Part shown: positions 1 through 64,000 of the stretch, in pieces
How the letters are laid out: every line of letters begins with the position of its first letter
Numbering within the stretch: the stretch's first letter is position 1
NCBI RefSeq assembly: GCF_913777145.1
Contig: NZ_CAJYPS010000029.1
Coordinates: 1-64,000, forward strand
Length of the DNA: 64,000 nt
Direction: 5' to 3'
Source of the DNA: an uncultured Roseateles sp.
Lineage (GTDB): Bacteria > Pseudomonadota > Gammaproteobacteria > Burkholderiales > Burkholderiaceae_C
The notes under the pieces: model-generated
What the model was told of the DNA's origin: nothing
The model's input: the letters and a program-made list of their open reading frames with translations, nothing else
Databases searched by the model: none
Position numbers and translations under genes: made by a program

Positions 1-115
1 TGGCGATCAATCTCGCCGGCCAGATCAATTACCCAATCCAGCCTCTTCACCAAACCCTCCGCACCGCCAGAACTCTTCAGCCCCGAACCGCGCTTTGTGA
101 TCAGCGAAGCCCGCA

Positions 116-145
116 ACTGTAGCACAGCTTTTTCGGGCCGTGCAA
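116..145 (-). promoter_or_regulatory. Possible sigma70 promoter reading off the left edge
   Basis: On the minus strand a TTGCAC hexamer (140-145) is followed after 18 bases by TACAGT (116-121). A TG one base upstream of it gives an extended -10, and the discriminator just downstream is GC-rich. No gene starts between here and position 1, so the transcript would run out of the window. The GC-rich discriminator resembles stable-RNA promoters, but no rRNA or tRNA sequence is visible in positions 1-115. The downstream gene is unknown. Confidence 0.35.
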
Positions 146-168
146 GCACTTCGTGGAGTCGGATGGAG

Positions 169-204
169 AAAGAGGGTGGTGCGCAGTCGCGCACCACCCT
201 CTTT
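169..204 (-). terminator. Perfect 16-bp hairpin terminator after ptsI
   Basis: Arms 169-184 and 189-204 are exact reverse complements around a 4-base AGTC loop. The hairpin lies about 45 bases past the ptsI stop codon. The T-rich end of the stem (CTCTTTCT) can serve as a weak U-tract in either direction, so it probably terminates ptsI and insulates the divergent promoter to its left. Positions 205-247 hold nothing else recognisable. Confidence 0.75.
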
Positions 205-247
205 CTTGATTTAGCGGCCAAGCACCGGCTGCGCCTGACCAGGATCC

Positions 248-2029
248 TCAGTGCAATGACTTGCCCTGCGCTCCTCGCAGCGCGCAGAACTCCCGCTCCG
301 CGGTCGCCTCCGGGTCTTCGCTCTCCAGGATGGCGGGCAGGCAGGCCGCCAGCCGCACGCTGTCGGCGCGCAGCACACGCTGTTTGACCGAGGAGATCTG
401 CGACGGATGCATGGAGAAGCTGCGCAGCCCCATGCCCAGCAGCAACTCGGTGAAGGCCGGGTCACCCGCCATCTCGCCGCAAACACTGACCGCCTTGCCG
501 GCCTCGCGGGCATGCGCAATGGATTGCCCCAGCAACTGCAGCACGGCCGGATGCCAAGGGTCGTAGAGGTGGGCGACCGACTCGTCGGCCCTGTCGATGG
601 CCAGCGTGTACTGGATCAGGTCGTTGGTGCCTATGGAGATGAAGTCCACATACTTCAGCAGCAGCGGCAGCATCAGCGCCGCGGCCGGGATCTCGATCAT
701 CACGCCAAGCTCCACCCGCGTGTACGCGTGGCCGGCATCGCTCAGTTGCTGCTGAACGCGGCGCATGGTTTCGTGGATCTGCCGCACCTCGCCCAGGTGG
801 GCGACCATGGGGATCAGCAGCCTCACCTTGCCGAAGGCGCTGGCGCGGTAGATGGCACGCAGTTGCTGACGGAACATGCTGGGCTCGGCCAGGCTCCAGC
901 GGATTGCGCGCAGGCCCATCGCCGGGTTGAGCACATGCTCGTGGCGCAGATCCGAGATGCTCATGCGGTCCAGCGGCTTGTCCGCGCCCACGTCCACGGT
1001 GCGTATCGTGACCGGCATGCCGCGCATGGCCTCGACGGCGGCGCGGTAGGCCTGGAACTGCTCTTCCTCGCTGGGCAACTCGCCCTCGCGGTTCATGAAC
1101 AGAAATTCGCTGCGGAACAGCCCGACGCCGGTGGCCCCGGCCTCGACCGCCGCATGGGCGTCGGCGGGCAGCTCGATGTTGGCCTGCAGTTCTATGACCT
1201 GGCCGTCCAGCGTCACCGCCGGCGTGTGCCGCAGGCGCGCCAGGCGCGCACGCTCCAGCTCGCTCTGGCGCTGACGGAAGCGGTATTCCTCCAGCACGAT
1301 GGGCGAGGGGTTCACGATGACTGTGCCGGCGTCGCCGTCGATGATCACCCAGTCGTCCTGCATGATGAGGCGGGAGCCCTCGCGCGTGCCGACCACCGCC
1401 GGGATGTCCAGGCTGCGCGCAACGATGGCGGTGTGGGAGGTCTTGCCGCCGATGTCGGTGATGAAGCCCTGGAACACGCTGCGCTTGAACTGGATCATGT
1501 CGGCGGGCGCAATGTCGGCCGCCACCAGCAGCAGCGGATCCTCGCCGCCGAAGTCGCGTGCGGCGATGGCCGGCTGCGCGCTGCCCTGCTCCCGTGCGAG
1601 CGCGCCCAGCACACGCTCGACCACCTGCTCCAGATCGGCCTTGCGCTCACGCAGGTAGTCGTCCTCCATCTCGTCGAACTGGCGCGCCAGCACCTCGAGC
1701 TGGGCGGACAGCGCCCATTCGGCATTGAAGTGGCGCTGGTCTATCCAGTGGCGCGCGCCGCCGGTGAAGGCCTCGTCGTGCAGCAGCATCAGGTGCACGT
1801 CCAGCAAGGCAGCGAGTTCGTGCGGCGCATCCTCGGGCAGATCCAGCTTGAGCGCCTCCAGTTCCGCCACGACCTCGTCGCGCGCACGCAGCAGGCGGGC
1901 GAACTCGGCCTCGACCTGATCGGCCGACACGAAGTAATGGGCCACATCGACCCGACTGGACGCCACCAGCACCGCGCGCCCTATGGCCACGCCCCGCGAC
2001 ACCGCTATGCCGAACACCTGGAAGCTCAT
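248..2029 (-). CDS. ptsI: PTS enzyme I, phosphoenolpyruvate-protein phosphotransferase
   Basis: Cytoplasmic enzyme I takes phosphate from PEP and passes it to HPr. The 593-residue length is normal for the family. Seen in the sequence: an N-terminal HPr-interacting domain, the phospho-acceptor histidine in GGKTSHTAIVAR (His199), and a C-terminal PEP-binding barrel carrying the active-site cysteine in VCGEMAGD. The gene is last in the order EIIA, ptsH, ptsI but is separated from ptsH by an oppositely oriented acyltransferase gene. No EIIB or EIIC permease lies nearby, so the system is probably regulatory rather than a sugar importer, as known for many betaproteobacteria. A strong hairpin follows the stop. 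Confidence 0.97.
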   Translation of the reverse strand: MSFQVFGIAVSRGVAIGRAVLVASSRVDVAHYFVSADQVEAEFARLLRARDEVVAELEALKLDLPEDAPHELAALLDVHLMLLHDEAFTGGARHWIDQRHFNAEWALSAQLEVLARQFDEMEDDYLRERKADLEQVVERVLGALAREQGSAQPAIAARDFGGEDPLLLVAADIAPADMIQFKRSVFQGFITDIGGKTSHTAIVARSLDIPAVVGTREGSRLIMQDDWVIIDGDAGTVIVNPSPIVLEEYRFRQRQSELERARLARLRHTPAVTLDGQVIELQANIELPADAHAAVEAGATGVGLFRSEFLFMNREGELPSEEEQFQAYRAAVEAMRGMPVTIRTVDVGADKPLDRMSISDLRHEHVLNPAMGLRAIRWSLAEPSMFRQQLRAIYRASAFGKVRLLIPMVAHLGEVRQIHETMRRVQQQLSDAGHAYTRVELGVMIEIPAAALMLPLLLKYVDFISIGTNDLIQYTLAIDRADESVAHLYDPWHPAVLQLLGQSIAHAREAGKAVSVCGEMAGDPAFTELLLGMGLRSFSMHPSQISSVKQRVLRADSVRLAACLPAILESEDPEATAEREFCALRGAQGKSLH

Positions 2030-2133
2030 GCACCCTCCTCAGCCACCGTGGCAATGTAGCGCCTGCCGGCCGTCACCGTTTTTTCACGAGGGCTTCACCG
2101 GCCGGTCAAACCGCGGGGCCAGCATGGCGGCTC

Positions 2134-2937
2134 ATGGACTCCCTCACCATGCTCTCGCCCGCTGCCGGCACGCCCGGCGCGCTGCTCACCCCCAACCGCC
2201 GCCTCGCGGCCCCCAGTCTGCAGGTCAGCTGGGCACACAGCGAAGCCGAGGTACGCGAGGCCCAGGCGCTGCGCTACCAGGTCTTCGCCGAGGAAATGGG
2301 CGCCCGCCTGCAGACCCCGCGCGACGCACAGCCGGGGCTGGATGTGGACCTGTTCGACGCGTTCTGCGAACACCTGCTGGTGCGCGCACAGACCGAGGAC
2401 GGCGAGCCCGGCCCGGTCGTGGGCACCTACCGCGTGCTGACTCCGGCCGCGGCCAAGCGCGCCGGCGGGCTCTACAGCGACACCGAGTTCGACCTGACCC
2501 GGCTGCGCACGCTGCGCCCACGGCTGGTGGAAATCGGCCGCTCCTGCGTGCATGCCGACCACCGCAGCGGTGGTGCCATCCTGGCGCTGTGGGGTGCGCT
2601 GGCCGAGTTCATGACGCGCAACGGCCTGGACACGGTGATCGGCTGCGCCAGCGTCAGCATGCGCGACGGCGGCCATTTCGCGGCCAGCCTGTGGCAGAAG
2701 CTGCAGGCCAGCCACCTGGCACCCATCGACTGCCAGGTGCGCCCGCGCCTGCCGCTGCCGGTGGAACATCTGCGCCAGGATCTGGCGGTGGAGCCGCCCG
2801 CGCTGATCCGCGGCTACCTGCGCTGCGGCGCCCGCGTGATGGGCGCGCCGGCCTGGGACCCGGACTTCAACACCGCGGACCTGCCGCTGCTGCTGCGCAC
2901 CGCCGACCTGCCGGCGCGCTTCCGCCGGGGCGCCTGA
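2134..2937 (+). CDS. GNAT-type acyl-ACP N-acyltransferase (OlsB-like)
   Basis: 267 residues resembling the OlsB/acetyltransf_5 group, which moves a 3-hydroxyacyl chain from acyl carrier protein to ornithine or another amine during aminolipid synthesis. Diagnostic stretches are EAQALRYQVFAEEMG near residue 33, the acidic stretch LDVDLFDAFCEHLLV, VGTYRVL, and VEIGRSCVHADHR in the second half. No OlsA partner is visible, so the acceptor amine is unproven. The gene runs opposite to the PTS genes and converges on ptsH with only 18 bases between stops. An internal ATG at 2149 is an alternative start. Confidence 0.8.
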   Translation: MDSLTMLSPAAGTPGALLTPNRRLAAPSLQVSWAHSEAEVREAQALRYQVFAEEMGARLQTPRDAQPGLDVDLFDAFCEHLLVRAQTEDGEPGPVVGTYRVLTPAAAKRAGGLYSDTEFDLTRLRTLRPRLVEIGRSCVHADHRSGGAILALWGALAEFMTRNGLDTVIGCASVSMRDGGHFAASLWQKLQASHLAPIDCQVRPRLPLPVEHLRQDLAVEPPALIRGYLRCGARVMGAPAWDPDFNTADLPLLLRTADLPARFRRGA

Positions 2938-2955
2938 GCGCGGTGGGCCAGGGCC

Positions 2956-3225
2956 TTACTGGCCCTCGCCGAACTTGTCGTTCACCAGCGCGGTGATCGC
3001 TTCCTGCGCGGCCTGCTCGTCGTCACCCTCGGTCTCCAGTTCCACCGTGGAGCCAAGCCCGGCGGCCAGCATCATCACGCCCATGATGCTCTTGGCATTC
3101 ACGCGGCGGCCGTTGCGGCTCATGTGGATGTCGCACTTGAAGCTACCGGCCAGCTTGGTCAGCTTGGCGGAGGCGCGGGCATGCAGGCCCAGCTTGTTGC
3201 TGATGGTGAGGGTGGACTTGATCAT
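2956..3225 (-). CDS. ptsH: Phosphocarrier protein HPr
   Basis: 89-residue phosphocarrier that shuttles phosphate from enzyme I to EIIA. His15 sits in KLGLHARAS and the regulatory Ser46 in NAKSIMGVM. The start overlaps the last four bases of the upstream EIIA gene (ATGA), which implies translational coupling. The conserved serine suggests HPr kinase control, but no hprK is present in the window. Confidence 0.97.
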   Translation of the reverse strand: MIKSTLTISNKLGLHARASAKLTKLAGSFKCDIHMSRNGRRVNAKSIMGVMMLAAGLGSTVELETEGDDEQAAQEAITALVNDKFGEGQ

Positions 3226-3629
3226 GCGTCGGGCAGCAAAGGGGGTTGGGCCTCGAGTCCGGAGATGCCCCCCTGGACCGCGCGCCGGGTCAGTTCATCC
3301 AGCGGCTGGGCGCAGCTGTTGCCGGCATAGCAGAGCGTGCGCCACAGCAGCGGCACGCTGACGCCGCTGAGCACCTGCACGCCCTCGCCCGACAGGCGCA
3401 GCGCGCCGTTGCTGGGCGTGGCGCCGGGCACGTCGGTCAGCACCAGCCATTCACGCCCCGGGGTCGCCGCCATCAGGCCGCGCGCTGCGGTCTCGACGTC
3501 CTCGGGGGCCATGCCGGGCGGCACGTCCAGCACTGACAACATGGGCGCGCAATCCGGATAGACGTGCTCGGCCACCTGTCGCAACGCCGAGGCGAGCGGG
3601 GCATGAGCGATCACGAGCACTTTGACCAT
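3222..3629 (-). CDS. PTS EIIA component, mannose/fructose type
   Basis: 135-residue EIIA of the mannose family. The phosphorylatable histidine is His9 in VIAHAPLASAL, followed by the typical VLTDVPGATPSN segment around residue 62. It begins the transcript EIIA-HPr and overlaps ptsH by four bases. With no EIIB, EIIC or EIID nearby, the protein most likely acts as a phospho-signal partner for other regulators rather than in transport. Confidence 0.9.
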   Translation of the reverse strand: MVKVLVIAHAPLASALRQVAEHVYPDCAPMLSVLDVPPGMAPEDVETAARGLMAATPGREWLVLTDVPGATPSNGALRLSGEGVQVLSGVSVPLLWRTLCYAGNSCAQPLDELTRRAVQGGISGLEAQPPLLPDA

Positions 3630-3638
3630 GGCGACATG

Positions 3639-4157
3639 TTAGCCGCCGGGCCGCGGCGCCTCGCCCAGGCGCAGGCTGCCAAGAAAGGTCTCCCAGGCCG
3701 AGGCGTCGTCCGCCGGCCCCAGGCGCAGCGCCTGGTAGACCCGCGGGCCACGCGAAAAAACCGCCAGCCGCGCCGTGCTGCCGCCCCCCTTCAGCAGGTA
3801 CTGAGCCGCCTGCGCCTGCGGCGTGGCGCCGGGCACGACCAGCGCAGACGGTGCCGGCAAGGGGCTTCGCAGCTTGAGCGCCAGCGCCCGCGGCATCTCG
3901 GCCAGCGCAGCGCCGGCGGCCGAGGGAACGGGCAACTCGGCCCAGGACACGGCATAACGTGCGCCGCCCGTCTCGCACTGGGCCAGGCCCATGCGTTGGC
4001 CGGCCGCACCGCGCTGCTCGACGTCGGGCTTGCAAGGGAACAAGGCCTGCAGACCGCTGTCGGGCGGGCGCACCTCACGCCAGTTCAGCCCCGGCTGGCA
4101 GGCGGACAGCGCCAGCAGCGCCCCTAGGGCAAATCCGGCGGTGCGGGCGTGAAGCAT
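3639..4157 (-). CDS. Predicted lipoprotein, unknown function
   Basis: 172 residues with an N-terminal hydrophobic segment ending in a lipobox, LSAC with the acylated cysteine at position 20, so it should be exported and lipid-anchored. The rest is compact alpha/beta sequence with two further cysteines, and I recognise no catalytic motif. It ends nine bases before the EIIA start on the same strand and may be co-transcribed with the PTS genes. Divergent from the CoA-transferase. Confidence 0.7.
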   Translation of the reverse strand: MLHARTAGFALGALLALSACQPGLNWREVRPPDSGLQALFPCKPDVEQRGAAGQRMGLAQCETGGARYAVSWAELPVPSAAGAALAEMPRALALKLRSPLPAPSALVVPGATPQAQAAQYLLKGGGSTARLAVFSRGPRVYQALRLGPADDASAWETFLGSLRLGEAPRPGG

Positions 4158-4195
4158 GACCGGATTATCGGCAGCACGCCGCGGACAATGGCCGC

Positions 4196-5434
4196 ATGTC
4201 CCAAGCTGCCTCTCCCCTCGCCCTGGCCGGCGTGCGCGTGCTGGATCTGTCGCGCGTGCTGGCCGGCCCCTGGTGCACCCAGACGCTCGCCGACCTCGGC
4301 GCCGATGTGATCAAGATCGAGCGCCCCGGCACGGGTGACGACACCCGCGCCTGGGGCCCGCCCTACCTGAAGGACGCCGACGGCCGGGACACCTCCGAGG
4401 CCGCCTACTTCCTGGGCGCCAACCGCAACAAGCGCTCGCTGGCGGTGGACCTGGCCACGCCCCAGGGCCAGGCCATCGTGCGCAAGCTGGCCGGCCAGGT
4501 GGACGTGCTGGTGGAGAACTTCAAGGTCGGCGACCTGGCCCGCTACGGGCTGGACGCGCAAAGCCTGCTCGCCGAGCACCCCGGGCTGGTGATCTGCTCC
4601 ATCACCGGTTTCGGCCAGACCGGCCCCTACGCCGACCGCGCCGGCTACGACTACGCGGTGCAGGGCATGGGCGGCCTGATGAGCGTGACCGGCGAGCGTG
4701 ACGACCTTCCCGGCGGCGGCCCGCAGAAGGTGGGCGTCGCGGTGGCCGACCTGTTCACCGGCATGTACGCCACCGTGGCCATCCTGGCGGCGCTGCGCCA
4801 CCGCGACGCCACCGGCCAGGGTCAGGTCATAGACATGGCGCTGCTGGACACCCAGCTCGCGATGCTGGCCAACCTGGGCAGCAACTACCTGTGCAGCGGC
4901 AAGGTGCCGGGACGCATGGGCAACGCCCACCAGAACATCGTGCCCTACCAGGTGTTCGAGGCCCGCGACGGCCACCTGATCCTGGCGGTGGGCAATGACC
5001 GTCAGTTCGCCAAGTTCTGCGAGATCGCCGGCCACCCCGAGTGGGCGGCGGACGAGCGCTTCGCGACCAATGCCGAGCGCGTGCGCCACCGCGCCACGCT
5101 GGTGCCGCTGCTGGAGCAGGTCATACGCGGCCGGCCGCGCGGCGACTGGCTGGCGGCGCTGGAGGCGGCCAAGGTGCCCTGCGGCTCCATCAACTCCATC
5201 GCCGAGGCTTTTGCCGATCCGCAGGCCCAGGCCCGCGGCGCCGTGGTGGACCTGCCCCACCCGCTGACGCCCGACCTGCGCCTGGTGGCCAGCCCCATGA
5301 AACTGTCGGCCACGCCGGTGACCTACCGCCATGCGCCGCCGCTGCTGGGCCAGCACAGCGACGAGCTGCTGCGCGAGGCCGGCTGCAGCGCCGACGACAT
5401 CGCGGCCTGGCGGGCAGCGGGGGTGATTGCCTGA
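4196..5434 (+). CDS. CaiB/BaiF-type (class III) CoA-transferase
   Basis: 412 residues, the usual length for family III CoA-transferases, which move CoA between carboxylic acids through aspartyl-anhydride intermediates. The N-terminus (GVRVLDLSRVLAGPW), the VENFKVG segment, ITGFGQTGPY and the DMALLDTQ region expected to hold the catalytic aspartate are all present. The substrate cannot be deduced. It is transcribed alone, and the 140-base gap that follows holds no recognisable site. Confidence 0.92.
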   Translation: MSQAASPLALAGVRVLDLSRVLAGPWCTQTLADLGADVIKIERPGTGDDTRAWGPPYLKDADGRDTSEAAYFLGANRNKRSLAVDLATPQGQAIVRKLAGQVDVLVENFKVGDLARYGLDAQSLLAEHPGLVICSITGFGQTGPYADRAGYDYAVQGMGGLMSVTGERDDLPGGGPQKVGVAVADLFTGMYATVAILAALRHRDATGQGQVIDMALLDTQLAMLANLGSNYLCSGKVPGRMGNAHQNIVPYQVFEARDGHLILAVGNDRQFAKFCEIAGHPEWAADERFATNAERVRHRATLVPLLEQVIRGRPRGDWLAALEAAKVPCGSINSIAEAFADPQAQARGAVVDLPHPLTPDLRLVASPMKLSATPVTYRHAPPLLGQHSDELLREAGCSADDIAAWRAAGVIA

Positions 5435-5574
5435 GGGCTTACCCACCCCTGAACCAAGGGTTTCCCCCTGGCTGGGGGATGGAGCGTCAGGCCGTCAATC
5501 CCGAGCATCACCCCCGCCCCAGACCCCAGCTCTAACTCGTCAAACCACCGCCCAGGGATAGCCGTCCATCGGGA

Positions 5575-6723
5575 ATGTCCACGCCACCCTCACCCGCCCC
5601 AGCGAATGCTGCAAACGATGTCATGCCTGAACCGACGCCGGTGCAGTGGGCAGAGATCGTCCAGCAGTTGGGGGCCGAGATCGCCGGACCGCTGAGCGCC
5701 GCGCTGGAGCAGATCAACAAGCTCGCGACCACCGGCCAGATCGACCGACGCGGGCTGCGGCTGCTCAAGCGCAGCGTGGACGAAGCCCGCACCGCGGGCA
5801 TGCTGGGCCAGCAGCTGGCCCGCCTGTCCTCGGGCCGCCTGCGGCTGAACCGCGAGCGCCAGAACCTCACGCAGATGCTGCGCCATGTGCTGGCCCAGCG
5901 CAGCCGCGAGACCCAGAACCGCGGCGTGCAGGTGCGCCAGTCGCTCAAGCCGGTGGAGATCTGGGCCGATGGCGCGCTGCTGTTCTCGCTGCTGAACGCG
6001 CTGATGGACTGGGCGCTGTCCAACACCCACTCCTCGGTGGACCTGAGGCTGGACCTGACCCCCTGGCCGGTCAAGGCCCGGCTGAGCTGCCGCTTCGCAC
6101 ACCGCACGCTGGAACTGCTGGGCGATGAGGGCGAGCCCGGCGACGAGGCGCGCCTGGACTCGCTGGCCTGGCGGCTGGTGGAACAGACCGCGCTGACGCT
6201 GGGCGTGCTGCCGCTGCGCGAACAGGAGGCCGGCATCACGCTGCTGACGCTGGAGTTCACCCAGCTCGCGCCCGAGCCCCAGGCCGGCGACGACCAGCGC
6301 ACGCAGGCACAGCTGGACGCACAGACCGAGCGGCTGGACGGCAACTCGCGGCCGCTGGCCGGCTGCCAGCTGCTGGTGCTGTCGGCGAGCCGCGAGCTGC
6401 GCGCCGACACGCTGGCCGCGGTGCGCCACATGGGCCTGCTGGTGGATGTGGTGGCCAGCGTGCCCGAGGCCGAGCAGTTCTGCCAGGACGGCCTGCCGCA
6501 CGCGCTGCTGTTCGACCACGCGCAGATGGGCGAGCCGCTGCAGCAGCTGATCGCCGGCATCCACCGGGACGTGCCGGACTTCGTGTTCGTGGAGATGTTC
6601 GACCGCGAGCACGGCACCCAGCTGTCCACCGCCACCGGCGACGGCATCGCCCGCATCGCGCGCCGCCACATGGCGGACGCCCTGCCCTCGCTGCTGATGT
6701 TCGAGCTGTCCAAGAGGACTTGA
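5575..6723 (+). CDS. Degenerate hybrid histidine-kinase-like protein
   Basis: 382 residues with the outline of a hybrid sensor kinase but without its chemistry. Residues 28-110 resemble a HisKA dimerisation helix pair, yet the expected His-Glu of the H-box reads Ala34-Glu35 (GAEIAGPL). Residues 115-230 resemble an ATPase domain with a weak N-box (LLNALMDWAL) and no glycine-rich G1/G2 loops. Residues 265-380 look like a receiver fold, with an aspartate in LLFDHAQMG. No membrane segment or signal peptide is seen, so it should be cytoplasmic. It is followed 22 bases later by a TlpA-like lipoprotein gene. Function unknown; possibly a scaffold or pseudokinase. A start at 5620 is possible. Confidence 0.6.
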   Translation: MSTPPSPAPANAANDVMPEPTPVQWAEIVQQLGAEIAGPLSAALEQINKLATTGQIDRRGLRLLKRSVDEARTAGMLGQQLARLSSGRLRLNRERQNLTQMLRHVLAQRSRETQNRGVQVRQSLKPVEIWADGALLFSLLNALMDWALSNTHSSVDLRLDLTPWPVKARLSCRFAHRTLELLGDEGEPGDEARLDSLAWRLVEQTALTLGVLPLREQEAGITLLTLEFTQLAPEPQAGDDQRTQAQLDAQTERLDGNSRPLAGCQLLVLSASRELRADTLAAVRHMGLLVDVVASVPEAEQFCQDGLPHALLFDHAQMGEPLQQLIAGIHRDVPDFVFVEMFDREHGTQLSTATGDGIARIARRHMADALPSLLMFELSKRT

Positions 6724-6745
6724 GCTTTTTCCTAGAATCGCGGCC

Positions 6746-7237
6746 ATGCTGAGTCGCCGCCATCTCTTCTCCGCCGCCGCGCTGCTGGGCCTGCTCACGC
6801 TGACCGGCTGCGCCCGCGACCGCGCGCCCACGGTCGACTATGTGCTGCTGAACGGCCAGGCCGGCAACTCCCAGCAGTGGGGCGGCAAGGTGATGCTGGT
6901 GAACTTCTGGGCCACCAGTTGCACCACCTGCGTGAAGGAGATGCCGCAGATCGTCGCCACCCACGACAAGTTCAAGGCCCGCGGCCTGGACACGCTGGCG
7001 GTGGCCATGAGCTACGACCCGCCGGCCTTCGTCGCCAAATACGCCGAGACCCGCAAGCTGCCCTTCGGCGTGGCCATAGACAACACCGGCGCCATCGCCA
7101 ACGCCTTCGGCCAGGTGCAGATGACGCCCACCACCTTTGTGATCAACAAGCGCGGCGAGATCGTGAAGCGCTATGTGGGCGAGCCCGACTTCCCGGCGCT
7201 GCACGCGCTGATCGAAAAGCTGCTGGCCGAGGCCTGA
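6746..7237 (+). CDS. TlpA-family thioredoxin-like lipoprotein
   Basis: 163-residue extracytoplasmic thiol-disulfide oxidoreductase. It opens with a lipoprotein signal (LTGC, cysteine 22), then a thioredoxin fold with FWATSCTTC, giving a CTTC active site at Cys59 and Cys62. The cis-proline context PTTFVI follows near residue 130. The family reduces or repairs periplasmic disulfides, often in cytochrome c or metal-centre assembly. Probably co-transcribed with the kinase-like gene before it. Its 3' end meets lipA head-on at a shared hairpin. Confidence 0.9.
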   Translation: MLSRRHLFSAAALLGLLTLTGCARDRAPTVDYVLLNGQAGNSQQWGGKVMLVNFWATSCTTCVKEMPQIVATHDKFKARGLDTLAVAMSYDPPAFVAKYAETRKLPFGVAIDNTGAIANAFGQVQMTPTTFVINKRGEIVKRYVGEPDFPALHALIEKLLAEA

Positions 7238-7256
7238 GGCCCCGACGCCCAAGAAA

Positions 7257-7276
7257 AACGGCCCCTCGGGGCCGTT
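7257..7276 (-). terminator. Terminator shared by lipA and the TlpA-like gene
   Basis: AACGGCCCC (7257-7265) pairs with GGGGCCGTT (7268-7276). Read on the minus strand the hairpin is followed by a run of T (7256-7252), making it a good intrinsic terminator for lipA. Read on the plus strand the tail is GTTGCTGTTTC, a weaker terminator. Confidence 0.85.
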
Positions 7277-7282
7277 GCTGTT

Positions 7283-8242
7283 TCAGACGCCGCCGTTCAG
7301 CGCCGCGTGGGCCTGCTGGTCCGCGTGGTAGCTGGAGCGCACCATCGCACCCACCGCCGCGTGCGTGAAGCCCAGCTCGTAGGCTTCCTTCTCGAACTGC
7401 TTGAACTGCTCGGGCGTCACGTAGCGGCGCACCGGCAGGTGGTGGCCGGACGGGGCCAGGTATTGCCCGATGGTGATCATGTCGATGTTGTGCGCGCGCA
7501 TGTCGCGCATCACCTGGCGGATCTCGTCGTCGGTCTCGCCCAGGCCCACCATGATGCCGCTCTTGGTCGGCACGCCGGGCACTTCTTCCTTGAAGCGCTT
7601 CAGCAGGTTGAGGCTGAACTCGTAGTCCGAACCCGGGCGCGCTTCCTTGTACAGGCGCGGCGCGGTCTCGAGGTTGTGGTTCATCACGTCCGGCGGCGCG
7701 GCCTTCAGGATGTTGAGCGCGCGGTCGGCGCGGCCACGGAAGTCGGGCACCAGCACCTCGATCTGCGTGCTGGGGCTCAGCTCGCGCACCTTGGTGATGC
7801 ACTCGGCGAAATGGCCGGCGCCGCCGTCCTTCAGGTCATCACGGTCCACGCTGGTGATGACCACGTACTTGAGCTTGAGCGCCGCGATGGTCTTGGCCAG
7901 GTTCTCGGGCTCGTTGACGTCCAGCGGGTCCGGGCGGCCGTGGCCCACGTCGCAGAACGGGCAGCGGCGGGTGCACTTGTCACCCATGATCATGAAGGTG
8001 GCCGTGCCCTTGCCGAAGCATTCGCCGATGTTGGGGCAGGAGGCTTCCTCGCAGACCGTGTGCAGCTTGTGCTCGCGCAGGATGTTCTTGATCTCGTAGA
8101 AGCGGGTGCTGGGCGAGCCGGCCTTCACGCGTATCCAGTCGGGCTTCTTCAGCACCTCGGCCGGCACCACCTTGATGGGGATGCGCGAGGTCTTGGCCTC
8201 GGCCTTCTGCTTGGCGGTGGGGTCGTAGGTGGTGTCGGACAT
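7283..8242 (-). CDS. lipA: Lipoyl synthase
   Basis: 319-residue radical-SAM enzyme that inserts two sulfurs into protein-bound octanoyl groups to make lipoyl cofactors. Both cluster motifs are visible: [12 protein letters not shown] for the auxiliary 4Fe-4S cluster and CTRRCPFC for the SAM cluster. The end of the protein keeps the family's conserved region with RSSYHAD. It lies two bases after the lipB stop, so the pair forms an operon lipB-lipA. Confidence 0.98.
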
Positions 8243-8244
8243 GG

Positions 8245-8913
8245 TCAGGGGGTCAACTGCGCCGAGAGCCGCTCGGCAAGCCGGCCGGCCGCGGTGGACC
8301 AGTCGGTAGAAACGCCGATTTTATCGAGCGAGGTGGTTTCCAGCCCCGCATAGCCGCAGGGGTTGATGCGCTGGAAGGGTTGCAGGTCCATCGCGACATT
8401 GAGCGCGAGGCCATGGAAGGTGCGGTGGTTGCTCACCTTGATGCCCAGCGCCGCGATCTTGGCCAGGCCGCGGAAGGGGTCGGCCGGGTCCACCGGGCCG
8501 GCCAGCGCCGCATGGGCGCCGGGCTCGGCCGGCCGCACATAGATGCCGGGCGCGCCGGCCACGCGCAGGCCGGTCACGCCGTAGCTCTCCAGCGTCTGGA
8601 TCAGCGCGGTCTCCAGGCGGAACACATACTCCTTCACATAGATGCCCAGGCGCCGCAGGTCCACCAGCGGGTAGGCCGTGACCTGGCCCGGGCCGTGGAA
8701 GGTGACCTGGCCGCCACGCTCGGTCGGCACGACCGGGATGTCCCCCGGCAGCAGCAGGTGCTCAGGTCTGCCGGCCAGACCTTGCGTGAACGTGGGCGGG
8801 TGCTCGCACAGCCAGAGCTCGTCCGGCGTGTCCGCGCTGCGCGCCGCGGTGAAGGCGCGCATGGCCTCCAGCGTGGGCAGGTAATCCACCCGCCCCAGTG
8901 TCTTGACGATCAT
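8245..8913 (-). CDS. lipB: Octanoyl-[ACP]:protein N-octanoyltransferase
   Basis: 222-residue enzyme that transfers octanoate from acyl carrier protein to lipoyl domains, the step before LipA. Family signatures present are [13 protein letters not shown] and [10 protein letters not shown], which holds the catalytic lysine, plus the active-site cysteine in INPCGY. Standard length. Transcribed with lipA; the start at 8913 is divergent from a Sel1-repeat gene 56 bases away. Confidence 0.97.
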
Positions 8914-8969
8914 GCAGGCATCATAGGCAGGCGCTGTAAGCCCTGGCGCGTCTGAGCCGACTCCTTGCC

Positions 8970-9590
8970 ATGACCAAGACCCTGCTCGCCACCCTGCTGA
9001 TGATCGCGCCGCTGGCCCAGGCCGCCAGCCTGTCCGACGCGCTGAGCGCCTATGACGACGGCGACCACCGCGCCGCGGCGCGCGGCTTTGCCGAGTCGGC
9101 CGCGCGGGGTGAGGCGCTGGGCCAGTTCAACCTGGCGATGATGCATCTGCGCAAGGAATTGCCCGGCGCCAGCGACGCCCAGGCCTGGCGCTGGCTGCAG
9201 CGGGCCGCGGCCCAGCAGCATGCGCTGGCCGAGAACGCGCTGGGCGAGATGGTCGAGCAGGGCCGGCATGGTGCGCCCGATGCGGCCGCCGCCTGCGACT
9301 GGTTCGGCCGCGCGGCGGCGCATGGCAGTGGCGATGGTGCGCTGTCCTATGGCACCTGCTTCTACCTGGGCCGCGGGCGGCCGCAGGACATGGCGCAGGC
9401 GCAGCACTGGTATCTGGAGGCCGCCAAGGCCGGCGACGTCGGTGCGCAGTACCTGGTCGCGTCCATGTTCGAAACCGGCCTGGGTGTGGAGCCCGACCGG
9501 CGTCTGGCGCGCTACTGGTACGAGGCGGCCGCGCGCAACGGCGACGTGGCGGCCCGCGCCAAGGTGCTCGCGATGGACCGCGAGCTCTGA
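8970..9590 (+). CDS. Exported Sel1-repeat protein
   Basis: 206 residues with a cleavable signal peptide (hydrophobic [18 protein letters not shown], likely cut after AQA). It is followed by several Sel1-like repeats of about 36 residues, each with an AAARG/AAAQQ plus LG-x-GV-x-D pattern, which form an alpha-solenoid used for protein binding. No catalytic residues. Expected in the periplasm or at the outer membrane; partner unknown. Confidence 0.85.
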
Positions 9591-9597
9591 GCGTCGC

Positions 9598-9891
9598 TCA
9601 GAGCACCACCTTCACCATGGGATGGGTGGTCAGCGTGCGGTAGAGCTCGTCGAGCTGCTCGCGGCTGGTGGCGGTGACCGTGATGGTCAGGCCCAGGTAG
9701 TTGCCGCCCTTGCTGGGGCGGTGTTCTATCGTCGCCGCGTCGAACTCGGGATCGAACTGCTGCGCGACCATGACGATGGCCTCGACGAAGCCCTCCACAT
9801 GGGCGCCCATCACCTTGATCGGGAAGCGCGACGGGTACTCGATCAGCGACTGCTCGGGCGGAATCTCGGGCATCTGCGGCGGCTGGTTCAT
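9598..9891 (-). CDS. DUF493 family protein (YbeD-like)
   Basis: About 97 residues of the DUF493/YbeD family, a small ACT-like fold that commonly neighbours dacA and lipB, as it does here. Characteristic FPIKVMG and a C-terminal HPMVKVVL are present. A GTG at 9912 would lengthen it by seven residues and overlap the carboxypeptidase stop. I prefer the ATG at 9891, which has GAGAG about seven bases upstream. Probably translated from the carboxypeptidase transcript. Biochemical role unsettled. Confidence 0.85.
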   Translation of the reverse strand: MNQPPQMPEIPPEQSLIEYPSRFPIKVMGAHVEGFVEAIVMVAQQFDPEFDAATIEHRPSKGGNYLGLTITVTATSREQLDELYRTLTTHPMVKVVL

Positions 9892-9899
9892 GACATCTC

Positions 9900-11045
9900 T
9901 CACTTGATCCACAGGCGGATGGAATCCCAGGCCCGGCCCAGCAGGCCCGCGCCCGGCACGGCGTCCTGCACCACCAGCGGCACCTCGGCCACCGGGGTGC
10001 CGGCGGTGGTGGTCACGCGCAGCGTGCCCACGCGCTGGCCCTTGTTGAGCGGCGCCACCAGCGGATCGGTGCGCTCCACCTGGGTCTGCAGCCTGGTGGC
10101 GTCACCGCGCGGCACGGCCACGAAGACCGCATCCGGCGCGCCCAGCTTGGCCTCCTTGGCCTGGCCCTTCCAGACCGGCACGGTGGAGATGGTCTTGCCG
10201 GCGTCGAACACCTTCACCGCGTCATAGGCGGTGTAGCCCCAGTTCAGCAGCTTCTGGCTTTCGCTGGCGCGGGCCTCCTTGGACGCCGTGCCCATCACGA
10301 TGGACAGCAGGCGGCGCTTGCCGTTGGGGAAGTCGCGGTTGGCGCTGGCCACCAGGCAGTAGCCGGCCGTGTCGGTGTAGCCGGTCTTCATGCCGTCCAC
10401 GGTCGGGTCGCGGCGCAGCAGCAGGTTGCGGTTGTCCTGGCGGATCTTGTTGAAGGTGTAGTCGCGCTGCGAGTAGTAGCCGTAGTACTCGGGGAAATCC
10501 GTGATGATGTGGGACGCGATGATCGCGATATCGCGCGCGCTGGCCTTGTGGCCGGGCTCGGTCATGCCGGTCACGTTCTTGAACTCGGTGTGCTTGAGGC
10601 CCCAGGCCTGAGCCTGGCGGTTCATCAGCTGCACGAAGCTCTCGACCGAGCCGGCCACGCCCTCGGCCAGCGCCACCGCGGCGTCGTTGCCGCTCTGGAT
10701 GATGAGGCCGCGCAGCAGCTCATCGACCTTGGGCGTCATCGTGGTGTCGATGAACATCAGCGAGGGGTCGCCCTTGCGCTCGTCCCAGGCGCGCTTGGAC
10801 ACCGGCAGCGTCTGCTCCAGCGTCAGCTTCTTGTCGCGTAGCGCGCCGAACACGACATAGGCCGTCATCAGCTTGGTCAGCGAGGCCGGGTCGCCGGGCG
10901 TGTCGGCATCGCGCTCGGACAGCGTCTTGTGCGCGGTCAGGTCGATCAGCACATAGCTGCGCGCGGCGATCTCGGGAGGCTGGGGCGTCTGGGCCTGGGC
11001 CGTCAGCGACAGCGCGGCCAGAAAACTGACAAGTAGACGTTTCAT
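9900..11045 (-). CDS. D-alanyl-D-alanine carboxypeptidase, PBP5/6 type
   Basis: 381-residue penicillin-binding protein that trims the terminal D-Ala from peptidoglycan pentapeptides in the periplasm. Signal peptide at residues 1-18. Catalytic Ser55 and Lys58 in PASLTKLM, the SGN motif in IQSGNDAAVAL, and KTG in MKTGYTDTAG. The C-terminus (WDSIRLWIK) looks like an amphipathic membrane anchor. An upstream in-frame extension to 11129 lacks sense as a leader, so I start at 11045 just before the signal peptide. Equivalent to dacA/dacC. Confidence 0.95.
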   Translation of the reverse strand: MKRLLVSFLAALSLTAQAQTPQPPEIAARSYVLIDLTAHKTLSERDADTPGDPASLTKLMTAYVVFGALRDKKLTLEQTLPVSKRAWDERKGDPSLMFIDTTMTPKVDELLRGLIIQSGNDAAVALAEGVAGSVESFVQLMNRQAQAWGLKHTEFKNVTGMTEPGHKASARDIAIIASHIITDFPEYYGYYSQRDYTFNKIRQDNRNLLLRRDPTVDGMKTGYTDTAGYCLVASANRDFPNGKRRLLSIVMGTASKEARASESQKLLNWGYTAYDAVKVFDAGKTISTVPVWKGQAKEAKLGAPDAVFVAVPRGDATRLQTQVERTDPLVAPLNKGQRVGTLRVTTTAGTPVAEVPLVVQDAVPGAGLLGRAWDSIRLWIK

Positions 11046-11067
11046 CGGACCAATACAGGCGGGCGGC

Positions 11068-11691
11068 TCACAGACGCGCAGGGTCGAAAGCGCGCACCAC
11101 CAGGGACTTGAGCAGCGGCAGCTGCCCATGGAAAAAATGGCCCACGCCGGGCACGACCGTGACCGGCAGGCTTTGCGGGCGGGCCCAGTCGAGCACCGAG
11201 CTCAGCGGCACCACATCGTCGACCTCGCCATGGATGACCACGGTGTCGGCCGGCACCGGCGCGGTGTCGAAGCGGCTGGTGGCAGGCCCCACCAGCACCA
11301 GGCGCCGTGCCGGCTCGGCCACGCGCTGCGCGGCCTGCGAGGCGACATAGCCGCCGAAGGAGAAACCCGACAGCACCAGCGGCTCGCCCGGCGCCCGCTG
11401 CACGGCCAGCACGGCCAGCGCATCGTCGATCTCGCCGCGGCCTTCGTCCCAGCCGCCCTGCGAGCGGCCTATGCCGCGGAAGTTGAAGCGCACAGCCCGC
11501 CAGCCCAGCTGGATGAAGGCGCGCGCCAGGGTCTGCACCACCTTGTTGTCCATGGTGCCGCCCTGAGTGGGGTTGGGGTGGCAGATCAGCGCCATCCCCA
11601 GCTCGGGCGTGCCGGCCGCGGGGCGGTCGATCGCGATCTCCAGCTCACCGGCCGGGCCGGCGATCAGCAGCTTTTCGGTCTGCGCGTTCAT
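11068..11691 (-). CDS. Alpha/beta hydrolase
   Basis: 207 residues of alpha/beta-hydrolase fold without a signal peptide. CHPNPTQGGTMDNK near the N-terminus, NFRGIGRSQG, the nucleophile elbow GFSFGGY and a final GVGHFFHG histidine make a complete catalytic triad likely. This subfamily of short, dienelactone-hydrolase-like proteins has no agreed substrate. The ATG at 11691 is chosen because the residues before it read through the ferredoxin gene. Lies between a carboxypeptidase and a ferredoxin gene, all on one strand. Confidence 0.85.
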   Translation of the reverse strand: MNAQTEKLLIAGPAGELEIAIDRPAAGTPELGMALICHPNPTQGGTMDNKVVQTLARAFIQLGWRAVRFNFRGIGRSQGGWDEGRGEIDDALAVLAVQRAPGEPLVLSGFSFGGYVASQAAQRVAEPARRLVLVGPATSRFDTAPVPADTVVIHGEVDDVVPLSSVLDWARPQSLPVTVVPGVGHFFHGQLPLLKSLVVRAFDPARL

Positions 11692-11698
11692 CGCAGCC

Positions 11699-12025
11699 TC
11701 AGCGTCCGACGTGATCCGGCAGCACCAGGCGCTCGACCACCTCGCCGCGCTGCAGATGGCGCTCGACGATCTCGTCCAGGTCGGCCTGGTCCACCCAGGT
11801 GTACCAGACGGCCTCCGGGTAGACCACGCCCACCGGGCCGCCGGCACAGCGGTCCAGGCAGCCGGCCTTGTTGACGCGCACGCCGTCCTTGCCCGCCAGG
11901 CCCAGCGCCTTCACGCGGGACTTGCAGTGGTCGAACGCCGCCTGCGCGTTGTGGTCGGCGCAGCAGGCCTCGCCGTTGGCGCGCTGGTTGGTGCAGACGA
12001 AGAAATGACGCTGGTAATAGCTCAT
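11699..12025 (-). CDS. Thioredoxin-fold [2Fe-2S] ferredoxin
   Basis: 108 residues of the thioredoxin-like 2Fe-2S ferredoxin family. Cluster ligands are expected among Cys11, the Cys21-Cys22 pair, and the CLDRC pair in KAGCLDRCAGG. The family is small, soluble and electron-carrying, with unknown partner enzymes in Burkholderiales. It lies 7 bases before the alpha/beta hydrolase gene and is likely co-transcribed with it. Confidence 0.9.
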   Translation of the reverse strand: MSYYQRHFFVCTNQRANGEACCADHNAQAAFDHCKSRVKALGLAGKDGVRVNKAGCLDRCAGGPVGVVYPEAVWYTWVDQADLDEIVERHLQRGEVVERLVLPDHVGR

Positions 12026-12037
12026 GCGGGAATTCTC

Positions 12038-13138
12038 TCATTCCCCTCTCTGCACCAGCCGCGCCAGCAGCCAGGCCAGCGCCACGAAGGGCCAGGTCCA
12101 GGCCAGCCAGCGGGTCAGACCGTAGAGGTTCACAAAACGGCCGTTTTCCCAGGCCTGCACGTTCAGCGCCAGGTAGGGGTCGCTGGGCGCCAGGCTGACG
12201 ATGGAGATCAGCGCGCACAGCGCCAGCGCTCCCAGCGCCGCGCAGACCCGCGACGGCAGCAGGCAGGCCAGCAGCGCCAGCACGCCACCCAGCACCAGGC
12301 CGGGCCGGGTGGCGTCGGTGAGCCAGGCCCAGGCGTGGTCCGGGCCTATGTTCATCGCGGTGGCCGTGGCGGTGCCCAGCAGACCCAGGCCCAGGCCGCC
12401 CAGGATCAAGGCCACGCGGCGCAGGCCCGGCCGCGCGATGGCCAGCGCCAGCAGCATGGGCGCCAGCACGCCCAGCGCGGTCGCCAGCGCCTCCAGGCCC
12501 GGGGGCAGGTCGTGCTGCAGCGTGACCGCCGGCCCCCAGTGCAGCGCCCAGGGCGTGCCGTCCAGCGTGTCCACCAGGGTCTCGCGCCACCAGGGCAGCC
12601 ACTGGCCCAGGCCGAAGGGCAGCGGCGTCGGGTACAGCAGCGCCAGCGGCCACAGCGCCAGCAGCGCGAGCGCAGGCGCGCTGCTGGCGCCGAACCAGTG
12701 GTCGCGCAGGTCTTCCCAGTGCCGCAGCCCGCCCAGCGCGTGCAGCACCAGGCCCAGCAGCACGCCCAGCGTGCTGCCGGCCGAGTTCAGCGCCCAGTCG
12801 GACAGCGAGGGCACACGCCCGGGCAGGAAGAACTGCAGCGTCTCCATCTGGAAGGACAGCAGCGGCCCCGGCAGCAGGCCCAGCAGCAGGCCCGCGCCGC
12901 GGCCCCAGCCGGAGCGCACCGCGGCCGCATAGCCCAGCAGGCCCAGCGGCACATAGCCCACCAGGTTGACCTCAAGGTCGAAGCTCCAGAAGCGCTGTGG
13001 CCAGGGCAGGCTCAAGAGCCAGGGCAGGCCCATGCCCGGCGGCCAGCGCCAGGGCCAGAACGGATACAGGCTGGCATACAGCACCAGGCCCACATGGGCC
13101 ATCAGCAGCCAGGTGGCGGAGCTTTGTCGCCTCAGCAT
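12038..13138 (-). CDS. VanZ-family membrane protein
   Basis: About 366 residues, very hydrophobic, with roughly ten predicted membrane spans. The VanZ-like core is at the N-terminal half: NLVGYVPLGLLGYAA, then PSLSDWALNSAGSTLG and VLLGLVLHALGG. Longer than the minimal VanZ domain; the C-terminal half is an extra multi-span region. Function of chromosomal VanZ proteins is largely unknown. ATG at 13138 is preferred over a TTG at 13168. It sits in a minus-strand run from hemJ to the carboxypeptidase. Confidence 0.8.
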   Translation of the reverse strand: MLRRQSSATWLLMAHVGLVLYASLYPFWPWRWPPGMGLPWLLSLPWPQRFWSFDLEVNLVGYVPLGLLGYAAAVRSGWGRGAGLLLGLLPGPLLSFQMETLQFFLPGRVPSLSDWALNSAGSTLGVLLGLVLHALGGLRHWEDLRDHWFGASSAPALALLALWPLALLYPTPLPFGLGQWLPWWRETLVDTLDGTPWALHWGPAVTLQHDLPPGLEALATALGVLAPMLLALAIARPGLRRVALILGGLGLGLLGTATATAMNIGPDHAWAWLTDATRPGLVLGGVLALLACLLPSRVCAALGALALCALISIVSLAPSDPYLALNVQAWENGRFVNLYGLTRWLAWTWPFVALAWLLARLVQRGE

Positions 13139-13184
13139 GGAGCGGCTACCCACCCGCCAGTACAACAACGGGGCGCGCCCATGC

Positions 13185-13613
13185 TCAGAAGGGCTTGACC
13201 GTCACCAGCACCACGATGGCGGTGAACAGCAGCACCGCGGTCTCGTTGTAGACCCGGAACCAGCGGTGGCTGCGGCGGTTGGCGAGCTGCTCGAACTTGC
13301 GCAGCAGCCGGCCGTTCGCGTGGTGATAACCGATGGCCGCCACCACCAGCGCCAGCTTGGCATGCAGCCAGTGGCTGCCGGCAAAGCGCGTGGCGCCGAA
13401 GCCCAGCCACACCCACAGGCCCAGCAGCAGCGCCACGATCATCAGGCCGGCGCTGAAGCGGTGCAGCTTGTGCGCCATCAACAGCAGACGCTCACGCTCG
13501 GCATGGCTCTCGGCCGGCACCATGGCCAGGTTCACGAAGATGCGCGGCAGGTAGAACAGGCCGGCAAACCAGGCCGCGACGAAGACGATGTGAAAGGCTT
13601 TGACCCAGAGCAT
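13185..13613 (-). CDS. hemJ: Protoporphyrinogen oxidase HemJ
   Basis: 142-residue integral membrane protein with four helices. The HemJ signatures are KAFHIVFVAAWFAGLFYLPR (conserved histidine near residue 8) and HAKLALVVAAIGYHH in the third helix. HemJ oxidises protoporphyrinogen IX to protoporphyrin IX, the penultimate haem step. Close to hemB, which supports the assignment over the related CopD family. The start at 13613 removes an unlikely proline-rich leader. Confidence 0.88.
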   Translation of the reverse strand: MLWVKAFHIVFVAAWFAGLFYLPRIFVNLAMVPAESHAERERLLLMAHKLHRFSAGLMIVALLLGLWVWLGFGATRFAGSHWLHAKLALVVAAIGYHHANGRLLRKFEQLANRRSHRWFRVYNETAVLLFTAIVVLVTVKPF

Positions 13614-13685
13614 GTCCGCATTATGGGCAGCCCCCGGAGCGCCCGGCGGGGAGTCGGGCCAAGGCCTTGCGCACCGCGCGAGGCC

Positions 13686-13712
13686 AAAAAAAACCCCGGC
13701 CAAGAGCCGGGG
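13686..13712 (-). terminator. Intrinsic terminator of the hemJ-hemB intergenic RNA
   Basis: On the minus strand CCCCGGC, a five-base loop and GCCGGGG (13712-13694) are followed by eight consecutive T (13693-13686). It is a textbook rho-independent terminator. No protein gene ends immediately upstream on that strand, which means it terminates a non-coding transcript. Confidence 0.9.
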
Positions 13713-13799
13713 CGAGAAAGCCTTACCGCTGTCATCACGCTAAGGCTCCTGCTCAGGGAGGAAAAGCAGGGGACAACCACCTTGCGGCTATCATCCACT
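13686..13799 (-). ncRNA. Candidate trans-acting small RNA with an anti-Shine-Dalgarno loop
   Basis: A roughly 113-base transcript unit with its own promoter and terminator and no ORF. Predicted structure, 5' to 3': a small GCAA-loop hairpin; a stem CCTGCT/AGCAGG (13770-13765 with 13753-13748) presenting the loop UUUCCUCCCUG; a perfect 7-bp stem AGCCTTA/TAAGGCT (13747-13741 with 13725-13719); and the terminator. The exposed UCCUCCC is complementary to ribosome-binding sites, a feature of several bacterial riboregulators. The start base is estimated from the promoter. Inferred from sequence only. Confidence 0.75.
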
Positions 13800-13803
13800 G
13801 GCA

Positions 13804-13832
13804 AGTTTAGCGTGCTTGGGCGGCAGCGTCAC
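13804..13832 (-). promoter_or_regulatory. Sigma70 promoter of the candidate small RNA
   Basis: Minus-strand GTGACG (13832-13827) and TAAACT (13809-13804), each matching four of six consensus bases, separated by exactly 17 bases. Initiation is expected around 13799-13796. It points away from hemB and toward hemJ, but the terminator at 13686 stops it before hemJ. Confidence 0.6.
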
Positions 13833-13842
13833 GAATAAATGA

Positions 13843-14919
<1,077 letters not shown>

Positions 14920-14924
14920 GCCGC

Positions 14925-16028
14925 GTGCGGGTCTTCCACATCGGGCCGGGCGGCTTCCACGAGCTGAGTGCGCTGCCCGAGTCGCTGCCCGAGCGCGGCT
15001 TTCTGTGGCTGGGCTATGGGCGGCGCGAGTTCGAGGTCGGCGAGGCCACGGTGCAGCAGGCGCTGACGCGCTGGGACTGCGGCTCGCTGGTGGACCTGCA
15101 TGTGTCCGACCTCATCAACAACCAGCTGCCGTCGCACTTCGACACCACGTCCTGGTACGACCTGCTGGTGTTCCGCCGCCTGGCCGCGGCACCGGGCAGC
15201 CAGGAGCTGTTCGTGGACGACGAGCACGGCACGCTGGCCTCGGCCCAGCGCGCGCTGCGCGCCATAGACACCAGCCCGGTGGGCTTCGCGGTGTTCGACC
15301 GCGTGCTGGTGACCGTGCACCCCACCGACTGCCAGGTGCGCGAGTTCTTCGCGCAGAAGCTGGACCGCCTCACCGAGGGCCGCGACAAGCGCGACCTGCG
15401 CGGTGGCAACCGCCTGCCCACCAGCCCGGCCGACCTGATGCTGCGCATGGTCAACCACATGGTGGACAGCTATCTGGAGCTGCGCCGCCTGCTGACCCGC
15501 CAATTGACCACGCTGCAGCGCGTGCTGCTGGACCAGAACAGCGAGTTCAACGACTGGCCGCTGCTGCTGGAGAGCCGTGACGCGCTGCACCGGCTGGAAG
15601 ACACCTGCGAAGACCAGCGCAGCGCGATGCAGGAGTGGATAGACGCGCTGGACGAATGGCCCGCCACCGACGACCCGCAACTGCACCGCGAGCGCGAGCT
15701 GCTGCGCGTGCGCTCGCGCGACGTGCTGGAGCATGTGGAGCGCGTGCTCAGCCATGTGCGGCGGCTAGAGTCCTCCGCCGAGTCGGCGGTGCAGATGCAC
15801 TTCAGCGCGCTGGGCCACCGCACCAACAGCATCATGCGCACGCTGACCGTGCTGACCGCCATCTTCCTGCCGCTGAACCTGATCACCGGCATCTTCGGCA
15901 TGAACTTCGACTGGATGCCGCTGATCCATGCCGCCGGCGGTTTCTGGGATGCGGCGCTGCTGATGGGGGCGGTGGCGCTGGGCTTGTTCTTCTTCTTCCG
16001 CCGCAAGCGCTACCTGGGCGGGCGCTGA
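14925..16028 (+). CDS. corA: CorA-family divalent cation channel
   Basis: 367 residues: a large cytoplasmic alpha/beta and helical funnel (1-300), then two C-terminal membrane helices with the family's GMN motif in GIFGMNFDW near residue 325. It carries magnesium, possibly cobalt or nickel, across the inner membrane. GTG start five bases after hemB. Co-transcription with a magnesium-type HemB is suggestive but not proof of a link. Confidence 0.93.
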   Translation: MRVFHIGPGGFHELSALPESLPERGFLWLGYGRREFEVGEATVQQALTRWDCGSLVDLHVSDLINNQLPSHFDTTSWYDLLVFRRLAAAPGSQELFVDDEHGTLASAQRALRAIDTSPVGFAVFDRVLVTVHPTDCQVREFFAQKLDRLTEGRDKRDLRGGNRLPTSPADLMLRMVNHMVDSYLELRRLLTRQLTTLQRVLLDQNSEFNDWPLLLESRDALHRLEDTCEDQRSAMQEWIDALDEWPATDDPQLHRERELLRVRSRDVLEHVERVLSHVRRLESSAESAVQMHFSALGHRTNSIMRTLTVLTAIFLPLNLITGIFGMNFDWMPLIHAAGGFWDAALLMGAVALGLFFFFRRKRYLGGR

Positions 16029-16053
16029 AGCGCGCGACGCCGCAGCGCCGGCC

Positions 16054-16506
16054 TCAGACGCGCCTGGGATTCAGGTAGGGGTCGGCAAAACCCAGGCCCA
16101 ACATGATCTCGGTCTCGCGGGCCTCCATGCACTCGGCCTCGTCGTCCTCTTCGTGGTCATAGCCCTGCGCATGCAACGTGCCGTGCACCAGCAGGTGGGC
16201 GTAGTGGTCCAGCAGAGGCATGCCCATCTCGGCCGCCTCGCGCTCCACCACGTCGGCGCAGATCACCAGGTCGGCCGCGACCACGGGCTCGTGCGCGTAG
16301 TCGAAGGTCAGCACATTGGTCGCGTAGTCCTTGCCTCGGAACTCGCGGTTCAGCGCCTGCCCCTCCTCGGCATCGACGATGCGCACCGTGATCTCGCCCG
16401 GCAGCTCGAGCGCGGCACGGATGTAGCGCGCCACCTTGTGGCGGGGCAGTTGCTCGCGATGGCGGGCATCGGCGAATTGCAGGGACAGCTGGAGTTCGGG
16501 CTTCAT
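16054..16506 (-). CDS. ybeY: rRNA maturation endoribonuclease YbeY
   Basis: 150-residue metal-dependent single-strand endoribonuclease needed for 16S rRNA 3'-end processing and ribosome quality control. Zinc ligands are in [15 protein letters not shown], the family's HGxLHLxGyDH motif. An upstream in-frame ATG at 16548 overlaps phoH. I favour 16506 because the domain starts there. Standard phoH-ybeY order on the minus strand. Confidence 0.93.
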
Positions 16507-16510
16507 GGGG

Positions 16511-17488
16511 TCAGGCCTCGCGGGCTTCGCGCTTGGCGCGGGCTTCATAGGCTTCGACGATGCGGGCCACCAGCGGGTGGCGCACCACGTCCGCGCTGGT
16601 GAAACGGGTCATCGCGATGCCCTTGACCTTGGCCAGCACGCGCTCGGCATCCACCAGGCCGGACATCACGCCACGCGGCAGGTCGATCTGGCTGGTGTCG
16701 CCGGTCACCACGCAGCGGCTGCCAAAGCCTATGCGGGTCAGGAACATCTTCATCTGCTCGGGCGTGGTGTTCTGCGCCTCGTCCAGGATCACGAAAGCAT
16801 GGTTGAGCGTGCGCCCGCGCATGAAGGCCAGCGGCGCGACCTCCAGCTGGCCCTTCTCGAAGGCCTTGGTCACGCGGTCGAAGCCCATCAGGTCGTAGAG
16901 CGCGTCGTAGAGCGGGCGCAGATAGGGGTCGACCTTCTGCGTCAGATCGCCGGGCAGAAAGCCCAGGCGCTCGCCGGCCTCCACCGCGGGGCGCGTCAGG
17001 ATGATGCGCTGCACGCTGGCACGCTCCAGCGCGTCCACCGCACAGGCCACGGCCAGGAAGGTCTTGCCCGTGCCCGCCGGCCCCAGGCCGAAGGTGATGT
17101 CGTGCGACAGGATCTGCTGCAGGTACTGGTGCTGACGCGGCGTGCGGGCCGACAGGTCGGCGCGGCGGGTGCGTAGCACCAGCGGGCCGTCGCTGCCGGG
17201 CTTGGGCGCCGTCGGTGCCTGAGGCGTCTTGGCCTCCACCAGCGCCAGCTGCAGGGTCTCGGCCGGCAGCGGCCGCCGCGCGCGCTCGTACAGCGCTTCC
17301 AGCAGCGACTGCGTGCGCTGGGCCGCGGTCTTGGCGCCATCGATGCGGAAGTCCCCATCGCGGCGGCTGATCTTCACGCCCAGCGCAGCCTCGATGTCGC
17401 GCAGGTTGGCGTCCAGGCTGCCGCACAGGCGGGCCAGGCGGGTGTTGTCCAGGGGTTCGAGGCTGAAGCGAAGGATCACGGCGGGCAT
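16511..17488 (-). CDS. PhoH-family ATPase
   Basis: 325-residue PhoH-like P-loop protein. Residues 1-120 form an RNA-binding-like N-terminal domain, and the ATPase core has [13 protein letters not shown] (Walker A) and FVILDEAQN (Walker B), with [15 protein letters not shown] as a sensor region. Members interact with YbeY and probably act in RNA or ribosome metabolism. Directly upstream of ybeY. Starts 78 bases from the divergent sensor kinase. Confidence 0.93.
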
Positions 17489-17566
17489 TCAAAAGCGCAG
17501 GTGCGGATTGTCGCTGGTGCATTCCCCGCCCCGGCGGGGGTTGGGCCTCCCGCACAATGCCGGGCC

Positions 17567-18958
17567 ATGAAATACTTCGTTACACCGTCGGGCCCGCCGC
17601 GGCTCACGCGGTGGCTGCCGCCTGCGCTGCTGCTGGCGCTGCCGGCCGCCGCCCAGGCGCAGTCCACGGGCCTGCTGTGGGCGGCCACCGTGCACGGCTG
17701 GATGGCCGCGATGCTGGCGCTGATGGCGGCGGTGCTGGGCCTGGTGGCGGGCCTGCATGCGCGCGAGCGGCCGGCCAACTTCCTGATCGGCATGATGCTG
17801 AGCTGGGTGATGCTGCGCGCCGCGTCCGGCCCCGGCTCGGCCAGCCTGCGCTCTCTACTGATGACGCTGCTGGTACTGTGCGGCACGCAATACCTGCTGC
17901 GCCAGCAGAACTGGAAGCGCGGCTGGATAGACCACGCACTGCTGATTCAGTGCCTGGTCGTGCCCGCCAGCCTGCTGCTGACCGGCGGCCAGGGCGGCCT
18001 GCTGGATGAAATTTGGCACGCGGTACTGAGCCTGGAGCTGGTGGTCGCCATGGGTTGGGCGCTGCACCTGGCCCGCCGGCCGGGCGAGGCCGATGCCCCG
18101 GCGCCCTGGGGCTGGCAGGCCGCGCTGCTGCTGCCCACGATGGCTGCCCTTTCCGCCGAGCTGGTGCTGGCCCTGCTGGCCCCCGGCTTGTGGTGGGACT
18201 GGTCGCCCTGGCTGGGGCTGATGCTGCCGGTGCTGATGCTGGGCCTGGGCCTGCAGGTGATCAACGGCATCGCGCAGGCCCGCGTGGCCGCCGAACGCCA
18301 ATTGGTGGCGATGGAGCAGCACCTGCAGGAACGCGTGGCCGAGGTGGAGCGCAACCACAGCGTGCTGGCCGAGCAGAAGCTGGAGCAGGTGACCGAGCGC
18401 GAGCGCAAGCGCATCGCGGCCGACCTGCACGACGACCTGGGCGCCAAGCTGCTGACCATCGTGCACACCAGCGAGTCGGACCGCATCTCCACGCTGGCGC
18501 GCGAGGCACTGGAGGAGATGCGCCTGTCGGTGCGCGGCCTGACCGGCAAGCCGGTGCACCTGATCGACGCCCTGGGCGACTGGCGTGCCGAGGTCGTATC
18601 CCGGCTGGGCCAGGCCAACATCCTTGCGGAATGGAAATCGCCGTCCGAGGAGGTCACCCACACGCTGCAGGCCCGGGCCTATGTGCAGACCACGCGTATC
18701 CTGCGCGAATCCGTGTCCAACATCATCAAGCACAGCGGTGCCACGCACGCGACCATCAGCAGCGCGGTGCAGGATGGCGACTTCATCCTGAACATCCAGG
18801 ACAACGGCCAGGGCATCCCCACCGAGCTGGATGGACGGTTGGATAGAGGCCACGGTATGGCGAGCATGAAATCACGGGCCAAGCAGATGCATGGCCAATG
18901 TCTGGTGGAGTCGGGCCCCGGCTGGGGTACGGTGATCCGCCTGACGATCCCCCTTTGA
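17567..18958 (+). CDS. Membrane sensor histidine kinase, HisKA_3 (NarX/DesK) type
   Basis: 463 residues. Seven or so hydrophobic helices fill residues 15-245, so the sensor domain is membrane-embedded. A coiled coil (250-280) links to the HisKA_3 dimerisation domain with phospho-acceptor His288 in AADLHDDLGAKL. The ATPase domain follows, with ILRESVSNIIKHS (N-box) and DNGQGIP (G1). Fifteen bases before a NarL-type regulator, its evident partner. The signal is unknown. Confidence 0.93.
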   Translation: MKYFVTPSGPPRLTRWLPPALLLALPAAAQAQSTGLLWAATVHGWMAAMLALMAAVLGLVAGLHARERPANFLIGMMLSWVMLRAASGPGSASLRSLLMTLLVLCGTQYLLRQQNWKRGWIDHALLIQCLVVPASLLLTGGQGGLLDEIWHAVLSLELVVAMGWALHLARRPGEADAPAPWGWQAALLLPTMAALSAELVLALLAPGLWWDWSPWLGLMLPVLMLGLGLQVINGIAQARVAAERQLVAMEQHLQERVAEVERNHSVLAEQKLEQVTERERKRIAADLHDDLGAKLLTIVHTSESDRISTLAREALEEMRLSVRGLTGKPVHLIDALGDWRAEVVSRLGQANILAEWKSPSEEVTHTLQARAYVQTTRILRESVSNIIKHSGATHATISSAVQDGDFILNIQDNGQGIPTELDGRLDRGHGMASMKSRAKQMHGQCLVESGPGWGTVIRLTIPL

Positions 18959-18972
18959 TCGCGGAGCTCCTT

Positions 18973-19626
18973 ATGAACCACATCCTGCTGCTCGAAGACA
19001 TTCCTGAGATACGCGCCTGGCTCAAGGCCCTGGTCAAGCAGGTGTTCGCCAATGCACAGATCACCGAGTGCTCGCGCGTCCAGGACGCGCTGGCCCTGGT
19101 CAACAGCCAGCGCTTCACGCTGGCCCTGCTGGACCTGGGCCTGCCCGACGGCTCGGGCGTGGACGTGATTGCGGCACTGCGCGAGAAGCAGCCCGAGGTG
19201 CAGTCGGTCATCGTGACCATCCACGACGACGACGAGCACCTGTTCCCCGCGCTGCAGGCCGGTGCCTTCGGCTATTTGCTGAAGGAACAGTCGCGCGAGC
19301 TGCTGGTCGAGCAGCTGCAGCGCATGAGCCAGGGCGAGCCGCCGCTGTCGCCGTCCATCGCGCGCAAGGTGATTGCCTATTTCGCGGCGCACGCCAAGCC
19401 CAGCTCGCAGGCGCTGCTGCACGAGGTGTCCCTGACCGACCGCGAGACCGAGGTGCTGCTGCGCGTGGCCAAGGGCTTCACGCTGCCCGAGATCGGCGTG
19501 CAGCTGGGCCTGTCGCGCCACACCATCGCGGACTACGTGAAGCAGATCTACCGCAAGCTCAATGTGAGCTCGCGTGCCGAGGCCGCGCTGGAGGCACAGC
19601 GCCTGGGGCTGTTCGGCCGCAACTGA
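18973..19626 (+). CDS. NarL/FixJ-family response regulator
   Basis: 217 residues: receiver domain (1-125) with acidic pocket LEDIPE, phospho-acceptor Asp54 in LALLDLGLPDGSG and conserved LLKE lysine, then a C-terminal LuxR helix-turn-helix with LTDRETEVLLRVAKG and LSRHTIADYVKQIYRKL. Partner of the upstream kinase. The ATG at 18973 follows a GGAG-type site and starts exactly at the receiver domain; the upstream extension overlaps the kinase. Confidence 0.94.
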   Translation: MNHILLLEDIPEIRAWLKALVKQVFANAQITECSRVQDALALVNSQRFTLALLDLGLPDGSGVDVIAALREKQPEVQSVIVTIHDDDEHLFPALQAGAFGYLLKEQSRELLVEQLQRMSQGEPPLSPSIARKVIAYFAAHAKPSSQALLHEVSLTDRETEVLLRVAKGFTLPEIGVQLGLSRHTIADYVKQIYRKLNVSSRAEAALEAQRLGLFGRN

Positions 19627-19710
19627 GTCGTGAGAAACGGTGGGGCGGTGACCTAGCGCCCACGGGCCGACTCGCGCCGGCGGCACGCCGCGGGGCGTCA
19701 CAATCCGTGG

Positions 19711-20280
19711 ATGATCGGACGACTCAGCGGCGTCATTGCCGAGAAAACCCCGCCCCAGGTGCTCATAGACGTGGGCGGCGTCGGCTACGAGGTCGACGTG
19801 CCCATGAGCACCTTCTACAACCTCGGTGCACTGGGCGAGCGCACCGTGCTGCTGACCCATTTCGTGGTGCGCGAGGACGCGCAGCAGCTGTTCGGCTTTC
19901 TCACGCAGGAAGAGCGGGCGACCTTCCGCCAGCTCATCAAGATCTCCGGCGTGGGGCCCAAGATGGCGTTGTCGCTGCTGTCCGGCCTGTCGGTGCCGGA
20001 GCTGGCCCAGGCCGTGTCGCGCCAGGAGGCGGGCCGCCTGACCAAGGTGCCCGGCATAGGCAAGAAGACCGCCGAGCGCCTGCTGCTGGAGCTCAAGGGC
20101 AAGCTGGGGCCGGATCTTGCGCTGCCGGCGACCGTCGCCAGCGACGCGCAGGCCGACATCCTGCAGGCGCTGATCGCGCTGGGTTACAGCGAGAAGGATG
20201 CGGCCGCCACGCTGAAGGTGCTGCCGGCCGACGTGGGCGTCAGCGAGGGCATCAAGCTGGCGCTGAAGAAGCTGTCCTGA
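19711..20280 (+). CDS. ruvA: Holliday junction branch migration protein RuvA
   Basis: 189 residues with three RuvA domains: an OB-fold N-terminus ([14 protein letters not shown]), a central pair of helix-hairpin-helix motifs ([15 protein letters not shown] and [16 protein letters not shown]), and the C-terminal RuvB-binding helices. RuvA clamps Holliday junctions and loads RuvB. Followed by ruvB after ten bases; ruvC is not adjacent. Confidence 0.97.
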
Positions 20281-20290
20281 AGGCCCGCGC

Positions 20291-21355
20291 ATGAGCATAC
20301 AGACCGACGACTTCAGCCCCCAGCCTCAGCAACAGCGCCTGGTGGCCGCCGGCCCCACCTCACCGCGCGAGGAGGCGCTGGAGCGCGCGCTGCGCCCCAA
20401 GCAGCTGGACGACTACGTGGGCCAGGCCAAGGCGCGCGAGCAACTGGAGATCTTCATAGGCGCGGCACGCAAGCGCCAGGAAGCGCTGGACCATGTGCTG
20501 CTGTTCGGCCCACCGGGCCTGGGCAAGACCACGCTGTCCCACATCATCGCGGCCGAGCTGGGCGTGAACCTGCGCCAGACCTCGGGGCCGGTGCTGGAAA
20601 AGCCCAAGGACCTGGCCGCCATCCTGACCGGCCTCGAGAAGAACGACGTGCTCTTCATCGACGAGATCCACCGGCTCAGCCCCATCGTCGAGGAGATCCT
20701 GTACCCGGCGCTGGAGGACTACCAGATCGACATCATGATCGGCGAGGGGCCGGCCGCGCGTTCCATCAAGCTGGACCTGCAGCCCTTCACGCTGGTGGGC
20801 GCCACCACGCGGGCCGGCATGCTGACCAACCCGCTGCGCGACCGCTTCGGCATCGTTGCGCGACTGGAGTTCTACACGCCGGCCGAACTGCAGCGCATCA
20901 TCACGCGCTCTGCCGGCCTGCTGGGTGCGCCCATAGACCCGGAGGGCGCGCTGGAGATCGCGCGCCGCTCACGCGGCACGCCCCGCATCGCCAACCGACT
21001 GCTGCGCCGCGTGCGCGACTATGCCGAGGTCAAGGGCGACGGCCGTATCGTCGCCGGCATCGCCGACCGGGCGCTGGCCATGCTGGATGTGGACCCGCAG
21101 GGCTTCGACCTGATGGACCGCAAGCTGCTGGAGGCCGTGGTGCACCGTTTCGACGGCGGTCCGGTCGGGCTGGAGAACGTGGCGGCAGCCATAGGCGAGG
21201 AGGCGGGCACCATCGAGGATGTCATCGAGCCCTACCTGATCCAGCAGGGCTTTCTGCAACGCACGCCGCGTGGCCGGGTGGCGACGCTGGCGGCCTACCG
21301 CCACCTGGGGCTGGCGCCACCCGCCAAGGCGGGGCCGGACTTGTTCCAGAGCTGA
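20291..21355 (+). CDS. ruvB: Holliday junction helicase RuvB
   Basis: 354-residue AAA+ motor. Walker A in [13 protein letters not shown], Walker B in [11 protein letters not shown], sensor 1 in [10 protein letters not shown], arginine finger region PLRDRFG, and a C-terminal winged helix for DNA contact with TPRGRVAT. Paired with ruvA. Its 3' end converges on the porin gene across a symmetric terminator. Confidence 0.98.
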
Positions 21356-21375
21356 TCGCCCAGCCAGGCATGAAA

Positions 21376-21397
21376 AAAGCGCCCCGAGGGGCGCTTT
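21376..21397 (-). terminator. Bidirectional terminator between ruvB and porin
   Basis: AAAGCGCCCC (21376-21385) pairs perfectly with GGGGCGCTTT (21388-21397) around a two-base loop. The minus-strand transcript ends in TTTTTT, so porin termination is strong. The plus-strand reading ends in TTTGTCTTG and serves ruvB. Confidence 0.9.
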
Positions 21398-21417
21398 GTC
21401 TTGTCCGATCGCGAGGA

Positions 21418-22410
21418 TCAGAAGTTGTGGCGGATGCCGGCGGCCAGGGACGAGAAGTCGCCCACCTTACCCGGTGCCTTGTTGTCGATGGCCGTGTAGA
21501 AGCCGTAGATCTTGGTGCGCTTGCTGAGGTTGTAGTTGTAGCCCAGCGTGTACTGACTCGCACCCGTGTTGCCGAAAGTACCACCGGACTTGGTGCCGCC
21601 CACGTTGATGTGGAACTCCTGGGCACCCACCACATACATCGCCGAGATGCGACCGATGTCGCGGCTCTTGCGGCCCGTCACCTCTTCGCGCTGGGCATAG
21701 CCGCCGAACACGAAGGGACCCATTTCATACAGGCCGCGCAGCGCGTACTGGCTGAAATCGCCTTGCTTCTGATAGCCAAAGCCACCATGCAGCGGGCCTT
21801 GGTCGTAGTTCACGGCCACGTCGATGATGCGCGGCGTCACGGCGCGCTGGTGCACGGCACGCTCGGCGGCCGTCGCAGCCGTCCCCTCACCGGCCGACAC
21901 GGCCAGTTCGACCTGGAAGCCGGAAATCGTCGGCGAGAAGTAGGCCACCTTGTTCTGCGTGGCGCTGGCAAAGTTGCCAAATGCGTAGAGCGCATCCGAC
22001 GAGGTGCCGGTGTCGTGGTTGTGCATGCTGACATAGTCAGCCGTGGCGAAATAGGAGCCCGGGAACCACTTGCCCAGACGGATCGAGCCGGTGTCCGCGG
22101 TGCCCAGTTCCACATAGGACGCGCGCGACCAGAAAGTACTGGCCGGGGCACCGAAGGTCTGGACGGTACCGGTGTCCGAATTGAAGCCGTGTTCCAGCGC
22201 GAACGATGCCTTCAGCCCACCACCCAGATCCTCCGTACCCTTCAGGCCCAGACGCGAAGAGTTGTTCTGGAGAACCGCCTTGCGGTCTTGATTGCCTTCC
22301 TTCTGGCTTTCGACCGTGGTGTTGATCCGACCCCACAGCGTGACCGAGCTTTGCGCGAAGGCCGGTGCAGCGACAGCTGCCAGAGCGGCGACGAGAGCGA
22401 TCTTCTTCAT
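21418..22410 (-). CDS. Gram-negative general porin
   Basis: 330-residue outer-membrane trimeric porin of the Burkholderiales type. Signal peptide with AAPAFAQ cleavage site (about residue 20), mature start SSVTLWGRINTT, then alternating beta strands ending in the classic C-terminal phenylalanine (IRHNF) recognised by the BAM complex. SRLGLKGTEDLGGGLKASF is the family's second strand. Has its own promoter and terminator. Diffusion pore for small hydrophilic solutes. Confidence 0.93.
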   Translation of the reverse strand: MKKIALVAALAAVAAPAFAQSSVTLWGRINTTVESQKEGNQDRKAVLQNNSSRLGLKGTEDLGGGLKASFALEHGFNSDTGTVQTFGAPASTFWSRASYVELGTADTGSIRLGKWFPGSYFATADYVSMHNHDTGTSSDALYAFGNFASATQNKVAYFSPTISGFQVELAVSAGEGTAATAAERAVHQRAVTPRIIDVAVNYDQGPLHGGFGYQKQGDFSQYALRGLYEMGPFVFGGYAQREEVTGRKSRDIGRISAMYVVGAQEFHINVGGTKSGGTFGNTGASQYTLGYNYNLSKRTKIYGFYTAIDNKAPGKVGDFSSLAAGIRHNF

Positions 22411-22475
22411 CGTGGACCCTTTTCTAAGTGGTTGCGTCCGGTTTGTTTCCGGGACGTGAAGGACTGATGACGTTC

Positions 22476-22481
22476 AGTATA
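22476..22481 (-). promoter_or_regulatory. Probable -10 box of the porin promoter
   Basis: Minus-strand TATACT (22481-22476) matches five of six consensus bases. A poor CTGATG lies 17 bases upstream. Initiation near 22469 would give a 5' untranslated region of about 59 bases, long enough for small-RNA control, which is common for porins. Nothing else is recognisable in 22411-22549. Confidence 0.5.
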
Positions 22482-22549
22482 GGAGCGGGTTATGGGCCCA
22501 TCAGATCCTGCGACGCGCGGATGCAACAGTCCAGCAACGCACCATCCAC

Positions 22550-23194
22550 TCAAGCGCTGATGTCGTCCGCCGACAAGCCCGCCAGATGATGGTCGTCGTT
22601 CCAGCCCACCAGGCTCAGACCCTGGGGCGTGGCCAGCAGCCGGTTGATGGACGCATTGCCCAGCTGCCAGCTGCGCGGCGCGTCCAGCGCCACGCGCGTG
22701 GCGGCGCGGTACACGCAGTCCAGCACACCACCATGCGCCACCACCGCGATGCAGGCGCCGCCATGGGCCGCCGCGGCCCGCTCCAGCGCCGCCACGCAGC
22801 GGGCACTGAAGACGGTCAGGCTCTCGCCGCCGCCCACCGGGAAGTCCGGCTCGCGGCGCCGCCAGCGCTGGGCCTCCTCCGGATGGGCACTGGCGATCTC
22901 GTCCCAGCTCAAGCCCTCGAAGCGACCGAAGCTGCGCTCGCGCAGACCGGCGTCCAGCACAGGCGTCAGTCCCCGCGCACGTGCCAGCGGCGCGGCGGTC
23001 TGGCGGGCCCGCAGCAAGTCGCTGCTGTAGATCGCGGCCAACGGCTCATCCGACAGCGCGTCGGCCAGGCGCTCAGCCTGGACCTCACCCAGCGCACTCA
23101 AAGCGATGTCGGTGTGGCCCTGAATGCGACCACTGCGGTTCCAGGAGGTTTCGCCGTGACGGATCAGCAGGATGCGGGTGGGCTCACCCGTCAT
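22550..23194 (-). CDS. Histidine phosphatase family protein
   Basis: 214 residues of the phosphoglycerate-mutase-like histidine phosphatase superfamily. The phospho-histidine lies in LLIRHGETSWN (RHG near residue 12), a second arginine in IYSSDLLRARQTA, and the distal histidine in VAHGGVLD. The sequence fits the CobC/GpmB group (alpha-ribazole phosphatase or broad phosphatase), but no cobalamin genes are near. Start overlaps the stop of the DUF1840 gene (TGATG), so the two are coupled. Confidence 0.85.
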   Translation of the reverse strand: MTGEPTRILLIRHGETSWNRSGRIQGHTDIALSALGEVQAERLADALSDEPLAAIYSSDLLRARQTAAPLARARGLTPVLDAGLRERSFGRFEGLSWDEIASAHPEEAQRWRRREPDFPVGGGESLTVFSARCVAALERAAAAHGGACIAVVAHGGVLDCVYRAATRVALDAPRSWQLGNASINRLLATPQGLSLVGWNDDHHLAGLSADDISA

Positions 23195-23517
23195 CAGACG
23201 CCCCAGACGACGTCGGCCCCTTCGCGCTGGCTGTGCAGCATCAGTTCGCGCAGCGGCCAGGCGCGCTGGCGCAGACTCACGCCGCTGCGGCGCGGTGCAG
23301 GCTCACCGGCGGCCTGAGCGGCGTCCACCGCGCGCTGGAACTGCGCGTCGTCGTCGGCCACCGCCTGCTCCAGGCGCTGCACCAGCGCCGGCAGGTCGGC
23401 GATCTGGAAGAGGCCCTGCGCCGCGGGCTCGCGGCCCAGCAGACGCAGCAGCACTTCGGCCGCGTCACCCAACATCACGACATCGGCACCGGCCGGAGAA
23501 CGGAAGCGGTAGAGCAT
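23194..23517 (-). CDS. DUF1840 domain protein
   Basis: 107 residues of DUF1840, a small soluble family common in betaproteobacteria. The pattern MLYRFRSPAGADVVMLGDAAEVLLRLLG at the start and a C-terminal WPLRELM are typical. No catalytic residues are apparent and the role is unknown. Translationally coupled to the phosphatase gene downstream, and 16 bases before the c-di-GMP protein's stop on the same strand. Confidence 0.85.
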   Translation of the reverse strand: MLYRFRSPAGADVVMLGDAAEVLLRLLGREPAAQGLFQIADLPALVQRLEQAVADDDAQFQRAVDAAQAAGEPAPRRSGVSLRQRAWPLRELMLHSQREGADVVWGV

Positions 23518-23533
23518 GCCAACGATTGTGCGC

Positions 23534-25669
23534 TCAGCCGGCGCTCGCCAGCCCCAGCCAGCCGCTCACCGCCGGTTCCACGACCACACTGCGGCGCGGC
23601 CGCACGCGCTGCACAAACTCTTCGGGCCGAAGCGGCGGCGCGAACAGGAAACCCTGGAACTCGTGGCAGCCGGCCTGGGCCAGGAAGTCGCGCTGCGCCT
23701 CGGTCTCGACGCCCTCGGCGATGACCTGCAGTCCCAGCGCCCGCCCCATCTGCACGATGGCGTTGGCGATGCCGGCATCACTGGCCGCGCCGGGCAGACC
23801 CTGCACGAAGCTGCGGTCTATCTTGAGGCGCTGGATGGGGAAGCGCTTCAGATAGGCCAGCGAGGAGTAGCCGGTGCCGAAGTCGTCGATGGACAGCGTG
23901 ACGCCCAGCGCGGCCAGCGCGCTCATGCGGCGCAGCGCCTCCTCGGCATCACCCAGCAGCACGCCCTCGGTCAACTCAAGCTCCAGCAGGCTGGCAGGCA
24001 GCGCTGCATCGCGGAGCGCGTTGGCCACGGTGTCGACGAACTGGGCCTGCTGGAACTGCAGTGCCGACACGTTGACCGCCACCGGCATGCGCAGGCCCTG
24101 GCTGAGCCAGCTTGCAGCCTGCGCGATCGCCTCGCGCAGCACCCAGTCGCCGATCGCAACCACAAAGCCGCTCTCCTCGGCCAGCGGGATGAACTCGGCC
24201 GGCGAAATCTCGCCCCGCTGCGGGTCGCGCCAGCGGATCAGCGCCTCGGCGCCGATCACGCGGTCGCTGCCCAGCTCGACCTGGGGCTGGTAGTGCAGGC
24301 GAAAACCGCCCTCCACCAGCGCCTGGCGCATCGCGTGATCCAGCCGCATGCGCGACAGCAGGTCCACCTCGCGGCGCGGCACGTGGAAGCGGAAGCCGGC
24401 CCGGCCGCCCTCCTTGACCCAGTGCATCGCGCGCTCGGCGCTGGCCATCAGCTCGTCGGGCGTGTTGCCGTCGCCCGGGTAAAGCGCGATGCCGCAGCTG
24501 GCGGTCACGGTGAAGCTCAGCGTGTCGAAGCTGAACGGCAGCGCCAGCTGCTGCTGTACGCGGCGAGCGCTTTCCTCGGCGGCGACAGCATCGGCACCGT
24601 CGATCAGCAGCGCAAACTCGTCACCGCCCAGCCGCGCCAGCGTGTCGGCCGCACCGACCGCACCGCGCAGCCGCACCGCAACCTCGCGCAGCACACGGTC
24701 GCCATAGCTGTGGCCCAGCGTGTCGTTGATCTGCTTGAAGCGGTCCAGGTCCACATGCAGCAGCGCAAAACCTGTCGCCGGGGCACCGTCACCCAGGCTG
24801 GCGATCTGCTGCACGATGCGGTCGGACAGCGCACGCCGGTTGGGTGCGCCGGTCAGCACGTCGGAGCGGCCCAGCTCCTCGATGCGCTGGTGAGCCGCCA
24901 GCTTCTCGGACAGGTCCCGAAAAGAGAACACCCGGCCTATGGGCTCGCCGCGGCTCATCTGCGGCAACGACACCTGTTCCAGCACGCGGCCATCGGCCAG
25001 GCGCAGCACGTCGCTGGAGCGCATCAGCGGCGCCTCCAGCAAGGCCTCGATGCGGGCGCGGTACTGCTCGCCGTCGCGCATCACGCGCTGCAGGCTCAGC
25101 CACAGGCCGGCGTCGCCGGGCTCGTGCTGCAGCCCGCCGGGCAAGCCCCAGAGCTTGGCAAAGCGGCGATTGAAGCTGCGCACCCGGCCCGCGAGGTCCA
25201 CGACCAGGATGCCGTCGGCGGTGGATTCCAGCGTGGCCCGAAGCTCGGCCAGCAGCGTCTCACGCTCGGCCTCGGCGCGGCGCCGGCGGGTCTGGTCGTG
25301 CAGCAGTACCAGCCAGTAGTGGTCACCGCCGGGCAGGTGCAGGGGGCTGATGCTGCGGCTGACCCAGCGCGGGTGGCCATCGCTGTGGGTCAGCACCGTG
25401 TCGGAGCGTATGCGGGCGTAGGGATCCTGCTCGGCCCCCATCCAGAAGGTTTCGTCTTCGAGTGAGCCGCACAGCAGCGTGGGCCGCACGCCCAGCGCGC
25501 GCTCGGGCTTGAGCCCCAGCAGGCGCAGCGCCGCACGGTTGATGCCGCACACCGTCAGGCTCTGGCCGTCGACCAGCCACGCGGCCTCGGGGAGGCTGTC
25601 GAGCAACGCGTCCACCAAGGGCGGCGCGCTCAGCGGGCTCCGCGATGGCAGCGCGTGGGCGAAGTTCAC
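23534..25669 (-). CDS. PAS-GGDEF-EAL cyclic-di-GMP protein
   Basis: 711-residue cytoplasmic protein. Two PAS-like sensor regions (about 20-150 and 160-280), a GGDEF domain with intact LGGDEF near residue 347, and an EAL domain starting at AEALIRW near 474. It retains LELTE, IDDFGTG, KIDRSF, AEGVET and QGFLF, so phosphodiesterase activity is expected. The RxxD inhibitory site five residues before GGDEF is absent. GTG start overlaps the HD-GYP stop by four bases. May bind GTP in GGDEF and act mainly as a PDE. Confidence 0.92.
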   Translation of the reverse strand: MNFAHALPSRSPLSAPPLVDALLDSLPEAAWLVDGQSLTVCGINRAALRLLGLKPERALGVRPTLLCGSLEDETFWMGAEQDPYARIRSDTVLTHSDGHPRWVSRSISPLHLPGGDHYWLVLLHDQTRRRRAEAERETLLAELRATLESTADGILVVDLAGRVRSFNRRFAKLWGLPGGLQHEPGDAGLWLSLQRVMRDGEQYRARIEALLEAPLMRSSDVLRLADGRVLEQVSLPQMSRGEPIGRVFSFRDLSEKLAAHQRIEELGRSDVLTGAPNRRALSDRIVQQIASLGDGAPATGFALLHVDLDRFKQINDTLGHSYGDRVLREVAVRLRGAVGAADTLARLGGDEFALLIDGADAVAAEESARRVQQQLALPFSFDTLSFTVTASCGIALYPGDGNTPDELMASAERAMHWVKEGGRAGFRFHVPRREVDLLSRMRLDHAMRQALVEGGFRLHYQPQVELGSDRVIGAEALIRWRDPQRGEISPAEFIPLAEESGFVVAIGDWVLREAIAQAASWLSQGLRMPVAVNVSALQFQQAQFVDTVANALRDAALPASLLELELTEGVLLGDAEEALRRMSALAALGVTLSIDDFGTGYSSLAYLKRFPIQRLKIDRSFVQGLPGAASDAGIANAIVQMGRALGLQVIAEGVETEAQRDFLAQAGCHEFQGFLFAPPLRPEEFVQRVRPRRSVVVEPAVSGWLGLASAG

Positions 25670-26952
25670 GCAGCCAGCTCCCCGGGCGCGTTGCTGGCCG
25701 AGTCGAAGAAGTAGGCGATGCGGGAGCGTGGCGCCAGATAGTCCAGCGCACTGCGCGGCAGAAACTGCGGCTTGAGGCTGCGGCGTATGCCGAGGTCGGG
25801 CGTGTCTTCAAGATTGAGCACCAGCGCCTCTTCGCGCGGCACGCGCGGGTCATGCACCATCACGCGCGGCTTCAGCGGCCGCCCAGGGTTGACCGACATC
25901 ACCAGCGCATAGCGGTCATCCGTCAGCTGCACGGTGGAGCCCGGCGGGTAGACGCCCATCATGCGGATGAAGGCGTTCAACATGGTGGAGTCGAAGCGGT
26001 TGCGCCCCTGCGCGAACATCAGCGACAACGCCTCATGGGGCGTCAGCGCCTTGGAGACGATCATGGGGTTGCACAGGCCGTCAAAGCGGTTCACCAGCGC
26101 GACGATGCGCGCACCGGTGCTCATGCGGTCCATGTTGATGCGCTGCGGGAAGCCGCTGCCATCCGCGTGTTCGTGGTGCTGCGCAATGATGAGCAGCGGC
26201 CCGGGTTGCAGGCCCATGGCCTGGCCCATCGCGACGCCCTTGACCACGTGCTGCTGATAGGCCTGGGTCTCGGCGGACGTGAAGCTCTCGTCACGATGAC
26301 GCAGGCGCGGGGCCACCTCGAGCTTGCCGATGTCGTGCAGCAGCGCGCCGACGCCCAGCTCCATCATCTCCTCGCGGCCCAGGCCGAAGGCCCGACCCAG
26401 CAGCAGCGAAATGATGCAGACGTTCAGCGCATGGGCAGTGGAGCGATCTCCGGCGGCCTCGTTCAAAAGCCGCATGTTGAGGTCGTCTTCGACCAGCATC
26501 TTGTCCAGCAGCGCGGCCGTCAGGCTCTCGGCCTGGTCGCGGGCCTCCTGCGGCACCGCCTGCACCAGGCCCATCATGCCGCGCAGGCCCTCGACCGCCT
26601 CACCGTACTGGGCCTCGCACAGGCGCAGCGCCTCATGCTGGGCCGCCAGCGCACGCCGGTGCGCCTCGCGAGCCAGCGCCTCGGGGTCAGGTGTCGCGTC
26701 GGCCTCTGACTTGCTGGCCTGAGGGGCCGGCAACGGCGATGCGGCAGGCTGCAGGGTCAGGTCGCTCTTGGAGGGGCTCCAGCGCACCTGGGTCAGGCCG
26801 AGGCGACGCAGCACCAGCAGTTGATCAGCCGACGTGATCTTGAAGCTGGACAGCGGGAACGGATGCGACATCCAGCCCAGGTCGAGATGGATGAACATCC
26901 CCACCGCCAGTTGGTTGACGTCGATCAATGGATCTGTCGTTCTGTCCTGCAT
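25666..26952 (-). CDS. HD-GYP cyclic-di-GMP phosphodiesterase
   Basis: 428 residues. The N-terminus (DVNQLAVGMFIHLDLGW) is a DUF3391 domain, usual partner of HD-GYP enzymes. The catalytic domain has LLHDIGK near residue 204 and HHEHADGSGFP near 262, i.e. GFP in place of GYP, then ARIVALVNRFDGLCNP. HD-GYP proteins open c-di-GMP to pGpG or GMP. First gene of an operon with the GGDEF-EAL gene, coupling two c-di-GMP enzymes. Confidence 0.92.
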   Translation of the reverse strand: MQDRTTDPLIDVNQLAVGMFIHLDLGWMSHPFPLSSFKITSADQLLVLRRLGLTQVRWSPSKSDLTLQPAASPLPAPQASKSEADATPDPEALAREAHRRALAAQHEALRLCEAQYGEAVEGLRGMMGLVQAVPQEARDQAESLTAALLDKMLVEDDLNMRLLNEAAGDRSTAHALNVCIISLLLGRAFGLGREEMMELGVGALLHDIGKLEVAPRLRHRDESFTSAETQAYQQHVVKGVAMGQAMGLQPGPLLIIAQHHEHADGSGFPQRINMDRMSTGARIVALVNRFDGLCNPMIVSKALTPHEALSLMFAQGRNRFDSTMLNAFIRMMGVYPPGSTVQLTDDRYALVMSVNPGRPLKPRVMVHDPRVPREEALVLNLEDTPDLGIRRSLKPQFLPRSALDYLAPRSRIAYFFDSASNAPGELAA

Positions 26953-27467
26953 TCGCTCAACTCATCCGCACTGTCCAGGGCGACGCTCGACACATTCTCG
27001 CGACCCGGCGACCGAGGCATTCCCCCTCCTCCAGCGCAGAGCCGGATCGGCCGGCAGCGCGCGGACGCACGGAATTAATCACCCTCGCAGCTTAGCGCCT
27101 GAAAGTGACTGATTGACCGTTGCCGAGTCGGGGCAAACGCGGAGGAATGCATGCGCCACGCAACAAGTGGCCGCCCGCCTGCCGCTGACAGGTCCGCGCC
27201 AGCCTGGCGCGCGCGCCAACAGCCCTCCGGGATAACGAGAACAGGGGGCCGAGGACACCCTGGTGACGGATTGTCGCCCCACCGCCCCACCCCTCAGGGA
27301 AATCCCGCAAGAGCCGACCCCCAATTCCTGCACGCCCCGAAAGCCCCACCCCCTCATCTCGGGGCATGACCTGACCCTGAGCGCCGCCAGCTCTGCGCAG
27401 ACGCCCAAACCGTCGGCACAGATATGGGCAGGCAGATCAGATCAGGCGGGCGAGCCGGCCCGCGGGC
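26953..27467. other. 515-base gap without a gene
   Basis: Between the HD-GYP start and the beta-glucosidase stop I find no convincing ORF, RNA gene or terminator. Small ORFs around 27079-27408 on the minus strand lack a domain and a ribosome-binding site. The HD-GYP promoter must lie here, but no good -35/-10 pair stands out. A short CGCCAG/CTGGCG dyad occurs near 27213. Confidence 0.5.
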
Positions 27468-28826
27468 TCAGCGCCGCGCGCCGTGACGCGCGATCAGGTC
27501 CTGGTACCAGTGGGCGCTGTCCTTGGCCACGCGCTGCTGGGTCGCGTAGTCCACATGGAAGAGCCCGAAGCGCTTGGTGTAGCCGGAGTTCCACTCGAAG
27601 TTGTCGAGCAGGCTCCAGTAGAAATACCCGCGCACGTCCACGCCCAGCGCGATCGCGGTGGCCAGCGCCTGCAAGTGGCGGCTGAGATAGGCGATGCGCG
27701 CCTCGTCCTTCACACGGCCTTCGACAACGCTGTCGGCGTTGGCCATGCCGTTCTCGGTGATGTAGATGGGCGGCAGCGCGTATTCGCGCGACAGGCGCAC
27801 CAGGTGCTGGGTCAGCGCCAACGGGTAGATCTCCCAGCCCATGTCGGTGAAGCCCAGTTCACCCGGCGCAGGCAGCGGCGGCTGGCGCGTGCTGATGAAG
27901 CTGCGCGTGTAGAAGTTGATGCCCAGGAAGTCCAGCGGCTGGCGGATCAGTGCCAGGTCGCCGCTGGCGATGCGCGGCGCATCCGCGCCCAGGTGCTCGA
28001 TCAGGTCGGCCGAGTAGGCCCCCCGGAAGATGGGATCCATGTACCAGCGCACGCTCAGGCCGTCGTTGATCTGCGCGGCCTGGCGGTCTTCGTCGCGCGG
28101 CTCGGCCGGGTAGGCCGGCGTGTGGTTGAGCACGATGCCCAGGCGGGTCTGGGTGTGCGTACGCATCGCGCGTATGGCCTCGCCATGCGCCATCATCAGG
28201 TGGTGAGACACCTGCGAGGCCTCGGCACGGCTGGTGTGGCCGGGCGCGAACTGCGCGGTCTCGTAGCCCAGCGTGGCGACGCACCAGGGCTCGTTCAGTG
28301 TGGCAATGCTGGCCAGGCGGTCCCCGAAGCGGCGGGCGATCTCGGCCGCGTAATCGGCGAAGCGCGGCACGATGTCGCGCGACAGCCAGCCGCCCATGCC
28401 GTCGTGCAGCGCCTGCGGCAGGTCCCAGTGGTAGAGCGTCGCATGCGGCTGGATGCCGGCGGCCAGCAGCTCGTCCAGCAGGCGATCGTAGAAAGCCAAG
28501 CCGGCTTCGTTCCAGGCGCCCTGCCCCTGCGGCTGCACACGCGGCCACGAGAACGAGAAGCGGTAGCAATCCAGGCCCAGGCCCTTCATCAGGCCCACAT
28601 CCTCGCGGTAGCGGTGGTAGTGGTCGCAGGCCACGTCGATGTTGGAGCCGTCGTTGATTCGACCGGGCTGACGGCAGAAGCTGTCCCAGATGGATGCGCC
28701 CTTGCCGTCCTCGAAGGCGGCGCCCTCGATCTGCGCGGCGGCGGTCGCCGCCCCCCACTGGAAGTCGGGCGGGAAGGCCTGCGCGAGGTGGGCGGCGTCG
28801 AGTTGGGTGGGGTCGAAGAGCTTCAT
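27468..28826 (-). CDS. GH1 beta-glucosidase
   Basis: 452-residue cytoplasmic glycoside hydrolase of family 1. Acid/base Glu179 in TLNEPW and nucleophile Glu358 in ITENG; the N-terminal FQWGAATAAAQIEG with IWDSF and the C-terminal SLLDNFEWNSGY are also standard. It should cut beta-glucosides such as cellobiose or aryl glucosides imported by the adjacent ABC system. Last gene of the run receptor, binding protein, two permeases, glucosidase. The ATG at 28826 is chosen; further upstream is an improbable Ser/Pro/Arg-rich extension. Confidence 0.95.
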   Translation of the reverse strand: MKLFDPTQLDAAHLAQAFPPDFQWGAATAAAQIEGAAFEDGKGASIWDSFCRQPGRINDGSNIDVACDHYHRYREDVGLMKGLGLDCYRFSFSWPRVQPQGQGAWNEAGLAFYDRLLDELLAAGIQPHATLYHWDLPQALHDGMGGWLSRDIVPRFADYAAEIARRFGDRLASIATLNEPWCVATLGYETAQFAPGHTSRAEASQVSHHLMMAHGEAIRAMRTHTQTRLGIVLNHTPAYPAEPRDEDRQAAQINDGLSVRWYMDPIFRGAYSADLIEHLGADAPRIASGDLALIRQPLDFLGINFYTRSFISTRQPPLPAPGELGFTDMGWEIYPLALTQHLVRLSREYALPPIYITENGMANADSVVEGRVKDEARIAYLSRHLQALATAIALGVDVRGYFYWSLLDNFEWNSGYTKRFGLFHVDYATQQRVAKDSAHWYQDLIARHGARR

Positions 28827-28857
28827 GAGAGGGAACGGGGCAACGGGAACGAAGGAA

Positions 28858-29685
28858 TCAGCCCTTGACCGCGCCGGCCGCCATGCCGGCGACCAGCTTG
28901 CGGGCGCTGAAGAGGTAGACAACGAGCAGAGGCAGCAGCGCCAGCGCGCTGCCCAGCATCAGGGCGCCCCACTCGGTGTTGTTGGGGCTTTGCATCGCGC
29001 GCAACGCCAAAGGCAGCGTGTAGTTCTCGACCGCACGCATGACCACCAGCGGCGCCATGAAGTTGTTCCAGCTGGCGATGAAGGTGATCAACGCCAGCGT
29101 GCCCAGGGCCGGGCGCAGCAGCGGCAGCACCACGCTCCAGAACACCCGCCATTCGCTGGCGCCGTCCATGCGCGCGGCCGACAGCAGCTCGCGCGGCACC
29201 GATTGCAGCGCCGCCTGGCGCATCAGGAACACGCCCAAAGCGCCGCAGGCCGCCGGGATGTAGAGCGCACGCGGCTGGTCCAGCCAGCCCAGCCACTGCA
29301 TCACCATGAAGCTGGGGATCATGTTCAGGAAGCTGGGCACCATCATGGTGGCCAGCACGAGGCCGAACAGCTTCTCGCGGCCACGGAACTGCAGCAGCGC
29401 GAACGCATAGCCGGCCGCCGAGCAAAAGAGCAGGTTCAGCACCGTGGTGGCCAGCGCCACGTAAAGCGAGATGGAAAGGTTGCGCCAGAACGGGATGCTG
29501 CCCAGCAGCAGGTCCAGGTTTTGCGCGGCAGCATCGCCGAACCACAGCGGCGGCGGGATGTTGAAGATGCTGCTGCGCTGGTGGGTGCCGAACACGAAGG
29601 TGAAATAGAACGGCGCCAGCACCAGCAACGCGCCGGCGCCCAGCACCAGCCAGGAACCCCAGGACGGGGAACGGGCCTCACGCAT
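28858..29685 (-). CDS. Sugar ABC transporter permease, MalG type
   Basis: 275-residue inner-membrane permease with six helices. The cytoplasmic EAA loop that docks the ATPase is visible as ELLSAARMDGASEWRVFW. Carbohydrate CUT1 family. Overlaps the stop of the MalF-type gene by eight bases, so translation is coupled. No ATPase gene is present in the operon. Confidence 0.93.
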   Translation of the reverse strand: MREARSPSWGSWLVLGAGALLVLAPFYFTFVFGTHQRSSIFNIPPPLWFGDAAAQNLDLLLGSIPFWRNLSISLYVALATTVLNLLFCSAAGYAFALLQFRGREKLFGLVLATMMVPSFLNMIPSFMVMQWLGWLDQPRALYIPAACGALGVFLMRQAALQSVPRELLSAARMDGASEWRVFWSVVLPLLRPALGTLALITFIASWNNFMAPLVVMRAVENYTLPLALRAMQSPNNTEWGALMLGSALALLPLLVVYLFSARKLVAGMAAGAVKG

Positions 29686-30595
29686 GGGAGCCTCCCTTGC
29701 CAAACAGCCGGGCATTGGCCCAGGTCAGCGCCGCAATCAGTGCGAACAGCGCCCAGGCCAGCGCGGACGCAGTGCCGAAGTCGCCGTCGTTGAACGCGGT
29801 CTGGTACATGAAGATGGCCGCCGTCATCACCGAGCGGGCCACGCCCTTCTCGGTGTCCACCAGGATGAAGGGCTCCTCGAACAGCTGCAGCGAGCCGATC
29901 AGCGTCAGCGTGACCGCCAGAAAGACCATGGGCCGCAGCTGGGGCAGCGCGATGCTGAAGAACTGGCGCCAGGCCCCGGCGCCGTCCAGCTTGGCGGCCT
30001 GGAAGATCTCGTCGTCCAGCGTCTGCATCGCGGTCAGGTAGAGCACCAGGTTCCAGCCGAGATACCGCCAGAACACCACGAAGGCGACCGCGGGCTTGGT
30101 GTAGGCCGCGTCGCCCAGCCAGTCCGGCAGGGAGGCCGGGTCAAAGGGCAGCCAGGCGCCGATCAGCGGCACGCGCGTGAGTTCGGCCAGCGCGGCGTTG
30201 ATGAGACCGTAGTCCTTGGAGTAGAGCGTCGCGAAGATCAGCGCGATCGCGACGCTGGAGCTGATGTAGGGCACGAAATAGGCGCCCACCACCAGGTCAC
30301 GGCCGCGACGCACGCGGCGGTGGATGAAGAAGGCCAGCGGCAGCGCCACCAGGTGCTGGGGCAGGCCGGCGGCCAGGCCCAGCCACGCGGTGTTCCACAG
30401 GCCCTGCAGGAACCAGGGGTCGGTCAGGCCGAAGGCGTAGTTCTCCAGGCCCACCCAGCGCATCGCGGCCAGGCCCTCGGAGGGCTCCCACTGGTGGAAG
30501 GACAGCCACAGCGAGAACAGCATCGGGAACAGCGCGAACACCGCGAAGAGCACGAAGAAGGGCGCGATGAACGCGTAGGGCAGCAGCTTTTTCAT
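29678..30595 (-). CDS. Sugar ABC transporter permease, MalF type
   Basis: 305-residue permease, the partner of the MalG-type protein. Six predicted helices, first at residues 5-28 (YAFIAPFFVLFAVFALFP). EAA loop as EIFQAAKLDGAGAWRQFF. The ATG overlaps the stop of the solute-binding protein gene in ATGA. CUT1 family, which imports di- and oligosaccharides or glycosides. Confidence 0.93.
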   Translation of the reverse strand: MKKLLPYAFIAPFFVLFAVFALFPMLFSLWLSFHQWEPSEGLAAMRWVGLENYAFGLTDPWFLQGLWNTAWLGLAAGLPQHLVALPLAFFIHRRVRRGRDLVVGAYFVPYISSSVAIALIFATLYSKDYGLINAALAELTRVPLIGAWLPFDPASLPDWLGDAAYTKPAVAFVVFWRYLGWNLVLYLTAMQTLDDEIFQAAKLDGAGAWRQFFSIALPQLRPMVFLAVTLTLIGSLQLFEEPFILVDTEKGVARSVMTAAIFMYQTAFNDGDFGTASALAWALFALIAALTWANARLFGKGGSHA

Positions 30596-31866
30596 CGGCG
30601 GGCTCGGCGGATCACCAGGTCGCGGGCTTCGGCCAGCGCCTCGGGTATGGGACGGTTCTGGGACACCACGTCCTCGAAGGCGCTGCGCACCACGGCCGTG
30701 GCCAGTGAGTCGTGCTTGTGCACCGGCGTGGCCGGCACTCGCCGCGCGATGTCGCGCCACAGCAGCCGGGCGCGCTGGCCGCCCAGGTAGGGAATGGGCT
30801 CTTCCATCACCGCGTCATCCTGCGCGGACAGCAGCGCGGGGAAGGCGTCCAGCACGCGCAGCGACTGCAGCTGCGTCGCGCGGTCGAACACCATCTGTCG
30901 TATGAAGGCCCAGGCCGCGGCCTTGTTGGGCGCGTGGCGCGGGATGGCATAGAAGCTGCCGCCATAGCTGGCCACCAGGCCGCCGGGCAGCGGCGCGCTG
31001 CGCCACAGGCCGGCCTGCTCGGGCGCCAGCCAGTTCTTCAGGTGGCCGGCCAGCCAGCAGCCCATCATCTGCGTGGCGACGCGGCCCTGACGGAAGGCCG
31101 CGCCCCATTCATTGGTCCAGGACGGGGCCTTCAGGTCCAGGCCCGCGCGGCGCACCGCCAGGCCCAGCTCGAAGGCGCGCTGGAAGCGCTCGTTGCCCAC
31201 CAGCACCTCGCCCTGGCGGCCGAAGTAGATGCCCTCGCCATCCTGCAGGCCCACGCGCAGCAGGATGTCGCGCAGCTCGGCCGCGTCGGTCAGCAAGGCG
31301 GCGCCGGTGGCACGCTTGAGCTCGCGGCCGGCGGCGATGAAGCCGGGCCAGGAGGCAGTCAGGTCGCTCTCCTGCAGACCGGCGCGCTGCAGCAGGTCCT
31401 GGCGGTAGAGCAGCGTGCCGGGGCCGATGTCGGTGGGCATGGCCACCAGCGCGCCCTTGGGCGAGCGCCCCTGGGCGACCGAGAAGCGCGGCAGCCGGTC
31501 CAGCAGTTCGCCGGCGCCATAGGCCGGCGCCAGCAGGTCTTCCAGACCGCCGCCGGCGGCGAACTTGCCGATGAAGCGCAGGTCCAGCGCCATCACGTCG
31601 GGCTGGCCGCTGCCGGTGGCCAGCACCGCGCTCATCGCGTTGTGGTGGTCGGCATAGTTGCGCGACACCACGCGCAGCGGCGTGTCCGGTTGGGCACGGT
31701 CCCAGTCGGCCTGCGCGGCCTTGGCGGCACGGTCGAGGTCGGGGAAGCTGGCCAGCGTCAGGGGCGCGGCGCCGGTGGCACGCGCACCCGGCCAGCTCAA
31801 CGCCAACGGCGCGGCCAGCAGCGTGCGGCGCGCCAGGCGTGGGGATTCGGTCGCAGACATGGGCAT
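30592..31866 (-). CDS. Extracellular sugar-binding protein of the ABC importer
   Basis: About 424 residues, a family 1 extracellular solute-binding protein. The leader has a twin-arginine-like ARRTLLAAPLALS followed by ARA, so export by Tat or Sec is likely. Binding-protein features include SGQPDVMALDLRFIGKFAAGG and the WTNEWGAAFRQGRVATQMMG segment. Delivers the glycoside to the MalFG-type permeases. The start is uncertain among ATGs at 31890, 31866 and 31860; none has a good ribosome-binding site. Lies 77 bases after the receptor stop and may share its transcript. Confidence 0.88.
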   Translation of the reverse strand: MPMSATESPRLARRTLLAAPLALSWPGARATGAAPLTLASFPDLDRAAKAAQADWDRAQPDTPLRVVSRNYADHHNAMSAVLATGSGQPDVMALDLRFIGKFAAGGGLEDLLAPAYGAGELLDRLPRFSVAQGRSPKGALVAMPTDIGPGTLLYRQDLLQRAGLQESDLTASWPGFIAAGRELKRATGAALLTDAAELRDILLRVGLQDGEGIYFGRQGEVLVGNERFQRAFELGLAVRRAGLDLKAPSWTNEWGAAFRQGRVATQMMGCWLAGHLKNWLAPEQAGLWRSAPLPGGLVASYGGSFYAIPRHAPNKAAAWAFIRQMVFDRATQLQSLRVLDAFPALLSAQDDAVMEEPIPYLGGQRARLLWRDIARRVPATPVHKHDSLATAVVRSAFEDVVSQNRPIPEALAEARDLVIRRARR

Positions 31867-31943
31867 GGGAAAAGGGCGGGAAGCGCGCATTGTTCTGCGT
31901 CAGTGCGGCCACCCGCCCGGGTCGCGGAGATCGCTGGGCGGGC

Positions 31944-34433
31944 TTAGAAGTCCGTCCCCACGTTCAGGCCTATGGTGCGCGGCGGCTTGTACTGCGCGGT
32001 GAACACGCCGTTGGCGCCGCCACCGGCGCTGGTCTTGACCTTGCCGTCGCTCACATTGCGCACGAACAGGTCCGCATACCAGTTCTTGGCCGTGTAGCGC
32101 GCACCCAGATCCAGGCGGGCGTAGGACTTCTGCATGTCGCCGTCGGTCACGCCGCCGTATTGCGCGGGGTTGTAGCGGCTGTTGCCCGAGGCCAGGTTGA
32201 ACACCGACAGGTAGCTCTTGGTCTCGTAGTGCAGCGCCATGCGCGGTGCCAGCGTGGCCTCGTTGGCCAGGCGGAAGCTGTGCTCCCACAGCAGCGTGGC
32301 ACTGAAGGTGGGCGCGTGCGGCATCTTGTTGCCGGTCACGTCCAGGCAGTTGGCGCTGATGTAGCCGCTGGTCGGGTCGCCCGGCTTGTTGTAGGCGCGC
32401 GGGTCGCTGCAGGGCGGCAGCGTGTAGTCGTTGGAGAAGCCGATCAGCTCGCCCAGCTTGCTCTTGGTGAAGGCGCCGGACAGGTGCACGCGGTCGTTCG
32501 CGGTCGGGTTCACCGCGACCTCGAATTCCAGGCCGCTGACCTTGGCGCCCTTGGCGTTGGAGAAGCCGAAGAAGCGGGCGCCGGTCGGATCGATGGCCGG
32601 CGCGCCGAACTGGAAGTCGCGGAAGTTCAGGTGGTAGACCGCGGTGTTGAAGGTCATCGCCCCGTCCAGCAGCGTGGTCTTGTAGCCGGCCTCGTAGCTG
32701 GTCAGGTTCTCGGGCTTGTAGCTCGCGCCGCGGTCCTGCAGGCCGCCGGACTTGTAGCCGGTGGCCACGCTGGCGTAGACCATGTCGGTCTTGGAGACGT
32801 CGTAGCTGACGCGCGCCAGCCAGGTGGCCTTGCTGCCGGAGTAGCGGCCGTCGTTGACGTCGCCCTCGCCGAAGCCGCAGCCGCCCTTGCCGTTGGGGCC
32901 GTGGGTGTCGCAGCCCGGGTCCACCGGCACGGCCGGGAAGGCCGGGTCATAGGCCCAGCCGTGACCACGGCCGCCGCGGTTCTCGCGCACGTCGCGGGTG
33001 TAGCGCACGCCACCGGTCAGGTGCAGCGCCTCGGTCAGGTTCCAGGTCGCCTGGCCGAACACGGCCTTGGTGTCCACGGTTTCCTTGGGCTGGATGAAGC
33101 TGCCCTGCCAGCTCACCGTGCCTTCCTGCGTGCCGTTGAAGATGGGGATGTCGAAGCGGATGCCGTTGTTCTCGGCACCGTAGTACAGGCCCAGGATCCA
33201 GTCCAGCTCCTGCTTGCCGGTGGACTGCAGCTGCAGCTCATGGCTGTGCGAGCGGTACTTGCTCCAGTTGGTGCGGTCTTCCTGGAAGCCCGCGCCGCCG
33301 GTCGCGAAGCTGGTGGGCGAGCCGCCCTGGCCCATGTCCTGGTCGAAGGTGCCCGAGCCCGAGAACTTGCTGACGCCCGCCACATAGCTCAGGCGCATGC
33401 CGGCGTTGAGGTCGTAGTCCACGCGGCTGCGGATCACGTCCGAGTCGCGGTGCAGGTAGGGCGCGGTGTCGATCAGCGCGGACCAGAACTTCTGGCCCGG
33501 GCGCGGGTTCTGCACCAGCGCCATGGACGGCGTGCCGCGGTCCTGGAAGCGCTCATAGGAGATGTCCCAGTGCAGCTGCGGCGTGGGCTCCCACACAAAG
33601 CTCACCCGGGCGCCGGTCTGGTTCTGCGAGGAGTACTTGGTCCCGCCCTGCACGAACAGGTTGTAGTTGATGGGCTTCCACTGCGCGAGCGTGTTGCTCG
33701 CGCTGGCGGCCAGCCAGGCCGCCTGCTGCTGGGCCACCGTGTAGCGCACCGGGTTCTGGTAGTCCACATAGCCGTCGTGCTGCTCATGGGCAAACGCGAA
33801 GCGCACCGCCATGTCCTTGTCCAGCGGCACATTGAAGTGGCCCCGCAGACCCAGGCGGCCATAGTTGCCCATGCCCACCTCGGCATTGCCGGACTGTTCC
33901 TTCAGCTTGGCGGGCGCGGTCTTGAAGTTCACCGCACCGACCGTGGAGTTGCGCCCCCACAGCGTGCCCTGCGGGCCGCGCAGCACTTCCACGCCGGCCA
34001 TGTCGAACATCAGCGCGGCCGCGCCTTCCGGGCGGGCGGTGTAGATGCCGTTCACGAACAGCGCCACCTCGGGGTCCGCATATTCGGTCTTGGCGGTGTC
34101 GTTGCCGATGCCGCGCAGCGTCATCGTGGTCACGCCGTGGTCGCCCTGCGCCGTCGCCTGCAGGCCCGGCACCAAGTGCACGATGTCCAGGATGGTGGAC
34201 ATGTGGGCGTCTTCCAGCGTCTCCGCGCTCAGCGCGGTCACGGCCACCGGGGTCTTCTGCAAGGACGTGGTCTTCTTGGTCGCGGTGACCACCACTTCGG
34301 GAAGCTTGTTGTCGGCTTGCTTGACGGGCTGGGTCTGCGCCCAGGCCGGCACCGTGCCCGCCAGCAGGGCCAGCACGGCCAGTTGAGTCGGGGTGCCCCG
34401 GGCCGCGCGGGCCGGGCGAAGGCTGCGTTTCAT
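31944..34433 (-). CDS. TonB-dependent outer-membrane receptor
   Basis: 829 residues. Signal peptide ending AWAQ (about residue 33), TonB-box-like LPEVVVTATKK, plug domain (about 50-165, with VEVLRGPQGTLWGRNSTVGAVN) and a 22-strand barrel ending in GLNVGTDF. Its company (ABC sugar importer, glucosidase, LacI regulator) points to a carbohydrate or glycoside ligand rather than iron. Start at 34433 follows AGGAGACAAC. Two LacI-type operators and a good -35 lie just upstream. Confidence 0.94.
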   Translation of the reverse strand: MKRSLRPARAARGTPTQLAVLALLAGTVPAWAQTQPVKQADNKLPEVVVTATKKTTSLQKTPVAVTALSAETLEDAHMSTILDIVHLVPGLQATAQGDHGVTTMTLRGIGNDTAKTEYADPEVALFVNGIYTARPEGAAALMFDMAGVEVLRGPQGTLWGRNSTVGAVNFKTAPAKLKEQSGNAEVGMGNYGRLGLRGHFNVPLDKDMAVRFAFAHEQHDGYVDYQNPVRYTVAQQQAAWLAASASNTLAQWKPINYNLFVQGGTKYSSQNQTGARVSFVWEPTPQLHWDISYERFQDRGTPSMALVQNPRPGQKFWSALIDTAPYLHRDSDVIRSRVDYDLNAGMRLSYVAGVSKFSGSGTFDQDMGQGGSPTSFATGGAGFQEDRTNWSKYRSHSHELQLQSTGKQELDWILGLYYGAENNGIRFDIPIFNGTQEGTVSWQGSFIQPKETVDTKAVFGQATWNLTEALHLTGGVRYTRDVRENRGGRGHGWAYDPAFPAVPVDPGCDTHGPNGKGGCGFGEGDVNDGRYSGSKATWLARVSYDVSKTDMVYASVATGYKSGGLQDRGASYKPENLTSYEAGYKTTLLDGAMTFNTAVYHLNFRDFQFGAPAIDPTGARFFGFSNAKGAKVSGLEFEVAVNPTANDRVHLSGAFTKSKLGELIGFSNDYTLPPCSDPRAYNKPGDPTSGYISANCLDVTGNKMPHAPTFSATLLWEHSFRLANEATLAPRMALHYETKSYLSVFNLASGNSRYNPAQYGGVTDGDMQKSYARLDLGARYTAKNWYADLFVRNVSDGKVKTSAGGGANGVFTAQYKPPRTIGLNVGTDF

Positions 34434-34494
34434 GTTGTCTCCTAGATGGATTGGTCGCGCTGCGGCGCGCTGGATTCGTCGACCCAGTGCAGGC

Positions 34495-34523
34495 ATCCTG
34501 CCCAAGCCTGACAACGCTGTCAA
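34495..34523 (-). promoter_or_regulatory. Promoter of the receptor operon
   Basis: Minus-strand TTGACA (34523-34518), a perfect -35, and CAGGAT (34500-34495) separated by 17 bases. Operator 1 covers five of the six bases of this -35, so bound repressor would block RNA polymerase. The resulting leader is about 50 bases. Confidence 0.6.
34509..34522. promoter_or_regulatory. LacI-family operator 1
   Basis: TGACAACGCTGTCA: the arms TGACA and TGTCA are perfect inverted repeats around a central CG, the standard shape of LacI-family half-sites. It overlaps the -35 of the receptor promoter. Most likely bound by the regulator encoded at 36223-37260. Confidence 0.8.
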
Positions 34524-34530
34524 CAGTGAA

Positions 34531-34544
34531 TGACAGCGGTGTCC
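34531..34544. promoter_or_regulatory. LacI-family operator 2
   Basis: TGACAGCGGTGTCC, matching operator 1 in arms and central CG except for the last base. Its centre is 22 bp, two helical turns, from the centre of operator 1. It overlaps a possible plus-strand -35 (ATGACA, 34530-34535) for the halogenase gene. Confidence 0.75.
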
Positions 34545-34628
34545 ACATCCGCGCTACCATCCCCCACGGAGACACAGGGAACGCCTCGGGTTTGTCCTAG
34601 GTGCCTGATTCACAAAGGAAATCGCGCC

Positions 34629-36200
34629 ATGATGCCGATTCGCAACATCCTCATCGTCGGCGGCGGCAGTGCCGGCTGGCTGGCCGCGGCCTACCTGGCT
34701 CGCACGTTGGGCGCGGGTGACCCCGAGGGGCCCCGCATCACCCTGGTGGAGGCGCCCGGCATCCCCACCATAGGCGTGGGCGAGGGCAGCTTCCCGTCGC
34801 TGCGCGGCACGCTGGCCGCCATCGGCATCGCGGAAGACCGCTTCATCCGCGACTGCTCGGCCACCTTCAAGCAGGGCATACGCTTCGACCACTGGGTGCG
34901 CCCGCCCGGCCAGCCTGGCGCGGACCACTACTTCCACCCCTTCAGCCAGCCCAGCCAGCGCCCCGGCGGGCCCGAGCTGCTGCCCTACTGGCTGCTGGGC
35001 GAGGCCGGCGAGGGTCAGGCCTTCGCCGAGGCTGCAACGCTGCAAAAGCGCGTGGCCGATGCGTCGCGCGCGCCCAAGCGCCCGACCGACGCGGACTATG
35101 TCGGCGCGCTGAACTACGCCTATCACTTCGACGCGGGCCGCTTCGCCGGACTGCTGGCCGAACAGGCGCAGGCGCTGGGCGTGCAGCACGTGGCCGCCAC
35201 CGTGGAGCGCGTGGAGATGGGCGACGGCGGGCTGATCGCCGCGGTCCACACCCGCGAGGCCGGCCGGCTCGCGGCCGAGCTGTTCCTGGACTGCACCGGC
35301 TTTCATGCCGCGCTGATAGGCGGCGCGCTGGGCTCGCCCTTCAAGAGCCTGGCCGACCAGCTGTTCGTGGACCGGGCGCTGGCCATCCAGCTGCCCTACC
35401 CGCGCGTCGACGCGCCCATCGCGTCCTACACCATCTCCACCGCCCAGCCTGCAGGCTGGATCTGGGACATCGGCCTGCAAGAGCGCCGCGGTGTGGGTCA
35501 TGTGTACTCCAGCCGCCATGTGGACGACGACCAGGCCGAAGCCCAGTTGCGCGCCTACCTGGGCCCGGCGGCCGACGCGCTGAGCGCGCGCCGCCTGGAG
35601 CTGCGCATCGGCTACCGCGAGACGCAGTGGGTGGGCAATTGCGTGGCCGTGGGCTTGTCCTCGGGCTTCATCGAACCGCTGGAGGCCTCGGGCCTGGGCC
35701 TGGTGGAAGCGGCGGTCTACCTGATCGCCCACCTGTTCCCGCACGGCGGCGAGCTGGACGCGGCGGCACGCCAGTTCAATGCGCAGATGCGCACGCGCTA
35801 CGAGCGCATCGCCGACTTCGTGAAGCTGCATTACGGCCTCTCGCAGCGCCGCGACAGCGCGTTCTGGACCGACAACACCGCGCCCGAGAGCTTCTCGCCG
35901 CTGCTGCGTGAGCAACTCGCGATGTGGCGCCAGCGCGCGCCGCACCGGCTGGACTTCATCGCCGACCTGGAGATGTATCCGCCGTCGAGCTGGCAGTACG
36001 TGCTCTACGGCATGGAATACCCCACGCGGCTGGCGCGCAACGCGCTGGCCTGGCCGCGCGCGGCCGAGGCCAGGCAGGAGTTCCAGACGCTACGCCAACT
36101 CGCGCCACGCGCGATTGCCGATCTGCCCACGCACCGCGCGCTGGTGGAGCACCTGTGCGCCCGCGCGAACGCCGCGCCTCCGGCCGGGGTCAGGTCTTAA
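34629..36200 (+). CDS. Flavin-dependent tryptophan-halogenase-family protein
   Basis: 523 residues. FAD-binding GGGSAGW at 11-17, the catalytic lysine Lys81 in TFKQGIRFDHW (equivalent to Lys79 of PrnA), and WIWDIG, a variant of the WxWxIP motif with glycine for proline. FIEPLEASG lies in the second half. The enzymes use FADH2 and oxygen to make HOCl or HOBr for electrophilic halogenation; a partner flavin reductase is not visible. Divergent from the TonB receptor across two operators. ATG at 34629 has AAGGAAA upstream; 34632 is also possible. The natural substrate is unknown. Confidence 0.9.
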   Translation: MMPIRNILIVGGGSAGWLAAAYLARTLGAGDPEGPRITLVEAPGIPTIGVGEGSFPSLRGTLAAIGIAEDRFIRDCSATFKQGIRFDHWVRPPGQPGADHYFHPFSQPSQRPGGPELLPYWLLGEAGEGQAFAEAATLQKRVADASRAPKRPTDADYVGALNYAYHFDAGRFAGLLAEQAQALGVQHVAATVERVEMGDGGLIAAVHTREAGRLAAELFLDCTGFHAALIGGALGSPFKSLADQLFVDRALAIQLPYPRVDAPIASYTISTAQPAGWIWDIGLQERRGVGHVYSSRHVDDDQAEAQLRAYLGPAADALSARRLELRIGYRETQWVGNCVAVGLSSGFIEPLEASGLGLVEAAVYLIAHLFPHGGELDAAARQFNAQMRTRYERIADFVKLHYGLSQRRDSAFWTDNTAPESFSPLLREQLAMWRQRAPHRLDFIADLEMYPPSSWQYVLYGMEYPTRLARNALAWPRAAEARQEFQTLRQLAPRAIADLPTHRALVEHLCARANAAPPAGVRS

Positions 36201-36222
36201 GTAGGGAGGAGCGCCGGGCCGC

Positions 36223-37260
36223 TCAGGCCTTGGCGCGGGTGGATTCGCGCACCACCAGTTCGTGCGACAGCACGCGGTGCAGTTCCGCCTCGGGCAGCGG
36301 CTCCATGTCGGCGCGCGGCGCCGCCACCAGCATCTCCACCGCGGTGCGCGCCATCTCGGCGACCGGCTGGCGTATGGTGGTCAGCGGCGGCCACACCAGT
36401 GCGGCGGGCGGCGAATCGTCGAAGCCGGCCACCGACAGGTCGCCCGGCACCGCCAGGCCCAGCCGGTGTGCCGCAGCCAGCACGCCCAAGGCCATGTCGT
36501 CATTGCTGGCGAACACCGCGGTCGGGCGCTGGCGCCGGCTCAGCAGCTGGAAGGCCGCGTCACGCCCGCTGTCGAAGGTGAACAGCCCGGGGGAGATCAG
36601 CTCCGGGTCGGGCTCCAGCCCGTGCGCGCGCAGCGCGTTCAGATAGCCCTGGGTGCGCAGCGCACTGGCGGACTGGTCCGCCGGCCCCTTGATCAGCGCC
36701 ACGTGGCGGTGACCCAGGCTCAGCAGCAGGTTGGTGATCTCCTCGGCCGCATGCACATCGTCCATGCGCACCGAGGGCATGCCCTGCAGGTCGCGCTCGG
36801 GCGAGATCTGCACGCAGGGCGTGCCGCTGTCGCGCAGCGCAGCGAGCACCTCGGGGTTGTCGCACAGCGGCGGCGTGAGGATCATGCCGTCGGGACGCAG
36901 CGCCATCACCATGCGGTCCACCTGCTGGCGCAGGTCGGGCGCATCGTTGTGCAGCGATTCGACGACCAGGTGATAGCCCAGCTCGCGGCAGCGCAGCGTC
37001 GCGCCCTGCTGCACGCTGCCCACGAAGGATGCGCTGGGGTCGTAATAGAGCAGGCCGATCAGGAAGGAACGCCCGCCGGCCAGACTGCGCGCCGACTGCT
37101 TGGGCCGGTAACGCAACGCCTCCACCACCTTCAGCACCTGGGCCCGGGTGCTTTCGTGCACGCCGGGCTCCTGGTTGAGCACACGCGACACCGTCTTGAT
37201 CGACACGCCCGCTTCGCGGGCGACGTCGACGATGGTGGGGCTGGAGCCGCGCGCGCTCAC
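36223..37260 (-). CDS. LacI-family transcriptional regulator
   Basis: 345 residues: N-terminal helix-turn-helix (TIVDVAREAGVSIKTVSRVL, about residues 9-28) with the hinge QSARSLAGGRS, then a periplasmic-binding-like effector domain and the C-terminal VAGFDDSPPAALVWPPLTT typical of sugar-responsive members. Convergent with the halogenase gene and the obvious candidate to bind operators 1 and 2. GTG start at 37260. Confidence 0.94.
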   Translation of the reverse strand: MSARGSSPTIVDVAREAGVSIKTVSRVLNQEPGVHESTRAQVLKVVEALRYRPKQSARSLAGGRSFLIGLLYYDPSASFVGSVQQGATLRCRELGYHLVVESLHNDAPDLRQQVDRMVMALRPDGMILTPPLCDNPEVLAALRDSGTPCVQISPERDLQGMPSVRMDDVHAAEEITNLLLSLGHRHVALIKGPADQSASALRTQGYLNALRAHGLEPDPELISPGLFTFDSGRDAAFQLLSRRQRPTAVFASNDDMALGVLAAAHRLGLAVPGDLSVAGFDDSPPAALVWPPLTTIRQPVAEMARTAVEMLVAAPRADMEPLPEAELHRVLSHELVVRESTRAKA

Positions 37261-37271
37261 ACGGGGCCTGA

Positions 37272-37610
37272 TTACTTCTTGGCCTTGGCAGCAGGCTTGG
37301 CGGCCGGCTTGGCAGCGGCCTTCTTGGCAGCGGCCTTGGGGTCCACGGCGGCCTTGAAGCCAGCGCCCGGGGTGAACTTGGGCAGCTTGGCGGCGGCGAT
37401 CTTGATCTTGTCGCCGGTGCTGGGGTTCACGCCGTTGCGGGCGGCACGGGCGTGCTGCTTGAAGGAGCCGAAGCCGGGGATCGCCACGGTGCCACCCTTC
37501 TTGACGGTGGTAACGATCGCGTCCAGCAGGGTCTCGATGATGCGGCCAGCCTCGGCCTTGCTCAACTCATGGTTGGCGGCCAGGTGTTCGATCAGTTCGG
37601 TCTTGTTCAT
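37272..37610 (-). CDS. HU-family nucleoid protein with a lysine/alanine-rich tail
   Basis: 112 residues. The HU/IHF core (1-92) begins MNKTELIEHLAANHELSKAEA and has the beta-arm GTVAIPGFGSFKQHARAARNGVNP. An added C-terminal tail of about 20 residues is made of Ala, Lys and Pro (AAKKAAAKPAAKPAAKAKK), like eukaryotic histone H1 and known betaproteobacterial HU variants. The tail probably increases DNA condensation. ATG at 37610; the upstream frame is not HU-like. Confidence 0.93.
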   Translation of the reverse strand: MNKTELIEHLAANHELSKAEAGRIIETLLDAIVTTVKKGGTVAIPGFGSFKQHARAARNGVNPSTGDKIKIAAAKLPKFTPGAGFKAAVDPKAAAKKAAAKPAAKPAAKAKK

Positions 37611-37962
37611 GCGGGGGGTCTCGAAATAACGCGCCCGAACGGCTCGGGCGGCCGGATTGTGGCTCAATGCGCGACCTCTGGCGCCCAGGCTTCACGGAAC
37701 ACTTCACACCTTGTCCTGGCGCAAACCCCGTGGCGATGGGGTTTGGAGGCCCATGAACCCCTGGCAAGACCTGACCCCTGAGCTTTTCGACCCGGTTCGG
37801 CGCGATCCTCGACGCCTCCCGGCGCCCCGCGGGAAACACACCCTGAAACAAAGTCGCGCGACCGTCGCCACAGACTGGCCCCACGCAGGTCAGCAAGACC
37901 TGACACCCAAGGCTTGCCGCAGCGGCTCGACCCGCATCGAAAAAACGGCGCCGGAAAAACGC
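37611..37962. other. 350-base gap upstream of HU
   Basis: No gene is supported here. A 7-bp AAACCCC/GGGGTTT dyad (37723-37729 with 37738-37744) has no T-run. The HU promoter should be in this stretch but no strong sigma70 match is visible. Short ORFs on both strands look random. Confidence 0.45.
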
Positions 37963-37992
37963 AAAGGGCCAGCACTTTCGTGCTGGCCCTTT
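37963..37992 (-). terminator. Terminator after tRNA-Leu
   Basis: A 12-bp perfect stem AAAGGGCCAGCA (37963-37974) with TGCTGGCCCTTT (37981-37992) around a six-base loop. It lies just past the 3' end of the minus-strand tRNA. A T5 follows on the plus strand and TTTGCGTTTTT on the minus strand, so it can act in both directions. Confidence 0.85.
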
Positions 37993-37997
37993 TTGTT

Positions 37998-38082
<85 letters not shown>

Positions 38083-38136
38083 TCTCAGGCAAGACCGCCA
38101 CTATAGCCTATTTTTGGCGGCCTTCAAGAAAAAACT

Positions 38137-39648
38137 TCAGATATCGAATTTGACGCCCTGCGCGAGCGGCAGCTCGCTGGAGTAGTTCACCGTGTTGGTG
38201 GTGCGACGCATATAGGCCTTCCATGCATCCGAGCCACTCTCACGGCCGCCGCCGGTCTCCTTCTCGCCACCAAAGGCGCCACCGATCTCGGCGCCCGAGG
38301 TGCCGATGTTCACGTTGGCAATGCCGCAGTCGCTGCCAGCCGCGCTCATGAAGGCCTCGGCCTCGCGCAGGTCGGTCGTGAAGATGGCCGACGACAGGCC
38401 TTGCGGCACGCCGTTCTGCAGCGCGATCGCCTCTTCCAGCGTCGAGTACTTCAGCGTGTAGAGGATGGGCGCGAAGGTCTCGTGGCGCACCACCTCGGTC
38501 TGTGCAGGCATGCGCACCAGCGCCGGCACCGCGTAGAAGGCCTCGGGGAAGCGCTCGGCCAGCGCGCGCTCGCCGCCCGACACCTGGCCGCCCTGGGCCT
38601 TGGCATCGGCCAGCGCGGCCTGCATCGCGTCAAAAGCCGCACGGTCGATCAGCGGGCCGATCAGCGTGCCCTGCTCCAGCGGCGAACCGATAGGCAGCTG
38701 CGCGCGGGCACGCTCCAGGCGCTCGACCAGCGCGTCATGGATGCTCTCGTGCGCGATCACGCGGCGCGTGGTCGTGCAGCGCTGGCCGGCCGTGCCGTAG
38801 GCGCCAAACAGGATGCCGCGCACCGCCAGCTCCAGGTCGGCGCTGGGCGTCACGATGATGGCGTTGTTGCCACCGAGTTCCAGCAGGCAGCGGCCGAAGC
38901 GCGCCGCCACGCGCGGGCCCACGGCGCGGCCCATGCGGGTGGAGCCGGTGGCCGACACCAGCGCCACGCGGGCATCGTCCACCAGCGCCTCGCCCACATC
39001 GGCGCGGCCGATGACCAGCTCGCTCAGGCCCTCGGGCGCGGCATGGCCGGCGGCGCGATAGGCCTTGAGCGCGCGCTGGAACAGCGCCTGCGTGGCCAGC
39101 GCGGTCAGCGGCGTCTTCTCGGACGGCTTCCACACGCAGGCATCACCGGCCACCAGCGCCAGCGCCGAGTTCCACGCCCACACGGCCACGGGGAAGTTGA
39201 AGGCCGAGATGATGCCCACCACGCCCAGCGGCAGCCACTGCTCCATCATGCGGTGGCCGGGGCGCTCGCTGGCAATCGTCAGGCCGTGCAGCTGGCGGCT
39301 CAAGCCCACCGCGAACTCGCAGATGTCGATCATTTCCTGGACTTCGCCCAGGCCTTCGCTGGTGACCTTGCCAGCCTCTATGGACACCAGCGCGGCCAGC
39401 TGCGCCTTGTGGGCGCGCAGCTCCTCGCCGAACAGGCGGATCAGCTCGCCGCGCTTGGGCGCGGGCACCACACGCCAGGCCAGATAGGCCGCATGCGCGC
39501 GGCCCACGGCGGCTTGCATGTCGGCGGCGCTGGCGGTGGGCAGTTGGGCCAGCACGGCGCCGTCTATGGGCGAGCGCACGGTCAGGTCGCCGGCGCCGGA
39601 GAGGTGGACGCCCAGGGCGTCCAGAACGGAAAGGGCTTGTTGCTTCAT
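38137..39648 (-). CDS. amaB: L-2-aminoadipate-6-semialdehyde dehydrogenase (ALDH7/AmaB type)
   Basis: 503 residues of the antiquitin/ALDH7 group, oxidising aminoadipate semialdehyde (in equilibrium with piperideine-6-carboxylate) to 2-aminoadipate with NAD. Catalytic Cys291 in GQRCTTTRR, general base in LELGGNNAI, and the family's C-terminal GGAFGGEKETGGGRESGSD. The gene before it on the minus strand encodes a saccharopine-dehydrogenase-fold enzyme ten bases away, so both act in lysine breakdown. The ATG at 39648 is preferred over 39657. Confidence 0.9.
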   Translation of the reverse strand: MKQQALSVLDALGVHLSGAGDLTVRSPIDGAVLAQLPTASAADMQAAVGRAHAAYLAWRVVPAPKRGELIRLFGEELRAHKAQLAALVSIEAGKVTSEGLGEVQEMIDICEFAVGLSRQLHGLTIASERPGHRMMEQWLPLGVVGIISAFNFPVAVWAWNSALALVAGDACVWKPSEKTPLTALATQALFQRALKAYRAAGHAAPEGLSELVIGRADVGEALVDDARVALVSATGSTRMGRAVGPRVAARFGRCLLELGGNNAIIVTPSADLELAVRGILFGAYGTAGQRCTTTRRVIAHESIHDALVERLERARAQLPIGSPLEQGTLIGPLIDRAAFDAMQAALADAKAQGGQVSGGERALAERFPEAFYAVPALVRMPAQTEVVRHETFAPILYTLKYSTLEEAIALQNGVPQGLSSAIFTTDLREAEAFMSAAGSDCGIANVNIGTSGAEIGGAFGGEKETGGGRESGSDAWKAYMRRTTNTVNYSSELPLAQGVKFDI

Positions 39649-39658
39649 GGCCGGCATC

Positions 39659-40753
39659 TTAGGAAATCGACTCGACCTGGCGCGACTGCTGGTAGGCCGA
39701 GCCGAAGCGGTTGGCCAGAAAGTCCGGCAGCGCGACCTGCTCCTGGCGGATGAAGCCCGACTGCGGCAGCTTGCCCGCGCGGAACAGGTCCACCGCGGCG
39801 CAGATGCCGGCGGCGGTGGTGATCTGGATCGCGCTCAGCGGCTGGGCGCCATCGCGCGTCGCGAAGATCTTGCGCGCGAACACCTCCTGCAGCAGCACGC
39901 CGTTCTTCATGCCCGACACGGTCACGAACACCAGCACCACATCCTGCATGGTGGCCGGCATGCTCTTGCGCATGATGGCCTTGAGGTTCTCCTGGTCGCC
40001 CTTGAGGCCCAGGTCGCCCAGCAGGAACTGCATCAGGTCGCGATGGCCGGGGTAGCGCACGGTCTTGTAGTCGAGGTTGCGCACCTTGCCCGCCCAGGTC
40101 TCGCACAGGGTGCCCAGGCCCCCGGAGGTGTTGAAGGCCTCGTATTCGGTGCCGTCCAGGCTGAAGTGCTCCAGGCCCTCCAGCGGCAGCGCGGCGATGG
40201 TCTCGCCCTCGTGCACCGCTTCGCAGGGGTGGCAGTACTCGTTGATCAGGCCATCCACCGACCAGGTCAGGTTGTACTTGAGCTTGTTGGTGGGGAAGGC
40301 CGGCAGCGCGCCCACGCGCATCTGCACGTCGCGCACCTCGTCGAACTGGCTGGCCAGGTGATGGGCCACGATGCCGATGAAACCCGGCGCCAGGCCGCAT
40401 TGCGGCATGAAGGCGGTCTTGGCGCCCTGGGCCAGCTTCTTGATCGCCTTGGTGGCAGCCACGTCCTCGGTCAGGTCGAAGTAGTGGCAGCCGCACTCCA
40501 GCGCCAGCTCGGCCGCGGTGATGGCCAGGTGGTAGGGCAGCGCGTTGACGACCGCATCCTTGCCGCGCAGCTGGGCGGCGAGCGCGCCGCGGTTGTCGCT
40601 GTCCACCTCGGCGGTGGCAATGCCCTCGGCGGCCAGCACCTTCAGATAGGACGGGTTCTTGTCCAGCACGGTGACCTGGTAGTCGCCGGTGGCGTGCAGC
40701 AGGCGGGCGATGGTCTGGCCGATATGGCCGGCGCCGAGCAGGGCAACTTTCAT
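39659..40753 (-). CDS. Saccharopine dehydrogenase-family protein, probable L-lysine 6-dehydrogenase
   Basis: 364 residues: a Rossmann N-terminus (VALLGAGHIGQTIARLL) and the C-terminal catalytic domain of the saccharopine dehydrogenase family, with PQCGLAPGF. In operons with ALDH7 this fold usually is lysine 6-dehydrogenase, which deaminates the epsilon carbon of lysine to the semialdehyde oxidised by the next enzyme. Carboxynorspermidine dehydrogenase is an alternative but does not fit the context. Divergent from an Lrp-type gene across a 127-base control region. Confidence 0.75.
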   Translation of the reverse strand: MKVALLGAGHIGQTIARLLHATGDYQVTVLDKNPSYLKVLAAEGIATAEVDSDNRGALAAQLRGKDAVVNALPYHLAITAAELALECGCHYFDLTEDVAATKAIKKLAQGAKTAFMPQCGLAPGFIGIVAHHLASQFDEVRDVQMRVGALPAFPTNKLKYNLTWSVDGLINEYCHPCEAVHEGETIAALPLEGLEHFSLDGTEYEAFNTSGGLGTLCETWAGKVRNLDYKTVRYPGHRDLMQFLLGDLGLKGDQENLKAIMRKSMPATMQDVVLVFVTVSGMKNGVLLQEVFARKIFATRDGAQPLSAIQITTAAGICAAVDLFRAGKLPQSGFIRQEQVALPDFLANRFGSAYQQSRQVESIS

Positions 40754-40810
40754 GGGGTACTCCGTGAAGCAAGAGGGATGAGGATTGGCCCGCACTCTAG
40801 GCAGGGGTGG

Positions 40811-40857
40811 TGACGAAAGAAAGCGATACTTCGACGAAGTCAATGCTTGATTCGTCA
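40811..40857. promoter_or_regulatory. Nested dyad, probable Lrp-family binding region
   Basis: TGACGAA (40811-40817) and TTCGTCA (40851-40857) are inverted repeats whose centre, 40834, is exactly that of the inner palindrome ACTTCGACGAAGT (40828-40840). GACGAA also recurs directly at 40812 and 40833, a 21-bp step. Two-turn phasing and concentric symmetry fit an Lrp/AsnC octamer wrapping DNA. Lies between the lysine genes and their putative regulator. Confidence 0.65.
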
Positions 40858-40880
40858 TATCGACCATCGAATTCGCCGCT

Positions 40881-41345
40881 ATGGATGATTCAGGGGTAAA
40901 CACCAGGGCCGCATCGGACGAGCTGGACCGCCGCCTCATCCTGCTGCTGCAAGCCAATGCGCGCGAAAGCACGGCCACGCTGGCGCGCAAGCTGGGCGTG
41001 GCGCGCACCACGGTGGTCGCACGGCTGGCGCGGCTGGAGGCCAGCGGTCGCATCGTGGGCTACACCGCGCGCCTGGGCGGCAGCGAGGCCGGCCGCAGCG
41101 TGCAGGCCTTTGTGGGCATCACGGTCAGCCCCAAGGCCGGCCGCGAGGTGGTGAAGCGCCTCAGCGCGCTGCCCGAGCTGCGCCAGCTCGCGTCGGTCAG
41201 CGGCGAGTTCGACTACATGGCGCTGCTGAGCGCCGACACCACTGCGCGCCTGGATGCACTGCTGGACGAGATAGGCGAGATCGACGGCGTGCTGCGCACC
41301 AACAGCTCGGTGGTGCTGGCGCTGCGCGTGGACCGGCAGACCTGA
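40881..41345 (+). CDS. Lrp/AsnC-family transcriptional regulator
   Basis: 154 residues: N-terminal winged helix-turn-helix (LDRRLILLLQANARESTATLARKLGVARTTV), then the RAM/ACT effector domain with VSGEFDYMALL. Likely senses lysine or a catabolite and controls the divergent lysine dehydrogenase operon, as Lrp-type regulators usually do for adjacent amino-acid genes. Probably autoregulated through the shared dyad. Confidence 0.92.
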   Translation: MDDSGVNTRAASDELDRRLILLLQANARESTATLARKLGVARTTVVARLARLEASGRIVGYTARLGGSEAGRSVQAFVGITVSPKAGREVVKRLSALPELRQLASVSGEFDYMALLSADTTARLDALLDEIGEIDGVLRTNSSVVLALRVDRQT

Positions 41346-41410
41346 CCCCCGACACCCCCGCGCGCGGCCAACTTGCGGCAGCATCCGGCACTCACCCAAG
41401 GAGACTCACG

Positions 41411-41983
41411 ATGACCTGGTTGGCCCTCGGCCTGGCCCTGTTTCTGGGCATACACCTGACCCGCGCCTTCACGCCCCGCTGGCGCGAGGCCCAGATCGCC
41501 CGCATGGGCGCGCTGGGCTGGAAGGGCTTCTACACCGTCGTGTCGCTGATCGGCTTCCTGCTGATCCTGTGGGGCTTCCAGCAGGCCCGGCTGCAGCCGG
41601 TGGTGCTGTGGGCACCAATTCGCGGCATGAACCACCTGGCCGCGATGCTGACGCTGGTGGCCTTCGTGCTGCTGGCCGCGGCCTATGTGCCGCGCAACCA
41701 CCTCAAGGCCAGGCTTCAGCATCCGATGACGCTGGCGGTCAAGACCTGGGCGCTGGCCCACCTGCTGGCCAACAACACGCTGGCCGACCTGATGCTGTTC
41801 GGCAGCTTCCTGCTGTGGTCGGTGCTGGTGTTCCGCGCCGCGCGCCGCCGCCCGGCCCCGCCCCAGCCTGCGCCCACCGCGGCGGGCACGGCCGCCACGG
41901 TGGTGGTGGGTATCGCCGCCTGGGCCGCGATGGCCTTCTGGCTGCACGCCGCCTGGCTGGGCATCGCACCGCTGGGGCGCTGA
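41411..41983 (+). CDS. NnrU family membrane protein
   Basis: 190-residue protein with five or six membrane helices, close to NnrU, first named near nitric-oxide-related genes. Signature FLGIHLTRAFTPRWRE near the N-terminus and NHLAAMLTLVAFVLLAAAYVP. An AAGGAG site precedes the ATG. The family function is uncertain; no denitrification genes are near. Confidence 0.85.
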   Translation: MTWLALGLALFLGIHLTRAFTPRWREAQIARMGALGWKGFYTVVSLIGFLLILWGFQQARLQPVVLWAPIRGMNHLAAMLTLVAFVLLAAAYVPRNHLKARLQHPMTLAVKTWALAHLLANNTLADLMLFGSFLLWSVLVFRAARRRPAPPQPAPTAAGTAATVVVGIAAWAAMAFWLHAAWLGIAPLGR

Positions 41984-41987
41984 GCGC

Positions 41988-42482
41988 ATGAGCGCTGTCC
42001 GCATACGGCCGGTGCAGCCGGCCGACGAGGCCGCCTTCGTGGCCGCCGCCCGGGCCAGCCGCCGCCTGCACCGGCCCTGGGTGACGGCGCCCGACAGCGC
42101 CGAGGCTTTCTCACGCTATCTGCAGCGCTTCGATGGCGAAGCCCACCACGGCTTCCTGGTCGAGACGCCCGAGCGCCTGGTGGGCGCCATCCACCTCACC
42201 AACATCGTGATGGGTGCCTTCCGCAGCGGCTATCTGGGCTACTACGCGTTCGCCGGCGCCACCGGCCAGGGCCTGATGACCCAGGGCCTGAACGCGGTGG
42301 TGCGCCACGCATTCAAGCAACTGGGCCTGCACCGTGTGGAGGCCAACATCCAGCCGGCCAACAGCGCGTCCATCGCGCTGGCCCGGCGCTGCGGCTTCCA
42401 GCTGGAGGGCTATTCGCCGCGCTACCTGAAGATTGGCGGCCGCTGGCGCGATCACGAGCGCTGGGCCCGGCTGGCCCCCTGA
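41988..42482 (+). CDS. GNAT acetyltransferase, RimJ-like
   Basis: 164 residues with a complete GNAT fold: VGAIHLTNIV (strand 4), the acetyl-CoA loop in ATGQGLMTQGLNAVV, and HRVEANIQPANSASIALARRCGF, matching the RimJ/RimL group that acetylates protein alpha-amino groups. The exact substrate is unknown. Begins four bases after the NnrU gene, probably the same transcript. Confidence 0.88.
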   Translation: MSAVRIRPVQPADEAAFVAAARASRRLHRPWVTAPDSAEAFSRYLQRFDGEAHHGFLVETPERLVGAIHLTNIVMGAFRSGYLGYYAFAGATGQGLMTQGLNAVVRHAFKQLGLHRVEANIQPANSASIALARRCGFQLEGYSPRYLKIGGRWRDHERWARLAP

Positions 42483-42527
42483 ATTCCCCAGGGCAGCCCA
42501 AGCCCTGTCCACCCCTAGACTGACCCG

Positions 42528-43322
42528 GTGCCCACCCTCGCCGCCCGCCTTGCCCGCCTCCGCCCGCTGCGCTGGGCGCTCGCGCTGCTGCTGGTGGCGC
42601 TGAGCCTGCCCGCGGCGGCACGCAGCTTCACCGCCTGCGCCGAGCCGGGCGAGGGCCCGCCGCTGCTGTACCGCTCGCCCAACCAGCCGGCCCTGCTGCT
42701 GGGTTTCACCGCCGAGTTCTGGCCCCAGTTGTTCCGCGGCATGGGGCATGAGCTGCGCCTGGTGGACCTGCCCTTCAAGCGCTGCCTGCACGCGGTGAGC
42801 ACCGGCGAGGTGGACTTCGTGCTGGGCGCCTACCGTGACCCCGAGCGCGAGCGCACGCTGGTGTTTTCGGTGCCGGTACGCACGCTCACACCCCAGGTCT
42901 TCTTCCGCCGCGACCGGCCGCTCGCGCTGCACAGCCGCATAGACCTCAAGCGCTGGCATGGCTGCGGCCTGGCGGGGGCCAGCTACGCCCACTATGGCCT
43001 GGCACCCGGCGACCTGGACCAGGGTGCCCGCAGCTACCGCACGCTGATGGAGAAGCTGATGCTGGGCCGCTGCGACTACATCGTCGAGGAGCTGGAGGTG
43101 GTGCAGCGCCTGGGCCTGGGCCCGGTGGACTACCTGGCCCAGCCCTGGCTGGGCCACGGGCCGGTGCCGGATGCGCCCGCGCCCACCATCCACGTGGCCG
43201 CAGCCCAGGGCAGCGCGGCAGCGGCGCTGATGCCGGCACTGGACGCGGCCTTCGCGCGTGCGCAGAAGTCCGGCGAGCTGATGCGGGTGTGGCGCCGCCA
43301 CGCCGGCGACCTGCCGTTCTGA
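42528..43322 (+). CDS. Periplasmic solute-binding protein, family 3
   Basis: 264 residues: signal peptide (ALALLLVALSLPAAA, cut near residue 32), then an amino-acid-type binding fold with DLPFKRCLHAVSTGEVDFVLGAYRDPERERTLVFS. No ABC permease or ATPase is next to it, so it may be an orphan sensor or binding protein. Two cysteines lie in the mature part. GTG start. Function beyond ligand binding is unknown. Confidence 0.8.
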   Translation: MPTLAARLARLRPLRWALALLLVALSLPAAARSFTACAEPGEGPPLLYRSPNQPALLLGFTAEFWPQLFRGMGHELRLVDLPFKRCLHAVSTGEVDFVLGAYRDPERERTLVFSVPVRTLTPQVFFRRDRPLALHSRIDLKRWHGCGLAGASYAHYGLAPGDLDQGARSYRTLMEKLMLGRCDYIVEELEVVQRLGLGPVDYLAQPWLGHGPVPDAPAPTIHVAAAQGSAAAALMPALDAAFARAQKSGELMRVWRRHAGDLPF

Positions 43323-43401
43323 GCCGCCCACTTCAAGCGTGGGGGGCCTCTTGCCGGGGCCGGAAGCGCTGTCGATCATGCGCGGGCCACCGGAGACAAG
43401 C

Positions 43402-45600
43402 ATGGCCACCACCCGCAAAGCCCGCGCCGCGGCCGCGTCGAACACGCCGCTGCCGCGCCTGGATGCCCGCCCCGACCGCCTGGACCTGCGCGACCTGCCC
43501 TACCGGCCGCCGCTGCGCTCGCTGCCGCCGCGCTGGCCGCTGGACGCCGACCTGAAGAAGCTGCTGCCCGCCTATGTGAAGGCCGGCCGCATCCTGGACC
43601 AGGGCAACGAGGGCGCCTGCACCGGCTTCGGCCTGGCCTGCGTGACCAACTACCTGTACTGGCTGCGCCACCTGCAGGCCGGCGGCCGCACGCCCCCTGA
43701 GCTGGTCAGCCCGCGCATGTTCTACGAGCTGGCCAAGCTCTACGACGAATGGCCGGGGCAGGACTACGAGGGTTCCTCCTGCCGTGGCGCACTCAAGGGC
43801 TGGCACAAGCACGGCGTGTGCAGCAGCACGCTGTGGCCCTATCCGGTGAGCGCCCGGGGCGAGGGTCAGTTCGTGCGCCCGCTGCCCGGCTGGGACGACG
43901 ACGCGCCCCGCCGCCCGCTGGGCGTGTACTACCGCGTGGACCGCCGCTCCGTCGTCGACCTGCAGGCCGCCATCCTCGAGATCGGCGCGGTCTATGTGTC
44001 GGCCGAGGTGCATGAGGGCTGGTCGCTGGCCGCCAGCACCCAGCCCATCAACCACGACCAGCTGCCCCGCATCCCCGCCCGCGCGCGCAACACCGGCGGC
44101 CATGCGTTCGCGCTGGTGGGCTACAACGAGCGCGGCTTCGTGGTGCAGAACAGCTGGGGCACGGGTTGGGGCGCCAGCGGCTTTGCGGTGCTGGGCTACG
44201 AGGACTGGGCCAGCAACGGCACAGACGCCTGGGCCGTGGCGCTGGGCGTGCCGCAGGACCTGTCGGACCTGCATCCCGCCGCGCCCAAGACCCGCGGCAA
44301 GGCCGCGGCCACCGCCCCGACCAGCGGGTTCCGGGTCGCAGCCGGCCAGGGCCTGGGCGCGGTGGGCTCCACGCTGCGGCAGGACGACAACCCGCGCGAC
44401 GACCCCTGGCCGGTCAAGCACGACTTCCTGCACAAGCCCTACCAGCCACTGCGCACCGACCAGGCCTACACGCACACGCTGGTGTCGGGCAACAACGGCC
44501 AGCTGATGGCGACCGACTTCACCCGCGCCCGCGACGATCGCCTGGGCCTGGCGCGCGAGATCCTGGTCGAGCGCCCGCTGGCCTGGACCGACGGCGGCAA
44601 GACGCTCAAGCTCGTGCTCTATGCCCATGGCGGGCTGAACGCCGAGAACGAGTCGGTGCAGCGCATCCGCGTGCTGGCGCCCTATTTCCTGGCCAACGGC
44701 CTCTACCCGGTGTTCTTCACCTGGAAGACCGGCCCCGGCGAGACCCTGCTGGACATGCTGGACGACCTGCGCCGCCGCGTCATCGGCGGTGACCGCAGCG
44801 AGGGCTGGCTGGACCGGCTGCGCGAGGCCGCGGCCGAGGCCAAGGACCGCGCGATCGAGGCCGTGGGCCGGCAGTTCGCGCGCGGCATCTGGAGCGAGAT
44901 GCGCGAGAACGCGGCCGGCGGTGCCACGCCCGACCATGTGCTGGACCTCAGCGCGCGGCTGCTGCGCGAGCTGCAGGCCGGCCTGGCAAAGCGCGGCCGC
45001 CAGCTGGAGCTGCATCTGGTGGGCCACTCGGCCGGCTCCATCCTGCTGGGCCACCTGCTGGACCGCCTGGCCGCCCCCAAGCCGCTGGCGGTGCGCAGCT
45101 GCGAGCTCTATGCCGCCGCCTGCTCCAGCGGCTTCGCGGTGCAGCACTACGGTGGCGCCCAGCAGGCCGGCGTGCTGGCGCTGCAGGACCTGCGCCTGCA
45201 TGTGCTGACCGATGCCAACGAACGCGCGGACGGCCTGCCCACCGCTGCGGTGGACATCTACGGCAAGTCGCTGCTCTACCTGGTGTCGCGCGCGCTGGAC
45301 GACATCCGCAAGCAGCCGCTGCTGGGCATGGAGCGCGCGCTGGTCAAACCTGACCCCGCGTGGGCCGCCGACCAGTGGGACGCCAACGCGGCCCGCGACG
45401 TGGCGGCCTGGCTCAAGCTGTGGCCCGCCGCCGACCTGCTGCACCGCGTCAGCACGCCCAAGGTGCGCACCACCCGCACCGGCGACCAGATCGCCGCCAG
45501 CCATGGCAGCTTCGACAACAACATCGAGGTGCTGACCGGTACGCTGGAGCGTCTGCGCGGTGGGGCGCTGGTGGCGCCTATGGAGTGGCTGGATTACTAG
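43402..45600 (+). CDS. Papain-like protease fused to an alpha/beta hydrolase
   Basis: 732 residues in two catalytic modules. Residues 25-285 are a C1 papain-fold peptidase: Gln67 and Cys73 in DQGNEGACTGFG, His234 in TGGHAFALVGY and Asn250 in VVQNSWGTGWG complete the tetrad. After a linker of about 110 residues, an alpha/beta hydrolase follows with the oxyanion loop YAHGGLN (409-413) and nucleophile Ser543 in GHSAGS. No signal peptide or membrane helix is seen, so its location is unclear. Start at 43402 with GGAGAC upstream. The fusion is not familiar to me, and substrates are unknown. Confidence 0.8.
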   Translation: MATTRKARAAAASNTPLPRLDARPDRLDLRDLPYRPPLRSLPPRWPLDADLKKLLPAYVKAGRILDQGNEGACTGFGLACVTNYLYWLRHLQAGGRTPPELVSPRMFYELAKLYDEWPGQDYEGSSCRGALKGWHKHGVCSSTLWPYPVSARGEGQFVRPLPGWDDDAPRRPLGVYYRVDRRSVVDLQAAILEIGAVYVSAEVHEGWSLAASTQPINHDQLPRIPARARNTGGHAFALVGYNERGFVVQNSWGTGWGASGFAVLGYEDWASNGTDAWAVALGVPQDLSDLHPAAPKTRGKAAATAPTSGFRVAAGQGLGAVGSTLRQDDNPRDDPWPVKHDFLHKPYQPLRTDQAYTHTLVSGNNGQLMATDFTRARDDRLGLAREILVERPLAWTDGGKTLKLVLYAHGGLNAENESVQRIRVLAPYFLANGLYPVFFTWKTGPGETLLDMLDDLRRRVIGGDRSEGWLDRLREAAAEAKDRAIEAVGRQFARGIWSEMRENAAGGATPDHVLDLSARLLRELQAGLAKRGRQLELHLVGHSAGSILLGHLLDRLAAPKPLAVRSCELYAAACSSGFAVQHYGGAQQAGVLALQDLRLHVLTDANERADGLPTAAVDIYGKSLLYLVSRALDDIRKQPLLGMERALVKPDPAWAADQWDANAARDVAAWLKLWPAADLLHRVSTPKVRTTRTGDQIAASHGSFDNNIEVLTGTLERLRGGALVAPMEWLDY

Positions 45601-45676
45601 ACCACCCCCTACCGGCTTCGCCGGCCCCCTCAAGGGGGCACCGCCGACGGACCGGCAGAGCCGGATCCGTGGCGGT
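45601..45676. repeat. REP-like element of three hairpins
   Basis: Three consecutive palindromes directly after the protease stop: CCGGC-TTC-GCCGG (45612-45624), GCCCCC-TCAA-GGGGGC (45624-45639), and a long one with arms ACCGCC..GGCGGT (45640-45645 with 45671-45676), ACGGA/TCCGT and CCGGC/GCCGG inside. Bulges at 45646 and 45665. The compact tandem hairpins suggest a dispersed intergenic repeat, and may also stop transcription. The first 40 bases resemble an element I associate with Comamonadaceae intergenic regions. Confidence 0.6.
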
Positions 45677-45773
45677 CGCTGGGTAGTTCGAAGGGTGGGG
45701 GTTGATCGACCGCGGGGTGGTGTGGCAACCCCACAGCCCCTGTGATGCTGGTGCGTGAACGAAAATCCGGCTC

Positions 45774-46208
45774 ATGAAATACCTGCACACCATGGTCCGC
45801 GTCGAGAACGTCGAGGCGTCGATGCGTTTCTATTGCGACGCGCTGGGTCTGCGCGAGGTCAAGCGCTTTGACAGCGAAGCCGGCCGCTTCACGCTGATCT
45901 ACCTGGCCGCGCCCGGCGACGAGGACGCCCAGGTCGAGCTGACCTACAACTGGCCCGATGCCGACGGCAAGGGCGAGACCTACACCGGCGGCCGCAACTT
46001 CGGCCATCTGGCCTATGCGGTGGACGACATCTATGCCGCCTGCCAGAAGCTGCAGGACCATGGCGTGCTGATCAACCGCCCGCCGCGCGACGGCCGCATG
46101 GCCTTTGTGCGCTCGCCGGACGGCATCTCGGTGGAGCTGCTGCAGGCCGGCCCCGCGCTGCCGCCGGCCGAGCCCTGGGCCTCCATGCCCAACACCGGCA
46201 GCTGGTAA
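45774..46208 (+). CDS. gloA: Lactoylglutathione lyase (glyoxalase I)
   Basis: 144-residue VOC-fold enzyme that converts the methylglyoxal-glutathione hemithioacetal to S-lactoylglutathione. Metal ligands: His6 in YLHTMVRV, glutamate in VELTYNW, His in FGHLAYAVDD and Glu in ISVELLQ. Length and motifs match the nickel-type bacterial GloA. Confidence 0.95.
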   Translation: MKYLHTMVRVENVEASMRFYCDALGLREVKRFDSEAGRFTLIYLAAPGDEDAQVELTYNWPDADGKGETYTGGRNFGHLAYAVDDIYAACQKLQDHGVLINRPPRDGRMAFVRSPDGISVELLQAGPALPPAEPWASMPNTGSW

Positions 46209-46227
46209 GCCGGCAGCGCCTGGCGTC

Positions 46228-47508
46228 TCAGAGCGCCAGGCTGTCGGCCCAGATGTTGTCGGCCCAGCCGCGCGCATAGGCCGCCTCGGCCTCGCTGGCC
46301 AGGGCCGACACCCCGCCCGCGCCGGGCACGGCCTTCATCAGCCGCTCGGCCGGGTCGTAGCGGTGCACCGAGGCCACATGACCGGCCTCGGTCGCGCTGA
46401 AGAAGCTGTAGCAGGTGTTCATCAGCAACGGGTCGGGGTTCACCGCCTCGCCCTTGAGCAGCTGCAGGATGGCCGCGGCGGCCAGCTTGGCCTGCTGGTT
46501 GGCCAGATGGGCGGACTTGGGCATCAGCGGCGCGGAGAACAGCGCATCGCCCAGCACGTGCACGCCAGGCGCCCCGCGCGCCTCCAGGCTCAGCCAGTCC
46601 ACCCCCACCCAGCGGCCGTTGACGTCGGCCAGGCCGCTGCGCAGCGCCAGGTCGCCGGCGCGCTGCGGCGGGATCAGGTTGAGCACATCGGCGCGCACCT
46701 CCTCGAACTCGAAGCGCGCCACCTCGCCCGCCACCTCGCGCAGCTCGGCATTCGGCTGGTAGCTCAGCACGCCGCGGTAGCGCCCCGCAAAGGCGCGCTC
46801 GAACAGCGCCCGCTTGCTCTGCACCTCGGGGTTGGCGTCCAGCACCAGCAGCTTGGCGCGCGGCCGGGTGCGCAACAGATAGTCGGCGATCAGACAGGCC
46901 CGCTCGTAGGGGCCGGGCGGGCAGCGGTAGGGCGCCTTGGGAATGCTCATCAGCACCACGCCGCCGTCGGGCAGCGCCTGCAGCTGGCGGCGCAGCAGCT
47001 CGGTCTGCGCGCCGGCCTTCCACGCGTGGACCGCACGCTGCATGGCGATGGCCTGCTCAAGACCCGGCACCGCCTCGGTCATGAAGCCTATGCCGGGCGC
47101 CAGCACCAGGCGGTCCCAGCCCAGGCGCTGGCCGTCGGCCAGCTGCAGGCTGCGGCCGGCAGGGTCCAGCCCGGTGGCCTCGCCCTGCAGCACGCGCACG
47201 CCCAGCGCCCGCAGGCCCGCGTAGCCCTGGCGCAGCGAGGCCGGCTCCGCCAGGCCGGCGATCACCAGGTTGGACATGGGGCAGGACAGGAACTGCGGCT
47301 CGCGCTCCACCAGCACCACCTCCACCGCGTCGCCGCCCCAGTGCTTCAGGTAATGCGCCGCCGTGGCGCCGCCAAAGCCGCCGCCCACGACGACGACCCG
47401 GCCCAGGCGCGGCCCGCGGGCGGCGGGCGCTGCACAGCCGGCCAGCGCCAGGCCCGAACCGGCCGCCAGCAGACGGCGCCGCGTCAGCGGCGCGGGCGCG
47501 GCGCTCAT
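46228..47508 (-). CDS. fccB: Flavocytochrome c sulfide dehydrogenase, flavin subunit
   Basis: 426 residues with a twin-arginine leader (LTRRRLLAAGSGLALAG) and a pyridine-nucleotide-disulfide-oxidoreductase-like FAD fold (VVVVGGGFGGATAAHYLK). The flavin-subunit C-terminal domain with NTCYSFFSATEAGHV is diagnostic of FccB/SoxF. It oxidises sulfide in the periplasm and passes electrons to the cytochrome partner encoded just before it, overlapping in ATGA. No other sox genes are visible. Confidence 0.9.
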   Translation of the reverse strand: MSAAPAPLTRRRLLAAGSGLALAGCAAPAARGPRLGRVVVVGGGFGGATAAHYLKHWGGDAVEVVLVEREPQFLSCPMSNLVIAGLAEPASLRQGYAGLRALGVRVLQGEATGLDPAGRSLQLADGQRLGWDRLVLAPGIGFMTEAVPGLEQAIAMQRAVHAWKAGAQTELLRRQLQALPDGGVVLMSIPKAPYRCPPGPYERACLIADYLLRTRPRAKLLVLDANPEVQSKRALFERAFAGRYRGVLSYQPNAELREVAGEVARFEFEEVRADVLNLIPPQRAGDLALRSGLADVNGRWVGVDWLSLEARGAPGVHVLGDALFSAPLMPKSAHLANQQAKLAAAAILQLLKGEAVNPDPLLMNTCYSFFSATEAGHVASVHRYDPAERLMKAVPGAGGVSALASEAEAAYARGWADNIWADSLAL

Positions 47509-47822
47509 CGCCGCCCTCCTGCCACGACCGCGGGCTGGGCCGCAAGGTAGCGGGCGATCTGCTGCAGTTGCTCGTCGCTGTAGCCACGCAGGATCTGCGG
47601 CATCACGGTGCCGGCGCGGGTGCCAGCCTTGTACTCGGCCAGCAGCGCCTGCAGCTCGCGCTGCGGGCGACCCGCCAGCACCGGCAGACCGGCGCGGGCG
47701 CGGCCGTCTGTGCCATGGCAGTTGGCACAGGTGGCGGCCAGCATGCGGCCGGGGTCCAGGTCTTGCGCCGGCAGCGTGGCCGGCATCATCAACAGCAGCA
47801 CGGGCAGGCGCCAGCAGCGCAT
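47505..47822 (-). CDS. c-type cytochrome subunit of sulfide dehydrogenase
   Basis: 105 residues with a signal peptide (LLLMMPATLPAQ), one haem motif CANCH near residue 32 and the axial methionine in TVMPQILRGYSD. It is the electron acceptor of the flavin subunit encoded downstream. Only one haem, where many FccA proteins carry two. The fused longer frame to 48569 is a shadow of the methyltransferase. Confidence 0.88.
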   Translation of the reverse strand: MRCWRLPVLLLMMPATLPAQDLDPGRMLAATCANCHGTDGRARAGLPVLAGRPQRELQALLAEYKAGTRAGTVMPQILRGYSDEQLQQIARYLAAQPAVVAGGRR

Positions 47823-47896
47823 CTCGACTCCTCCTCGCCCGTTACGCCGGGCCGGCGCATGATGGCCGCTTCCGGCGCCGGCCGCTAGGGCCGAGC

Positions 47897-48976
47897 TCAG
47901 AGCTTGTGGGAGCGGTCGCCGCGCACAAAGCCCAGCGCGTCGAAGCTGCCGCCGGGCGCCGCAAAGCCAATCACCTTGAACAGCTCGCCCATCTCGTGCT
48001 CGGCCATCAGCCGGTGGGCCATCGCACGGGCCGGCAGGTCGGCGTCGGCCATCAGCTCGGCCAGGCCGCAGTTCAGCAGGAAATGCCCCTGGCTGGTGTA
48101 GCCCAGCACCTCCAGCCCGGCCTCCTGGCCGGCCAGCGCGATGCCGGTGAAGTTCACATGGGCGGTGATGTCCTTGTCGCCCACGTCCACCAGCGGGTCG
48201 GGGTCGGCGCGGTGGGCCTGGTGGCACATCAGCGTGCCGCCGTGGCGCTGCGGCAGGTAGTACTCGGCCTCGGGAAAGCCGTAGTCGATCAGGAACAGCG
48301 CACCGCGGCGCAGATGGCCGGCCAGCGTCGCAACAAAGGCCTCGGCCTGCGCATGGATCTCGGTGACCGTGCCGGGCACGTAGGCGGCGTCCAGCGGCGG
48401 GCGCAGCGAGGTGTCGCGGTCCTCGAACGCAAAACCTGCTCCCGCACTCACCACACCGCGCTCGCGCCAGCGCTGGCCGTCGAAGGCCAGCAGCTGCACA
48501 GGCATCGCATCCAGCACCTCGTTGCCCACGCAGACCGCCTCCATCGTGTCGGGCAGCGCGTCCAGCCATTCCACGCGATCCGCCCAGCGCGCGAGGCGCT
48601 CGCGCTGGCGCTCGCGCAGCGAGGCCGACAGCTCGACGATGCGGTAGCGCACCGGGCCCACGCCCAGCGCATCCAGCTCGGCGATCAGCTGTGCGGCCAG
48701 CGCGCCGGAGCCGGCGCCAAACTCCACCACCTCGCGGCAGCCGCTGTGCTGCAGCGCCTGCGCGACCTGGCGCGCCAGCGCGCGGCCGAACAGCGGCGAC
48801 AGCTCGGGCGCGGTGACGAAGTCCGAGCCCTGCTCGGGCATCAGGCCGAACTTGCGGCGCCCGCCGCTGTAGTAGCCCAGCCCCGGCGCATACAGCGCCA
48901 GCGACATGAAGCGGTCAAAGCCCAGCCAGCCGCCCGCCTGGGCGATCTCGGCATGCATCAGTTCATTCAGAGTCAT
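47897..48976 (-). CDS. MidA/NDUFAF7-family SAM-dependent methyltransferase
   Basis: 359 residues of the class I methyltransferase_28 family. SAM-binding EFGAGSGALAAQLI near residue 93, then VELSASLRERQ and GNEVLDAMPVQ. The mitochondrial relative NDUFAF7 symmetrically dimethylates an arginine of complex I; bacterial targets are unproven. ATG overlaps the stop of the upstream c-di-GMP gene. Confidence 0.85.
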   Translation of the reverse strand: MTLNELMHAEIAQAGGWLGFDRFMSLALYAPGLGYYSGGRRKFGLMPEQGSDFVTAPELSPLFGRALARQVAQALQHSGCREVVEFGAGSGALAAQLIAELDALGVGPVRYRIVELSASLRERQRERLARWADRVEWLDALPDTMEAVCVGNEVLDAMPVQLLAFDGQRWRERGVVSAGAGFAFEDRDTSLRPPLDAAYVPGTVTEIHAQAEAFVATLAGHLRRGALFLIDYGFPEAEYYLPQRHGGTLMCHQAHRADPDPLVDVGDKDITAHVNFTGIALAGQEAGLEVLGYTSQGHFLLNCGLAELMADADLPARAMAHRLMAEHEMGELFKVIGFAAPGGSFDALGFVRGDRSHKL

Positions 48977-51048
48977 CGGGTTCGGGCCCAGGCCTCGAAG
49001 GTGGCCGCCGGCATGGGCGGGCCGATCAGCTCGCCCTGCAGCTGGCCGCAGCCCCAGCCGGACAGCAGCTGCCATTGCTCGTTGGTGCGCACGCCCTCGG
49101 CGGTCACGTCCAGGCCCAGACCCGTGGCCATCTGCACGATGGCACGCGTGATCGCCTGCGCGCCACGGTCGGCCGGCAGGCGGGCCACAAAGCTCTGGTC
49201 GATCTTGAGCTTGTCCACCGGCAGCTCGGTCAGATGGGCCAGCGAGGTGTAGCCGGTGCCGAAGTCGTCCATGGACACGCTCAGGCCCAGGCTGCGCAGC
49301 GCGGCCAGCGTCTGCGGCGCATGCTCGATGTCGTCCACCAGCATGCGCTCGGTGAGCTCCAGCTCCAGCCACTCGCCGCGCGCGCCGGTGTCGCTCAGCA
49401 CCTCGCGCACCGTGTCGATGAAGCCGTCCAGCTGGAACTGCATGCTGGAGAGGTTGACCGCGATGCGCACGTCGGCCAGCCCCTGCTCGCGCCAGCGGCG
49501 CGCGGTCAGCGCGGCCTGGCGCAGCACCCAGCCGCCCAGGTCGTGCATCAGCGGATGGCGCTCGGCCACCGCGATGAAATGGTCGGGGCCCAGCAGGCCG
49601 CGCTGCGGATGGCGCCAGCGCAGCAGCGCCTCGGCGCCGCTGAGGCGGCCGGTGGTGGCGTCCACCTGGGGCTGGAAGAACAGCTCGAACTCGTCGCGCG
49701 TCAGCGCCTGCACCAGCTCGGCCTCCAGCACCAGGTCCGCATAGGCGGTCTCGGCCAGCGCGGGCTCGAAGAACTGGTAGGTCGCGCGGCCGCGGGCCTT
49801 GGCGCGGTACATCGCGGCATCGGCGTGCTGTATCAGCTCGTCGGCATGGCGGCCATCGTCCGGGTAGAAGGCCACGCCTATGGACGGGGTCACCGACAGC
49901 GCGCGGCCGTCGGCACGCACCGGCACCTCCACCACCGACAGCAGCGCCTGCAGCACGACCTTGGCGTCCTCGCGGCTGCTGAGGTCGGTCAGCAGCACGA
50001 CGAACTCGTCGCCGCCGAAGCGGCCCACCAGGTCGCTGTCACGCAGCGCAAAGCTCAGGCGCTCGGCCACGGTGACCAGCACCTGGTCACCCTCCAGGTG
50101 GCCCAGCGAATCGTTCACGCGCTTGAAGTTGTCCAGGTCTATGAACAGCAGCGCCAGCATCTCGCCGTCGCGCGAGGCGCGCTCCACCAGCGCCGCCATG
50201 CGCTCCATGAAGGCCGCGCGGTTGAGCAGGCCGGTGAGGCTGTCGTGCAGCGCCAGATGCTGGATGCGGGCCTCGCTGTCCAGCCGGTCGCGGATGTCGC
50301 GCACGATGCTCATGCGCTGCTTCTCGCCGCTGCGCTCCAGCGTGCGCACGATGACCTCCACCGGCAGCGGGCTGCCGTCCCGGTGGCGGGCACAGGTCTC
50401 GTAGCGGGTCTCGCGTCCGGCCAGCATCACCTCGCGCACCTTGGGCACCTCGTCGGGCATCAGGAACTCGAGGATGTTCCGCCCCAGCAGCTCGTCCAGC
50501 GCATAGCCGGTCAGCGCGCACAGCGAGGGGTTGGCATCGGTGATGACGCCGTCCTTGTGGAATACGATGCCCTCGGCCGACGCGTCCAAGAACTTGGCCA
50601 GGCGCGCCTCCGACTCGCGCACCCGCTGCTCGGCCAGGCGGTGGCGCGTGATGTCGTTGACCAGCACACAGCAGCCCAGCAGCGTGCCGTGGTCGTCGAA
50701 GTGCGGGCTCAGGTGCACCTCGATGAAGCGCGGTGCGCCGCCGCCCGGCGGCAGCTCGCGCTCGTAGATCACCGACACCTGCTCACGCACCACCCGGTCC
50801 ACCGCCGGCTGCACCGCGGCCAGCGCCTCGGCACCGACGATGTCGCCGAAGGTCTTGCCCACGATGCTCTGCTCGGTCAGCCCGAAGGCCTCGGCATAGC
50901 CGCGGTTGGCGAACAGGCAGCGGTAGCTGCCGGCCTCGTAGAGCGCGATCCAGGCGGGCACATGATTGGCCACCAGCCGCAGCCGGGCGGCATGCAGATC
51001 GGCCAGCGCGCGTGCGTTCAGCGGGTCAGTATCGAATGGGCCAGACAC
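48973..51048 (-). CDS. PAS-PAS-GGDEF-EAL cyclic-di-GMP protein
   Basis: 691 residues. Two PAS domains (about 20-140 and 150-265), GGDEF with FGGDEF near residue 345 preceded five residues earlier by an RDSD allosteric inhibitory site, and an EAL domain from GAEALLRW near 471. LELTERML, MDDFGTG and KIDQSF are intact; VRT replaces the usual VET. Both synthesis and hydrolysis are possible. GTG start overlaps the UDG gene by 31 bases. Last motif QGELIGPPMP is normal. Confidence 0.92.
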   Translation of the reverse strand: MSGPFDTDPLNARALADLHAARLRLVANHVPAWIALYEAGSYRCLFANRGYAEAFGLTEQSIVGKTFGDIVGAEALAAVQPAVDRVVREQVSVIYERELPPGGGAPRFIEVHLSPHFDDHGTLLGCCVLVNDITRHRLAEQRVRESEARLAKFLDASAEGIVFHKDGVITDANPSLCALTGYALDELLGRNILEFLMPDEVPKVREVMLAGRETRYETCARHRDGSPLPVEVIVRTLERSGEKQRMSIVRDIRDRLDSEARIQHLALHDSLTGLLNRAAFMERMAALVERASRDGEMLALLFIDLDNFKRVNDSLGHLEGDQVLVTVAERLSFALRDSDLVGRFGGDEFVVLLTDLSSREDAKVVLQALLSVVEVPVRADGRALSVTPSIGVAFYPDDGRHADELIQHADAAMYRAKARGRATYQFFEPALAETAYADLVLEAELVQALTRDEFELFFQPQVDATTGRLSGAEALLRWRHPQRGLLGPDHFIAVAERHPLMHDLGGWVLRQAALTARRWREQGLADVRIAVNLSSMQFQLDGFIDTVREVLSDTGARGEWLELELTERMLVDDIEHAPQTLAALRSLGLSVSMDDFGTGYTSLAHLTELPVDKLKIDQSFVARLPADRGAQAITRAIVQMATGLGLDVTAEGVRTNEQWQLLSGWGCGQLQGELIGPPMPAATFEAWARTR

Positions 51049-51881
51049 AGGTCATCCCAGGCACCGGCCTTGTCGGCCGGGGAACGCAACAGATAGGCCG
51101 GATGGTAGGTGACGACCAGCGGCGTCTGCTGCCACTGGTGCACCCGGCCACGCAACCGGCCCAGAGGCTCGGCCAGGCCGGTGAGACGGCGCGCCGCCAG
51201 CGGGCCCATGGCCAGCACCAGCTGCGGCTGCAGCAGCGCCAGCTGGCGCGCCAGCAGCGGTTCGCAGGCCGCCAGCTCGGCCGCGTCGGGCGCACGCCCG
51301 CGCGCCGGGCGGCACTTGATCAACGGGGTCACGAACACGCCGGGCGTCTCGCCGCCGCGGCGCTCGCCCACCGCGGCCAGCATGCGGTCCAGCAGGCGGC
51401 CCGCCTCGCTGACCAGCGGCTGGCCGGCCGCGTCGTCGGCCTCGTCGGGCGGATCGGTCACCACCAGCCAGCGCGCCGCCGACACCGCACCGGCGCCGAA
51501 CACCGGCTGGCGGCGCTGCTCGCACAGCCCGCAGGCGCGGCAGCCGGGCACCGCCCCGCGCAAGGCCTCCAGGTCCAGCGTGGCCAGGTCGGCCAGCGGC
51601 TCGCGGCCCGGCAGCGCCTGGGCCAGCACCTCGGCCGCAGCGACGGGGCGGGCGGCGGGGCGTTCGTCCACGCGCCGCGGCGCGGGCTCAGGCGCGCGCT
51701 CAAGGGCCGGCGCAGACACCGGCTCGGCCGCGCGCGGCGCGGGGCGCTCGGTCGGCGGCTGGGGCGCGCGAGCGCGGGTCTCGACCGCATCGTCTTCGGG
51801 CGCCGGCTCGGCCAGCGCAGGCGGCGGCAGCCGGTAGCCCATCTCGGCCAGCATCGCGCGCTGGCGTGCATCCCAGCTCAT
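51018..51881 (-). CDS. Type 4-like uracil-DNA glycosylase, motif 1 altered
   Basis: 287 residues. An N-terminal Pro/Ala/Arg-rich stretch (about 25-110) leads to the iron-sulfur UDG domain. Ligand cysteines in CRACGLCEQR and downstream in IKCRP...AAC. The family's catalytic GEAPG loop reads VTDPPDEADD here, whereas the late histidine in VVTYHPAYLLR is kept. Part of the tsaB-rimI-UDG gene order typical of the group. May have lost activity or changed substrate; start at 51881 overlaps rimI. Confidence 0.82.
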   Translation of the reverse strand: MSWDARQRAMLAEMGYRLPPPALAEPAPEDDAVETRARAPQPPTERPAPRAAEPVSAPALERAPEPAPRRVDERPAARPVAAAEVLAQALPGREPLADLATLDLEALRGAVPGCRACGLCEQRRQPVFGAGAVSAARWLVVTDPPDEADDAAGQPLVSEAGRLLDRMLAAVGERRGGETPGVFVTPLIKCRPARGRAPDAAELAACEPLLARQLALLQPQLVLAMGPLAARRLTGLAEPLGRLRGRVHQWQQTPLVVTYHPAYLLRSPADKAGAWDDLCLAHSILTR

Positions 51882-52375
51882 GCGGCCTCTCCGATCGGGT
51901 CCAGCGGCAGGTTCATCAGCAGCGCGTCCTCGCGCGGCCCCTGCAGCACCGGGTAGTAGCCGCGGCGCAGGCCCAGCTGCTGAAAGCCGTAGCGGCGGTA
52001 GACCGCCTGCGCACGCTCGTTGCTCTGACGCACCTCCAGCCACAGCTGCGACAGGCCCTGGGCACGGGCGGCCGCCACCAGGCGGTCCAGCATCAGCACC
52101 GCCAGGCCGCGGCCCTGCCAGGCCGGCGCCACCGTGATGTTGAGCAGGTGCATCTCCTCGTAGCCCGGCATCGCGACCCAGTAGCCCAGCAGCTCGTGGC
52201 GCGGGCCGCGCAGCACCTCGGCCGGGTAGCCGGCGGCGAGCGAATCGACAAAGTTGCCATGCGTCCAGGGCACGGGATAGGCCTGGCGCTCCACCACCAT
52301 CACGTCGACCAGATCGGGCACGCGCATCGCCGCCGCCTCCCAGGCCGGCAGGCCGCGCTCGGGCAAGGCGTTCAT
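51878..52375 (-). CDS. rimI: Ribosomal protein alanine N-acetyltransferase
   Basis: 165-residue GNAT protein. Acetyl-CoA loop in VAPAWQGRGLAVLML and ARAQGLSQLWLEVRQSNERAQAVYRRYGF are typical of RimI, which acetylates ribosomal protein S18. Overlaps tsaB by four bases (ATGA). Confidence 0.92.
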   Translation of the reverse strand: MNALPERGLPAWEAAAMRVPDLVDVMVVERQAYPVPWTHGNFVDSLAAGYPAEVLRGPRHELLGYWVAMPGYEEMHLLNITVAPAWQGRGLAVLMLDRLVAAARAQGLSQLWLEVRQSNERAQAVYRRYGFQQLGLRRGYYPVLQGPREDALLMNLPLDPIGEAA

Positions 52376-53061
52376 GCGCGTTCCCGCTCCGCCGTGGTCA
52401 GCGCCACCTTGTCGCGCACATAGAGCGGCAGCGCGTCGGCCGGGTCCAGCAACTCGCCACGCTGCCAGGCGGCCTGCGCAAGCGCCCCCAGCGCCGCGGC
52501 GCGCGAGCGGGCGCGGGGCCAGGCGTTGCGGAGCTCGCCCAGCACGGCCGCGTATTCGGTCAGCGCCGAGCCGGCCACGGCCAGCGGCTCACCCTGCTCG
52601 GCCCAGCGGGCCAGCAGCGCGACTGGTGCATACAGCGCGGGGGCCTGCAGCACCTGCCAGCCCGCGGGCGTGAAGCGGTAGTGGGCGGCGTAGATCTCGC
52701 CTATGCGCGCGTCCATCGCGACCCAGACCTCGTCGCCCGCCCCTTGAGCACGCGCGTCCTCGGCCACCAGCATCAGGCTGTCTATGGCCAGCACCGGCTT
52801 GCCGGCACCGAAGGCCAGGCCCTGTGCCACCGCGCAGGCGGTGCGCAGGCCGGTGAAGGCACCCGGCCCCTGGCCGAACGCGATCGCGTCCAGCTGGCCC
52901 AGCGCCAGCCCCTCGGCGGCCAGCAGCGCCTGCACCTCGGGCAGCAGGCGCGCCGATGCCTGTGCGCCCCCGGCCACCTCGCAGCAGCGGGTGCCGGCGG
53001 GCGTCACAAGGGCCAGGGCCAGGGTGTCGGTGGCACTGTCGAGAGCAAGCAAAACGGGCAT
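52372..53061 (-). CDS. tsaB: tRNA threonylcarbamoyladenosine biosynthesis protein TsaB
   Basis: 229 residues of an ASKHA-fold protein that, with TsaD and TsaE, puts threonylcarbamoyl on A37 of ANN-decoding tRNAs. Signatures are LALDSATDTLALAL at the start and FGQGPGAFTGLRTACAVAQGLAFG. Coupled to rimI. Confidence 0.94.
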   Translation of the reverse strand: MPVLLALDSATDTLALALVTPAGTRCCEVAGGAQASARLLPEVQALLAAEGLALGQLDAIAFGQGPGAFTGLRTACAVAQGLAFGAGKPVLAIDSLMLVAEDARAQGAGDEVWVAMDARIGEIYAAHYRFTPAGWQVLQAPALYAPVALLARWAEQGEPLAVAGSALTEYAAVLGELRNAWPRARSRAAALGALAQAAWQRGELLDPADALPLYVRDKVALTTAERERA

Positions 53062-53111
53062 CGAGGCAGTTTACCGTCGCCCCCTCGGGCGTCGCCCCGC
53101 AGCCCGGGGGC

Positions 53112-53615
53112 TCACAGCAGCTGCGGATTGAGCTGCCAGACCGTCCAGGTCAGCACCGACGCGAAGCTCACCCAGGCCAGGTAGGGCAGCAGCAGCCAGC
53201 CCGCGGCGCGGCGGATGCGCCCGAAGCGCCAGGCCGTGGCCGCCACCAGCGCCAGCAGCAGCAGCACGTCCAGCATCGCCAGGCCGCCGTCGCGCCACGC
53301 GAAGAACAGCCAGGACCACAGCGCATTCACCGCCAGCTGCACGACAAACAGCCCCAGCACCGCGCGCCGCGCCGGCGCGGCGGACTCGCGCCACACCAGC
53401 CAGGCCGCCACCGCCATCAGCGTGTAGAGCAGCGACCACACCGGCCCGAACACCCAGGCCGGCGGCGCCCAGGCGGGCCGCGTCAGTTCGGCATAGAACA
53501 CCGGCGCACTGCGCGAGGCCTGCGCCCCCAGCGCCGCGGCGACGGACACGAACAGCAACCAGCCCAGCAGGCCCAGGGCCTGGGCGACACGAGACGGACG
53601 GGACAACAGCAGCAT
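53112..53615 (-). CDS. TspO/MBR family membrane protein
   Basis: 167 residues, five helices. Motif WAPPAWVFGPVWSLLYTLMAVAAWLVW and PYLAWVSFASVLTWTVWQLN define the translocator-protein family, which binds porphyrins and helps regulate tetrapyrrole or oxidative responses. ATG at 53615 with GGAG in range is chosen over TTG at 53624. Confidence 0.92.
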   Translation of the reverse strand: MLLLSRPSRVAQALGLLGWLLFVSVAAALGAQASRSAPVFYAELTRPAWAPPAWVFGPVWSLLYTLMAVAAWLVWRESAAPARRAVLGLFVVQLAVNALWSWLFFAWRDGGLAMLDVLLLLALVAATAWRFGRIRRAAGWLLLPYLAWVSFASVLTWTVWQLNPQLL

Positions 53616-53686
53616 GGCCAGCAACTCCAGAAAACGCAGGACGCCAGCCCCAGGCGGCGCCCCGCAACACCTGGCGCCAAGCCTAA

Positions 53687-53735
53687 GGCAACGCTGAATA
53701 AGTCGCCGCGCGCGAGGGACTTGTTCAGCGTTGCC
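53687..53735. repeat. 18-bp inverted-repeat element (MITE-like or IS remnant)
   Basis: GGCAACGCTGAATAAGTC (53687-53704) pairs with GACTTGTTCAGCGTTGCC (53718-53735) around a 13-base GC-rich loop, with a single U-G wobble in RNA. The symmetry extends imperfectly to 53681-53742 through flanking GCCTAA and CTAAGGC. No ORF lies inside. It looks like a miniature element or abutted insertion-sequence ends between tspO and lepB. Confidence 0.6.
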
Positions 53736-53843
53736 CTAAGGCGAATCGCATGGGCCGAGGGCCCATCGGGTCATCGTCGGCCGCCACTCAGGCGCCCCGC
53801 GCCGCCATTCGCCGCAGCCCACACCCCGCCTGACCCGCCGCGC

Positions 53844-54560
53844 ATGAGCATGGACGCCATGATGAAGCGCCTCCCCCCTCTTCGCCCGCTGCTGCGCGAG
53901 CAGCGCGGCTTCTTGATGTTCCTGCTGAGCTTTGCGCTGCTGCGCACCGCGGTGGCCGACTGGAACCCCATCCCTTCCGGCTCCATGCGCCCCACGCTGA
54001 AGGAGGGCGACGTGGTGCTGGTGAACCGCCTGGCCTACGACCTCAAGCTGCCGCTGACCGATGTGGTGCTGCTGCCGCTGGGCGAGCCACAGCGCAGCGA
54101 CGTGGTCACCTTCCGTGCGCCGGACACCGGCACGCGGCTGATCAAGCGCATCGTGGGCCTGCCCGGCGACCGCATCGCGCTGCACGACGACCGCCTGTGG
54201 CTCAACGGCAGCCCGCTGGGCTATGACGCGGCCCAGCGCGGCGGCGAGTGGCTGGCGCCCGGCTGGGCCACCGACGCGCTGCGCGCCACCGAACAACTGC
54301 CCGGCCGGCCCCACATGGTGCAGTGGCTGCCCCAGGTGCCGGCGCGCCGCGACATGGCCGAGATCACGCTGCCGCCTGGCCAGTTCTTCATGATGGGCGA
54401 CAACCGCGACAACAGCGCGGACTCACGCGCCTTCGGACCCGTGCCGCGCGAGGCCCTGATAGGCCGCGCCCACCATGTGCTGGTCTCGGCCGACTGGCTG
54501 GGCGAGGACGGCTGGCGGCTGGCGCCACGCTTCGCGCGCTGGGGGCGCGCGATCCGCTGA
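53844..54560 (+). CDS. lepB: Signal peptidase I
   Basis: 238-residue membrane serine protease that removes Sec signal peptides. Catalytic Ser47 in PSGSMRPTL and Lys101 in LIKRIVGLPGD; GDNRDNSADSR is the family's box E. Only one N-terminal helix (about 21-37), fewer than the two of E. coli LepB. It is not in the usual lepA-lepB-rnc operon, so it may be a paralogue. ATG at 53844 follows an intergenic stretch with the inverted repeat. Confidence 0.9.
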   Translation: MSMDAMMKRLPPLRPLLREQRGFLMFLLSFALLRTAVADWNPIPSGSMRPTLKEGDVVLVNRLAYDLKLPLTDVVLLPLGEPQRSDVVTFRAPDTGTRLIKRIVGLPGDRIALHDDRLWLNGSPLGYDAAQRGGEWLAPGWATDALRATEQLPGRPHMVQWLPQVPARRDMAEITLPPGQFFMMGDNRDNSADSRAFGPVPREALIGRAHHVLVSADWLGEDGWRLAPRFARWGRAIR

Positions 54561-54566
54561 AGAAGC

Positions 54567-55859
54567 TCATTCCTCCCAGCGAAAGCGCCACACCGCCACC
54601 GCCGCGAACAGCGCGCTGAAGCCCAGCATCACCGCACAGGGCAGCAGCGCCGCCGCGAAGGGCTGGCCGCGCCAGGTCATCGCGTCCAGCGCGTCCACCG
54701 CCCAGCGGGTGGGCACGGCCAGCGACAGCGTCTGCAGCCACTCCGGGAAGATGAAGGCCGGCACCCAGGCGCCGCCCAGCATCACCATCAGCAGCGTGGC
54801 CAGGATGGCCAGGCCGCGGGTGGCCTCGGGCGTGCGGCCCAGGGCGGCCACCAGCAGGCCGAAGCAGGCGGTCAGCAGCGAGAAGCTCAGCAGCACCAAC
54901 ACAAAGCCGGCCGCGCTGCCCAGCAGGCGCACGCCGAAGAACGCGAAGGCCACCGCGTAGACCACCGCAAACACGACCAGCGCGATCAGCGTGCCGGCCA
55001 CGATGCGGCTGCCCAGCAGCTGGCTGCGGCTCAGCGGCGCGGCGCGCAGCCGCTTCCACAGCCCCAGGCGGCGCATCATCAGCAGGCCCAGCGCCAGGTC
55101 CACGCCCGACATCAGGATGAACTGCACGCCCATGCCTGCAAAGGAGTGGGCATAGCTGTTGTAGGCCACCGGCAGCGCACGATCGTCGGCCTGCACCGCC
55201 TCGACCTCGTGCGTGGTGTAGGGCAGGGACAGGCCGCCGGCCGCCGAAGCGGCGCTGGCCGGGGCCGGGGCGGACGCGGCCGTGCCGTTGGCCTCGGCAA
55301 TCGCGTCGAACATGCGGGTCAGCGACGCGCGGCGCTCGGGCGTCAGGTCTTGCGCGCCCTGCACCTGCTGGCGGAAGTCCTGCAGCCGCGCGGGGCTGAA
55401 GGTCTGGCGGCCCACTTCCTGCATCAGCGACTGCGCCAGCAGCCCGCGCACCACGGCCAGCGACTGCGCCTGGGAGGGGTCGTAGTGCAGCGTGATCTCG
55501 GGCTTGCGGCGCGCGCCGAACATCGCGCCGCCCGCCTGCTCGCCCAGGCCCTGCGGCAGCACGACCAGCGCCTGCAGCTTGCCGGCGCGCACCAGCGGCA
55601 GCAGCTCGTCCTCGCGGCCGACCTGGGTCTTGAGCGTGCTGTCGGCCTGCAGCGCGGCCACCACCTGTTGCGACAGCGCGCTGCGGTCGAGGTCCGTCAC
55701 GCCGACCGGAATGCCCGCGGGCTTGCTGCCCGAGCCACCGAACAGCGCGCCGAAGAACGCGGCGATCAGGATGGGCGCGACGATGCTCATCAGCACCGCG
55801 CGCCGGTTGGAGAAATAGAGCTTGAGTTCGGCACGCACCAGCGCGATCAAGGCAGTCAT
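54567..55859 (-). CDS. ABC-2 type exporter permease
   Basis: 430 residues. One N-terminal helix (about 22-38), a large external domain (40-220), then five helices in the last half. Resembles YhhJ/YbhR-like ABC-2 permeases that export drugs or lipids. Works with the ATPase encoded 49 bases upstream. Confidence 0.88.
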   Translation of the reverse strand: MTALIALVRAELKLYFSNRRAVLMSIVAPILIAAFFGALFGGSGSKPAGIPVGVTDLDRSALSQQVVAALQADSTLKTQVGREDELLPLVRAGKLQALVVLPQGLGEQAGGAMFGARRKPEITLHYDPSQAQSLAVVRGLLAQSLMQEVGRQTFSPARLQDFRQQVQGAQDLTPERRASLTRMFDAIAEANGTAASAPAPASAASAAGGLSLPYTTHEVEAVQADDRALPVAYNSYAHSFAGMGVQFILMSGVDLALGLLMMRRLGLWKRLRAAPLSRSQLLGSRIVAGTLIALVVFAVVYAVAFAFFGVRLLGSAAGFVLVLLSFSLLTACFGLLVAALGRTPEATRGLAILATLLMVMLGGAWVPAFIFPEWLQTLSLAVPTRWAVDALDAMTWRGQPFAAALLPCAVMLGFSALFAAVAVWRFRWEE

Positions 55860-55908
55860 GGCTCAACCCTCAGTCGGTCAATCAAGGGGGATTCGATGTG
55901 GCGCGGGC

Positions 55909-56853
55909 TCAGTCCCGCAGCTGGCGGCCGGTCAGCGACAGGAACACGTGCTCCAGCGTCGCGCGCTCGGAGCTGAGCCGGCGTACCGCCACGCCACGGC
56001 GGCTCAGCTCGGCCAGCAGCGCGGCGCTGTCGGCGGCGATGTCGGTCACGCTCAGCGCCAGGTGCTGGCCGCTGCGGCGCACGCCGGCCAGGCCGGCCAG
56101 CGCGGCATCGCTGACCTCGCCGTCCAGCTCGACCTGCAGCGTCTGGGCCGCGGGCAGGCGCGCGAACAGCTCGGCCTGCGTGCCGCGGGCCACCACGCGA
56201 CCGTGGTCAATGATGGTCAGGTGGTCGGCCAGGCGCTCGGCCTCCTCCATGTAGTGCGTGGTGTAGATCAGCGCCTTGCCGGCGGCCTTGAGGGCCTCCA
56301 GGTGGTCGAAGATCGCGTTGCGGCTCTGCGGGTCCACGCCCGCGGTGGGCTCGTCCAGCAGAATGATCTCGGGGTCATGCACCAGCGCGCAGGCAATGTT
56401 GAGCCGGCGCTTCATGCCACCGGAAAAGGTGGCGGGGCGGTCGGCTGCGCGGTCCAGCAGGCCGACCTGGTCCAGCACCTCGTCCACGCGGCGCCGCAGC
56501 AGCGCAGCCGGCAGGCCGTAGAGCGCGCCGAACAACGCGACGTTCTGGCGCGCGGGCAGGTCCTCGTAGAGCGCGATGTCCTGCGGCACCAGGCCGATGC
56601 GGCGCTTGTAGGCGGCCGCGTCGCCGCTCAGGCTGAGGCCGCCGCGCAGTTGCACCTGGCCGGCGTCAGGCGTGGTGAGGCCGCTGATGATGCCCACCGT
56701 GGTGGACTTGCCCGCACCATTGGGCCCCAGCAGGCCCAGCACCTCGCCGGGCCGCAGCTCAAAGCCGACATCGGCCACCGCCTGCCGCGCGCCATAGGCC
56801 TTGCGCAGGCCGCTGACCCGCAGCGCGGGCTCCGTCGCCACCATGGAACTCAT
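55909..56853 (-). CDS. ABC exporter ATP-binding protein
   Basis: 314-residue ATPase: Walker A in LLGPNGAGKST, signature FSGGMKRRL, Walker B in IILLDEPTAGVD and the H-loop in TTHYMEEAERLAD. The CCM-like C-terminal extension is typical of drug or lipid ABC-2 exporters. Partner of the permease downstream. An ATG at 56844 is possible. Confidence 0.94.
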   Translation of the reverse strand: MSSMVATEPALRVSGLRKAYGARQAVADVGFELRPGEVLGLLGPNGAGKSTTVGIISGLTTPDAGQVQLRGGLSLSGDAAAYKRRIGLVPQDIALYEDLPARQNVALFGALYGLPAALLRRRVDEVLDQVGLLDRAADRPATFSGGMKRRLNIACALVHDPEIILLDEPTAGVDPQSRNAIFDHLEALKAAGKALIYTTHYMEEAERLADHLTIIDHGRVVARGTQAELFARLPAAQTLQVELDGEVSDAALAGLAGVRRSGQHLALSVTDIAADSAALLAELSRRGVAVRRLSSERATLEHVFLSLTGRQLRD

Positions 56854-56979
56854 GGGCTCACCTCCTGGAATGACGGCATGCTAGGCGGCTGCCCCCCGCA
56901 CTGCGCGCTCGCGGCGACCAACGGCAAGCCGGTGGTGCGAATCGACGACAGCGGGCGTGAAGCGCGCCATACTGGCCCC

Positions 56980-57900
56980 ATGGCACAACGAGTCGGCATC
57001 ATCGGCACCGGCTGGGTCGGCACCAGCGTCGCGTTCTCGACGCTGATGACCGGCGCGGCCACGGAACTCTGGCTGAACGACGCGCGGGGCGCGGTCGCGG
57101 AGGGCGAGGCGCTGGACCTCGCCGACGGCGCAGCCTTCTACCCGCGCTGCGCGGTGAAAGCGGTGCCGCTGGAGCGCATGCGCGAAGCGGACGTGGTGGT
57201 GATTGCGGCCGGCCGCAACGGCCGACCCGACGAATCCCGGCTGGACCTGCTGCGCGACAACGCGCGCCTGGCAGCCGACATCGGCCGGCTGCTGCAGGGC
57301 TTCGGCGGCCTGGTGCTGGTGGTCAGCAACCCGGTGGACGTGCTGGTGCGCGTGGTGGCGCAGGCCAGCGGCCTGCCGCCGGAGCGGGTGCTTGGCACGG
57401 GCACGCTGCTGGACAGCGCGCGGCTGCGCGAGCGCCTGGCCCAGCGTCTGGGCGTGGCGGCGCAGGCGGTGCATGGCCAGGTCATAGGCGAGCACGGCGA
57501 CTCGTCGGTGCTGCTGTGGCATGGCGCCCGTATAGGCGGCGTGGCGCTGCGCGACTGGCCGGGCTGGCAGGCCGAGGATGAGAGCCGCATCGCGCAATCG
57601 GTGCGGCGCGCGGCCTACGAGGTGATACAGCGCAAGGGCGCGACCAACCATGCAATCGGCCTGGTCACCGCGCGCCTGATTGCCGCGGTGCTGCGCGATG
57701 AACGGCCGCTGCTGCCGGTGTCGCGGGTGCAGAACGGCGTGGCCGGCCTGCACGGCGTGGCGCTGTCGCTGCCGGCGCTGATCACGCCGGCCGGCGCGGT
57801 GCAGGTGCTGGAGCCCGACATGGACGCCGCCGAATGCGCGGCGCTGGCGGCCTCGGCCGCGGTGCTGGACAAGGCCTACGCCCAGCTCTCCCCGAGCTGA
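56980..57900 (+). CDS. Lactate/malate dehydrogenase-family protein
   Basis: 306 residues: Rossmann VGIIGTGWVGTSVAF, DVVVIAAGRNGRPDESRLDLL, catalytic histidine in GEHGDSSVLLWHG, and VSNPVDVL. In the mobile loop the residue at position 102 of LDH numbering is glycine, where lactate dehydrogenases have Gln and malate dehydrogenases Arg. So the 2-hydroxyacid substrate is not settled, though an L-lactate dehydrogenase label is usual. Divergent from the ABC exporter. Confidence 0.8.
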   Translation: MAQRVGIIGTGWVGTSVAFSTLMTGAATELWLNDARGAVAEGEALDLADGAAFYPRCAVKAVPLERMREADVVVIAAGRNGRPDESRLDLLRDNARLAADIGRLLQGFGGLVLVVSNPVDVLVRVVAQASGLPPERVLGTGTLLDSARLRERLAQRLGVAAQAVHGQVIGEHGDSSVLLWHGARIGGVALRDWPGWQAEDESRIAQSVRRAAYEVIQRKGATNHAIGLVTARLIAAVLRDERPLLPVSRVQNGVAGLHGVALSLPALITPAGAVQVLEPDMDAAECAALAASAAVLDKAYAQLSPS

Positions 57901-58012
57901 GGGCCGGCCCGCTCCCCCGGCTTGCGGACGCCCGCGGCGAGCAGCCGCAGACAAGCGGCCCGGTGCTGGCTAGCTTGTAGAGGTCGAAATCCTCGACGTC
58001 CATGGAGCTGCC

Positions 58013-58450
58013 ATGAATGCACTGATCCCCACGCTGCTGGCACTGGCGCTGGCCGGCACATCGACCTCAGGCTGGGCCCAGGAGGCCAAACCCTACAAGG
58101 ACGGCCCGGTGACCGAGGTCTCCTACATCAAGGTCAAGCCCGGCCGCTTCGACGACTACATGCAGTTTCTGGCCACCACCTACCGCGCCAATATGGAGGC
58201 GCAGAAGAAGGCCGGCCTGATCCTGGGCTACAACATCTACGCCGCCCAGGCCAAGACGCCGCACGAGCCCGACCTCATCCTCACCATCACCTATGCCAAC
58301 ATGGCCGCGCTGGATCGCACGGACGAGGCCGAAGCCGTGATGGCCAAGCTGCTGGGCAACCAGGCCGCGCAGAACAAGGCCACGATAGAGCGCGGCCCCA
58401 TGCGCGAGGTGCTGGGCAGCGAGCTGATCCGGGAGCTGGTGCTGAAGTGA
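58013..58450 (+). CDS. Exported protein with a dimeric alpha/beta-barrel-like fold
   Basis: 145 residues. Signal peptide (LLALALAGTSTSGWAQ) then VTEVSYIKVKPGRFDDYMQFLATTYR, resembling ABM or stress-responsive dimeric barrels, often haem- or quinone-binding or catalytic. Function not known. A GGAG site precedes the ATG. Convergent with the acyl-CoA dehydrogenase gene. Confidence 0.6.
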   Translation: MNALIPTLLALALAGTSTSGWAQEAKPYKDGPVTEVSYIKVKPGRFDDYMQFLATTYRANMEAQKKAGLILGYNIYAAQAKTPHEPDLILTITYANMAALDRTDEAEAVMAKLLGNQAAQNKATIERGPMREVLGSELIRELVLK

Positions 58451-58472
58451 GGCCCGCGGGCGCGGAACAGGC

Positions 58473-59603
58473 TCAGGCCAGTGCGCGCCCGATCAGGATC
58501 TTCTGCACCTCGCTCGTGCCCTCGTAGATCTGGCACACGCGCACATCGCGGTAGATGCGCTCGACGGGGAAGTCGCTCAGGTAGCCATAGCCGCCGTGAA
58601 TCTGGATGGCGTCGGAGCACACGCGCTCGGCCATCTCGCTGGCGAACAGCTTGGCCATGGCGGCCTCCTTCAGACAGGGCTTGCCGGCATCCTTCAGCGC
58701 GGCCGCATGCCAGATCAGCTGGCGGGCCGCCTCGAGCTGGGTCGCCATGTCGGCCAGCTTGAACTGCACCGCCTGGTGCTCGAAGATGGGCTGGCCGAAG
58801 GTGACGCGGTCCTTGCTGTAGCGCAGCGCCGCCTCGAAGGCCGCGCGGGCCATGCCCACGCTCTGCGATGCGATGCCTATGCGCCCCCCCTCCAGGCCCG
58901 ACAGCGCGATCTTCAGGCCCTGGCCCTCGTCACCCAGGCGGTTGGCCACGGGCACGCGGCAGTTCTCGAACAGGATCTGCGCGGTGTCGCTGCTGTGCTG
59001 GCCGAGCTTGTCCTCGATGCGCGCCACCGTGTAGCCGGGCGTGGCCGTGGGCACGAGGAAGGCGCTGATGCCCTTCTTGCCGGCAGCCTTGTCGGTCACG
59101 GCCATCACGATGGCCACGTCGCCATGCTGGCCGCTGGTGATGAACTGCTTGACGCCGTTGAGCACGTAGTGGTCCCCGTCGCGCGTGGCCGTGGTGCGCA
59201 GGCCGCCGGCCTCGGAGCCGACATGCGGCTCGGTCAGGCAGAAGGCGCCCAGCATGTCGCCGCGCGCCAGCGGCTTGAGAAAGCGCTCCTTCTGGTCGTC
59301 GTTGCCGAAGGCCATCAGGATGGAGCAGACCGGGCAGTTGTTGACGCTGACCACCGTGCTGGTGCCGCCATCACCCGCGGCGATTTCTTCCAGGATGACG
59401 GCCAGCGCCAGGTAGTCCAGGCCCGCACCGTCCCACGCGGTGGGCACGGCCACGCCATAGCAGCCCAGCGCGGCCAGGCCCTTGAGCTGCTCGGCGGGGA
59501 AGTGATGGGCCTTGTCCCAGGCCGCGGCATGGGGGGCGATCTCGGCCCGCACATAGGTGCGGATGGCGTCCTGGACGGCCAGGTGGTCGTCACTCAGCAA
59601 CAT
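58473..59603 (-). CDS. Acyl-CoA dehydrogenase
   Basis: 376-residue flavoenzyme introducing an alpha-beta double bond into acyl-CoA. Family blocks: FCLTEPHVGSEA, GVKQFITSG, IQIHGGYGYLSDFPVERIYRDV, and the catalytic base in the QIYEGTSEVQ segment. Length normal for short-chain or branched-chain members. Followed on the same strand by no other gene until the window's positive-strand neighbours. Confidence 0.93.
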   Translation of the reverse strand: MLLSDDHLAVQDAIRTYVRAEIAPHAAAWDKAHHFPAEQLKGLAALGCYGVAVPTAWDGAGLDYLALAVILEEIAAGDGGTSTVVSVNNCPVCSILMAFGNDDQKERFLKPLARGDMLGAFCLTEPHVGSEAGGLRTTATRDGDHYVLNGVKQFITSGQHGDVAIVMAVTDKAAGKKGISAFLVPTATPGYTVARIEDKLGQHSSDTAQILFENCRVPVANRLGDEGQGLKIALSGLEGGRIGIASQSVGMARAAFEAALRYSKDRVTFGQPIFEHQAVQFKLADMATQLEAARQLIWHAAALKDAGKPCLKEAAMAKLFASEMAERVCSDAIQIHGGYGYLSDFPVERIYRDVRVCQIYEGTSEVQKILIGRALA

Positions 59604-59640
59604 GGGGTCTCCTTGTGTTCTTGTGGTGTGAGCGCGGCGC

Positions 59641-60306
59641 TTACCAGTCCAGCCGCTGCCCGTCGTAGTTGAAGAAGCTGCCGGTGTCGGTCGGCTTCAC
59701 GGCCGCCAGCACGGTGCGCATGCCGGCGATGCTGGTGGGGGCGTCGATGTCGGCGCCCTCGCCGCCCATGTCGGTCTTGACCCAGCCAGGGTGGAAGCTG
59801 ATGACGGTGGCCTTGCCGGCCAGCGCCAGCGACGCGTCCTTCATCACCGAATTGACCGCCGCCTTGGATGCCCGGTAGAGCCAGCCATGCGTGCCGTTGC
59901 GCAGGCCGATGGAGCCCATGCGCGAGGAGATCAGCGCCAGCCGCGCGCCCGGCGCCAGCGCGTCGGCCAGCTGGGGCAGCACGCGCATGGGGCCCAGCAC
60001 ATTGGTGCGCATCACGGTGTCGAAGTCGTCCTGCGTGGGCGCCTCCAGCGCGCCGGCGCGGGGGCCGAACACGCCGGCGTTGATGACGACCACGTCGAAG
60101 GCCTCGCCGTCGATCTGCCAGGCCAGACCCGACACGCTGACGGCGCTGGCCACGTCCAGCGTCAGCGGCTTGGCGCCCAGCTCGGCCAGGCGAGCACGGC
60201 CGGCGTCATCACGCGCGGTGGCGGTGACGCGCGCACCGGCAGCACGGTACTGGCGGACGAATTCGAGACCCAGGCCGCGCGAGGCGCCGATGATGAGGAC
60301 GTTCAT
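59641..60306 (-). CDS. Short-chain dehydrogenase/reductase
   Basis: 221 residues. Cofactor-binding GASRGLGLEF at the start, NAG in VVINAGVFGP, and YRASKAAVN with catalytic Tyr and Lys. NADPH-dependent carbonyl reductase, substrate unknown. The ATG overlaps the LysE stop in ATGA, so coupled. Confidence 0.9.
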   Translation of the reverse strand: MNVLIIGASRGLGLEFVRQYRAAGARVTATARDDAGRARLAELGAKPLTLDVASAVSVSGLAWQIDGEAFDVVVINAGVFGPRAGALEAPTQDDFDTVMRTNVLGPMRVLPQLADALAPGARLALISSRMGSIGLRNGTHGWLYRASKAAVNSVMKDASLALAGKATVISFHPGWVKTDMGGEGADIDAPTSIAGMRTVLAAVKPTDTGSFFNYDGQRLDW

Positions 60307-60935
60307 GGTTTGGTGAAAGCCAGCCTGGCGGCCAGCAGAGTGAAGAGCCCGGCGCCGCCGAGCTTGAGCGCCCGCCCCACCCCGGGGCGCGGACGGCTGC
60401 GGCGCAGCGGGGCCACCAGCGCGATCAGCGCCAGCAGGAAGCACAGCCCCTGCACGATGAACCAGGCGCCGAGGAACAGAAAGGCCAGCGTCTTGTGCGG
60501 CGCCTCGGCCGCGATGAATTGCGGCAGCAGCGCCAGGAAGAACAGCGCCACCTTGGGGTTGAGCGCATTCGTGAAGAAGCCCTGGCGCGCGGTACGCCAC
60601 AGCGACGGCGGTGCCACCACCTCGGCGGCGGCCGCCGCCGGCCTCAGCCCGGCCCGCGCCATGCCGTAAGCGACATAGAGCAGGTAGGCCGCGCCGATGA
60701 GCTTGAGCGCGGTGAAGGCTTCGGCCGACGTGGCCAGCAGCGCGGCCAGCCCGAAGGCCGCCGCCAGCGTGTGCAGCACGCAGCCGGCCATGATGCCCAG
60801 CGCAGCGGCCAGGCCCTGGCGCCAGCCGCCGCGCAGCGTGCTGGCCACCGTGTAGGCCATGTCCACGCCCGGCGTCGCGTTCAGCACGAACACGGTCGCG
60901 CTGAACAGGGCCAGGTCGTGAACGCCCAGCGTCAT
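60303..60935 (-). CDS. LysE/RhtB-family exporter
   Basis: 210-residue integral membrane protein with six helices, amino-acid exporter family. Opening LALFSATVFVLNATPGVDMAYTVASTLRGG and central NPKVALFFLALLPQF are diagnostic. Substrate (lysine, homoserine, threonine or other) not determinable. Just before the SDR gene. Confidence 0.9.
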   Translation of the reverse strand: MTLGVHDLALFSATVFVLNATPGVDMAYTVASTLRGGWRQGLAAALGIMAGCVLHTLAAAFGLAALLATSAEAFTALKLIGAAYLLYVAYGMARAGLRPAAAAAEVVAPPSLWRTARQGFFTNALNPKVALFFLALLPQFIAAEAPHKTLAFLFLGAWFIVQGLCFLLALIALVAPLRRSRPRPGVGRALKLGGAGLFTLLAARLAFTKP

Positions 60936-60939
60936 GGCC

Positions 60940-62118
60940 TCAGAGCATTTCCACGGCCAGCGCAGTGGCCTCGCCGCCGCCTATGCACAGCGCAGCCAGG
61001 CCCTTCTTCAGGCCGCGGGCCTTCAGCGCACCCAGCAGCGTGACGACGATGCGCGCGCCGCTGGCACCGATGGGATGGCCCAAAGCGACCGCGCCGCCGT
61101 TGACGTTGACGATCTCGTGCGGCAGCTTGAACTCGGCCATGGCCGCCATCGTGACCGCGGCAAAGGCTTCGTTCACTTCCCACAGATCCACGTCGCCGGC
61201 CTGCCAGCCGGCCTTGGCCAGCGCCTTCTGGATGGCGCCGACCGGGGCGGTGGTGAACCACTCGGGCGCCTGGGCGTGCACCGCATGGCTGACGATGCGG
61301 GCGATGGGCTGCAGGCCGCGCGCCTTGGCCGTGCTCTCACGCATCAGCACCAGCGCGGCAGCGCCGTCGGAGATGCTGGACGAGGTGGCGGCGGTGATGG
61401 CGCCGTCCTTCTTGAACGCGGGCTTGAGCGTGGGGATCTTGTCCAGCTTGGCCTTGAAGGGCTGCTCGTCGTACTTGATGACCGTGTCGCCCTTGGGCGA
61501 GCTGAGGGTCACCGGCGCCATTTCCCAGTCGAAGGCGCCGCTCTCGTTGGCGGCCTTGGCGCGCTGGGTGGAGGTGATGGCGTACTGGTCCATGGCCTCG
61601 CGCGTGAAGCTGTACTTGCCCACGCACTGCTCGGCGAACACGCCCATGGCCTTGCCGCGCTCGTAGGCGTCTTCCAGGCCGTCCAGCGCCATGTGGTCGT
61701 ACACGGCGGACGCACCGTACTTGATGCCCTTGCGCGCGAACATCAGGTGGGGCGCATTGGTCATGCTCTCCATGCCGCCGGCCACCATGATCTCGGCCGA
61801 GCCGGCCGCCAGCATGTCGTGGGCAAACATCATGGTGCGCATGCCGGAGCCGCACATCTTGCTCAGCGTGACCGCCCCGGCGGAGTCGGGCAGGCCGGCG
61901 CGGCGCAGCGCCTGGCGGGCGGGCGCCTGGCCCTGACCGGCCATCAGGCAGTTGCCCATCAGCACCTCGTCGACCGCATCACCCGGCACGCCGGCACGTG
62001 CCACTGCCGCCTTGATGGCCACGGCGCCCAGTTCCCAGCCGGCCAGGCTGGCGAAGTCGCCCAGCAGGCCGCCTATGGGCGTGCGGGCAGCGGACACGAT
62101 GACGATGGGGTCGGACAT
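60940..62118 (-). CDS. Acetyl-CoA acetyltransferase (thiolase)
   Basis: 392-residue thiolase. Nucleophilic cysteine in LSKMCGSGM, active-site histidine in GHPIGASGAR, and a final cysteine in CIGGGEATAL. Makes or cleaves acetoacetyl-CoA in fatty-acid or branched-chain catabolism. ATG at 62118 with CAGGAG in range; the longer frame to 62151 is not needed. Upstream lies a palindromic operator. Confidence 0.95.
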   Translation of the reverse strand: MSDPIVIVSAARTPIGGLLGDFASLAGWELGAVAIKAAVARAGVPGDAVDEVLMGNCLMAGQGQAPARQALRRAGLPDSAGAVTLSKMCGSGMRTMMFAHDMLAAGSAEIMVAGGMESMTNAPHLMFARKGIKYGASAVYDHMALDGLEDAYERGKAMGVFAEQCVGKYSFTREAMDQYAITSTQRAKAANESGAFDWEMAPVTLSSPKGDTVIKYDEQPFKAKLDKIPTLKPAFKKDGAITAATSSSISDGAAALVLMRESTAKARGLQPIARIVSHAVHAQAPEWFTTAPVGAIQKALAKAGWQAGDVDLWEVNEAFAAVTMAAMAEFKLPHEIVNVNGGAVALGHPIGASGARIVVTLLGALKARGLKKGLAALCIGGGEATALAVEML

Positions 62119-62165
62119 GGCAGTCTCCTGAGTTGAAACGAATCCCGCCATTCTGCTCGCTTTGG

Positions 62166-62181
62166 TTGACGTTCACGTCAA
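62166..62181. promoter_or_regulatory. ACGT-type palindromic operator
   Basis: TTGACGTTCACGTCAA, six-base arms TTGACG/CGTCAA around TTCA. It sits 48 bp upstream of the thiolase start and 77 bp upstream of the P450 start. The form is similar to operators of LiuR-type (MerR family) or related regulators of acyl-CoA degradation that I recall from betaproteobacteria. No regulator gene is in the window. Confidence 0.65.
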
Positions 62182-62257
62182 TCGCGAGAAATCCGACGGC
62201 GCCGGGAGGCCTTCCCGGCCGCCCCGACTTCCGGGCAGGCACGGCAACATAGCGGCC

Positions 62258-63613
62258 ATGAGCCACGCTGCCTGGGACGATCTGCCCGCCCACCCCACCC
62301 GCTGGTGGGGCCTGCCGACGCTGAGCGCCATGCGACGCGACTACCTGGCCGTGCTGGCCCGACAGCGCACGCTGGGTGATCTGGTGGCGCAGCGCCTGCT
62401 GACCGAGCGCGCGGTCGATGTCTTCCACCCCGATCTGGTGCGCGCCCTGATGGTGGAGCAGGCCGAGGCGATGGTGCGCTGGGAGCGCGGGCCGGAGGTG
62501 TTCTCGGACCTGATGGGCCAGTCGGTGCTGGTCACCGAGGGCGCGACCTGGCAGCGCCAGCGCCGCATGCTGATGCAGGCCTTCACGCCCAGGCGCGTGG
62601 CCGGCTACGCGGCGCTGATGACCGCAGCCGCGGTCGACGGCCTGGCGCGGGTGCCCCCGGGCGAGGTGGCGATGGACCGTCTCTACAGCCACCTGACCAT
62701 GGATGTGATCTCTCGCACGCTGTTCAGCACGCCCATTGGCGACGACACCGCGGCCGCGGCGGATGCCGTGCAGGTGTTGAGCGAGACGGCGCTGGCGGAG
62801 ATGTTCTGGCCCATGACGCTGCCGGACTGGCTGCCCCTGCCCGGCAAGGCCGCCAAGCGCCGGGCCAGCCGGCTGCTGCATGGGCTGCTGGCCGGCCACA
62901 TCCATGCGCGCCGCGACACGGCCGACGAGCGGCCCGACCTGCTGGGCATGCTGAAGGCCTTGCGCGACGAGAGCACCGGCGAGGCGCTGTCGGCCCAGGA
63001 GATCTACGACCAGTGCATGGTGAGCTTCCAGGCCGGCCACGAGACCAGTGCCACCGCGCTGCTGTGGTGGAGCTGGCTGCTCGCCACCCACCCCGAGGCG
63101 CAGGCCCGCGCCCGCGCCGAGGTGGACGCGGTGCTGGCCGGCCGCGTGCCAACCGCGGACGATGCCGCGACCCTGCCCTGGCTGTCGGCCACGCTGAAGG
63201 AGGCGATGCGGCTCTACCCGCCGGTGGCCGCGCTGATGACGCGGCGGCTGACGCGGGCGGTGATGGTGGCTGGCGTGCGCCTGCCGGCCCGCACGCTGGT
63301 GCGGGTGACGCCCTGGCTGCTGCACCGCGACCCGCGCTGGTGGCCCGAGGCCGAGGCCTTCCGGCCCGAGCGCTTCCTGGACGGCGCGCCGGAGATCCCG
63401 CGCGGCGCCTACATCCCCTTCGGCCTGGGGCCGCGGGTCTGCCTGGGCCAGCACTTCGCCGTGCTGGAGATGACGCTGATCGCAGCGCTGCTGCTGCAGC
63501 GCTTCACACTGAACCCCATGGGCGACATGCCCCCGAAACCGCGCATGGCGGTCACGCTGCGGCCCGAGGGCGGGCTGACGCTGAGGCTGGCCGCACGACG
63601 CAAGCAAGCGTAG
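62258..63613 (+). CDS. Cytochrome P450
   Basis: 451 residues. Haem-ligand Cys395 in PFGLGPRVCLGQ, I-helix AGHETSA, and K-helix KEAMRLYPP (ExxR). Soluble bacterial P450 resembling CYP102/110-like monooxygenases of fatty acids or hydrophobics. No ferredoxin or reductase gene adjoins, so its electron donor is encoded elsewhere. Divergent from the thiolase gene across the ACGT-type operator. Confidence 0.93.
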   Translation: MSHAAWDDLPAHPTRWWGLPTLSAMRRDYLAVLARQRTLGDLVAQRLLTERAVDVFHPDLVRALMVEQAEAMVRWERGPEVFSDLMGQSVLVTEGATWQRQRRMLMQAFTPRRVAGYAALMTAAAVDGLARVPPGEVAMDRLYSHLTMDVISRTLFSTPIGDDTAAAADAVQVLSETALAEMFWPMTLPDWLPLPGKAAKRRASRLLHGLLAGHIHARRDTADERPDLLGMLKALRDESTGEALSAQEIYDQCMVSFQAGHETSATALLWWSWLLATHPEAQARARAEVDAVLAGRVPTADDAATLPWLSATLKEAMRLYPPVAALMTRRLTRAVMVAGVRLPARTLVRVTPWLLHRDPRWWPEAEAFRPERFLDGAPEIPRGAYIPFGLGPRVCLGQHFAVLEMTLIAALLLQRFTLNPMGDMPPKPRMAVTLRPEGGLTLRLAARRKQA

Positions 63614-63787
63614 CGAGGCGACCCAGGGCCGCGGCCGCCCGGCCTTGATGCGGGCCGAGCGCCGGGCCACGCCCAAGCCGGCCCGTCTGGCGATGTGCGA
63701 GCGCGGCACGCCCCGCGAGCATCGTCGTCTCTTCAGTGGGACCGCCCAGGCTCACGCGCATTCAGCGCGGGCGGCCCGGGCGAGGGT

Positions 63788-64000
63788 TCAACGGTAGAAG
63801 GCCTCGACCTGGCCCTTGAGCTTGATGCACAGCGGCCGGCCCTTGCGGTCCAGCGTCTTGCCGGCGGGCACCTTGACCCAGCCTTCGCTGATGCAGTACT
63901 CCTCGACGTCGAAGCGCTCCTTGCCGTTGAAACGGATGCCGACATCGAACTCGAAGACGGCGGCCACGTGGTGGGGGCTGCGCGGGTCGACGCTCAGGTG
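63788..64000 (-). CDS. DUF3297 family protein, 5' end outside the window
   Basis: The last 70 residues and stop of a small soluble protein. HLSVDPRSPHHVAAVFEFD, VGIRFNGKER and EGWVKVPAGKT match DUF3297, a family of about 80 residues frequent in Burkholderiales, so roughly ten N-terminal residues are missing. Function unknown. The 174 bases between it and the P450 hold only GC-rich sequence without a clear terminator. Confidence 0.88.
   Translation of the reverse strand, partial: HLSVDPRSPHHVAAVFEFDVGIRFNGKERFDVEEYCISEGWVKVPAGKTLDRKGRPLCIKLKGQVEAFYR

Follow-up and report, generated by a model that had tools for sequence, protein, structure and literature searches.

The region between hemJ and hemB in the 64,000-nucleotide stretch of Roseateles sp. 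DNA analysed here (the window) raised the question of whether a regulatory RNA is encoded there and, if so, to which family it belongs and on what it may act. The preliminary description had placed in it a minus-strand promoter with a 17-base spacer, two stems and a terminator with eight T; all were found at that place, the promoter being weak. The elements of the locus were as follows.

13827-13832 (-): candidate -35 hexamer GTGACG, 4/6 of the consensus, variable among relatives and missed by the threshold scan
13804-13809 (-): -10 hexamer TAAACT, inside GCTAAACTTG; CTAAACT is conserved in the genus copies
13686-13797 (-): predicted sRNA transcript of about 112 nt, from the fold, its 5' end placed by inference 7 nt past the -10
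13771-13796 (-): 5' hairpin GGAUGA-UA-GCC(GCAA)GGU-GG-UUGUCC, 9 pairs, largely outside the Rfam model
13748-13770 (-): anti-Shine-Dalgarno (anti-SD) hairpin CCUGCU-UUUCCUCCCUG-AGCAGG, loop 13764-13754, from the RF02837 match and covariation
13720-13746 (-): middle hairpin GCCUUA...UAAGGC with the GUGAUGACAGCG region, from alignment and covariation
13686-13713 (-): intrinsic terminator, 9-pair stem and U8, from the terminator scan
13686-13773 (-): RF02837 anti-hemB match, 64.8 bits, model 1-81/81
13185-13613 (-): hemJ (UPF0093), the next downstream gene, same strand
13903-14919 (+): hemB (ALAD), the divergent neighbour

The preliminary description had named no family, and the Rfam search supplied one: the RNA scored 64.8 bits against a gathering cut-off of 49.5 for RF02837 (anti-hemB), and the window element is a further member of this already catalogued family. 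Gathering scores were not reached for Spot 42 RF00021 (17.2 vs 80 bits), RF02278 (toxic sRNA / double-hairpin RNAs; 25.7 vs 50 bits) or RF02869 ncS25 (26.7 vs 46 bits). The only other Rfam match in the window at gathering scores was a tRNA gene at 38001-38082 (-). The closest named HemB was that of Pelomonas sp. Root1237 (88%), in a scan that possibly did not contain the species itself, which makes the Roseateles/Pelomonas group a probable source (Roseateles being placed in the family Sphaerotilaceae).

According to the available text of PMC5688073, anti-hemB is another name of ncS04 of Burkholderia cenocepacia, a 105-nt RNA whose 3' end was confirmed by RACE, which was among the Northern-blotted RNAs and whose level did not change significantly across the seven conditions tested. 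In B. pseudomallei, anti-hemB occurs as a table entry (PMC3521395). When the same 5'-end reasoning was applied to the B. ambifaria locus, a length of 109 nt was obtained, 4 nt off that of ncS04, the two being different species. With RF02837 and ncS04 the window RNA shared a covariance model score over the cut-off, the anti-SD hairpin, the terminator and the divergent arrangement with hemB that the name anti-hemB implies. The window stem was CCUGCU/AGCAGG, whereas the model consensus is CCCGCU/AGCGGG; hemJ stood in the window where engB stands beside the sRNA at Burkholderia anti-hemB loci; and, unlike RF02837 elsewhere, 1-6 above-cut-off copies were present per genome in the window's genus. 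According to the available part of a review (PMC6321483), B. cenocepacia RNAs including Bc7 were found via Hfq co-purification, and Bc7 has hemB as predicted target, with Salmonella RybB given as its homologue. From its name, Bc7 is probably the Rfam 'Burkholderia RNA 7'.

The transcript (13797-13686) folded with -53.5 kcal/mol (z = -4.77) into four hairpins, a fold that 0/200 shuffles equalled; the full interval of the preliminary description, promoter included, folded differently (z = -2.56, 3/200 shuffles as good). The structured small RNA with an anti-SD loop that had been proposed is supported, and the loop is conserved. In DNA form, the anti-SD stem was CCTGCT/AGCAGG with the loop TTTCCTCCCTG at 13764-13754 (-), and the terminator, rated strong, had the stem CCCCGGC/GCCGGGG followed by eight T at 13693-13686 (-). 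The region had also been described as about 113 bases without an ORF, which did not hold in the strict sense: the mechanical ORF list contained a 90-aa minus-strand ORF from TTG (13532-13804) that runs through the sRNA. Coding by this ORF is disfavoured because one-base indels occurred among relatives and the stems covaried.

Covariation was examined in alignment A1 of 72 hemB-linked sequences (71 distinct), drawn from 85 hemB-linked rows that had been selected by the exact core TCCTCCCTGA, with 13 near-identical genus rows left out. Standard pairs filled 95.7% of the given-pair cells, and structures slid along the alignment dropped to 62% or less. Among the 71 distinct sequences, two-sided changes occurred at 9/14 pairs and, for all five covariation measures, 0/500 shuffles came up to the real alignment; the exchanges in the anti-SD stem were CG-to-UA and CG-to-AU. 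The 5' hairpin showed two-sided changes at 5/9 pairs within the window's group (28 sequences, 26 distinct); for the whole structure in this group, four of the five measures gave 0/500 shuffles and the fifth (further pair types) 13/500. In alignment A3, the outer hairpins did not align. Ahead of the anti-SD stem, a 31-base segment was folded, and its best fold ended within 1 base of the stem in 67/72 sequences, with a median z of -2.2 (44/72 below -1.5).

The invariance of the loop in A1 is partly by construction, the exact 10-mer having been the selection criterion. The preliminary description had counted a lack of conserved stems or loop in related genomes against itself; the stems covaried, and CCUCCCUGAGC was retained in 5 Rfam matches that did not contain the exact 10-mer. 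Out of 36 named hemB loci that did not have the exact core, 16 were put through Rfam, of which 1 gave a match and 15 none. Homologues from the wider class were more variable, e.g. CCCUCCCUGGGC. A second C-rich stretch, CUCCCCUUU, was seen in the terminator loop of other order lineages (e.g. L112, L126, and L133) and was absent from the window copy.

RF02837 was found in 20/20 genomes of the genus, with 58 above-cut-off matches (counted from the listing; 1-6 per genome), and in each genome one above-cut-off copy was hemB-linked (L001, L004-L022). The window's own genome had 2 matches above the cut-off and 1 weak one. In the order, matches occurred in 154/200 genomes, above the cut-off in 133. 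In the class, which we take to be Gammaproteobacteria in GTDB usage, 108/229 genomes matched at E <= 1e-3, of which 12 were above the cut-off, with controls positive in 3/14; at 1e-6, 61/229 matched (counted from the listing). The genus, order and class listings also held many below-cut-off matches. In the phylum sample, 5/200 genomes matched at 1e-6, all from the same order or class (controls 0/14).

The paralogues in the genus sat in varied contexts, and no HemB match was found in the loci of the 10 examined. In 4 of these 10 non-hemB paralogues (L023, L024, L025, and L029), an upstream TCCTACA was followed 20-21 nt on by CTACATT. These four, which also had a short 5' hairpin (UUCG loop in L023 and L025), possibly have a common regulator. 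L216 and L220 each had two paralogues; the genes they surround encode an E1-E2 ATPase (rich in histidine by eye), an FTR1/cytochrome protein and a NicO nickel transporter (Pfam, L216 proteins), which looks like a metal island. An IstB_IS21 gene adjoined the paralogue at L232. Four tandem homologues lay within about 740 bases at L271 (G388:C33:13148-13886), and tandem pairs occurred in G324, G365, and G367.

Because of its neighbours, a link to haem or metal metabolism had been suggested for the RNA. However, in many lineages engB adjoined the sRNA no less regularly than hemB did: in 41/85 hemB-linked loci both lay no more than 500 bp from it. Where engB lay on the hemJ side, it ran toward the sRNA on the opposite strand, and in the window's genus hemJ occupied the place held by engB elsewhere. 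Among 20 class loci from other orders, engB and polA were both within 500 bp in 8, with the sRNA between them, at least one of them in 16, and neither in 4; as these loci were taken from the best-scoring rows of the class search, the rates do not carry over to the full set of 108 matching genomes. The EngB query from L255 and E. coli YihA both passed the NCBIfam YihA/YsxC model (49% identical), and L255 PolA passed DNA polymerase I models. A role in haem or metal metabolism is not supported, and the haem link was set aside because of the engB linkage in these 41/85 loci and because the examined paralogues did not have hemB; the class homologues likewise stood beside engB and/or polA (16/20).

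The promoter region also differed among lineages. In the window, the spacer between GTGACG and TAAACT was 17 bases and 8/12 positions matched the consensus; the threshold promoter scan listed no promoter at the sRNA locus. CTAAACT was present in 19/20 hemB-linked genus copies, the exception being L004, read from the listing as TAAAAT. The genus copies share a conserved block, CCGCTCAAGCGCGCTAAACTTG, ahead of the sRNA, the window version being CCGCCCAAGCACGCTAAACTTG at 13823-13802 (-); the -10 of this block resembles a sigma-S type.

Counted from the core, the sigma-E-type motif GGAACY stood between -75 and -45 in 24/30 top order loci and in 8/47 named rows (expected fraction 0.014 in each case), the 47 rows including one coding-sequence coincidence (L107), and in 0/20 genus hemB copies and 0/10 genus paralogues. 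A sigma-E-type -35/-10 pattern was found in 17/20 class loci (expected 0.0075 per locus). Sorted by context, GAACY at -68 to -50 occurred among 90 hemB-linked loci in 0/37 hemJ-adjacent, 28/45 engB-adjacent and 4/8 other loci; GGAACT of L034, at -53, falls inside the GGAACY count and outside this one. The motif was missing at 17/45 engB-linked loci, including named Burkholderia, Paraburkholderia, Caballeronia, Cupriavidus, and Pandoraea. Where relatives had the sigma-E-type promoter, it stood at a fixed distance from the sRNA.

ErsA of Pseudomonas aeruginosa is, in the available text of PMC8575079, PMC7565897 and PMC6321483, a sigma-22-dependent RNA of the polA-engB intergenic region. Twelve engB loci of the family of G379 were inspected, of which 7 had the GAACTT-N16-TC promoter together with a C-rich terminator loop no more than 420 bases from engB and 5 had no such RNA within that distance; G379 itself, picked by PrrF, had a different gene after engB. 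We infer that these loci belong to Pseudomonas and that the RNAs at the 7 loci are ErsA. Relatives of the window RNA shared with the ErsA-like RNAs at 7/12 loci the engB-adjacent position and orientation, the GAACTT-N16-TC promoter and a 5' hairpin, and class and many order homologues had the C-rich terminator loop as well. In contrast, none of the 7 ErsA-like RNAs had the UCCUCCCUGAG hairpin, and the window copy had neither sigma-E-type promoter nor engB nor C-rich terminator loop: it is located between hemJ and hemB, not polA and engB, and a sigma-22/sigma-E-type promoter was found in 0/20 genus hemB copies. A search at E <= 1e-6 with the RF02837 model, not an ErsA model, gave no match in G379 and G452, two genomes of Pseudomonadaceae type; sequence comparison thus did not show homology with ErsA, nor with Spot 42.

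In E. coli K-12 the order is polA, spf (Spot 42), yihA (engB), with spf pointing to yihA; this polA-sRNA-engB locus has the orientation seen in the class homologues, whereas E. coli spf does not contain CCUCCC. The ErsA-like reading is drawn from the sigma-E-type promoters and the engB/polA neighbourhood of the relatives, together with the Spot 42 locus order.

In Burkholderia sRNAs, CU-rich stretches that remain unpaired are predicted to mask ribosome-binding sites, and the Bordetella RNA S17 directly represses one target in a reporter test (available part of preprint PMC11722255). The RNAs of RF02278 (ncS03/05/27/62, to which S17 is similar) and RF02869 (ncS25) resemble the window RNA in these stretches as far as their descriptions were available, whereas the window RNA scored below both cut-offs. 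The alphaproteobacterial ar14 RNAs combine an unpaired, ultraconserved anti-SD motif with variable stems; they have three hairpins each with CCUCCUCCC, whereas the window RNA has one loop UUUCCUCCCUG (available text of PMC10746234, in whose reference list the name 'cuckoo RNA' occurs with ar14 RNAs).

The 11-mer complement of the loop region occurred 79 times in the 20 genus genomes, compared with 4 for the reversed control; in the window's own genome, it occurred only at two sRNA genes. The 9-mer complement had 13 sites in that genome, two of them the sRNA genes. The best site was a 12-nt complement located 8 nt before the ATG of an ABC-transporter permease gene (Pfam PF19300; no NCBIfam model above the cut-off); as a conserved target it was rejected, being absent in 16/16 orthologues (longest match 4-7 nt). 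A Sel1-repeat protein gene with CAGGGAGGA 3 nt before its ATG recurred in six genus genomes, which may reflect no more than a strong Shine-Dalgarno sequence. The type CAGGGAGGA-(A/G)CGGAG(C/T)TTC-ATG was found at four recurrent sites. Complement searches of the own genome, the genus genomes and orthologues found no conserved target for the window RNA. The invariant loop fits a model of pairing with the Shine-Dalgarno sequence because that sequence is itself constant.

The window RNA most likely acts in trans and occludes ribosome-binding sites, and the trans-acting regulator already proposed is probably correct. It would be made from a sigma-70-like promoter and assisted by Hfq, and its CCUCCC loop would pair with the Shine-Dalgarno region of several mRNAs, by which translation would be blocked.

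Other explanations were weighed against this one. A regulator of hemB, whether through promoter interference in cis or through pairing in trans, is what the family name suggests: about 100 bases separate the -10 of the sRNA from the predicted start codon of hemB, the linkage to hemB is old, and hemB is the predicted target of Bc7 in the available part of the review cited above (PMC6321483). However, the RNA stays clear of the hemB reading frame, no GGAGG was present in the 40 bases ahead of the listed hemB start, class homologues adjoin polA/engB, and the 10 examined genus paralogues had no HemB match, and we regard such a regulator as unlikely. We consider it distinctly improbable that the RNA is the 5' part of the hemJ transcript, a cis-acting leader or attenuator with a conditional terminator, given that engB converges on the sRNA from that side on the opposite strand in 41/85 hemB-linked loci and that the genus paralogues occur in varied contexts; such a leader would agree with the start of hemJ 72 bases downstream on the same strand, and with L033 and L052, where the sRNA stays by hemJ and hemB is about 1.5 kb off.

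That the locus is a mere terminator region with a conserved stem and no regulatory RNA function is very improbable: the terminator is strong and adjoins hemJ, but there are three further hairpins, loop and position are conserved, and a transcript was detected in B. cenocepacia (available text of PMC5688073). The explanation judged best, and held to be probable, is the joint one of a trans-acting RF02837 sRNA gene with an SD-pairing loop, belonging to an old engB-linked family that was rewired in the window's lineage.

As to the origin of the family, comparison with relatives suggests an old envelope-stress RNA family whose promoter changed and whose copies multiplied in the window's lineage. 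Anti-hemB would probably be the betaproteobacterial branch of an ancient engB-linked sRNA whose promoter elsewhere is of the sigma-E type, as that of ErsA is in Pseudomonas; the window's lineage would have lost both the sigma-E motif and the adjacent engB and dispersed copies over the genome. More tentatively, and with somewhat less than even confidence, anti-hemB, ErsA and the Spot 42-locus sRNA may be descendants of one engB-linked sRNA of a beta-/gammaproteobacterial ancestor, originally an envelope-stress (sigma-E) RNA with an anti-SD loop; in the window's lineage this RNA would have left sigma-E control, acquired a sigma-70/sigma-S-like promoter and given rise to a set of dispersed siblings.

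In the available parts of the literature searched, no function was reported for anti-hemB, and the neighbour after which it is named may not be its target. That literature, largely outside subscription papers, contained no link of anti-hemB to sigma-E, engB, ErsA or Spot 42 and no report of its multiplication in the window's genus. New from the comparison are the engB/polA neighbourhood and the sigma-E-type promoters in relatives, and their absence together with multiple copies in the window's genus. The comparison points to sigma-E as the probable regulator of anti-hemB elsewhere, indicates how the RNA probably acts and gives it a locus in common with Spot 42 and ErsA, and the question of whether these three form one family becomes testable. 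The window's lineage would provide a case of an sRNA that switched its promoter and multiplied yet kept its loop.
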